From positions 1 to 32,936 of the forward strand of contig JAHEXG010000011.1 in NCBI GenBank assembly GCA_023252215.1: a stretch of 32,936 nucleotides of DNA. Reading direction: 5' to 3'. Position numbers and translations under genes: made by a program. Within the stretch, counting starts at the first letter, position 1; every line of letters starts with the position of its first letter. The DNA comes from Candidatus Altarchaeales archaeon. Its GTDB lineage: Archaea; Altiarchaeota; Altiarchaeia; IMC4; QMZM01. The notes beneath the pieces were generated by a model. The model saw nothing but the letters and a program-made list of their open reading frames with translations. It ran no database searches and was not told the DNA's origin. Below, in pieces: positions 1-32,936 of the stretch.

Positions 1-2
1 AA

Positions 3-167
3 GGCTCGACCGATAAAGAACTGATGGATATCGCCTGCAACAGGTCCCGCGAGCACGCCAGGAACGCCGTGCGGATGCTCTTTTCGCCGGGCGAGATGAC
101 GAAAAGGGCCGGGACCGGGAGGCGCCAGGGCAAAGAGGATGCCGGACCCCTGACGGATTCACATTAA
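3..167 (+). CDS. ribC: Riboflavin synthase, archaeal type, C-terminal part (5' cut by window edge)
   Basis: The reading frame is open from the first bases and ends at TAA 165-167, giving the last 54 residues of a protein. The ending matches the C-terminal pattern I know from archaeal riboflavin synthase (MJ1184 family): a D-K-E-L segment, an R-x-x-E-H-A-x-N helix, an L-F-x-P step, then R-A-G-x-G-x-R-Q-G-x-E-D-A-G-P. The family dismutates two 6,7-dimethyl-8-ribityllumazine molecules to riboflavin and is related in fold to lumazine synthase. ribH, which makes its substrate, starts 15 bp downstream in the same direction, so the two are almost certainly one operon. The N-terminal two thirds lie outside the window. 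Confidence 0.82.
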   Translation, partial: GSTDKELMDIACNRSREHARNAVRMLFSPGEMTKRAGTGRRQGKEDAGPLTDSH

Positions 168-182
168 TAATAAAAAAGAAAA

Positions 183-734
183 ATGGAAAGAATAACTTTG
201 GGTATAGTGGCGGCGGAATTCAACTATGACATTACGTTCGCCATGGTGGAATTGGCAAAAGAGCATGCAAGGTTCCTGGATGCGGACATAGCGGCTGTTG
301 TAAGGGTTCCCGGCGTCTTTGACATGCCCCTCGTAGTTAAGAAACTGCTGCAAAGAGAAGACATCGACGGCCTCGTGGTCCTCGGGGCAGTCATCGAGGG
401 AAGCACCGAGCACGACGAGATAGTGGCCCAGCATGCGTCAAGAAAGATAGCAGACCTCGCCCTGGACTATGAGAAGCCGATCGGACTGGGCATAACCGGG
501 CCGGGGATGAGCCGCCTTGAAGCACATCAAAGAGTGGGCTACGCCAAGAGAGCAGTCGAAGCCGCGGTCAAGATGATAAAGACAGTAAGAGAGATACAGG
601 CGGCTTGCGGAAATTACGCGGAGGATAACACTCAGCAGACAAACGATTTTCAAAGCAGCGGAGAGCAGCAGCAAACAGGTTCTTCGGACATCGATCCCCT
701 GCAGGGCTTCTTCAAGGAATTCGGAAACGTATAA
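183..734 (+). CDS. ribH: 6,7-dimethyl-8-ribityllumazine synthase
   Basis: The enzyme condenses 5-amino-6-ribitylaminouracil with 3,4-dihydroxy-2-butanone 4-phosphate in the penultimate riboflavin step. Residues 1-135 are a full short archaeal lumazine synthase: an N-terminal G-I-V-A-A-E-F-N strand, the V-P-G-V-F-D-M-P substrate loop (42-49), and G-A-V-I-E-G-S-T-E-H-D (68-78) with the expected catalytic His77. Archaeal homologues usually end near residue 135-150. This one continues with about 45 residues rich in Gln, Asn, Ser and Glu, ending in a hydrophobic D-P-L-Q-G-F-F-K-E-F stretch, which looks like a disordered linker plus a short docking peptide. The ATG follows an A-rich leader after ribC, and a deaminase gene begins 3 bp after the stop. 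Confidence 0.93.
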   Translation: MERITLGIVAAEFNYDITFAMVELAKEHARFLDADIAAVVRVPGVFDMPLVVKKLLQREDIDGLVVLGAVIEGSTEHDEIVAQHASRKIADLALDYEKPIGLGITGPGMSRLEAHQRVGYAKRAVEAAVKMIKTVREIQAACGNYAEDNTQQTNDFQSSGEQQQTGSSDIDPLQGFFKEFGNV

Positions 735-737
735 GAG

Positions 738-1208
738 ATGGACGACGCAGTCTACATGAAGAAGGCCATAGAGAAGGCCATGCTGGGCATCAAAAAAGGC
801 CAGTCCCCGTTCGGCGCCTGCATAGTCAAAAACGGAAAGGTAGCGGCACTGGAACATAACCGCGTCTGGGAGAAAGGCGACCCCACAGCCCATGCCGAGG
901 TCGTGGCCATAAAGGCTGCGGCAAAGAAACTAAAAACTATCGATCTTTCGGGCTGCACGATATATTCGACTTGCGAGCCCTGCCCCATGTGTTTTTCCGC
1001 ATGCCATTGGGCGCGCATATCAAAGATAGTCTACGGAACAAGGATAGAGGACGCCAAAAAGATAGGCTTCCATGAGTTCCCGATACATGACTCCACCCTG
1101 AAAGACATAGGCAGAAGCCACATAGACATAAGGGGGGATTTCCTGCGCGACGAGAGCATGGAATTATTCGACATTTGGAGCAGCAGAAGGGATAAAAAGA
1201 AATACTGA
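738..1208 (+). CDS. Nucleoside/guanine deaminase-like protein (cytidine deaminase fold)
   Basis: A 156-residue zinc deaminase. The zinc ligands and catalytic Glu are visible as T-A-H-A-E (His52, Glu54) and C-E-P-C-P-M-C (Cys82, Cys85). Length and layout match guanine deaminase of the Bacillus GuaD type, including P-F-G-A near residue 24, W-A-R after the second motif, and a lysine-rich tail ending in Tyr. The start is 3 bp after the ribH stop, so translation is probably coupled. That placement raises the possibility that it works on a riboflavin pyrimidine intermediate rather than on guanine. The family call is firm. The substrate is open between guanine, another base or nucleoside, and 2,5-diamino-6-ribitylaminopyrimidinone phosphate. 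Confidence 0.88.
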   Translation: MDDAVYMKKAIEKAMLGIKKGQSPFGACIVKNGKVAALEHNRVWEKGDPTAHAEVVAIKAAAKKLKTIDLSGCTIYSTCEPCPMCFSACHWARISKIVYGTRIEDAKKIGFHEFPIHDSTLKDIGRSHIDIRGDFLRDESMELFDIWSSRRDKKKY

Positions 1209-1210
1209 AA

Positions 1211-2056
1211 CTACAGAGTCTCTATCTCGTAGTATCTGTCCTGGGGAGGATCGAGGTATTTTGACAGCCGGGTCTGCCTTGCGGGGGCTTTTTTCTGCTG
1301 CATGCATATCTGTTGATATGCGCACCACTTGCACAGGTTCGTTCTTTTCTCCGGGAAAAAGTCGTCTTTTGTTGCTTTCTCTATTATGTTTATCGCCGAC
1401 ACAAGCCCTGTTTTCAATGAGTCCAGGTCCGATGCGCTTTTCTTTGAGCGGATCTCCCGGTCGTGCCGCAGATAATGCCATATTAGTTCCACGTCGCCTG
1501 CGTCTTTTCGCATCTGCCGTATCCCCAATTCATACAACGCAAGCTGCCTGTCGCTTTCAGCCTGTTTCTTTGACGGAACGCTTCCCCCTGTTTTGTAGTC
1601 GTGTATCTCGTATCCGCCGTGATGCGCCCGGTCTAGTCGGTCGACGTATCCGATGAACTTGTATTTCCCGTCTCCCAACAGGTCTACGAAGACTTTTATC
1701 TCGGTGCCGATGACTTCCGAGTGATCGAAGGGTGAATAATGGTTGTAGTAGTCTGTCAGGCATTTGCTTCCAGCATTTTGGTAGTCTTCCTCTGCCAGGT
1801 CCCGTGAGTTTATTACGACCCCGGGGTGAATTTTTTCCTTCCAGAGGTCTGCGTACAGGGATAACAGGGAGTCATGCGGCATTATCTTCCCGGAACGGGC
1901 CTCTGCGTAGAAGACGTCCATCGACTCGTGGACTAGGGAACCCATGAAGGCTTCTATTGTGTCGAATTCCTCGGTCTCTACTTTGTCTATGTACTCGAAG
2001 CGGTAGGCCAGGGGGCATTTTTCGAATCGCTTTATCCGGGAGTATGAGTAGAGCAT
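1211..2056 (-). CDS. PD-(D/E)XK nuclease, RecB/Cas4-like with Fe-S cysteines
   Basis: 281 residues with the PDDEXK_1 (RecB/AddB/Cas4) order of motifs: N-terminal S-x-S-R-I-K-x-F-x-x-C-P, a G-S-L-V-H helix (His43), G-Y-V-D-R-L-D (Asp139), then H-D-Y-K-T-G (Asp153, Lys155), and Q-x-x-x-Y (171-175). Cys14 together with Cys242, Cys245 and Cys251 forms the one-plus-three cysteine set that binds a [4Fe-4S] cluster in AddB and Cas4. It is therefore probably an iron-sulfur DNA exonuclease. No CRISPR repeat, Cas1 or Cas2 is in the window, so a Cas4 role is not supported; it resembles the stand-alone archaeal RecB-like nucleases. It converges with the deaminase gene with a 2-bp gap and is divergent from larE. 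Confidence 0.85.
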   Translation of the reverse strand: MLYSYSRIKRFEKCPLAYRFEYIDKVETEEFDTIEAFMGSLVHESMDVFYAEARSGKIMPHDSLLSLYADLWKEKIHPGVVINSRDLAEEDYQNAGSKCLTDYYNHYSPFDHSEVIGTEIKVFVDLLGDGKYKFIGYVDRLDRAHHGGYEIHDYKTGGSVPSKKQAESDRQLALYELGIRQMRKDAGDVELIWHYLRHDREIRSKKSASDLDSLKTGLVSAINIIEKATKDDFFPEKRTNLCKWCAYQQICMQQKKAPARQTRLSKYLDPPQDRYYEIETL

Positions 2057-2136
2057 CTTCTATCGGTTTAGCTATTTTGACTGGGAGGATATATGCTCAA
2101 AAAAGGTTTTTTAGAAAGAAATCGAAATATAGAACT

Positions 2137-2952
2137 ATGTCACGGGAGTCAGACGCGGCAGGCAAGGCAAAAAAGCTCGGTTCCTACTTTAAAAAGTTGG
2201 ACGGCGCAGTAGTCGCATTTTCAGGCGGGGTCGATTCCAGCGTACTCGCCAGGACCGCATACGATGTACTGGGGAAAAAGGCTCTTGCAGTAACGATAGA
2301 CTCTCCCACGGTCGACCGTTCAGAGCTGCAGGCCGCAGCAAAACTTGCCAAAGACATAGGCATCCGCCACATTATAGTAAAGCACGATGAACTGAAAAAC
2401 CCGTGTTTTCGCCGCAATGAACCAGACCGCTGCTACCACTGCAAAAAAGAGATGCTATCAGTGCTGAAAAAGGCGGCAGAAAAAGAAGGGATTTCCACGG
2501 TCGTCGAAGGCACGAACGCCGAGGAGATACTGGGCCACCGCCCCGGCTATGCGGCAGTGAAAGAGGCGGGCGTACGCAGCCCGCTTGCCGAATTGGACTA
2601 CAAGAAGAAAGACATACGTAAAATAGCTGCGTATCTCGGCCTGCCGAACGCGCAAAAACCCTCGATGGCATGTCTCTCGTCAAGGATACCTTATGGCACG
2701 GAAATAACAATGGAACTCCTCGACAAGGTTTCTAAAGCCGAAGCGATAGCCAGATCCGCAGGAGTAAAGCAACTGAGAGTCCGATCCATCGGCGACATAG
2801 CGGTAATAGAGGTCCTCCGGGGGGAACAAGGAAGAATCCTCGCGGACGGCGGCAGGATATCCAAGGAATTGAAGGCACTGGGTTATAAGCGCGTAGTCCT
2901 GGACCTTGACGGCTATTCGGCGGGCAAGCCATTAAGGATATCAGTTCTTTGA
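2137..2952 (+). CDS. larE: LarE-type ATP-dependent sulfur transferase
   Basis: A PP-loop ATPase of the ExsB/LarE family. The S-G-G-V-D-S-S pyrophosphate loop is at residues 29-35, C-Y-H-C at 99-102, and M-A-C-L-S-S-R-I-P-Y-G around Cys179. In Lactobacillus LarE the cysteine in the last motif is sacrificed to build the nickel-pincer cofactor of lactate racemase. Other LarE proteins carry three cysteines and are reported to use a [4Fe-4S] cluster as sulfur carrier; with Cys99, Cys102 and Cys179 this protein looks like that second type. No larA, larB or larC is visible, so the final target is unknown. The frame is open back to 1957, but homology begins at the 2137 ATG; the extra part is antisense to the nuclease start. 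Confidence 0.85.
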   Translation: MSRESDAAGKAKKLGSYFKKLDGAVVAFSGGVDSSVLARTAYDVLGKKALAVTIDSPTVDRSELQAAAKLAKDIGIRHIIVKHDELKNPCFRRNEPDRCYHCKKEMLSVLKKAAEKEGISTVVEGTNAEEILGHRPGYAAVKEAGVRSPLAELDYKKKDIRKIAAYLGLPNAQKPSMACLSSRIPYGTEITMELLDKVSKAEAIARSAGVKQLRVRSIGDIAVIEVLRGEQGRILADGGRISKELKALGYKRVVLDLDGYSAGKPLRISVL

Positions 2953-3237
2953 CCGAGACGCCATGCAGCACTTGCATATGAGCTTTGACGCCTCTTCTTT
3001 GTTTTTTGTTTTTCTCAGCTCTTTTGCGACACGCATTAAGTATTTCTTGTATTCCGCCGAGGTCTTGAATCTGCCTGCTCTTTTCTTGTGGGCGTATTGC
3101 GACACTGCCGAAGGCGTGAGGCCCAGCAGCTCTGCGACCTCTTTCTGGGACAGTCCGTTTCTCATCAGTTCTCTTGCCAAGTCCGCCCTTATCTGCGGAA
3201 GGACGTACCAGAGGGCTTCCTCGCACGGGAGTTTCAT
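2941..3237 (-). CDS. Small HTH transcriptional regulator with four cysteines
   Basis: 98 residues. Residues 29-52 are a clear XRE-like helix-turn-helix (L-S-Q-K-E-V-A-E-L-L-G-L-T-P-S-A-V-S-Q-Y). It resembles the archaeal family of predicted regulators (COG2522-like) that begin with a P-C-E motif and end in clustered cysteines. Here the only cysteines are Cys5 in K-L-P-C-E and Cys88, Cys90 and Cys91 in I-C-K-C-C, exactly four thiols that could hold an Fe-S cluster or zinc. It is divergent from the two-CDGSH gene across 93 bp that carry two palindromes also found before iscS. Its own candidate TATA box overlaps one palindrome, suggesting autoregulation. The 3' end overlaps the larE 3' end by 12 bp. 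Regulator role is strong; ligand and targets are inference. Confidence 0.8.
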   Translation of the reverse strand: MKLPCEEALWYVLPQIRADLARELMRNGLSQKEVAELLGLTPSAVSQYAHKKRAGRFKTSAEYKKYLMRVAKELRKTKNKEEASKLICKCCMASRSKN

Positions 3238-3260
3238 GTCATTTGTTAACTTTTACTCGG

Positions 3261-3275
3261 ATTAACAGCGTTAAT
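3261..3275. promoter_or_regulatory. Palindrome A: ATTAAC-AGC-GTTAAT, candidate operator
   Basis: Six-base inverted arms ATTAAC and GTTAAT around a 3-base centre AGC. The same palindrome with centre AGT occurs at 11264-11278 directly before iscS (14 of 15 bases identical). The right arm overlaps the candidate TATA box of the minus-strand HTH gene, as an autorepressor site would. Confidence 0.6.
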
Positions 3276-3298
3276 TATTATGCCAGCCCCGCTTAATA

Positions 3299-3314
3299 AT
3301 TAACGATTGTTATC
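3299..3314. promoter_or_regulatory. Palindrome B: ATTAAC-GATT-GTTATC, candidate operator
   Basis: Imperfect inverted repeat with a 4-base centre, immediately 3' of the TTAATAAT box of the CDGSH gene. The reverse complement of 3300-3312 is TAACAATCGTTAA, which occurs exactly at 11245-11257 before iscS. The position just downstream of a TATA box is typical for archaeal repression. Confidence 0.58.
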
Positions 3315-3330
3315 AAAGAAGTGATGCGAT

Positions 3331-4065
3331 ATGAAAGAGAGCGAAAAAAGTCCGGATTCGCCCGCCGAAAAGAAGGGCTGCAAAGTGACTGTTTCCAGGA
3401 ACGGCCCCTACCTGGTCTCCGGCGGCCTTCCTTTGGCAAAGGAAAACATTGTATGCGATAAGAACGGGGATCCCGCCGAATGGAAAATGAGCCATAAGTA
3501 CCCGGACAAAGAGTCATATGCCCTCTGCCGCTGCGGCGGCTCTAAAAACAAGCCCTACTGCGACGGCACACACGCAAAAGAAGGATTTGACGGAACAGAG
3601 TCCGCCGGCCGCGAGAAATACGCAGACCAGGCCGGGAAGATAAAAGGGCCAGATCTAGTTCTAAACGATGCCGAGAGTTTTTGCGCAGTGGGCAGGTTCT
3701 GCCACCGCAAAGGGGGCACATGGAGCCTAACCGAAAGATCGAACGACCCGGGTTGTAAAGAGACGGCCATACAGGAGGCATGCGACTGCCCCTCGGGAAG
3801 GCTCGTTGCCTGCGACAAAAAGACCGGCAAACCCTATGAGCATAAGTTCGAGCGATCGGTCAGCCTTATAGAAGATCCGATAAAGAAAGTCAGCGGACCG
3901 ATTTGGATTAAAGGGGGAATTCCGCTCGAGTCGGCCGATGGAGCGAAATACGAGACCAGAAACAGAGTTACGTTATGTCGTTGCGGAAGATCGCGCAACA
4001 AGCCTCTTTGCGACGGAAGCCACATTGATGCGGGCTTCTCGGACGGGGATGAGTCTCTTGAATGA
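3331..4065 (+). CDS. Two-CDGSH iron-sulfur protein with cysteine-rich middle domain
   Basis: 244 residues. Two CDGSH [2Fe-2S] motifs are complete: C-R-C-x8-C-D-G-T-H with Cys66, Cys68, Cys77 and His81, and C-R-C-x8-C-D-G-S-H with Cys216, Cys218, Cys227 and His231. Each is preceded by the usual G-P-Y/I-x-V/I-x-G-G-(I/L)-P-L segment. Between them (about 105-180) is a third region with Cys118, Cys124, Cys142, Cys151, Cys153 and Cys161, resembling the divergent middle domain seen in archaeal and bacterial proteins of this layout. CDGSH proteins take part in redox, iron and Fe-S handling; the exact reaction here is unknown. The protein is soluble with no signal peptide. It shares promoter palindromes with the iscS operon and the neighbouring HTH gene. 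Confidence 0.9.
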   Translation: MKESEKSPDSPAEKKGCKVTVSRNGPYLVSGGLPLAKENIVCDKNGDPAEWKMSHKYPDKESYALCRCGGSKNKPYCDGTHAKEGFDGTESAGREKYADQAGKIKGPDLVLNDAESFCAVGRFCHRKGGTWSLTERSNDPGCKETAIQEACDCPSGRLVACDKKTGKPYEHKFERSVSLIEDPIKKVSGPIWIKGGIPLESADGAKYETRNRVTLCRCGRSRNKPLCDGSHIDAGFSDGDESLE

Positions 4066-4086
4066 AGAAATGAAAACGCTGACTGT

Positions 4087-4254
4087 ATGTTGACTGGCAT
4101 TAGAGGACCCGACGCGAAAAAGACCGGAACATACGCGTTTCCCGATTATGCCTTAAAGAACCCCAAGAATAAAGGAAGCGTATCTTTTGCAGCCCAAAAA
4201 CCCGGAAGCATTGACTTGGAGTTAGCTGATACTGGAACGGCGGGCAATTTATAG
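4087..4254 (+). CDS. Possible 55-residue ORF after the CDGSH gene
   Basis: An ATG-to-TAG frame of 55 residues lying in the same frame as the CDGSH gene, with no further stop between the CDGSH TGA (4063-4065) and 4252. It is rich in Gly, Lys, Asp and Pro (T-G-T-Y-A-F-P-D-Y-A-L-K-N-P-K) and lacks hydrophobic segments. I do not recognise it, and there is no clear ribosome binding site. It could be a genuine small gene, a relic of a longer C-terminus, or chance. It is otherwise the only content of the 4066-4303 gap besides the nitroreductase promoter. Confidence 0.25.
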   Translation: MLTGIRGPDAKKTGTYAFPDYALKNPKNKGSVSFAAQKPGSIDLELADTGTAGNL

Positions 4255-4303
4255 TCTCGCAAAACCTAAGAATTTACGGAAAAATATTTTGGGAGTGTAA
4301 AAA

Positions 4304-4969
4304 ATGGATGTCATAGATGCATTGAATTCCAGGTTTACTGTGCGCGCTTTTAAAAACGATGCCGTTGATAAGGAAACCATCCTCAAGGTCCTGGAGGCGG
4401 CGATCAGGGCTCCTTCCTGGGCAGATACGCAGCCTTGGCAGATATACGTTGCCGGAGGCGACGCCCTTGAAAGGATACGCCGGGCCAGCCTGGAAAATTC
4501 CTTGAAAGGAATGTTACGTAACTCGGACATCCCTGCGCCTAAGAATTGGCCGCCGGCCATGAAGAAACGCATGGAGGACATGATAGCGGAACGCGAAAAG
4601 GCAACGGGGCTGGACACTAGCGACAAAGCCGTAAGGCTGGCAGTATCGCAGCTTAACTACAGGTTATTCGATGCGCCGGCAGTTATCTACTTATGCATGG
4701 ATAAGTCTCTTGGGCCCTGGTCGATGTTCGACCTGGGCTTACTCGCCCAGAGCATAATGCTCGCGGCAACAGACTACGGGTTAAACACCGGACCGGCGGT
4801 CATGCTTGTAGGCTACCCCGGCACAATACGCGAAGCACTGAATATCCCGGAAGACCTCTCGATCGTCTTCGGGATAGCCATAGGCTACGGCGACGTGAAT
4901 CATCCGCAGAACCGGGCCAGGAGCCGCAGGCGTTCCATACAGGATGTCGCCAACCTGATTGGTTTCTAA
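4304..4969 (+). CDS. Nitroreductase family FMN protein
   Basis: 221 residues with the nitroreductase pattern: an N-terminal R-F-T-V-R-A-F (10-16) that binds FMN phosphate, A-I-R-A-P-S-W-A-D-T-Q-P-W (33-45), a central L-A-Q-S-I-M-L-A-A-T-D-Y-G-L-N-T-G helix, and a late G-I-A-I-G-Y-G-D strand. The family uses NAD(P)H and FMN to reduce nitroaromatics, quinones or flavins, and some members act in cofactor metabolism. The substrate cannot be read from sequence. A GGGAG ribosome binding site precedes the ATG, and an A/T-rich box (AAAATATTTT, about 4281-4290) is close upstream. It is a single gene, not obviously in an operon. Confidence 0.87.
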   Translation: MDVIDALNSRFTVRAFKNDAVDKETILKVLEAAIRAPSWADTQPWQIYVAGGDALERIRRASLENSLKGMLRNSDIPAPKNWPPAMKKRMEDMIAEREKATGLDTSDKAVRLAVSQLNYRLFDAPAVIYLCMDKSLGPWSMFDLGLLAQSIMLAATDYGLNTGPAVMLVGYPGTIREALNIPEDLSIVFGIAIGYGDVNHPQNRARSRRRSIQDVANLIGF

Positions 4970-5011
4970 CTCTGGCAGGCGTACGACCCTTTTCTTAATA
5001 AAATATTCTGT

Positions 5012-5572
5012 ATGGAAAGAGAAAACAAAAAAACAACCGCCAGAAAAAAGGTCATATTAGCTGCCTGCCTGGTGTTTTTAGCGGCATTTCTGCTGCTGTC
5101 CCAAACAAAACCCAACCCGGCAGCGGATGCGAACGATTCATCCGCAGGCAAAGAATCCTTGGGGATAGAAAGCACCGCAACGAACTGCCCCCTCTCTTCC
5201 ACAGGCATAAACCTATGCGATCTTCCTTTTGATCAAAGGCAGAAACAGGAGTTGGCGGACCGGCTTAACCGGGAGCTTGCGGCCAGACAAAACGCGGCCA
5301 ACGGTTCTACAGAGACAACTGCACAGGTAAAAAAGATCGATGCAGGCATAACCGCGTCGTCCTCCGTACGCCTGAAAGTGGCCATACCAGGCTATGACCA
5401 TGCCTCGCTCATCGCAGAGGATCTGAAGAACCTTGACGGAGTAGCCGAAGTCTACTGGAGCCCGCCTAACCTGTTCGACGTCAAATACGACGCTTCCAAA
5501 ACGTCTGTCCAGGGGATCCTTTCCAGGGATATCTTCAAAAAGTATAATGCTTCGGTCGTAAGCTCTGCCTGA
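5012..5572 (+). CDS. Membrane-anchored protein with HMA-like C-terminal domain
   Basis: 186 residues. Residues 1-12 are basic and 13-30 form one hydrophobic segment, so this is an N-terminal anchor or signal peptide without a lipobox. A linker rich in Ser, Asn and Ala follows, with Cys59 and Cys69 and a short helical region (about 70-95). Residues about 118-182 read like a ferredoxin-fold heavy-metal-associated domain: L-K-V-A-I-P-G-Y-D-H, A-E-D-L-K-N-L-D-G-V-A-E-V-Y-W-S, F-D-V-K-Y-D, then a last helix. The metal-binding C-x-x-C is missing; Y-D-H-A takes its place. It is therefore probably a binding or assembly domain outside the membrane. A CTTAATAAAATAT box lies about 20 bp before the ATG. 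I do not recognise the full protein. Confidence 0.65.
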   Translation: MERENKKTTARKKVILAACLVFLAAFLLLSQTKPNPAADANDSSAGKESLGIESTATNCPLSSTGINLCDLPFDQRQKQELADRLNRELAARQNAANGSTETTAQVKKIDAGITASSSVRLKVAIPGYDHASLIAEDLKNLDGVAEVYWSPPNLFDVKYDASKTSVQGILSRDIFKKYNASVVSSA

Positions 5573-5617
5573 ATTGCCATTTAATAACAGTGTCTAAAAT
5601 ATTTTACACAGTCTGAA

Positions 5618-6520
5618 ATGGATGAGATAATCAATGAGATAAAAAGGATGAAGGAAGAGAGGAATGCAGTCATCCTGTCGCACAACTACCAGAGGCCCGA
5701 AGTGCAGGACGTCGCAGATTACGTAGGAGACTCCCTAGGCCTGGCCCGCATGGGAGCGGAAAGCACCGCCGACGTTATCGTCTTATGCGGAGTAAGATTC
5801 ATGGCCGAGACGGTCTGCATCATGTCGCCGGACAGGACGGTGCTAATGCCGGACCCCGATGCCGGCTGCCCCATGGCCAACATGATAACTGCGCAGAACG
5901 TCCTCGATCTGCGCATGAAGCATCCGGACGCAGCATGCGTCGCATACGTGAATACGAGCGCGGAGGTGAAGGCCGTAGTCGACGTCTGCTGCACTTCGTC
6001 CAACGCTCTGGAGGTCGTCGATTCCGTGGAAACCGATGAGGTGTTGTTTATTCCCGATAAATACCTGGGACAGTATGTGCAGTCGAAGACGGAAAAGGAA
6101 CTCATACTCTGGAACGGCTTCTGCCCGACCCATGTAAAGATCCAGCCGGAAGACATACTCAGGGAAAAGAAAGCGCATCCCGGGGCAAAGACTATGGTGC
6201 ATCCCGAATGCACGCCGCAGGTCACGGCCCTGGCAAACGTAGTTCTTTCCACCGGCAAGATGCTGGAATACGCGCAAAAAAACAATGCCAAAGAGTTTAT
6301 CGTGGGAACCGAGACCGGGATGTTATACACTCTACAGAAACAGAACCCATGCAAGAGATTCTATCCTGCCACGAGCCTGGCAGTATGCCCGAACATGAAG
6401 AAGACGACGCTATTTAGCGTCTTGTCGGCGCTCGAGAACATGGAGACACGGATAGTAGTGCCTCCCGGCATCGGGAAAAAGGCGGCCAGTTCGATAGAGA
6501 GGATGCTACAGATACGATAA
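5618..6520 (+). CDS. nadA: Quinolinate synthase A
   Basis: 300 residues, normal length. NadA condenses iminoaspartate with dihydroxyacetone phosphate to quinolinate in NAD synthesis, using a [4Fe-4S] cluster. The three expected cluster cysteines are Cys84 in D-A-G-C-P-M-A, Cys169 in G-F-C-P-T-H and Cys257 in V-C-P-N-M-K. The substrate motifs S-H-N-Y-Q (21-25), V-N-T-S-A (111-115), C-T-S-S-N-A (125-130), H-P-E-C (195-198) and T-E-T-G-M (231-235) are present. No nadB or nadC gene is in the window, so iminoaspartate must come from an L-aspartate dehydrogenase or oxidase encoded elsewhere. The 45-bp upstream gap contains TTTAATAACAGTGT, which matches part of palindrome A. Confidence 0.96.
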   Translation: MDEIINEIKRMKEERNAVILSHNYQRPEVQDVADYVGDSLGLARMGAESTADVIVLCGVRFMAETVCIMSPDRTVLMPDPDAGCPMANMITAQNVLDLRMKHPDAACVAYVNTSAEVKAVVDVCCTSSNALEVVDSVETDEVLFIPDKYLGQYVQSKTEKELILWNGFCPTHVKIQPEDILREKKAHPGAKTMVHPECTPQVTALANVVLSTGKMLEYAQKNNAKEFIVGTETGMLYTLQKQNPCKRFYPATSLAVCPNMKKTTLFSVLSALENMETRIVVPPGIGKKAASSIERMLQIR

Positions 6521-6553
6521 ACTGCTTTTCCTCCCATAATCCCATATATACCT

Positions 6554-7051
6554 ATGACCACTGAAAACGCAACGTTTGCGGCAGGCTGTTTCTGGGGCGC
6601 CCAGGACGCATTCGACCAGATAAAAGGCGTAAAAACAACAATCGTAGGCTACACTGGAGGGCACACCCGGAACCCCACATACGAAGACGTCTGCAACGAT
6701 GAGACAGGCCACGCCGAAGCCGTGCGTATCGAATACGACCCTGAGGAAGTGCCATACGATCAGCTTTTATCCATATTCTGGAGGATGCACGATCCCACGA
6801 CAAAGAATAGGCAGGGCCCGGACGTTGGAAAGCAATATAGGTCGGCAATATTCTACCATAATGCGGAACAGAAAAAGGCCGCCGAAAAGTCCCTTGCCTC
6901 GGAGCAGAAGAACCGGGACAAGAAGATAGTCACAGAGATACTGCAGTCTGGGCCGTTCTACACGGCAGAAGAATACCACCAGCACTACCACACAAAGACC
7001 AGGACCCCGGGATGCTTCAGGGGACTGCTGCAGAAAAAACACGCAGTCTGA
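6554..7051 (+). CDS. msrA: Peptide-methionine (S)-S-oxide reductase
   Basis: 165 residues. The catalytic G-C-F-W-G is at 11-15 with Cys12 as nucleophile, followed by G-Y-T-G-G (32-36) and the Y-R-S-A-I-F-Y and F-Y-x-A-E-x-Y-H-Q-x-Y motifs typical of MsrA. Cys154 near the C-terminus is a likely resolving cysteine. The enzyme reduces methionine-S-sulfoxide in proteins, so it repairs oxidative damage. It starts 33 bp after nadA and could be co-transcribed, though a CATATATA box at about 6543-6550 before the ATG argues for its own start. Together with rubredoxin and hemerythrin farther on, it suggests exposure to oxygen. Confidence 0.95.
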   Translation: MTTENATFAAGCFWGAQDAFDQIKGVKTTIVGYTGGHTRNPTYEDVCNDETGHAEAVRIEYDPEEVPYDQLLSIFWRMHDPTTKNRQGPDVGKQYRSAIFYHNAEQKKAAEKSLASEQKNRDKKIVTEILQSGPFYTAEEYHQHYHTKTRTPGCFRGLLQKKHAV

Positions 7052-7083
7052 GCTGGCGCATAACACATGCATAAGACTACAAA

Positions 7084-7950
7084 TTGGATAACCTGCACTT
7101 ATTGGAGGGCGACATAAGCGACGTCTCCGAGACCCTGCTGATAACGCTGTATGCAAGGGCGCTGGAAACAAAAACAACGGACCCGGTGCTAGAAGACCCA
7201 AAAGCGGTCGAGATAGCGGAAAAACTCAGGCCCGAGCTGTTGGAATCAAATAGCATGCTGCGCCGAAACCTTGCGAAAGGGAGGATACGAAAGGACCTGA
7301 GGCTCTACATATCCCTGCGGGCACGCAGATACGACCAATACGCCAATGAATTCCTAAAAGAAAACCCGAAAGGCGTCGTAGTCAACCTTGGATGCGGCCT
7401 CGACACGAGATTCTTTCGCATAGACGACGGAAAACTGGCATTCTACGACCTAGATCTGCCGGAAGTAATAGAGATAAAAAAGAAACTTTTCTCCGAAACA
7501 GACAGATACCGCTACATTGCATCGTCTGTTCTCAACTACGCCTGGATGGACCGCCTAAAAGAACGGCATCCCGGCCCATTCCTCTTCCTCGCAGAAGGCC
7601 TTTTTATGTACCTGCCCCAGGAAGACGTGAAAAAACTCGTAATAGAAATGCACAAAACCTTCCCAGGATCAGAACTGGCATGCGAGATGGCAAACAGCGT
7701 GATACAGAGAACACCCCTAAGACAGATCGCGAAATACAAGATGAGAAAACAGCTGCGCCTGGGAAAAAACGCCTTTTATTCCTCAGGCATCTCGGACGGA
7801 AAAGAAGTAGAGAGATGGGCCCATGGAATAAGGTTCCTGGACGACTGGAGCTATTTTGACGTAAACGAAAAAAAGCCCGCCCTGTACAGGATGATGAGGC
7901 ACATACCCTTGTTCAGGAAGATGCAGTGGACAGTGCACTATTTACTTTGA
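7084..7950 (+). CDS. Leucine carboxyl methyltransferase family (PPM1/TcmP-like) O-methyltransferase
   Basis: 288 residues. The SAM-binding segment is V-V-N-L-G-C-G-L-D-T-R-F-F-R, followed by F-Y-D-L-D-L-P-E-V-I as second acidic strand and F-L-A-E-G-L-F-M-Y-L, all characteristic of the LCM/TcmP class. An R-A-R-R-Y-D-Q-Y segment before the motif is also usual. Members methylate carboxyl or hydroxyl groups on proteins or small molecules; the substrate is unknown. The start is TTG at 7084, the only plausible codon upstream of the conserved part. A sugar phosphatase gene follows almost at once, so the two probably form an operon. Confidence 0.82.
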   Translation: MDNLHLLEGDISDVSETLLITLYARALETKTTDPVLEDPKAVEIAEKLRPELLESNSMLRRNLAKGRIRKDLRLYISLRARRYDQYANEFLKENPKGVVVNLGCGLDTRFFRIDDGKLAFYDLDLPEVIEIKKKLFSETDRYRYIASSVLNYAWMDRLKERHPGPFLFLAEGLFMYLPQEDVKKLVIEMHKTFPGSELACEMANSVIQRTPLRQIAKYKMRKQLRLGKNAFYSSGISDGKEVERWAHGIRFLDDWSYFDVNEKKPALYRMMRHIPLFRKMQWTVHYLL

Positions 7951-7978
7951 CGTATTGTGGTCTGATACGACCGGCAAA

Positions 7979-8647
7979 ATGGAGAGCGAAATAAAAGCAG
8001 TCATCTTTGACATGGACGGCCTCCTCATAGACTCCATGCCCCTGTGGAAAGAGGCGGTCAAAAGAGCGGTGGAAGAGGCGGGATCGTCTTTTACCGGCGT
8101 ATTGTGGAACCGGGTAAAGGGCGGGAGAATAGACGAGATAATATCCTACTGGCACGACCAGCGGCCCTGGACCGGGAAGAGTGTTGAGGCGGTGCAGAAA
8201 GAAGCCGTGGACCGGGCTCTTGAGTTGATAAGAGAAAAAGGGGCGCCTATGAAGGGAGTAGAATACGTACTCGAATACGCCGGAAAGAAAAAAGTAAAGA
8301 CTGCATTGGCTTCCTCCTCTCCGCAAAATATCATGGACCTGGTCGTGGAGAAACTGGGCATCTCTAGATATTTTGACCTGGTCTATTCAGCCGAGAACGT
8401 AGAACACGGAAAACCCCACCCCGCAGTATATCTTAAGACGGCAGAGAAATTAGGTGTCCCGGCTTATTCCTGCCTCGTATTCGAAGACTCCCTTGTCGGG
8501 CTGATCGCGGCAAAAGCCGCGCGTATGAGATGCGTCGCAGTCCCAAGCCGGGACTATAAAAAGGATGCGCGGATGATACTTGCGGATAAAGTGATCGGGT
8601 CGCTTAAGGATTTTACCGACAGGGAGTGGAAGGCGTTGAGCCGGTGA
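7979..8647 (+). CDS. HAD-family sugar/hexitol phosphatase, HxpB-like
   Basis: 222 residues from the ATG at 7979; an in-frame TTG at 7955 is a weaker alternative. HAD motif I is F-D-M-D-G-L-L-I-D-S (nucleophile Asp11, acid Asp13). Motif II is A-S-S-S-P, motif III the Lys in G-K-P-H-P, and motif IV F-E-D-S. The pattern M-D-G-L-L-I-D-S-x-P-L-W, the cap region with Y-W-H-D-Q-R-P-W, and A-A-K-A-A-R-M-R-C-V-A-V-P closely follow E. coli YniC/HxpB, which dephosphorylates hexitol phosphates and 2-deoxyglucose 6-phosphate. The start is 28 bp after the methyltransferase stop. Substrate is inferred from similarity only. Confidence 0.84.
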   Translation: MESEIKAVIFDMDGLLIDSMPLWKEAVKRAVEEAGSSFTGVLWNRVKGGRIDEIISYWHDQRPWTGKSVEAVQKEAVDRALELIREKGAPMKGVEYVLEYAGKKKVKTALASSSPQNIMDLVVEKLGISRYFDLVYSAENVEHGKPHPAVYLKTAEKLGVPAYSCLVFEDSLVGLIAAKAARMRCVAVPSRDYKKDARMILADKVIGSLKDFTDREWKALSR

Positions 8648-8707
8648 GACCGGATTCCTTTTTAATAGCGTTTAGAGCCCCCTTAAGACTGCGGAATGTA
8701 GGGGGTT

Positions 8708-9079
8708 GTGTTTTTTTCCTTTGTCTTCCTTATCTTCTTTATGCGCGATCTGTGTACTCTTGGGCCTCATGGTAAGAGGAAGGGTTTTGGCTTCGATATT
8801 TTGGCCGGCGAGTGGATCAGGGTCGAGACCGGGCGCAAGGGCCATGGGATCGCTGTTTCCTGGTCGGATTATAAGAGGATGGTTTCTTTTTTCAGGGGCA
8901 GGGGTCTTTTTCTTTTGGGTAACCGGGCGGATAAGGTGAAATCCGGCAGCTTGGGCGAGTATTTTTCGGTTCATCTGAAGAAGAGTCCCAGGTATGCGAG
9001 CCATTATGCGGCCGTCATGGTCTATCTGAAGGATGCCAAGGTCGTGAAGGAGCATCCGCTCACTTTGAGGATCGTCTGA
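8708..9079 (+). CDS. Hypothetical small protein
   Basis: 123 residues from a GTG at 8708, or 112 from the ATG at 8741. The first residues are very hydrophobic because the DNA there is T-rich, so the ATG may be the true start. From the ATG the protein looks globular: G-E-W-I-R-V-E-T-G-R-K-G, V-S-W-S-D-Y-K-R, F-F-R-G-R-G-L-F-L-L-G-N, then L-G-E-Y-F and K-K-S-P-R-Y-A-S-H-Y-A-A-V-M-V-Y-L. I do not recognise it. CCTTTTTAATAGCG at about 8656-8669 is a possible promoter box. The opposite strand is also open here but gives a low-complexity, lysine/proline-rich product, so I prefer this frame. It converges with the channel gene, with 5 bp between. Confidence 0.55.
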   Translation: MFFSFVFLIFFMRDLCTLGPHGKRKGFGFDILAGEWIRVETGRKGHGIAVSWSDYKRMVSFFRGRGLFLLGNRADKVKSGSLGEYFSVHLKKSPRYASHYAAVMVYLKDAKVVKEHPLTLRIV

Positions 9080-9084
9080 GGTTT

Positions 9085-10392
9085 TTACTGGCTTAGCCTG
9101 CTTTGTCTGATGCTTCTTTTTCCTCTTTTGTTCCTGATGTGGCTTGCGAGGAATACCATGAATATTGCTGCGAGGGTTAGGCATATCATTTTGTCGGTTA
9201 TTTCCACAAGTAACTGTTCTAGGAGGGAGGCCATCTGGGAGTTTCCGGTGTAGTCGTATACTAATTCGTAGACCGGGAGCGTTCCCTGATAGGGGGGCAG
9301 GCGGGCTAGGGATATTATGATCACGGCAAGGATTGCGCTACCGGTCCCTGTCGCCGTGGATGCGGATAATAGTTTCACGGGCTTGTGGAGGTCTATCCAT
9401 TTGTTTTTCCAGAAGTGCCAGGTGCATACGGCTACCCAAATGGAGGAGAATATCCATACCCATGAGGATACGCCCCAGACAGTGAATGCCATGAGAAGAT
9501 TGTAGGCGATGCCTGCGGCTATGCCTGCCGAAAGGCCGCCCATCAACACTGCGAGCGACGTGCCCCAGCTGTCAAGGAAGAAGGGCAGGTTAAGAGAAAC
9601 CATCAGGATCGACGTTGCGTAGTTGAGCATCACTGCTGCGAGTACCAGTATCCAGGGCTTTTTCAGGGATATGTGCTCTGTTCTCTCAGTCTCTTGTGCG
9701 TTTTTCCTGGGCATGCGCGTATTTCCTGTGCCGTCTCTGCTCGCGTTTATCAGGGTCCCGATTAGTACTGCGACGTATGTTGCCCCGATCACCATCTCTA
9801 GTATGGATATCGACCGCGCTATTGCCGAGAGCGGGGTTATGTCTCCGAAGCCTACCGTGGACAGGGTGGAAAATGAGAGGTATATCATCGAGGACATGGT
9901 GCTCTGGCCTACGTTGTATTTGAAGGACCCTGGAACGAATGTTTCCAGGAGGTGGTAGGTTATGCCGAATGTGAGGCCTATCATCACGTATACTGAGATG
10001 GCGCCGTATATTTCGTCTACCGATACCTGGCCCGAGGAGAATATGTGTCTTAGAACCACTGCCAGCGTGTAGACCAGGAATATTATCATGAAGGCCATCC
10101 AGGCCAGTTCCGTTGCAGTCAGGGGGGTGAAGGCGTTGCTCCAGCCCAGGATGAACGTTGGTATTGCCAGGAGCAATCCGACGGCTACGTATCGCACGTC
10201 GTAGCTGACGGCATATATTCCGGATAGCAGTACTGCGGTGAAGAGGACGACCAGGATGGTTGCGCCTATTTCAGTCTTCTCGAAGTACGGGAACACGGTT
10301 ATGAGCAGGAGCAATGATACGAGCAGGGCCAGGGAGTTTCCGTCTCCGAAGGATCCGCCGTTTTTTTCAGGAAAGTTCCGGTTGTCTGGCAT
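9085..10392 (-). CDS. Potassium-channel pore fused to a multi-TM sensor-like domain
   Basis: 435 residues, integral membrane. Hydrophobic segments lie at about 20-35, 43-62, 67-84, 97-115 and 131-150. Then comes a pore helix and the K+ selectivity filter S-T-V-G-F-G-D (178-184) and a last helix (about 192-216), so the first half is a six-TM two-pore-helix-type ion channel (Ion_trans_2). After a charged linker (217-245) a second membrane module follows (about 247-420). It contains N-L-P-F-F-L-D-S-W-G-T-S-L-A-V-L-M-G-G-L-S-A-G (268-290), a pattern I associate with ECF-S-like or 5TM sensor modules of bacterial signalling proteins. No soluble RCK/TrkA domain is present. The fusion is unusual; gating by the second module is inference. 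Confidence 0.75.
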   Translation of the reverse strand: MPDNRNFPEKNGGSFGDGNSLALLVSLLLLITVFPYFEKTEIGATILVVLFTAVLLSGIYAVSYDVRYVAVGLLLAIPTFILGWSNAFTPLTATELAWMAFMIIFLVYTLAVVLRHIFSSGQVSVDEIYGAISVYVMIGLTFGITYHLLETFVPGSFKYNVGQSTMSSMIYLSFSTLSTVGFGDITPLSAIARSISILEMVIGATYVAVLIGTLINASRDGTGNTRMPRKNAQETERTEHISLKKPWILVLAAVMLNYATSILMVSLNLPFFLDSWGTSLAVLMGGLSAGIAAGIAYNLLMAFTVWGVSSWVWIFSSIWVAVCTWHFWKNKWIDLHKPVKLLSASTATGTGSAILAVIIISLARLPPYQGTLPVYELVYDYTGNSQMASLLEQLLVEITDKMICLTLAAIFMVFLASHIRNKRGKRSIRQSRLSQ

Positions 10393-10453
10393 TTTCCCTA
10401 AATATGTAGGATTCCATTAAGAAAATTAAGGGAAAAACCGGGCAGCGCCAGTT

Positions 10454-11122
10454 TTACAGCCGGTCTCTCTCCTTGAAACTGTAGTAGTTGTCTTTTCCGA
10501 TTATCACGTGGTCCAGCATCCGTATCTCCAATAATTCCCCTGCGGCGTGCAGCTCTTTTGTTATTTCGCAGTCGTCCTTAGAAGGAGTCGGATCCCCGCT
10601 GGGGTGGTTGTGTGCGACGATGAGTGCGTTCGTGCTTTCCTTTATCGCGGTCTTGAATATTTCCCTCGGGTGTATGAGCGAGGAATTAAGCGTTCCCATG
10701 GATATGGTTTCGTACTTGTTTATCCGGTTCTTCGCATCCAGGTATAGCACGATTATGTGTTCCTTATCCTTTTCCGCAAGGATGGGCCTTGCATACTCGT
10801 AGACGTCGCGGGCGGTCTTGACGGATATCTTCTCTTTTTCCGCAAGCCTGCATCGCCGGTTCAGGTGGAATACCGCGGTTATCTGCATGGCTTTGGCCGG
10901 ACCGATCCCCTTGATCTCCTGCAGTTCCGGTAACGTGAGCTTTGATAGTTTGTCTATCCCGTATTTTTGTATCAGGCGGTTAGCCATGTCGGTTACGTTC
11001 TCGCCCAATGTGCCTGTTTTCAGTATGACCGCCAGCATCTCCGCATCGCTTAAGGCATCGGGACCGTATTTTATCATCCTTTCCCTCGGGCGGTTTTCCG
11101 GCGGGATGTCTTTGATCCTCAT
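10454..11122 (-). CDS. radC: RadC-family JAB/MPN protein
   Basis: 222 residues, full length. The N-terminal UPF0758 region begins with I-K-D-I-P-x-E-x-R-P-R-E-R and contains a helix-hairpin-helix at 66-80 (L-Q-E-I-K-G-I-G-P-A-K-A). The JAMM-type metal motif is H-N-H-P-S-G-D-P-T-P-S-x-x-D (His171, His173, Asp184), with the matching Glu at 154 in H-P-R-E-I-F. The family is widespread in bacteria and less common in archaea. A role in DNA repair was proposed but is not well established. It is divergent from iscS across 161 bp. Gene identity is strong; biochemical role is open. Confidence 0.93.
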   Translation of the reverse strand: MRIKDIPPENRPRERMIKYGPDALSDAEMLAVILKTGTLGENVTDMANRLIQKYGIDKLSKLTLPELQEIKGIGPAKAMQITAVFHLNRRCRLAEKEKISVKTARDVYEYARPILAEKDKEHIIVLYLDAKNRINKYETISMGTLNSSLIHPREIFKTAIKESTNALIVAHNHPSGDPTPSKDDCEITKELHAAGELLEIRMLDHVIIGKDNYYSFKERDRL

Positions 11123-11242
11123 AGGAAGGCATTTGTTCCCAGGCCGTTAAAAAAGGGCAGAGAGCGCCGGAAAAATGAATTCTGCTGCCGCTTATTTACT
11201 TTCGGCTCCAAATAACATCCTGAGCCGGCATATTCCCGATTT

Positions 11243-11258
11243 ATTAACAATCGTTAAC
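11243..11258. promoter_or_regulatory. Palindrome B copy upstream of iscS
   Basis: ATTAAC-AATC-GTTAAC. The core TAACAATCGTTAA (11245-11257) is an exact 13-base match, in inverted orientation, to the site before the CDGSH gene. It overlaps TTTATTAA (11240-11247), the best TATA box for iscS, about 40 bp before the ATG. Confidence 0.6.
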
Positions 11259-11263
11259 ATATT

Positions 11264-11278
11264 ATTAACAGTGTTAAT
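11264..11278. promoter_or_regulatory. Palindrome A copy upstream of iscS
   Basis: ATTAAC-AGT-GTTAAT, 14 of 15 bases identical to the site at 3261-3275; the single difference is in the spacer. It covers the expected transcription start (about 25 bp after the TATA box) and ends 5 bp before the iscS ATG, so a bound protein would block initiation or early transcription. Confidence 0.62.
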
Positions 11279-11283
11279 TCAAG

Positions 11284-12435
11284 ATGGATAATAGGAGAGT
11301 ATATCTGGACCACGCGGCAACCACTCCGGTAGCAAAGGAGGTCCTGGAGGCGATGATGCCTTATTTTTCAGAGAAATACGGGAACGCATCGTCCCTGCAC
11401 GCATTCGGAAGAGAGGCAAAAGACGCGCTTGAGAACTCCAGGGAGAAAATAGCAAAGAAACTGAACGCCGCGCCGGAAGAGCTGTTATTCACGTCGGGCG
11501 GAACGGAGTCGAACAACCTTGCCTTGAAAGGCATCGCGCAGAATAAGGGAAAAGGGCACATAATAACGTGCAAAATAGAGCACTCGGCGATACTCGCACC
11601 CTGCAGGCTGCTTGAAAAACAGGGCTTTACGGTAACCTATCTGGGCGTGGACAAATACGGAACAGTAGACCCATCCGACGTGGAGAAGGCCGTGAGGGAC
11701 GATACCATACTGGTATCAATAGGCCACGCCAACAACGAGATAGGAACCGTCCAGGACCTGGAAGCAATCGGCAAGATAACCAAAGAAAGAGGCGTATTAT
11801 TCCATACAGACGCCTGCCAGTCTTTCACCAAGGAAGGAATCAACGTAAAAAAACAGAACCTGGACCTCGTATCGATCAATTCCCACAAGATATACGGCCC
11901 AAAAGGCGTAGGTGCCCTCTTTATCAGAGACGGAGTAAAGATATCATCCCAGTTACAGGGAGGCGAGCATGAGAAAAATCTCCGGGCAGGAACCGAGAAC
12001 GTTTCCGGCATCGCAGGATTCGCCAAAGCCGCAGAGATCGCAGGAGAAAAGGAGAATGCGAGAGTGTTGGAATTGCGAAAACGTCTAATCAAAGAAATAC
12101 TTTTCGGCGTGGAAGAGGTCAAGTTGAACGGCCACCCGGAGAAGAGGCTGTGCAATAACTCGAATTTCTCGTTCAATGGAATAGAAGGAGAGTCCATCCT
12201 GCTGCGACTGGACATGCTGGGCGTGGCCTGCTCTACGGCATCTGCGTGTTCTTCTCATTCCCTGATGCCAAGCCACGTGCTTCTTGCAACCGGGATGAAG
12301 CCGGAGGAATGCCACGGCAGCCTTAGGATGACATTGGGCAGGGACAACACAAAGGAGGACATAGATTACGCTATATCCGCAGTGAAAGAAGAAGTAGCTA
12401 ATCTGCGCAGGATATCTCCTTTCTGGAGGAAATAG
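11284..12435 (+). CDS. iscS: Cysteine desulfurase (NifS/IscS family)
   Basis: 383 residues. The PLP-dependent enzyme releases sulfur from cysteine as a persulfide for Fe-S assembly. Seen are Y-L-D-H-A-A-T-T-P near the start, S-G-G-T-E-S-N-N (71-78), H-T-D-A-C-Q (174-179), the PLP lysine in S-H-K-I-Y-G-P-K-G (Lys202), and the active cysteine in S-T-A-S-A-C-S-S (Cys322) followed by S-L-M-P-S-H-V-L. Length is normal. It opens an operon with iscU 4 bp downstream, then a copper protein and copA. Two palindromes shared with the HTH/CDGSH promoter cover its TATA box and start region, so it is probably repressed by a DNA-binding protein that recognises both loci. Confidence 0.96.
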   Translation: MDNRRVYLDHAATTPVAKEVLEAMMPYFSEKYGNASSLHAFGREAKDALENSREKIAKKLNAAPEELLFTSGGTESNNLALKGIAQNKGKGHIITCKIEHSAILAPCRLLEKQGFTVTYLGVDKYGTVDPSDVEKAVRDDTILVSIGHANNEIGTVQDLEAIGKITKERGVLFHTDACQSFTKEGINVKKQNLDLVSINSHKIYGPKGVGALFIRDGVKISSQLQGGEHEKNLRAGTENVSGIAGFAKAAEIAGEKENARVLELRKRLIKEILFGVEEVKLNGHPEKRLCNNSNFSFNGIEGESILLRLDMLGVACSTASACSSHSLMPSHVLLATGMKPEECHGSLRMTLGRDNTKEDIDYAISAVKEEVANLRRISPFWRK

Positions 12436-12439
12436 AAAA

Positions 12440-12895
12440 ATGTACAGCAAAGACGTGATGGAACACTTTATGCATCCCAGGAATGTCGGGGAGATGCCGG
12501 ACGCCGACGGAGTGGGGGAAGTAGGAAACCCTGTATGCGGAGACATCATGTGGATCTATATCAAGGTAAAAGACGACAGGATAGAGGACATAAAATTCAA
12601 GACATTAGGCTGCGCAGCGGCTATTGCCACCAGCAGCAAAGTAACGGAACTAGCCAAAGGGAGAACCCTTGACGAAGCTTTGGATTTGTCCAATAAGGAG
12701 ATCGTCGAATCCCTCGGCGGCCTTCCGCCCGTGAAGATTCATTGCTCGCTCCTTGCAGTGGATGGCTTAAAGGAAGCCATCCATGATTTTCTGGCAAAGA
12801 ACAAGCGGCCTATCCCGGACAAACTGGAAAAGGAGCATCAGAAGATAAAGGCGGAAAAATGCGAAACAGGTTCGCATGATCACAATGACCAGTAA
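12440..12895 (+). CDS. iscU: Fe-S cluster scaffold IscU/NifU N-domain
   Basis: 151 residues. The scaffold receives sulfur from IscS and holds the nascent cluster. The three ligand cysteines are Cys33 (G-N-P-V-C-G-D, with Asp35 beside it), Cys58 (T-L-G-C-A-A-A-I-A) and Cys102 (K-I-H-C-S-L-L-A). The N-terminal Y-S-K-x-V-M-E-H-F-x-x-P-R-N-V-G is typical. After the domain there is a charged extension ending with Cys141, His146 and His148 (C-E-T-G-S-H-D-H), which could bind metal. It begins 4 bp after iscS and overlaps the start of the next gene by up to 20 bp, so translation is coupled with the copper protein. Confidence 0.95.
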   Translation: MYSKDVMEHFMHPRNVGEMPDADGVGEVGNPVCGDIMWIYIKVKDDRIEDIKFKTLGCAAAIATSSKVTELAKGRTLDEALDLSNKEIVESLGGLPPVKIHCSLLAVDGLKEAIHDFLAKNKRPIPDKLEKEHQKIKAEKCETGSHDHNDQ

Positions 12896-14237
12896 ACGAA
12901 CGACGGAATTCCGAGTGGGCGGGATGACCTGCAGCCTCTGCGAAAAGAGGGTCGCGAAAGCTGCAAAATCCGTTGAAGGCGTAGACAGCGTCTCCGTGGA
13001 CTACGGAACGGGTAAGGCGCGGATAAGCTACGATCCCGACAAGACCATTCCTGAGAAAGTCTTTGAGAAAATAGAGGCCGAAGGCTATTCCTGCAGCCTG
13101 CCGGGCGACAAGAAGAATGAGGATAAAAATTCGTTACTTAGTTCTATTATCAGCATCCTTTTGGTCCTGGCCGGAGCATATCTGTTATTCGGCGGATTCT
13201 TTGACGCGGATATGCCGGATATCGACCGGGATGCGTCATTGTTCCTTATCTTCACGCTGGGCCTTGTAACTGGTTTCCACTGCATAGCGATGTGCGGAGG
13301 ATTTGTGATATCATATTCGACAAAACATGTAGCAGGGGGCAAAAACTTTAAGTCGCATCTCGTATATGGCGCATCAAAGACCCTTTCATATACTCTTATA
13401 GGGGGCATCTTCGGGCTGCTGGGTTCATTCATCGTATTCACGCCCATGCTTAAAGCAATAGCTGCGGGCCTGGCCGGATGTTTCCTGTTATTGTACGGAC
13501 TAAATATGCTTGGAATGATCCGGTTCCGGCTGAAAGGCCCCGCATTCCTTGAAAAATATTCGAATGCAAACAGCTCTAATCCCGCAGCCATCGGATTCGC
13601 AAACAGCCTGATGCTCGCATGCGGCCCGCTCCAGGCGATGTACGTCCTTGCGGCGGCATCGGGAAGCGCATTAACGGGCGCACTGTACCTGCTGGCATTC
13701 GGTTTAGGTACGCTGCCGGTACTCCTCGGATTCGGCCTCCTGACGTCAGTTATCAGCGGGAGGCTTACGCAGAACATAATCAAGTATTCCGGGGTCATAG
13801 TGATACTCCTGGGCCTTGTCATGCTCAACCGCGGCCTGATACTATCGGGAACGGGATATGATTACAAGAACTTATTCGGCAGGCAGGGCGTCTCCCAGGA
13901 ACAAGTTACTACGACCTTTGTGTCGACCACCGCAGGCCAGGTCGTTACATCTACTCCGCCCACTTCTTTAGCATACCAGGTGATATATATGAACGTTACT
14001 GCCCGGGGATGGCAGCCGGATACGTTCACACTGAAAAAAGGAGTCCCCGTGAAATGGGTAATAGACGGACAACAGATCACGGGATGCAATAAGGCGATAC
14101 AGGTGCCCAAACTGGGCCTGCAATTCGACATAAAGATGGGCCGGCAGACCGTTGAATTCACCCCCGCGGAAGCGGGCACCGTGCCCTGGAGCTGCTGGAT
14201 GGGGATGATAGACGGAAAATTCATAGTCGTGGAGTGA
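12876..14237 (+). CDS. HMA / SafE-like membrane / cupredoxin three-domain copper protein
   Basis: 453 residues from 12876, with an equally good ATG at 12885. Residues 11-75 are an HMA domain with G-G-M-T-C-S-L-C (Cys19, Cys22). Residues about 120-325 are a six-TM SafE/TauE-like (DsbD-related) membrane domain with F-H-C-I-A-M-C-G-G (Cys136, Cys140) and [10 protein letters not shown] (Cys249). A Thr/Ser-rich linker leads to a cupredoxin-like domain (about 366-453) with candidate copper ligands Cys404 (I-T-G-C-N), Cys440, Met442 and Met444 (P-W-S-C-W-M-G-M). This layout is known in bacteria near copper ATPases. It probably moves copper or reducing power across the membrane, with the cupredoxin outside. 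The first 20 bp overlap iscU, and copA starts 4 bp after the stop. Confidence 0.86.
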
Positions 14238-14241
14238 AGAT

Positions 14242-16425
14242 ATGAAAAAGGCCACATTTAAGGTATCCGGGATGCACTGCGTGAACTGCGCGGCTAATAT
14301 CGCCAAGTCTTTGGAAAAGACTCTCGGAGTTTTCAACGTCAACGTGAGCTTTGCTTCTGGTAAGGCTCTTGTCGAATATGATGAGAAAAAATTGGATACT
14401 GGAAAGATCATTGCAGTAATCAAGGTCCTCGGATTCGATGCCAGGGTGTCCACCGAAGCAGACAGGTCACGCGAGGAATTGGAGAACAAAAAAGAGCTTT
14501 CCAGGATGAAGCGCATGCTATTATTTAGTATCGCGCTTGCGCTGCCTGCTTTTATTATAGGGATGTTCTATATGCAGGGAATACCATACGCCGAGTATGT
14601 CCTTTTCCTGCTGGCGACGCCAATACAGTTCATAGCAGGCGCTCCGTTCTATAAAGGGGCGTGGGGGGCATTGAAGAACAAGACGAGCAGCATGGATACG
14701 CTTGTCGCCCTGGGAACGTCGGCCGCGTATTTCTACAGCGTGGCAGTGCTTTTAACCGCGCCAATGAAGGATGTGTATTTTGAGACGAGCGCGGTCCTTA
14801 TAACCCTTGTTCTGCTGGGCAAATACCTTGAAGCAAATGCCAGAGGCAAGACCAGCCAGGCCATCGCAAGGCTCGTGGACCTTGCGCCGAAAACTGCAAC
14901 CGTAATACGCGACGGAGTGGAAGCCATTGTTCCTGTGGAGGAGGTAGTCGTAGGAGACGTCATACGGGTCAAGCCCGGGGAGAGCATACCAGTAGACGGC
15001 GTCATCATCGTGGGCGCAAGCAGCGTGGACGAGTCCATGATAACCGGCGAAAGCCTGCCTGTGGAAAAATCCGTTGGGAGCCGGGTCATCGGCTCTACGA
15101 TAAACAAGCACGGAGCATTCACGTTCAAGGCAACGAAGGTGGGCAAGGACACAATGCTGGCCCAGATAATAAGGCTCGTCGAGGATGCCCAGGGCTCCAA
15201 GGCTCCTGTGCAGCGTTTCGCAGACACGGTCTCTTCATACTTTGTGCCGGCCGTGATCCTGATAGCGGTCGCCTCGTTCGCGCTGTGGTTCTTTGCATTC
15301 CAAAAGCCCCTCGATTTCGCGCTCATGGCCGCAGTATCCGTTCTGGTCATATCCTGCCCCTGCGCCCTCGGCCTTGCGACGCCGACCGCGGTTATCGTTG
15401 GGATAGGAAAAGGCGCAAGCAGCGGAATACTCATAAAGAGCGGAACGGCCCTTGAGACTGCGCAGAATTTGGACTATGTCGTATTCGACAAGACCGGTAC
15501 GCTCACCGTGGGCAAGCCGAAGGTGACTGACGTCGTTTCTTTGGGGGAATACTCCAATGACGTCGTAGTAGGATACGCGGCAGGTATCGAGCATTCTTCC
15601 GAGCATCCGCTGGCAGACGCATTAATGGAATACGCCAAAGACCGGAAGATCAAATTGTCCAATGTCGCGGATTTTTCGGCAGTCCCGGGCCTGGGCGTGT
15701 CTGGAAAAATAGACAGCCAGATGGTCTTCCTTGGGAGCCGCGCTCTCATGGCAAAAGAAAGAATAGACCTGTCCTCCGCTGAAGACATACTAGCAAAGCT
15801 GGAAAACGAAGGGAAGACAGCGATGCTGCTCTCAGTCGGAAACAAGATAGCGGCGGTAATAGCGGTCGCAGACACTTTGAAGGAATCGTCCAAAAAAGCA
15901 GTCAAAGAACTACAGGACATGGGCCTCGAGGTATATCTGTTGACAGGAGACAACAAGAGGACTGGGGAAGCGATCGCCGGGATGCTGGGCATAGAAAAGG
16001 TTTACGCACAGGTTCTGCCGCAAGACAAAGCCAAACATATAAAAGAGCTCCAGGATGCGGGCAAGACCGTGGCCATGGTGGGAGACGGCATAAACGATGC
16101 GCCTGCTCTTGCGCAGGCGAACGTGGGAATAGCCATGTCATCCGGAACAGACGTTGCCATAGAATCGGGAGGGATAGTGCTGATGAAAAACGACCCGCTT
16201 GCAGTGGCCAGCGCAATAAGGCTTTCCAGGCAGACCATGAACAAGATAAAGCAGAACATGTTCTGGGCGCTGATATATAACGCGCTGGGAATACCGGTAG
16301 CGGCCGGAGTCCTGTATCCGTATACCGGGTGGCTGCTTTCGCCGATCATTGCGGGAGGCGCTATGGCTTTGAGTTCTGTTTCGGTTGTGACGAATTCTCT
16401 TGCCTTGAGGTATAAGAAGATCTGA
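14242..16425 (+). CDS. copA: Copper-exporting P1B-type ATPase
   Basis: 727 residues. One N-terminal HMA domain has G-M-H-C-V-N-C (Cys13, Cys16). The actuator T-G-E is at 268-270, the transmembrane C-P-C at 372-374 ([12 protein letters not shown]), the phosphorylated Asp416 in D-K-T-G-T-L-T, H-P in S-E-H-P-L-A, and [11 protein letters not shown] near residue 615. The last helices carry Y-N-A-L-G-I-P and M-A-L-S-S-V-S-V-V, the P1B-1 signature for Cu+. The enzyme pumps Cu+ out of the cytoplasm. It is the last gene of the iscS operon; after it come tandem T-tracts. No copper-specific regulator (CopY, CueR or CopT type) is adjacent, which supports control by the iscS promoter. Confidence 0.97.
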
Positions 16426-16455
16426 TCTGTTTTTGATCTGTTTTTATACTTTTTT
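16424..16455 (+). terminator. Tandem T-tract terminator after copA
   Basis: The 11-mer GATCTGTTTTT occurs twice back to back (16424-16434 and 16435-16445), the first copy overlapping the copA stop codon, followed by a third T-tract at 16450-16455. Runs of T on the coding strand end transcription in archaea. The third tract also lies where the promoter of the next gene is expected. Confidence 0.65.
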
Positions 16456-16470
16456 ATCAATATTAGTATT

Positions 16471-18816
16471 ATGAAGTCTATGGGAAAATTTCTTATTTTG
16501 TTATCTGTGCTGATTTTTTTGTGCGTTTTCGCATCGTCGGCGTTTATTGAAAAAGAAGTGAAGAGTTTGATATCATCGGATGATTCCCAGATGAATGATC
16601 CGGGGAGTTTTCTTAATGTGAGCAAGTTCCATCTGTCTCCTGCCGCATCATCAGAGGTGTGGAAGCGGTATCCTTCCGGCATCATTCCCCTGCCTTTGTC
16701 GTCAAAGGATGCGAAAATATTGAAGGAGTTCAGCCAAACGGGCGGCTACATAGTTGAGCTTACGCAGACGCCTGCTTCGCAGATGAACGGAGGAAGTATC
16801 GGCGTTTCGCGGCTTTCTCTTAAGGCTAGGACCAAGGAGGAAAACAAGCAGCGTCAGGACCTTATGGCAGTCCATGAAGCCTTCGGGAACGAATTGAAGT
16901 CTATAAACATAAAGGCCGGCATCAAACGGGAATTTTATAACGTATTCAACGGCGTCTCTCTTAGAGACGTATCCATAGACGATATAATTAGGGTTTCTAA
17001 CATGGGCGACGTAAAGATGGTGTATCCCTTGAACACTTATCGCGTGCTTCTCTCGGACAGCCTGCCGATGATAGGCGCAACGGATGCCTGGAAGATGCAG
17101 GATTCTTCGGGGAGGAACATAACAGGGAAAGGGGTGAAGATCGCCTTGATAGATACGGGAGTGGATTATACGCATCAGGATCTTGGCGGATGCACTGCGC
17201 AGGAGATAGACGGTAGCACGATAACTGTGAGTGGCGCGGATTACTCTCTTGAGTCGGAGCATCCTTATACTGATAACTTGAATGTCTCCTGGAACATAAC
17301 CATGCCGGGCTATGCGCGGGTAGCCGTCCATTTCAGCAACATCTCGTTGGAGGACGGATTCGACGTAATCTATGTGAGGAATTCTTCCGGCGACGTAGTC
17401 CAGGAATTAACCGGCAGCCTGGCCGACGTATGGAGCTACGCCGTAGCCGGGGACACTATCTACCTGAATCTGGTATCCGACGACAGCGTCACAGACTGGG
17501 GTTTTTCCGTGGACGGGATAATAAACGGAAGCACTGATTTCTCGGCCGCAGGCTGCTCCAAGGTCATCTCAGGATATGATTTCATAAACGACGACAACAA
17601 CCCGATGGACGACTACGGACACGGAACCCACTGTGCGGCAATAGCGGCAGGAAACGGCACACTAAAAGGAGTCGCCCCGGATGCGAAGATACTGGCTTAT
17701 AAAGTATGCGACTCATCCGGCAGCTGCCCGGAAGACGAAATGATCGCAGGCATAGACAGAGCGGTCTACGACGGAGCGGACGTGATAAGCATGAGCATCG
17801 GCGGAGAAGGCGACGTAACGGACGCCTTATCCCAGTCCGTTGACAATGCAGTCGACGCAGGCGTAGTGGTGGTCGTGGCCGCGGGGAACAGCGGACCATA
17901 CAACCAGTCGATCGAATGCCCTGGATGCGCCAGAAAAGCAATAACCGTAGGCGCAGTATATAAGCCAAATGACGCTGTGAGGAACAGGAACGCAAACCTT
18001 ACAGTCCTCGGCTCCTCTCCAAAAAACATTGAGTCAAAGGCATTCACGTACTCGGCACCGACGGGCACGGAGGGAGTGGAAGCGGAGCTGTTAGACGCAG
18101 GAATAGGTTTTGCTAGTGACTATTCTGGAAAGAACGCTGCCGGAAAGATCGCAGTAATAGAGCAGATGACCGGCCGCATATCCTACCACGACCAGGTGGA
18201 CAACGCCTACAACGCAGGATGCTTGGGAGCGATAATCTATGACGGCATCGATGAAGAGACGGTAGATGAAAGTACTTTGACATTGGACAACCTCTCGGCG
18301 GTTCCGGCGGTTTATGTGAATAAATCCAACGGCGAATACCTCAAAGAACAGGCAGACGGCTCAGGACAGGCACTTATGACAGTTACCGTCGATCCCGTCC
18401 TTGTAGCGGACTTTTCTTCCAGGGGTCCTTTTGGCATATATAATAAGCCGGACATCGTTGCGCCCGGAGTCCATATATGCGCTGCGCGCATGGGTCTTGA
18501 GTTTGCGGATTACACGCTGTGCCTGGATGACAAGCACGTTCTCCTGTCCGGCACTTCCATGGCCACGCCCCACGTTGCCGGGGCCGCAGCATTGCTACTG
18601 CAGAAATATCCCGACTGGCTTCCGCTGGAGGTGAAGGCCGCGCTGGAGAATACGGCCTCGGATTACGGCTACAGCCGCAACGTGCAGGGCGCGGGCCTGG
18701 TCAACATATCGGCTGCCCTGCAGTTGACCGCGCCTCCGCCGGTCGCATACCTGTCGAATATATCAGACGTAGCATACAGGTTAAAAAGTACGGATTATAT
18801 ACGGATTATTCAATAA
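16471..18816 (+). CDS. Secreted subtilisin-family serine protease with inserted CUB-like and PA domains
   Basis: 781 residues. A signal peptide (about 5-24) is followed by a propeptide (about 45-190). Catalytic residues are Asp228 (A-L-I-D-T-G-V-D), His384 (D-Y-G-H-G-T-H), oxyanion Asn473 (A-A-G-N-S-G-P) and Ser696 (S-G-T-S-M-A-T-P-H). Between Asp and His sits an insertion of about 95 residues (258-352) with CUB-like pattern (S-E-H-P-Y-T-D-N, W-N-I-T-M-P-G-Y, V-H-F, D-V-I-Y-V-R, W-G-F-S-V-D-G). A protease-associated domain lies at about 525-640. The last 25 residues look non-homologous and are encoded by AT-rich, promoter-like DNA. It probably degrades proteins outside the cell. The lipoprotein gene 6 bp downstream starts with a domain usually found at the C-terminus of such proteases. 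Confidence 0.9.
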   Translation: MKSMGKFLILLSVLIFLCVFASSAFIEKEVKSLISSDDSQMNDPGSFLNVSKFHLSPAASSEVWKRYPSGIIPLPLSSKDAKILKEFSQTGGYIVELTQTPASQMNGGSIGVSRLSLKARTKEENKQRQDLMAVHEAFGNELKSINIKAGIKREFYNVFNGVSLRDVSIDDIIRVSNMGDVKMVYPLNTYRVLLSDSLPMIGATDAWKMQDSSGRNITGKGVKIALIDTGVDYTHQDLGGCTAQEIDGSTITVSGADYSLESEHPYTDNLNVSWNITMPGYARVAVHFSNISLEDGFDVIYVRNSSGDVVQELTGSLADVWSYAVAGDTIYLNLVSDDSVTDWGFSVDGIINGSTDFSAAGCSKVISGYDFINDDNNPMDDYGHGTHCAAIAAGNGTLKGVAPDAKILAYKVCDSSGSCPEDEMIAGIDRAVYDGADVISMSIGGEGDVTDALSQSVDNAVDAGVVVVVAAGNSGPYNQSIECPGCARKAITVGAVYKPNDAVRNRNANLTVLGSSPKNIESKAFTYSAPTGTEGVEAELLDAGIGFASDYSGKNAAGKIAVIEQMTGRISYHDQVDNAYNAGCLGAIIYDGIDEETVDESTLTLDNLSAVPAVYVNKSNGEYLKEQADGSGQALMTVTVDPVLVADFSSRGPFGIYNKPDIVAPGVHICAARMGLEFADYTLCLDDKHVLLSGTSMATPHVAGAAALLLQKYPDWLPLEVKAALENTASDYGYSRNVQGAGLVNISAALQLTAPPPVAYLSNISDVAYRLKSTDYIRIIQ
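18795..18801 (+). promoter_or_regulatory. TATA box of the lipoprotein gene
   Basis: TTATATA lies about 25 bp before the ATG at 18823 and inside the last codons of the protease gene. The spacing fits a leaderless archaeal transcript starting at or next to the ATG. Confidence 0.5.
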
Positions 18817-18822
18817 ATTAAA

Positions 18823-20220
18823 ATGAAAAACTCCTCACACGTCTGCATAGGGCTCATATGCGCCCTGCTTTTTGCAGGATGCACGGGCATACAGGAAGGA
18901 ACCGTAAACGGAACGGCCAACATCAGCGGCGCAGTCTACGGCTCAAACCAGGGAGAATACACCCTTGAAACTGCCAGGATAGACGACCCGGACCACTGGA
19001 CATCTGTCGGAATTTTCATGTCAGGCGAAACGGGCAGCAGGCTGAATGACACAGTACTTGCCAACTGGAATACCTCGAAGGTCGCGGACGGAAAATACGT
19101 TATCCGGCTTACTGCAACCGGATCAAACGGAGAGAAAAGCACTGATTACCTCTACGTTACTGTGAACAACAACCCTGAGGCAGGCGCCTGCCCAGTTTGG
19201 TCATGCGGCGATCTTTCCACCGGGAGAAACAATGTCAGCGTCAATCTTACGCAGACCGAATACAAGAACAACATGAATTGCTCGGTTCTCTGCTCCTGCC
19301 CTGCAGGGATGCGCGCCGAGGTCTATTCCAACGGGAACATCGAGGAAGCCTATGATTTGGTGACATTGACAGGCAGGACATCCGACGAGTCGGGCGGCGA
19401 TTATTATAGTTACGAGCTTTCAGGAAACTGGTCGGATGATTCTTCCATCGATTTCTCCGAGAATCAGAGCGTAGAGATAGCCTTCATAAGCGACTACTCA
19501 AACGACGGCTCCTCAGGATACCGGGGCTTCGACGTGCCGGAGATCAGATGCGTTCCCTATTGCAACTCAGAATCAGGATCCAGCGGATACGAGTACATAG
19601 CAAAGGTCAGGTTGAACAACGAGTCAAGCGTGTCGGGCGACAGCTCCCAGACGGATCATACCGGAACGATCCTTACGAACCTCGTAGCCGGGCAGAACTA
19701 TACCCTGGAAGTCGACATTAGAAGCAGCAACGATAAGGACTGCACAGAAAAAGCAGTAGCATGGATCGATTATGACGGGGATTACGTATTCAACGATACA
19801 GTTGAAAACGCGAGCGTTTCAGTTGAGAGGATAGACCTTGGCAGTTACGCGATGCTCAGCGGAACGCATAAATTCTCCGCGGATTTCACTGTGCCAAAAG
19901 AGGCCGTAAACGGGCAGACGCGTATGAGGATATCCCTGAGCGGATGCGGGAAGGCAGACTGCAGCAACTACGAGAACCAGACGTACTGCGAGGAAATGAT
20001 GAAGACGCCCACTCCCGGACCCTGCGACTATAGGGAGTCATACGGCGAAGTAGAAGACTACGAGGTAGCCATAATGAGGTCCGGTTGCGGGCTCCTCGGA
20101 GACGAGCCGCCCTGCGGAGAAGTAACCCTCGGCGAGGTATTAAGCGTAATCCAGCTCTGGGAAAAAGAAGACGCGTCCCTGAGGGACGTACTGCTTCTCA
20201 TAAATGCCTGGAAATCCTGA
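18823..20220 (+). CDS. Extracellular lipoprotein with Ig-like, GEVED-like and dockerin-like domains
   Basis: 465 residues. A basic start, hydrophobic stretch and L-L-F-A-G-C lipobox (Cys20) indicate a lipid-anchored secreted protein. Residues about 33-113 resemble the beta-sandwich at the end of archaeal subtilases (G-S-N-Q-G-E-Y-T-L-E, W-N-T-S-K-V-A-D-G-K-Y-V-I-R-L). About 258-428 is a GEVED-like domain with I-D-Y-D-G-D-Y-V-F-N-D, a G-Q-T-R-M-R-I segment and G-E-V-E-D-Y. The last 35 residues form two dockerin-like repeats (G-E-V-T-L-G-E-V-L-S-V-I-Q-L-W and A-S-L-R-D-V-L-L-L-I-N-A-W). Many cysteines suggest disulfides. It is likely a surface adhesin or partner of the protease. Function is inferred from domains only. 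Confidence 0.75.
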   Translation: MKNSSHVCIGLICALLFAGCTGIQEGTVNGTANISGAVYGSNQGEYTLETARIDDPDHWTSVGIFMSGETGSRLNDTVLANWNTSKVADGKYVIRLTATGSNGEKSTDYLYVTVNNNPEAGACPVWSCGDLSTGRNNVSVNLTQTEYKNNMNCSVLCSCPAGMRAEVYSNGNIEEAYDLVTLTGRTSDESGGDYYSYELSGNWSDDSSIDFSENQSVEIAFISDYSNDGSSGYRGFDVPEIRCVPYCNSESGSSGYEYIAKVRLNNESSVSGDSSQTDHTGTILTNLVAGQNYTLEVDIRSSNDKDCTEKAVAWIDYDGDYVFNDTVENASVSVERIDLGSYAMLSGTHKFSADFTVPKEAVNGQTRMRISLSGCGKADCSNYENQTYCEEMMKTPTPGPCDYRESYGEVEDYEVAIMRSGCGLLGDEPPCGEVTLGEVLSVIQLWEKEDASLRDVLLLINAWKS

Positions 20221-20237
20221 ACCGGGCATCCGGCTGA

Positions 20238-20261
20238 TTTTTTATTTTTTTCTTTTTTTTT
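20238..20261 (+). terminator. T-tract terminator after the lipoprotein gene
   Basis: Twenty of 24 or more bases are T, in runs of 6 to 8, starting 18 bp after the stop codon. It lies at the convergent junction with the prenyl synthase gene and would end plus-strand transcription. Confidence 0.6.
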
Positions 20262-21214
20262 CAGAGGTCCCGTTTTACGACGTAGTCTGCTATCAGCCTC
20301 AGTTCTTTTCTCGCCGTCGAGTCCTTTATCTCTTGCAGCGAAGAGTCGGAAGTCTTTATGTATTCCCTGGCTTTTTTCTTGCAGTAGTCTATTGAGCCGG
20401 AGTCGTGGAACAATTCAATAGCGCGGCTTATTTCTGCGTCTGTGTTCCCTTTTTTGCTTAACAGGTTCAGAAGCTCTTTTCTTTCTTTTTCTTTCAAGGA
20501 GGCAAGAGCGTTTATCGCTATGAGGTTCTTTTTCCCCCGGACTATGTCGCTTCCCACGGGTTTTCCAAGTTTTTCCTCGTCAGCCGTGACTCCGAGTATG
20601 TCGTCCTGTATCTGGAATGCGAGACCGATCGACAGGCCGAACGAGGCCAGCGCCTCTACTTGTTCGTCTTTTCCTCCGCCTACGACTGCTCCGGCTTCTG
20701 TCGCCGCTTCCAATAGGACGCCTGTTTTTTTGCGTATCATCTCCATGTATTCGTCTTCCGATACTTCCGTTCTTTTCTCAAACGAGACGTCGAGTTCCTG
20801 TCCTTCGCATATCTCGGACGTGGCCCTCGCAAGTATTCTGTAAGCCCTGGGATCGCATATCTCGAATGCTTTGGAGAATAGTAGGTCGCCTGCGAGTATC
20901 GCGGTCGGCACTCCGTATAGTTTGTGGACTGAAGGCTTTCCCCTGCGCATGTCGTCTGCGTCCATTATGTCGTCGTGTATGAGGGTGAATGTGTGCATCA
21001 GTTCGATTGCTGCGCCGGTGCGTGCTCCGTCTTCTCTTTTGCCGCCCACGGCTTCGCAGGACAGCATGCAGAGCATGGGGCGGACCATCTTTCCGCCAGC
21101 AAGGCACAGATGCCTTGCGGCAGAGTATATGCGGTCGGGTTTGCCTATCAGGGTCTTCTGTATCTCCAGGTTCACCAGCCTGCGCTCTTTCGCAAGTTTT
21201 TCCATCAGGTCCAT
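20261..21214 (-). CDS. Geranylgeranyl/farnesyl diphosphate synthase (polyprenyl synthetase)
   Basis: 317 residues. The enzyme condenses isopentenyl diphosphate with allylic diphosphates to make the C20 chain of archaeal lipids. Visible are the G-G-K-M-V-R-P motif (40-46), the first Asp-rich motif H-D-D-I-M-D-A-D-D-M-R-R-G (80-92) and the second F-Q-I-Q-D-D-I-L-G (200-208), plus a G-K-P-V-G-S-D (about 217-223) segment. Residues just before the first Asp motif (M-H-T-F-T-L-I-H) lack bulky aromatics near positions -4/-5, consistent with a C20 product, though length cannot be fixed from sequence. It lies 16 bp downstream of alaS on the same strand, probably in one transcript. Confidence 0.93.
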   Translation of the reverse strand: MDLMEKLAKERRLVNLEIQKTLIGKPDRIYSAARHLCLAGGKMVRPMLCMLSCEAVGGKREDGARTGAAIELMHTFTLIHDDIMDADDMRRGKPSVHKLYGVPTAILAGDLLFSKAFEICDPRAYRILARATSEICEGQELDVSFEKRTEVSEDEYMEMIRKKTGVLLEAATEAGAVVGGGKDEQVEALASFGLSIGLAFQIQDDILGVTADEEKLGKPVGSDIVRGKKNLIAINALASLKEKERKELLNLLSKKGNTDAEISRAIELFHDSGSIDYCKKKAREYIKTSDSSLQEIKDSTARKELRLIADYVVKRDL

Positions 21215-21230
21215 CTTATTATATTAAGTA

Positions 21231-24092
21231 TTATATGTTGAATTCTTTAAGTATCTTCGCAGCATCCTTGGACGAGCCTCCGCCGACCGCAAGGAACGCA
21301 TCTCCGTGTGATCCTCCGCCCAGTTGCGAGGAAAGGAGTTTTGCAAGGCCTGCCGCCGTATGCTTTTGGCTGCTTGACGCAACTACTATGTTCGCTTTGT
21401 CTTTTATTACGTTGACTAGTATGAGGGTTCTTCCGGATTTTTCCGTCAATTTCTTCGCAGTCTCGCTGAGGGCTTTTACGTTCATGTCGTATACGAGCTC
21501 CTTTACTATGCCTTCTTTTTCCAGCCTCTTTTCCAGGCCATCCGACATGGCATTCGACAGCTCGTTTCTGAGGAAGTCCAGTTCTTTCTTCTGGCTCTTC
21601 CAGGACTCGAACAGATCCGCGTATCCTTCGTATGTGCCATCGCATGGCACTTTTGCGTATTTGTCGCTGTAGGAGAATGTTTTGTCCAGTTTTTTGAGGC
21701 GGTGCTCCAAAGAGCATATCTCGGCCTTCTGGGCGCACCATTCGTCTGTGAATCTCTTTAGGGTCTTTGAGAGGTCGATTACTTTCACGGAGAATATGTC
21801 CGCTACGCGGGCCAGGTCTTGTTCGGATACTTTTACTGCTCCGCTGGTTATCTTCTCTGCTATCTTCTTCTGCTCCTCGATATACGCCTGCGCCGCCGGG
21901 CCGGCAGAGAATTCCAGCCTCACCACTCCGTCCTGTATCCTCTTTGTGCCGGTTATCTTTATCGGGCCCGCATCTTTCGTATTAGACAAATGTATTCCGC
22001 CGCATGCTTCAACGTCCCAGTCCTTTACTGATACTACGCGGATCTCGCCCCCCGGCACGACTCCTCCCTGGTACAGGCGGAATCCGTAGGTGCTCTCGGC
22101 GGCTACGCGCTCCATGAATCTGATGTCGAGGGGTCTCTTTTCGGATACGATCTTGTTCGAAAGGTCTTCTATTTTCTTTAATTCCTCGTCCGATAGTGAC
22201 GCATAATGCGTTATGTCTAGCCTTGCGCCTTTGACGCTCTTATGTGCGCCTGTCTGCCAGATGTGGCTTCCGAGGACGCGCCTTGCTGCGCCGTTGATTA
22301 TGTGAGTCGCAGTGTGATGTATGGCCAATTGCTCCCTTCGGCTGGAATCGATGACGCAGTTTACGGCCATACCCGGCATTATCCCGGTTATATCGCCTCT
22401 GACTTCGTGGACTACGACGTTGCCCACCTTTTGTACGAAGGCAACGGGCATGCCGTTTATCGTTCCAAGGTCTGTTTCCTGTCCTCCGCCCTCGGGATAG
22501 AAATAGGTCTTGTCAAATACCATGTAGCTCCCAAAGACTGCGAGCACCTTGGCCGAAAATTTGCGCATCTCTGCGTTGTCATAGTATCCCAGCATAGTCG
22601 GCGGAAGGCCTTCCGGGAGCTTGACCTGGGGCTTTTCCTCATCCTTTTCTTCCACCGGCTTTTCGTGCATCTTCCCGACCCGTATGTAGAAGTCGTCCGG
22701 GACGTCCACTTTAAGGGATGAGAATTCTTTCACAAGGTCCGGGGTAAGCCCCTGGGAGTCGTACAAGGAGATCAGGTCATTTAATCCGATGTCCTTTACA
22801 TTGTCTCTTGACAACTTTTCATCCAAGCGGGAAACTATCGTCTTTCCTTTCTCCAGGGTTTTTCGGTATTTGTCTTCTTCCACGTCCGCAAGCTTCATAA
22901 GCTCCCGTTTATTCTCCTTCAACTCAGGAAAGTCGGACTGGAAAAAGTCCACCTGCATACCCAGTATGTCGGACAAGGGCAGGCCCAGTTTAAGCGCGTT
23001 TATCGCCCTTATCGCTCTTCTGACGAGCATTCTCCCAAAATAGCCTTCCTTCGCATTAGAAGGAAGCACGCCGTCCTGGAGCATGAACATAAGGGCTCTG
23101 GTATGATCGCATACTGCGTAGAGGTTCTCCATTGGGACGATCTCTTTTACCAATTTTTCGGTTGGTATCCCCAGGCGTTTTGCCGCCTTTTCTCTTAGCA
23201 CCTTTAGGTCGGCGTTCGATTCCACGCTCATCATGCCCGCAACCTGCGAATACTCTCCAAGAATTTTAGGATCTCCCGTGACGTGGGCTTCGCTCTTCAA
23301 TTTCTTAAGGACGCTGCCGAACACCGCTTCATAGGCGCTGGTCGTGCCCTGCGAGACCCATGTGAAACGCTCCAGGCCGTATCCGGTATCCACGACCTGC
23401 ATGTCCATCTCCTTGATCACGCCGTCTTTTTCCTGGTACATCATGAATACCAGAGTGGATAGTTCTATTCCGGATACCAGTGTTTCAAAGCACGGCCCGG
23501 AATTCCCGCCGCCGGCCCATGTGCTCTCTATGTAGGTAACGACCTCGGGATCGATGCCCAGCTCTTTTGTCAGGAGATTATGGCACAGCTCCACTGTCCG
23601 GTCCTTGAAATAGATCGGCTTGTCCTTGGTGTTGAAGCAGTGATGCGCCAGCATCTCAAACATCGTGAAATGTCTTCCGGTCTTTCCCACGTTGTCTATG
23701 TCGTTGAAGCGGACACAGGTCTGAGAGATAGTCAAAGGATTAGCCGGCGGTTTTACGACGCCGTTCAATACCCAGGGCTGGAAGCAGTAGATAGACGCCT
23801 GCGTGAAGAATACGTCGTTCCTCCAGCGGGCGACAATGGGATAACGGGAAACACGGCCATGGCCGTTCCTTTCGAAATAGGAGAGATATGCTTCGCGCAT
23901 CTCGTGCAATGAGTACTTCTTCTTTGTGAGAGGATTACCGATGAAGCCGTATTCGTCGCAGGGAGGATCGCCGCAGGTCTCTTTATCGGCGTCGACGCTC
24001 CAGAAGTATTTGCCGCATTTGACGCATTTCTTCCTCTGAAAGCCTTCTTGTCTGAAAAGCTCCACCTCATACTCGGAAATCTTGCCGGACAT
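21231..24092 (-). CDS. alaS: Alanyl-tRNA synthetase, archaeal type
   Basis: 953 residues from the ATG at 24092. The frame stays open to 24212, but archaeal AlaRS starts at M-S-G-K-I-S-E-Y-E, so I set the start there. The archaeal N-terminal cysteine cluster C-V-K-C (23-26) with C-G-D-P-P-C (40-45) is present, followed by the class II core (R-W-R-N-D-V-F-F-T-Q-A near 90, G-G-G-N-S-G-P-C-F-E near 195, D-T-G-Y-G-L-E-R near 235). The editing site is H-H-T-A-T-H at about 592-597 with C-G-G-I-H at about 697-701, and the C-terminal C-Ala/DHHA1 part ends with G-G-G-S-H-G-D-A. It charges tRNA-Ala and clears Ser/Gly mischarging. CATATATTAT just upstream may be its promoter. Confidence 0.97.
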   Translation of the reverse strand: MSGKISEYEVELFRQEGFQRKKCVKCGKYFWSVDADKETCGDPPCDEYGFIGNPLTKKKYSLHEMREAYLSYFERNGHGRVSRYPIVARWRNDVFFTQASIYCFQPWVLNGVVKPPANPLTISQTCVRFNDIDNVGKTGRHFTMFEMLAHHCFNTKDKPIYFKDRTVELCHNLLTKELGIDPEVVTYIESTWAGGGNSGPCFETLVSGIELSTLVFMMYQEKDGVIKEMDMQVVDTGYGLERFTWVSQGTTSAYEAVFGSVLKKLKSEAHVTGDPKILGEYSQVAGMMSVESNADLKVLREKAAKRLGIPTEKLVKEIVPMENLYAVCDHTRALMFMLQDGVLPSNAKEGYFGRMLVRRAIRAINALKLGLPLSDILGMQVDFFQSDFPELKENKRELMKLADVEEDKYRKTLEKGKTIVSRLDEKLSRDNVKDIGLNDLISLYDSQGLTPDLVKEFSSLKVDVPDDFYIRVGKMHEKPVEEKDEEKPQVKLPEGLPPTMLGYYDNAEMRKFSAKVLAVFGSYMVFDKTYFYPEGGGQETDLGTINGMPVAFVQKVGNVVVHEVRGDITGIMPGMAVNCVIDSSRREQLAIHHTATHIINGAARRVLGSHIWQTGAHKSVKGARLDITHYASLSDEELKKIEDLSNKIVSEKRPLDIRFMERVAAESTYGFRLYQGGVVPGGEIRVVSVKDWDVEACGGIHLSNTKDAGPIKITGTKRIQDGVVRLEFSAGPAAQAYIEEQKKIAEKITSGAVKVSEQDLARVADIFSVKVIDLSKTLKRFTDEWCAQKAEICSLEHRLKKLDKTFSYSDKYAKVPCDGTYEGYADLFESWKSQKKELDFLRNELSNAMSDGLEKRLEKEGIVKELVYDMNVKALSETAKKLTEKSGRTLILVNVIKDKANIVVASSSQKHTAAGLAKLLSSQLGGGSHGDAFLAVGGGSSKDAAKILKEFNI

Positions 24093-24226
24093 GATAGGAT
24101 AATATATGGGCAGAGGCTTAGAAAAAGGGTGAAAACAGGTCTTTGGACTATTCAACCACAAACACCGCAAAACGAAGAGGATACTCACGGACAACAAACA
24201 TTTCATCTCCACTCAGCCAATTAATT

Positions 24227-24469
24227 TTACTTATCTTTAGGTGGAGTTTTATTTTTTGCAATAAAATATAAGTCTATTAATGAATAGGTAAAAATAAAAA
24301 TTCCGAAGACAAACGCTAATGCTCCAACACTGAGTATAAAAGGATAATTTGTAAGATGAGTGTTGAGCAAATCGAAAGGAGTGTTTTGAACTATTTCTGG
24401 AATTGAAAAAGTAGACAACGAAAAAAGGAATAATAAGGTAGCTATTATGAATCTTCCCGAGGATTTCAT
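24227..24469 (-). CDS. Small AT-rich membrane protein, unknown function
   Basis: 80 residues from the ATG at 24469; a TTG at 24523 in frame would add 18 hydrophilic residues. Two hydrophobic segments are present (about 6-22 and 45-72 from the ATG), followed by a basic tail K-N-K-T-P-P-K-D-K, so it is a two-TM membrane protein. Base composition is clearly more AT-rich than all neighbours, which suggests recent acquisition. It is divergent from the AbrB-MNT antitoxin gene and its promoter overlaps the palindrome there. I do not recognise the family. The 134 bp between this gene and alaS hold nothing else I can support. Confidence 0.5.
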   Translation of the reverse strand: MKSSGRFIIATLLFLFSLSTFSIPEIVQNTPFDLLNTHLTNYPFILSVGALAFVFGIFIFTYSLIDLYFIAKNKTPPKDK

Positions 24470-24529
24470 TTGTTTGTCAATCCTATCCTCGTGTTTGCCC
24501 TCTTTTATCGTTTCAGTCCCCAATATTTA

Positions 24530-24544
24530 GTAAGATATTCTTAC
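24530..24544. promoter_or_regulatory. Palindrome GTAAGA-TAT-TCTTAC, candidate toxin-antitoxin operator
   Basis: Perfect six-base arms around TAT, ending 1 bp before the antitoxin ATG at 24546 and next to an ATATTTAG box (24523-24530). Placement over the start of a gene whose product has an N-terminal AbrB-type DNA-binding domain suggests autoregulation. Confidence 0.55.
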
Positions 24545-24545
24545 C

Positions 24546-25046
24546 ATGGAAAGAATCGACGTTACGAGCATGAGTTCGAAGGGGCAGGTTGTGATCCCGT
24601 TGAACGTGAGGAAGCGCCTCGACCTGGAGGAGGGCGTACGCTTCGCCGTTTTGGGCGAGGGCGACATGATAGTCTTGAAGAGGATCAGGATGCCTTCTGC
24701 CAGCGTCCTGAGGGAAACTGCTGAGGGGTACGCTACCGGGAAGGATGCAAAGAAGGGGCGAAAGAAGCCCGATCTTCTTTTTCGCCGGGCGGCAGAGAAG
24801 CTTAAGAGTTTTGGGGCAAAGAAAGCCTATGTCTTCGGCTCATATGCGAGGGGCGAGCAAAAGGAGGACAGCGATCTTGACCTCATAGTCGAGTTCTCGG
24901 GTAAAAAGGGCCTCTTGGACAAGGTTAGGATCCAGCAGGAGTTGTCCGATTTTCTCGGGGTCAGGGTCGATCTTTTGAGCGAGGAGGCCATTAGCCCGTA
25001 TATACTGCCTTACGTACTCAAGGAGAGGAGGGTGATCCTTTCGTGA
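24546..25046 (+). CDS. AbrB-domain fused to MNT nucleotidyltransferase, antitoxin
   Basis: 166 residues. Residues 1-48 are a SpoVT/AbrB swapped-hairpin DNA-binding domain (S-S-K-G-Q-V-V-I-P-L-N-V-R-K-R-L). A basic linker (62-78) leads to a minimal nucleotidyltransferase (about 80-160) with Y-V-F-G-S-Y-A-R-G-E (96-104) and D-S-D-L-D-L-I-V-E-F, where Asp110 and Asp112 are the expected metal ligands. MNT proteins of the MntA type neutralise HEPN toxins by adding AMP to a tyrosine. Here the same protein can also bind DNA, so it probably both inactivates the toxin and represses the operon at the palindrome just before the start. The HEPN gene begins inside its stop codon (GTGA overlap). Confidence 0.88.
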   Translation: MERIDVTSMSSKGQVVIPLNVRKRLDLEEGVRFAVLGEGDMIVLKRIRMPSASVLRETAEGYATGKDAKKGRKKPDLLFRRAAEKLKSFGAKKAYVFGSYARGEQKEDSDLDLIVEFSGKKGLLDKVRIQQELSDFLGVRVDLLSEEAISPYILPYVLKERRVILS

Positions 25047-25483
25047 AAGACGATACCGTTTATCTGGCGCACATCATGGAGGCGATCGAAAAGATAGAGC
25101 GATACGCCGCCGGAAAGACGTGTGACGACCTTGTCTCAGACTCCCTTCTGCAGGACGGACTCGCAAGGCAATTGCAAATAATCGGCGAAGCGTGCAAACA
25201 GGTATCCATGGAGATCAAAGAGGACAACCCTGGCGTGCCGTGGAGAGCCATTGCCGGGATGAGGGACGTACTCGTTCATCAATATTGCGGAGTGATCCAA
25301 AAAGACGTGTGGGACACCGTGAAAAACGACATACCTGGGCTAAAGAACGCAGTGGAAAGGATCTTGGAGCCTGCGGGCGGATTTAAGGCGCTCCGGGAGA
25401 AGACTGCGGAATATGCTGCGAAAAAGAAAATAAAGCCTAAAGACGTGAAGGAAGCGATAAAAAGAGCAAGAAGGAAAAAATGA
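25043..25483 (+). CDS. HEPN-domain toxin (HepT/DUF86-like) with basic C-terminal tail
   Basis: 146 residues starting at GTG 25043, overlapping the antitoxin stop by 4 bp. Residues 1-110 are an all-helical HEPN domain with L-Q-I-I-G-E-A (44-50), P-W-R-A-I-A-G-M-R-D and the ribonuclease motif R-x4-H-x-Y (Arg74, His79, Tyr81). In HepT/MntA pairs that tyrosine is the AMPylation target. The family usually ends near residue 110-115; here about 32 residues follow, rich in Lys, Arg and Ala and ending K-R-A-R-R-K-K, which may bind RNA or the antitoxin. It is probably an RNase toxin controlled by the upstream MNT protein. Confidence 0.87.
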   Translation: MKDDTVYLAHIMEAIEKIERYAAGKTCDDLVSDSLLQDGLARQLQIIGEACKQVSMEIKEDNPGVPWRAIAGMRDVLVHQYCGVIQKDVWDTVKNDIPGLKNAVERILEPAGGFKALREKTAEYAAKKKIKPKDVKEAIKRARRKK

Positions 25484-25671
25484 GAGGCCGCTCACACATC
25501 GAACACATAGATAGATGGGTCAGGCATGTGAAAAATACCCCCGGGAGCGAATGGGTAAAGGAGGTAAAACCCCGGATAGACTCGCAGATCATAAGGGCCA
25601 ACCGCTTCTAGGTAGATCTTGCAGAACAGAAGGGCGACGCGAAAAAGATCCGGGAGATACGAGGGATATGA
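25480..25671 (+). pseudogene. Small third gene of the HEPN/MNT operon, interrupted by TAG
   Basis: An ATG at 25480 overlaps the HEPN stop (ATGA). The frame gives 43 residues with a coding look (R-S-H-I-E-H-I-D-R-W, then P-R-I-D-S-Q-I-I-R-A-N-R-F), stops at TAG 25609-25611, and continues in frame for 19 residues (V-D-L-A-E-Q-K-G-D-A-K-K-I-R-E-I-R-G-I) to TGA at 25669-25671. The two halves read as one protein of about 62 residues, resembling small proteins I have seen beside archaeal MNT/HEPN genes where Tyr follows N-R-F. One base change from TAC or TAT would make the TAG. It may be a broken gene, or the 43-residue form may be functional. Confidence 0.5.
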
Positions 25672-25698
25672 TTTAAGCGGAAGAAGATATGTCCGTTC

Positions 25699-26508
25699 TC
25701 ACTTCTTCCCGCAGCCCATGTTCTGTCCCGAGAATATGACGCATAGTCGTCCGCTGTATTCCAGGAGTTCCGCCGAGAGAAGCCAGGTCATTTTTTCTCC
25801 TTCTCTTGGTTTGATCAGTGTTCCTGCGTCCCGGAAGCCTCGTGCGTCGATCGCTTTTTCTATTAGCCTGTCCGGTTCCAGGGGGTCGGGCCACATGGGC
25901 GATCCGTAGACTTTTCTGCCTATTAGTTCTTCGCTGGAGTATCCTGTGAGGTTTTCCCAGGACCTGTTGACTTCCACGTATTTTTTTTCGTCGACTGATA
26001 TGATGGCTACTGGGGCCGGAACGGCCATGAATGCCGCAGTCGTGGATCTGCATTGGTCGTTTAGCGCTTCCTCTGATCTTTTTAGGCCGGTTATGTCTTG
26101 GAGTGTTTCAACTGCGGCTAATATCTCGCCTGCTTCGTCGTATACGGGCGCAGCGTCGAATATGACGTAGCGGTCTTTTCCGCCGAGGTTGCGGAACCAG
26201 TCTTCGGCGTGTAGGCCTCCTTTTGTGAGCAGCGACTTTGAGCGCGTCTTGTAGAGGTTGCTGAAGTCTTCGGACAGTCCGTAGAGGACTATGTCTGCGA
26301 CGCACGGCCTGCGGTGCTGATAGAAGGCTTTCCAGTGTTCGTCCGTGCCCATGACGTCTTTTGCCTTTACTCCGGTCAGTTCCTCGCAGGCTTCGTTCCA
26401 GTACTTGACTTTGTGGTTCTTGTCTAGTACGAACGTAGCGACCGCGGACTTTTTGATCACCGATTCCAAAAGATTCTTTTCTTTTCTTGTGTCTTCAACT
26501 GTTTTCAT
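25699..26508 (-). CDS. Two-PAS-domain protein without output domain
   Basis: 269 residues, soluble. The first PAS domain is at about 15-140 (A-V-A-T-F-V-L-D-K-N-H-K-V-K-Y-W-N-E-A, then L-T-G-V) and the second at about 150-260 (P-A-P-V-A-I-I-S-V-D-E-K-K-Y-V-E-V-N-R-S-W-E-N-L-T-G-Y-S). The first ends with the usual D-I-T-x-x-K-x-x-E-E-A-L linker helix that passes signals to the next domain. There is no kinase, DNA-binding or cyclase domain, and the chain ends with Cys in N-M-G-C-G-K-K. It may bind a small ligand and act by contact with a separate protein. It is convergent with the small decayed gene and transcribed alone. Confidence 0.83.
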   Translation of the reverse strand: MKTVEDTRKEKNLLESVIKKSAVATFVLDKNHKVKYWNEACEELTGVKAKDVMGTDEHWKAFYQHRRPCVADIVLYGLSEDFSNLYKTRSKSLLTKGGLHAEDWFRNLGGKDRYVIFDAAPVYDEAGEILAAVETLQDITGLKRSEEALNDQCRSTTAAFMAVPAPVAIISVDEKKYVEVNRSWENLTGYSSEELIGRKVYGSPMWPDPLEPDRLIEKAIDARGFRDAGTLIKPREGEKMTWLLSAELLEYSGRLCVIFSGQNMGCGKK

Positions 26509-26605
26509 TTTCTGCCGGTTAACTGGGGCGTATTTAGATTAAGGTAAATAGACAAATAAAAGGATCAATAGACATTCGGGCCTCCCAGAAGTCTGTGTGG
26601 ACGTT

Positions 26606-26809
26606 CTATCCAAGTCCCTTTTGAGGGACTCCTTGCTTGATCTTATCCCATCTCTTTCTTTTGGCGGGCGTCATGGTTGAGTTGACGAAGCGGTTTGCTT
26701 CTTCAAGCCAGAGTAGTTTCATCTTGGGGGAAAGCGCGTAGGTTGCGAGTATTTTTTCCTTGTCTAGTGTGAAACTGAAGGCTTCTTTATTTTCTTTTTT
26801 CTTTTTCAT
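26606..26809 (-). CDS. Small partner protein of the AbiEii-like nucleotidyltransferase
   Basis: 67 residues, highly charged, beginning with M-K-K-K-K-E-N-K. The segment L-W-L-E-E-A-N-R-F-V-N-S-T-M-T-P-A-K-R-K-R-W matches the pattern L-x-W-L-E-E-A-N-x-F that I associate with small proteins encoded beside archaeal DUF6036/AbiEii-type nucleotidyltransferases. It overlaps the nucleotidyltransferase 3' end by 23 bp on the same strand, so the two are translated together. A two-gene toxin-antitoxin-like pair is likely, but which is toxin is not evident. Confidence 0.6.
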   Translation of the reverse strand: MKKKKENKEAFSFTLDKEKILATYALSPKMKLLWLEEANRFVNSTMTPAKRKRWDKIKQGVPQKGLG

Positions 26810-27296
26810 GTAGTAGTTCCTCCAATGCTTCCAGAGATTCTATGTCGGCTGTATCCTGTTTTCTTCCGGAGATCTTTTTCAGGGTTTTGAGGTCTTCTAA
26901 GGAGGCTACAGGTATTGAGACGCCCTCCACTTTATAAACCTTTCTTTTTTGGTATACGCCGTTAAATTCTATCGGATTATATACAAAAACATCCACTTCT
27001 TCGAAAGGCTTCTTTGAATTGTAGAATGAGAATACGATCATGTTTTTCTTGGTTTTCCATGACTCCCTTTTTTCGCGGTCTGCAAAATCTATCGGATTTA
27101 CAGGGGCTTTTGGCACATACCCAAGGGAGGACAACGCCTCAAGAAACCTCTCCGCATTCTCTTTTTCAAGGTCTATCATGAGATCCAGATCCACGGTTAA
27201 ACGTACTATGCCGTGCAGGACCACCGCCACCCCTCCGACTACTACGTATTTCACGCGCCGCCTGTTCAGGGTCCGAAAGATGTCCTCGTAATACAT
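26787..27296 (-). CDS. AbiEii/DUF6036-like nucleotidyltransferase
   Basis: 169 residues from the ATG at 27296, one base after the stop of the upstream membrane gene; an ATG at 27317 would add 7 residues. The nucleotidyltransferase motif is V-V-G-G-V-A-V-V-L-H-G followed by T-V-D-L-D-L-M-I-D, with the two Asp residues as metal ligands and a later E-V-D-V-F-V as third acidic strand. Members of this fold include the AbiEii toxin and MenT-type tRNA modifiers. A small charged protein is encoded directly downstream with overlap. A role in toxin-antitoxin or abortive infection is inferred from fold and context. Confidence 0.75.
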   Translation of the reverse strand: MYYEDIFRTLNRRRVKYVVVGGVAVVLHGIVRLTVDLDLMIDLEKENAERFLEALSSLGYVPKAPVNPIDFADREKRESWKTKKNMIVFSFYNSKKPFEEVDVFVYNPIEFNGVYQKRKVYKVEGVSIPVASLEDLKTLKKISGRKQDTADIESLEALEELLHEKEKRK

Positions 27297-27297
27297 T

Positions 27298-28104
27298 CTA
27301 ATGTGTTTTTTTGGCATCCCCCATAGTGCTCTCGTAATTGAGGTAGAATACGACTTGTACCACGGCGAAGAACGATCCTATGGCAGCGAGTATGGCGTTG
27401 TATGTTAGTTCGATGGCAAATCCGCTGAGTGGGTCGCCGGACATCCATCTGAGGACTCCGAATAGGATTATTATGGGAATTGATATCAAGAATCCTAGTA
27501 TCCCGTATAGTATGTTGTAGCCGAAGACTGTCCACCAGCGGTTTTTTACTATCTTTTTGCTGTGGTTTAGGGCTTCTTTTCCGGTTTTGTTGCTTAAGGC
27601 GACTGCGTATATGGCAAAGAACCAGTATACCAGGTATATTATGCCAGGTATTATGAATAGGAGGAACAGGGGTATTAGAAATATTACCATGAGGATATTG
27701 GTCCATATGGCGGCAGGCCATCTGCTTAATGCCTTTAGGTATGCGTCCAGGATGCCTGTTTTTTTACCGTCTATTAGGGATCTCACGTAGTGGGCCATGG
27801 CCATCGTGGATAGCAGGCCTATGAATGCCAGCCCTATTTCTACAAGGAATAGGACTAGAAAAGAGTACACTATCTGGCCGAGGTTGGATGAAACATAGTC
27901 TATCTGTTCTTCGGGGGACAGGGATGGGTCGTCCATTCCCGGCACCGCGAATGCCTTCTCGGCCATAAGGTTTATTATGTTCACTGGTATGGCTATGAGA
28001 AGGGCGAGGGTTATTATGGCTGCTGCGTTTTCTCTGAAGATCTTCCAGGCGCATGATAGTATCTCCGTAAAGGAGTATTCCTTTTTGTATGTAGCGGATT
28101 CCAT
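27298..28104 (-). CDS. Multi-pass membrane protein, YciC/DUF975-like
   Basis: 268 residues. A short N-terminal cytoplasmic part with S-F-T-E-I-L-S-C-A-W-K-I-F-R-E-N is followed by about six hydrophobic segments, including one centred on I-I-T-L-A-L-L-I-A-I-P and long ones around L-V-L-F-L-V-E-I-G-L-A-F and M-V-I-F-L-I-P-L-F-L-L-F-I-I-P-G. This arrangement is typical of the glycerophosphodiesterase-membrane-domain/YciC group, whose function is mostly unknown. It is divergent from the rubredoxin gene across 40 bp. The nucleotidyltransferase starts one base after its stop, so both may be on one transcript. Confidence 0.65.
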   Translation of the reverse strand: MESATYKKEYSFTEILSCAWKIFRENAAAIITLALLIAIPVNIINLMAEKAFAVPGMDDPSLSPEEQIDYVSSNLGQIVYSFLVLFLVEIGLAFIGLLSTMAMAHYVRSLIDGKKTGILDAYLKALSRWPAAIWTNILMVIFLIPLFLLFIIPGIIYLVYWFFAIYAVALSNKTGKEALNHSKKIVKNRWWTVFGYNILYGILGFLISIPIIILFGVLRWMSGDPLSGFAIELTYNAILAAIGSFFAVVQVVFYLNYESTMGDAKKTH

Positions 28105-28144
28105 TCTGGTTAGTCTATTAAATCGCCAAGCTTAAATAATTAAT

Positions 28145-28306
28145 ATGGCCAGGTATAGATGCACCGTATGTGACTGGGTATACGACGAGTCTCTCGGGGA
28201 CCCAAAGTTTGGGATAACTGCTGGAACAAAATTTTCAAGCCTGCCCGGCGACTGGGTGTGCCCGGTATGCGGGGCGACTAAAGACCTCTTTGTGGAAGAA
28301 AAATAG
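28145..28306 (+). CDS. Rubredoxin
   Basis: 53 residues with both iron-binding knuckles: Y-R-C-T-V-C-D-W-V-Y-D (Cys6, Cys9) and V-C-P-V-C-G-A (Cys39, Cys42). The aromatic core and the D-P-x-x-G-I-x-A-G-T-x-F segment between them are standard. Rubredoxin is a one-electron carrier, in anaerobes often giving electrons to oxygen- or peroxide-reducing enzymes. The ATG follows a TTAAATAATTAAT box. The next gene, a hemerythrin-like protein, starts 12 bp after the stop, and the pair suggests an oxygen-response operon. Confidence 0.95.
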   Translation: MARYRCTVCDWVYDESLGDPKFGITAGTKFSSLPGDWVCPVCGATKDLFVEEK

Positions 28307-28318
28307 GGAAAACATGAT

Positions 28319-28867
28319 ATGAAACCAGCAGCCCCTTTGATGATAGAGCACCGGCTGATAGAGCGCATGGTGGAGCTATTGAAAAAAGAGCGCGACGCGG
28401 TGGTGAAAGGTAAAAAGCCGGACAACGGATTAATCCTGGCAGCCGCGGATTTCTTCAGGACATATGCGGATAGGACGCATCATGGGAAAGAGGAAGACAT
28501 ATTATTCAGGGAATTATCCAAAAAGACGCTTTCAGACGAGCATAAGAGGATCATGGGCGAGTTACGGGAAGAGCACATCTTGGCCAGGAAGAACGTGAGA
28601 GGATTGTCGGAGGCAATCGGGCGTTATGCCGGGGGCGATGAGGGGGCCGGGACGGATATATTGTCTTATCTGGATGCGCTCACGGAATTGTATCCTGCGC
28701 ATATCGAAAAAGAGGACAGGCATTTCTTTATTCCGGTGATGGGATATTTCACGGCAGAGGAGCAGGATAAGATGCTCAAAGAGTTCTATGAATTCGACAG
28801 GAACATGATACATGAGAAGTATAGGAAAGTGGTGGAGGATTATAGCTCCCTTGTAAGGCCTGTGTGA
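28319..28867 (+). CDS. Hemerythrin-like (HHE) protein
   Basis: 182 residues. Helical protein with the hemerythrin HHE ligand pattern: His11 in I-E-H-R-L-I, His54/His55 and Glu58 in R-T-H-H-G-K-E-E-D-I-L-F, His86 in E-E-H-I-L-A-R, and H-I-E-K-E-D-R-H-F-F near residue 140. These bind a di-iron centre that can hold O2 or sense iron or oxygen. It is longer than the minimal domain but in the usual range for prokaryotic single-domain forms. It follows rubredoxin by 12 bp. Likely role is oxygen scavenging or nitric-oxide/oxygen defence; binding is not proven. Confidence 0.88.
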   Translation: MKPAAPLMIEHRLIERMVELLKKERDAVVKGKKPDNGLILAAADFFRTYADRTHHGKEEDILFRELSKKTLSDEHKRIMGELREEHILARKNVRGLSEAIGRYAGGDEGAGTDILSYLDALTELYPAHIEKEDRHFFIPVMGYFTAEEQDKMLKEFYEFDRNMIHEKYRKVVEDYSSLVRPV

Positions 28868-28915
28868 GAAACAAGCTTTACTTCCTTTTTTATTAATAGT
28901 AGCAAGGCACTATAT

Positions 28916-29257
28916 TTATCTTTTTCGATTTACATCAATGCAGGATATTTCTTCCATGAATTCGGGCAGCTTGTTCTTTATTATGTCCCAAACTACTTCC
29001 AGGTCCACTCCAAAGTAACTATGGGCCAGGATATCCCGCAAGCCGGCGATCTTTCGCCATTCCACGTCCGGGTGCTTGTTTTTGACCTATTCCGGCACGT
29101 TCTTGACGGCTTCGCCTATGATCTCTAAATTTCTTAAGACAGCGTCAACGGCAATCTTTTTAGCTGAGAACTCCTCATAAGGCAGGCCTTTTGTTTACTC
29201 CGCTATTCTCGATCCAGCCTCCAAAATATCAGCAATATACGCTCTATAATCACGCAT
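28916..29257 (-). pseudogene. HEPN toxin pseudogene (two nonsense codons, no frameshift)
   Basis: One reading frame of 114 codons encodes a full HEPN/DUF86 protein: M-R-D-Y-R-A-Y-I-A-D-I-L-E-A, later L-E-I-I-G-E-A-V-K, and the motif R-D-I-L-A-H-S-Y with Arg, His and Tyr intact. Two in-frame stops break it: TAA at codon 21 (29195-29197) where Tyr is expected before T-K-G, and TAG at codon 57 (29087-29089) where Glu or Asp is expected before V-K. Both are single-base changes. The start overlaps the stop of the intact MNT gene by 8 bp, the usual arrangement. The toxin is therefore dead while the antitoxin frame is kept. Confidence 0.85.
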
Positions 29258-29546
29258 ACAAGACCTCTTTTATTAGGTGGGGCTTAATGAGCGGTTTCAC
29301 CGATTCGGAGAACACCAGGTCGACCTTGCATCCTAAGAGGTCCTCCAGGAAGAATTTTGCGCCCATGTAATTGTCGAAGGATTTTTTGCCTTTCTCAAAC
29401 TCCACTAAAAGGTCCACGTCGCTCCCTTTTTTCTCGTCGCCGCGAACATATGAGCCAAACAAGCCGATCCGCAGGATTCCGAATCCGCGAATCCTTGACT
29501 CATTCTTTCTTATGCTTTTCAGGATGCGTTCCCGGTTCATAGACAT
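29250..29546 (-). CDS. MNT-family nucleotidyltransferase antitoxin
   Basis: 98 residues from the ATG at 29546 (ATG 29540 is also possible; the frame is open to 29567). The motif L-F-G-S-Y-V-R-G-D-E-K-K-G-S-D-V-D-L-L-V-E-F is complete with both catalytic Asp residues, followed by L-E-D-L-L-G-C-K-V-D-L-V and a final P-L-I-K-P-H-L-I-K-E helix. It is a stand-alone MntA-like protein, without the AbrB domain of the other copy in this window. Its partner HEPN gene downstream is a pseudogene, so this is an orphan antitoxin. GTATATCTATTT just before the start may be its promoter. Confidence 0.86.
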   Translation of the reverse strand: MSMNRERILKSIRKNESRIRGFGILRIGLFGSYVRGDEKKGSDVDLLVEFEKGKKSFDNYMGAKFFLEDLLGCKVDLVFSESVKPLIKPHLIKEVLYA

Positions 29547-29614
29547 AAATAGATATACGCAGAACAAAAATAAAACCTGCGAGCAGGGCTGTAAACCGGG
29601 AATAAAGGTCTAAA

Positions 29615-29633
29615 CTGCATTTCTCCCATGCAG
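29615..29633. repeat. Short inverted repeat CTGCAT-N7-ATGCAG
   Basis: A perfect 6-bp stem with a 7-base loop in the 138-bp non-coding stretch between the divergent MNT and HicB genes. It could be a protein site or chance. Confidence 0.3.
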
Positions 29634-29694
29634 CTTGATACTCGTAATAGAATCCGAAACATGGTTATATATCCCAGAAAACGCACATTAGTTT

Positions 29695-29856
29695 ATGGAT
29701 CTTACAGTCGTCATCCGCAGGGAGGGTAATTGGTATACTGCCTGGGCTGCGGACCTTGACATAGGCTCTCAGGGCAAGACGTTAGAGGAAGCGATGAATA
29801 ATATCGGGGAGGCTGTAGACTTGTACGTGGAGGGCGAGGATTCTGTGCCCAGTTAG
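29695..29856 (+). CDS. Solo HicB-like small protein
   Basis: 53 residues. The core matches the HicB antitoxin fold: V-V-I-R-R-E-G-N-W-Y-T-A-W-A-A-D-L-D-I-G-S-Q-G-K-T-L-E-E-A fragments with the usual degenerate RNase H-like strands, then N-I-G-E-A-V-D-L-Y-V-E. No C-terminal DNA-binding domain and no HicA toxin gene is present on either side, so it belongs to the short orphan HicB type common in archaea. A TTATATAT box at 29665-29672 lies about 24 bp before the ATG, fitting leaderless transcription. Confidence 0.75.
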   Translation: MDLTVVIRREGNWYTAWAADLDIGSQGKTLEEAMNNIGEAVDLYVEGEDSVPS

Positions 29857-29908
29857 CAGGTCCGTTTTGTCGTATTTTTTGGTCCGGCCTCTGTCGAACA
29901 AAAAAATT

Positions 29909-31726
29909 CTATTTTTCCGCTCTTTTCTCTTCCGGGAACGCTTTTTCTACTGCCAGTTTGTATGCCGTTATGTAGTTGTTTATTAGTTTGTCCCAGTCTG
30001 CGAGCGCGGCTAGTCGGCGTGCTTCTATCTTGTTTTTTATGCGTTCTTCGCGGTCGTATTGGCTGTATTCGTATAGTATGTTGTAGAGGTTTTTGACTTT
30101 TTCGTCTTCTGTTTTGTTGAATGTTTTTATGACGTATATGCCGGGGTCTTTTTTGGATGCTGCTGCGCTTGATACGAGGTATCTTCCAAATCCTGCGTTG
30201 TCTGTGGTGGCCGCAGCCACTCCCATTGCCGCTGTTTCGAGGGGGGTGTAGCCCCATGGTTCGTAGTAGGATGGGAATATTCCCAGGTGTGCGCCCATTA
30301 TCGCTTCGTTGTAGTCCATGTCCAGTAGGTTGTCTGCGCCTGTGAGGTATTGCGGGTAGAAGACTACTTTTACTTTGTCTTCTTCTCTGTTTAGCAGGCC
30401 TTCTTCTTTGAAGGCTTTTATTATCTGGTCTGATTCTTCGTTGGGCAGATCGTGGGTTGTTAGCATGGGTGTTCCTTTTTTGAGGAAGCGGAATACTTTT
30501 TTGCGCATCTCGAATAGGAATTCTTTGCTGAACATGTCTTTTTCTGAAACCGAGTTTTTTGATATTAGGAAGCGTATTATGCGTCTTTTTGCTTCTTCTA
30601 TGTTGTCTGTTATGGATTCTTGTATGTCGAGGTAGAATGCCCTGTTTTCGACCAGGGCTGTTTTTATCCTGACTACGTCTCTTGGGACGCATATTAGTGC
30701 GACTATTGTTTTGTGGCTGTTTTTTTCTCTTAGGGTTGCGTTCAGGTCTGCGAGTGCTTTTATGAATAGGTCTATTCCTTTGTTGTGGTATTCGTATCTG
30801 CCTGTGAGGAAGTATATCAGGGTGTTGTCGAGGTCGAATGAGTAGTAGGGGAAAAAGTAGTATTCTATGAAGCTTTTCATCTTTCCCTTGTATAGTTTGT
30901 GTTTTATTGATACCTCTTCAAACGTGGGGTATTTGCTTATGTCCAGTCCGTTGTATACTAGGACGTCCGGCTTGCGTTTCAGGAAGTGCTCTGCTTCCAT
31001 GCCAGTTATCTCGCTTACTGTTGTGAATGCGTCGCATTGCTGTGCGCATGCGCGTTCTGTCTGGTGTTTGGTGTGGACTTTCCAGTTGTGGGCTTCTTTT
31101 TCGGCATCTATGGAGGATAGGTTCTTGTATAGTTCCTGGTTGTTGCCTGCGAGCGTTCTTCCAAGGACTGTTGCGTGGGTGGTGAAGACTGTCGCTATCT
31201 TGACCTTGTTTCGTTTTATGTATAGCAATGCTCCTCCGGTCAGCCATTCGTGGAACTGGGCTATTATGCGGTGGTCGTAGGTGTCGTGTATTTCGTCCAG
31301 CAGCCGTCCTACGGCGTCTCCCCATACTATGGGTTCGTCGTAGTCGTGGTATTCGGTGCCCAGGGAGTCTATTTTGTATGATTCCCAGAGCTTTGCTTTT
31401 ATCTCGTCTTTTTTGGCTGCGTAGTTTCTGTAGTCTACGAGTATGGTCTTGGGTTCTTCGGGTATGAGCCATTTGCCATAGTGGCAGATGATACCTTCTT
31501 TGTGGAGTTTTTCAAATATCTTCTGCAGTTTTTCAGGCGGGACTCCGACTTCAAACTCTCTCTGGGCGTTTTCGGGAACATACGGGCCTATAAGGAAGTA
31601 GTTCCCCTTGTAGTGTCTAAGCACCTGGGGGATCTTTGACCTTATGACTGTGTTTATTCCGCCTACCTTGTTGCATACCTCCCAGGATACTTCGAAGAGA
31701 GGGTCTATGTCTTTGTGGCTGATCAT
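29909..31726 (-). CDS. Glycogen synthase, GT3 (eukaryote-like) family
   Basis: 605 residues. The N-terminal F-E-V-S-W-E-V-C-N-K-V-G-G-I (11-24) and Y-F-L-I-G-P-Y segments, H-E-W-L-T-G-G near 160 and the C-terminal F-P-S-Y-Y-E-P-W-G-Y-T-P-L-E (484-497, with the E-x7-E pair Glu489/Glu497) are diagnostic of GT3 glycogen synthases, the type found in yeast and animals and in some archaea, rather than bacterial GlgA (GT5). It transfers glucose from UDP- or ADP-glucose to the growing alpha-1,4 chain. It is preceded on the same strand by a DUF5752-like gene (19 bp) and a GH57 enzyme, forming a glycogen cluster. Confidence 0.9.
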   Translation of the reverse strand: MISHKDIDPLFEVSWEVCNKVGGINTVIRSKIPQVLRHYKGNYFLIGPYVPENAQREFEVGVPPEKLQKIFEKLHKEGIICHYGKWLIPEEPKTILVDYRNYAAKKDEIKAKLWESYKIDSLGTEYHDYDEPIVWGDAVGRLLDEIHDTYDHRIIAQFHEWLTGGALLYIKRNKVKIATVFTTHATVLGRTLAGNNQELYKNLSSIDAEKEAHNWKVHTKHQTERACAQQCDAFTTVSEITGMEAEHFLKRKPDVLVYNGLDISKYPTFEEVSIKHKLYKGKMKSFIEYYFFPYYSFDLDNTLIYFLTGRYEYHNKGIDLFIKALADLNATLREKNSHKTIVALICVPRDVVRIKTALVENRAFYLDIQESITDNIEEAKRRIIRFLISKNSVSEKDMFSKEFLFEMRKKVFRFLKKGTPMLTTHDLPNEESDQIIKAFKEEGLLNREEDKVKVVFYPQYLTGADNLLDMDYNEAIMGAHLGIFPSYYEPWGYTPLETAAMGVAAATTDNAGFGRYLVSSAAASKKDPGIYVIKTFNKTEDEKVKNLYNILYEYSQYDREERIKNKIEARRLAALADWDKLINNYITAYKLAVEKAFPEEKRAEK

Positions 31727-31745
31727 GTGTATCTCTCTTGTGTTT

Positions 31746-32060
31746 TTAGGACTTAAGCTGTTTTATTCTTCTCTTGACCGCTTCTATGGCGCTTCTTCTG
31801 CCTTTTACCAGCCTGAGGGTTATTGCCAGTTGCTTGTCTCCTATTACTTCCTTGGTCCATGTGGCATAGTCGTTCTTGTCGGCGTTCACGTGGAATGCGT
31901 ATGTTTCGTCTGTCATGTTTTCAAGCGCATTCGGCAGTTCTTCCATGTTCCTTATTACCCATCCGTTGCTCACCCAGAACGCCTTCTCAGGCGGTACATC
32001 CTTTAAGTAATCCATGTTTTTCATTTTGTTTTTTCTTTTTGTAGTTTTTCTACCTTTCAT
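31746..32060 (-). CDS. DUF5752-like small protein in glycogen cluster
   Basis: 104 residues from 32060; the first 12 are a K/R-rich run, and an ATG at 32024 may be the real start. The body reads A-F-W-V-S-N-G-W-V-I-R-N-M-E-E-L-P-N-A-L, then F-H-V-N-A-D-K-N-D-Y-A-T-W and V-I-G-D-K-Q-L-A, which fits the DUF5752 pattern of an H-V-N-x-x-K-N-D core. Members often lie beside glycosyltransferases and GH57 enzymes; the role is unknown. It sits between the GH57 and GT3 genes on the same strand and may regulate or tether them. Confidence 0.7.
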   Translation of the reverse strand: MKGRKTTKRKNKMKNMDYLKDVPPEKAFWVSNGWVIRNMEELPNALENMTDETYAFHVNADKNDYATWTKEVIGDKQLAITLRLVKGRRSAIEAVKRRIKQLKS

Positions 32061-32106
32061 TTTTATACGGTTTTACAGTTTTTTACTGTCGGTTTTTTAT
32101 CGTGAA

Positions 32107-32936
32107 TTATCCCGGCACCGGGTTCAGCGATACTGCTGCGTGTTTTGTAGCCTGCAGTTTCCTTAGCCTTATCTTGAAATCCGTGAGCGCGTTCATGAAG
32201 GCTATGTATGAGTCGTGGGGCCTCTCGTATACGTTGAAGTATTTGTGGACGTCTCCGTCGTTGAACCATTTGGTGCACATGTAGTACAGGTGGTCGGCGG
32301 TCTGCAGCCTGCGCCAGTCTTCGATGAGTTTTTTATCCTTGGACGCAGTCACTGCGTCTTCGACTGCGTAGAGTGCTTCCGCGGAACTTTTCTGCATGGG
32401 GTTTCCCAGCCACGCGGAGAGGTCGCGTTCTACGTCTGCCCAGGATACGACATGGGGTACGTCTAGTTCTGCCACCGGCGCGTACGCGTCTATGACCTGG
32501 CTTGGGGTTTTGAAGTTGTTGTCCGGGTTCTTTAGTATCTCCCAAGGGAGCTGTTTTAGGAAGTGGAATATGCCGGTTGTGTCCCACTGGTGTTCTCCGA
32601 ATGTCTCGTAGTCCATGAAGAGATTGACTGTGTTGCCACTGCCGTTTATGGCGTTGACCCATGACGCGAATTTTTCGCTTGTGAGGGGCCATTCCTTCCA
32701 TGAGCGCTCAGAGAAGCGGAAGGCTATGTCATCTGAGAGTTTGTAGTTCTTTAAGAGGAGCTTTATCTTCTTTGTTCCTTTAGGACGGTACAGGTAGTTT
32801 GGGCTCCTCCATCCAAGGACCCGGTCTGCGCCTTCTGCCAGTATGCCTGAGTAGCCCATGTCTTCGACGACGTTGGCGACCTGGTTGTTGTACACAAGCT
32901 CTGTATTTCTGAATACCCGGGGCGCGTATCCGAAAA
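32107..32936 (-). CDS. GH57 alpha-amylase/glucanotransferase, C-terminal part (5' cut by window edge)
   Basis: The frame runs open to the window edge, so about 276 C-terminal residues are visible. It begins with P-R-V-F-R-N-T-E-L-V-Y-N-N, a GH57 sequence just before the conserved G-Y-S-G-I-L-A-E-G-A-D segment. The later M-D-Y-E-T-F-G-E-H-Q-W holds the Asp expected as general acid/base of GH57 (motif 4 region). The nucleophile Glu must lie upstream, outside or at the edge. The enzyme cuts or transfers alpha-1,4-glucan. It is the first visible gene of the cluster with DUF5752-like and GT3 genes. Confidence 0.88.
   Translation of the reverse strand, partial: FGYAPRVFRNTELVYNNQVANVVEDMGYSGILAEGADRVLGWRSPNYLYRPKGTKKIKLLLKNYKLSDDIAFRFSERSWKEWPLTSEKFASWVNAINGSGNTVNLFMDYETFGEHQWDTTGIFHFLKQLPWEILKNPDNNFKTPSQVIDAYAPVAELDVPHVVSWADVERDLSAWLGNPMQKSSAEALYAVEDAVTASKDKKLIEDWRRLQTADHLYYMCTKWFNDGDVHKYFNVYERPHDSYIAFMNALTDFKIRLRKLQATKHAAVSLNPVPG

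Follow-up and report, generated by a model that had tools for sequence, protein, structure and literature searches.

A 98-residue helix-turn-helix (HTH) protein encoded in the window, the 32,936-nucleotide stretch of Candidatus Altarchaeales archaeon DNA analyzed here, appears to be an autoregulated, palindrome-binding repressor that carries an Fe-S cluster on conserved cysteines. We hold this complete statement to be somewhat better than an even bet, and its regulator-plus-operator part alone to be very likely. Regulation of Fe-S and sulfur genes by the HTH family to which the protein belongs is strongly supported by sequence comparison, whereas an Fe-S cluster on the cysteines is plausible, and we treat them as a candidate cluster site. 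Archaea probably control Fe-S assembly through a switch that is unrelated to those of bacteria.

The putative regulator, the palindromes and neighboring genes

The regulator, the putative operators and the putative target genes occupy two parts of the window:

2941..3237, minus strand: HTH regulator, 98 aa (ORF and Pfam HTH_3)
3262..3274, no strand: operator 1, TTAACAGCGTTAA, putative autoregulation site, 24 bp upstream of the regulator ATG
3273..3280, minus strand: TATA-like element TAATAATT, abutting operator 1, candidate regulator promoter (sequence; tentative assignment)
3293..3300, plus strand: TATA-like element TTAATAAT, abutting operator 2, candidate CDGSH promoter (sequence; tentative assignment)
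3300..3313, no strand: operator 2, TTAACGATTGTTAT / TTAACGATTGTTAt, upstream of the CDGSH gene (motif search)
3331..4065, plus strand: CDGSH iron-sulfur protein with two CDGSH repeats and Fer4_19, divergent putative target (domain search)
11244..11257, no strand: operator 3, TTAACAATCGTTAA, before iscS, unchanged in the same-genus relative
11265..11277, no strand: operator 4, TTAACAGTGTTAA, before iscS (motif search)
11284..12435, plus strand: iscS, cysteine desulfurase, at the head of the putative target operon (domain search)
12440..12895, plus strand: iscU scaffold, NifU_N (domain search)
12876..14237, plus strand: HMA / DsbD_2 / cupredoxin-like membrane protein, overlapping iscU, same putative operon (ORF and domain search)
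14242..16425, plus strand: P-type heavy-metal (copper) ATPase, putative operon end (domain search)

The ORF at 2941-3237 is a real gene, since a homologue with 67-68% identity is found in the same genus; its 3′ end overlaps that of a convergent larE-like gene by ~12 bp (2941-2952). Close relatives, one of them an Altiarchaeota MAG, suggest a host within Candidatus Altiarchaeota. HTH_3 is the only domain recognized in the protein, and its Pfam score of 29 bits against a curated cut-off of 23 places the protein in the HTH_3/XRE superfamily. The AlphaFold2 model (pLDDT 84) consists of five helices (residues 4-26, 31-38, 42-49, 61-76 and 80-97), the first and last of which carry the cysteines, and the recognition helix is predicted at about residues 42-49. 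A Foldseek search gave no match at E ≤ 0.001, the best hits being designed HTH, TrpR and XRE-like folds, and searches of NCBIfam and of PDB sequences yielded generic HTH proteins only, with no other solved relative.

A previous sequence-only reading of this DNA had described a 98-residue HTH protein with exactly four cysteines, and the ORF bears this out: they are residues 5, 88, 90 and 91, with none elsewhere. At the cysteine frequency of the window, at least four cysteines in 98 residues have P ~0.064. The count is therefore not striking, and we rejected it as a stand-alone argument.

The same reading placed the gene divergent from an Fe-S protein gene, with shared palindromes in its promoter. 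The regulator and CDGSH genes indeed face apart across a 93-bp gap, and the palindromes are real, starting at 3262 and 3300 and appearing again before iscS at 11244 and 11265. The CDGSH protein has 244 residues, with the Fer4_19 domain lying between its two CDGSH repeats. At the second locus, iscS is directly followed by iscU, the HMA/DsbD membrane protein and the copper-type ATPase, and we therefore regard the four genes as a putative operon.

Palindromes in both promoters share the form TTAAC-N3/4-GTTAA. Operators 1 and 2 are separated by 38.5 bp and operators 3 and 4 by 20.5 bp, centre to centre. Both spacings are equal in the same-genus relative, where the motif recurs in sequence and spacing before iscS and the CDGSH gene and operator 1 is kept as TTAACGCCGTTAA. 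Genome-wide, TTAACN3-4GTTAA occurs at just seven sites, three of them within the HTH/CDGSH and iscS promoters; the reversed control gives none. Three other lines were rejected. Within the window alone the palindrome is weakly but not significantly above shuffles, so we do not treat it as a local enrichment. A fixed 34-bp spaced inverted repeat taken from the promoter gave one chance match with two mismatches, and loose-motif sites elsewhere in the genome (C32, C44, C47 and C54) appear fortuitous, most of them falling within or close to unrelated genes.

Archaeal repressors usually bind at or close to the TATA box and start region. Because the sites here overlap or adjoin these elements, and one of them sits in the promoter of the regulator itself, we infer autorepression as well as repression of the isc and CDGSH genes. 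On this view the window protein, a transcription factor from a distinct archaeal HTH family, would act as a dimer and regulate its own synthesis. Bound to TTAAC-N3/4-GTTAA palindromes that cover or border the TATA box and start region, it would block transcription of its own gene, the CDGSH gene and the iscS-iscU-HMA/DsbD-copper-ATPase operon. Less firmly, C5 and the C-terminal C88-x2-C91, together with C90 in this protein, would most likely hold an Fe-S cluster, whose loss under iron, sulfur or copper stress would alter DNA binding and so adjust Fe-S supply, much as in bacterial IscR.

Gene neighborhood and putative operator across archaea

A family profile built from 20 homologues detects HTH-family members in 116 of 198 archaeal genomes, most of which are incomplete MAGs and some of which are related and hence not independent. 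Gene labels at the compared loci rest on similarity to a few references. Genes for iscU or sufB/D lie within 8 kb of 35 of the 150 listed HTH-family genes, from 22 families, and within 2.5 kb of 29; the corresponding count for TrmB-family regulators in the same 198 genomes is 0 of 150 among the matches listed. In many lineages the HTH gene is the first gene of an isc or suf operon, lies inside it or is divergent from it. The order HTH-iscS-iscU occurs in Micrarchaeota, Iainarchaeum, Woesearchaeota and others, and further arrangements are HTH-sufB-D-S-U-C, divergent HTH/sufC-B-S-U and divergent HTH/iscS-U. Some of these loci are adjoined by feoA/feoB. In a sister family of the window's order, the HTH gene stands beside cysK, cysE, metX and metY, with the motif preceding cysK and metY. 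About half of the family members have no recognized Fe-S gene nearby.

One genome (G013; loci L041, L042 and L044) encodes five HTH paralogues, some of which adjoin heterodisulfide-reductase-like, molybdopterin-oxidoreductase-like and CO-dehydrogenase-like genes, a layout that would suit one paralogue per set of Fe-S enzymes.

Within the window's order, TTAACRATYGTTA is present in seven of eight genomes with the HTH gene versus one of 16 without it (p = 1.8e-4, with related genomes not being independent). The lone HTH-less genome is 70% complete and has its site right before iscS. Other sites in genomes of the order include two in G019, before an apbE operon and before an HMA-DsbD/copper-ATPase operon. 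In that genome the HMA-DsbD/copper-ATPase pair stands alone (L190) with its own palindrome upstream; in the window the same pair follows iscU.

For the scan across archaea, a looser TAAC-N3/4-GTTA was sought within 150 bp upstream of genes. It precedes 41 of 97 HTH-family genes, for which shuffles expect ~0.8 in total, and 12 of 637 other, unrelated genes nearby. In a distant lineage (G131), two sites 21 bp apart, a tandem spacing as in the window, precede an operon for an FAD-binding APS-reductase-like subunit, ATP-sulfurylase and sulfite-reductase-like proteins, while the HTH gene lies on the opposite strand at the end of this sulfate-assimilation gene run. The motif is missing upstream of the HTH gene in several relatives, among them L039, methanogen members of f33 and G016. 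Together, the comparative sequence data put both the cysteines and the palindromes far beyond chance.

The looser motif also occurs upstream of Thi4 and ThiI-like genes (L078:5608-8491 and L200:899), which suggests that in some lineages the regulon may extend to sulfur transfer for thiamine. At L055:3294, TTAACTACTGTTAA lies just upstream of another HTH gene followed by HMG-CoA-synthase-like and thiolase-like genes; this may be chance or the site of a different regulator.

A wider proposal can be framed from these data, namely that an ancient, domain-wide family of Fe-S cluster-sensing HTH repressors with no relation to IscR or SufR acts via one operator, conserved from DPANN to Euryarchaeota, to control Isc/Suf assembly, the uptake of iron, the supply of cysteine and the export of copper. 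We advance it tentatively, its chances falling just short of even.

Cysteine conservation and the candidate signal

The sequence-only reading had counted four thiol ligands, proposing conservation in homologues beside isc genes or a CDGSH gene as a check and lack of conservation as grounds for abandoning the idea. Three of the four are kept in homologues beside isc/suf genes, so those grounds did not arise. C5 is kept by 74 of 97 members, C88 by 77 and C91 by 79, whereas C90 occurs in five, all from Altiarchaeota, and is rejected as a family-wide ligand. Members that lack C5 mostly possess a C-x2-H...C-x2-C tail or retain C88/C91. At least three cysteines are found in 50 of 50 regulon-linked members versus 119 of 326 background ORFs, and the only two cysteine-poor members are both among the 47 others, away from regulon genes.

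The targets comprise Fe-S assembly, an Fe-S protein, cysteine supply, sulfate assimilation, iron uptake neighbors and copper export. All bear on the supply of Fe-S clusters, for which copper is a known poison; an Fe-S cluster is therefore our preferred signal. The regulon also includes cysteine, methionine and sulfate assimilation, however, so the signal may instead be sulfur or cysteine, which the cysteine biosynthesis and sulfate assimilation targets suit equally well. This is the main rival: the regulator and regulon would be the same, but the cysteines would sense sulfur status directly (cysteine, sulfide/persulfide or thiol redox), functionally like CymR or the BigR/SqrR persulfide sensors. 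It draws on the nearest relatives, with their cysK, cysE, metX and metY neighbors and palindromes before cysK and metY, on the tandem sites of the G131 sulfate assimilation operon adjoining the HTH gene, and on the Thi4 genes that bear the motif in some genomes. It does not directly explain the feoA/feoB adjacency or why copper-ATPase, apbE and CDGSH genes are among the targets, and we consider it possible but rather unlikely.

A C-x2-C with further Cys or His also suits zinc, and the C-x2-C ... C-x2-H ... C-x2-C tails of many members resemble zinc knuckles. The cysteines could thus form a structural zinc site, with iron, a protein partner or a metabolite as effector, or zinc or copper could itself be the signal, as the copper-ATPase genes within the regulon might hint. 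Yet close relatives keep only three or four cysteines, divided between the N- and C-termini, and the targets are Fe-S and sulfur genes rather than zinc genes, leaving this explanation doubtful.

It is very improbable that another regulator binds the palindromes and the HTH gene is merely a neighbor, because motif and HTH co-occur over genomes and lineages and the motif lies in the HTH gene's own promoter in distant lineages. Least credible of all is the reading of the protein as an XRE-type antitoxin or phage-like repressor of the ordinary kind, its cysteines being a coincidence, which fits the HTH_3 domain and the fact that four cysteines alone are not improbable (P ~0.06) but is contradicted by the domain-wide isc/suf linkage and the conserved cysteines.

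Relation to known regulators

The preferred reading, an Fe-S-responsive repressor, concerns Fe-S cluster biogenesis in archaea, on which published work covering the Methanosarcina ISC and SUF systems sets out the genes but names no regulator (PMC7585200, PMC10500019). We found no description of the HTH family as an Fe-S regulator in the open-access literature, though subscription journals could hold earlier work; papers on M. mazei MM2441 and Halobacterium RosR that cite IscR concern other regulators and were set aside. The finding puts forward a specific family as a candidate, together with an operator sequence and a set of genes predicted to form its regulon. If true, unrelated switches evolved in bacteria and in archaea to control one essential pathway.

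Like bacterial IscR, an Rrf2 protein, the window regulator belongs to a family whose genes head or adjoin isc/suf operons, and it combines a putative autoregulatory site with palindromic operators and few conserved cysteines. The HTH family thus shows the isc/suf adjacency, shared operator and autoregulatory site of an IscR-type regulator, by analogy and not by homology. IscR cysteines are spaced C-x5-C-x5-C-x2-H, whereas family members are HTH_3 proteins of ~98-130 residues with a cysteine at the N-terminus and a C-terminal C-x2-C. In IscR, DNA binding is modulated by a [2Fe-2S] cluster, a trait that the window protein may share. The window protein has no Pfam match to Rrf2 at E ≤ 0.01 and no NCBIfam match to the IscR model at E ≤ 1. 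Bacterial SufR resembles the family in its suf operon linkage and its cysteines but has a different domain, and its model is absent from the NCBIfam matches up to E = 1. Unrelatedness in sequence to IscR and SufR, claimed in the earlier reading, therefore holds at the level of the Rrf2, IscR and SufR models. The neighborhoods, motif sharing and absence of these matches lend strong support to its proposal that the protein would be an archaeal counterpart of both.

CymR, an Rrf2 protein of Firmicutes and a relative of an Fe-S regulator, likewise targets cysteine supply genes; unlike CymR, the window protein is not an Rrf2 protein, and its sites are TTAAC-N3/4-GTTAA. The ThiN C-terminal domain that marks ThiR was not found in the 98-residue window protein, in which only HTH domains match. 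ThiR-like archaeal HTH-ThiN proteins (~300 aa), which we take to be grouped under COG2522, have a related HTH domain detected by weak matches. They differ in possessing a long C-terminal domain and lacking both C5 and the C-x2-C, whereas the window protein consists of the HTH only.
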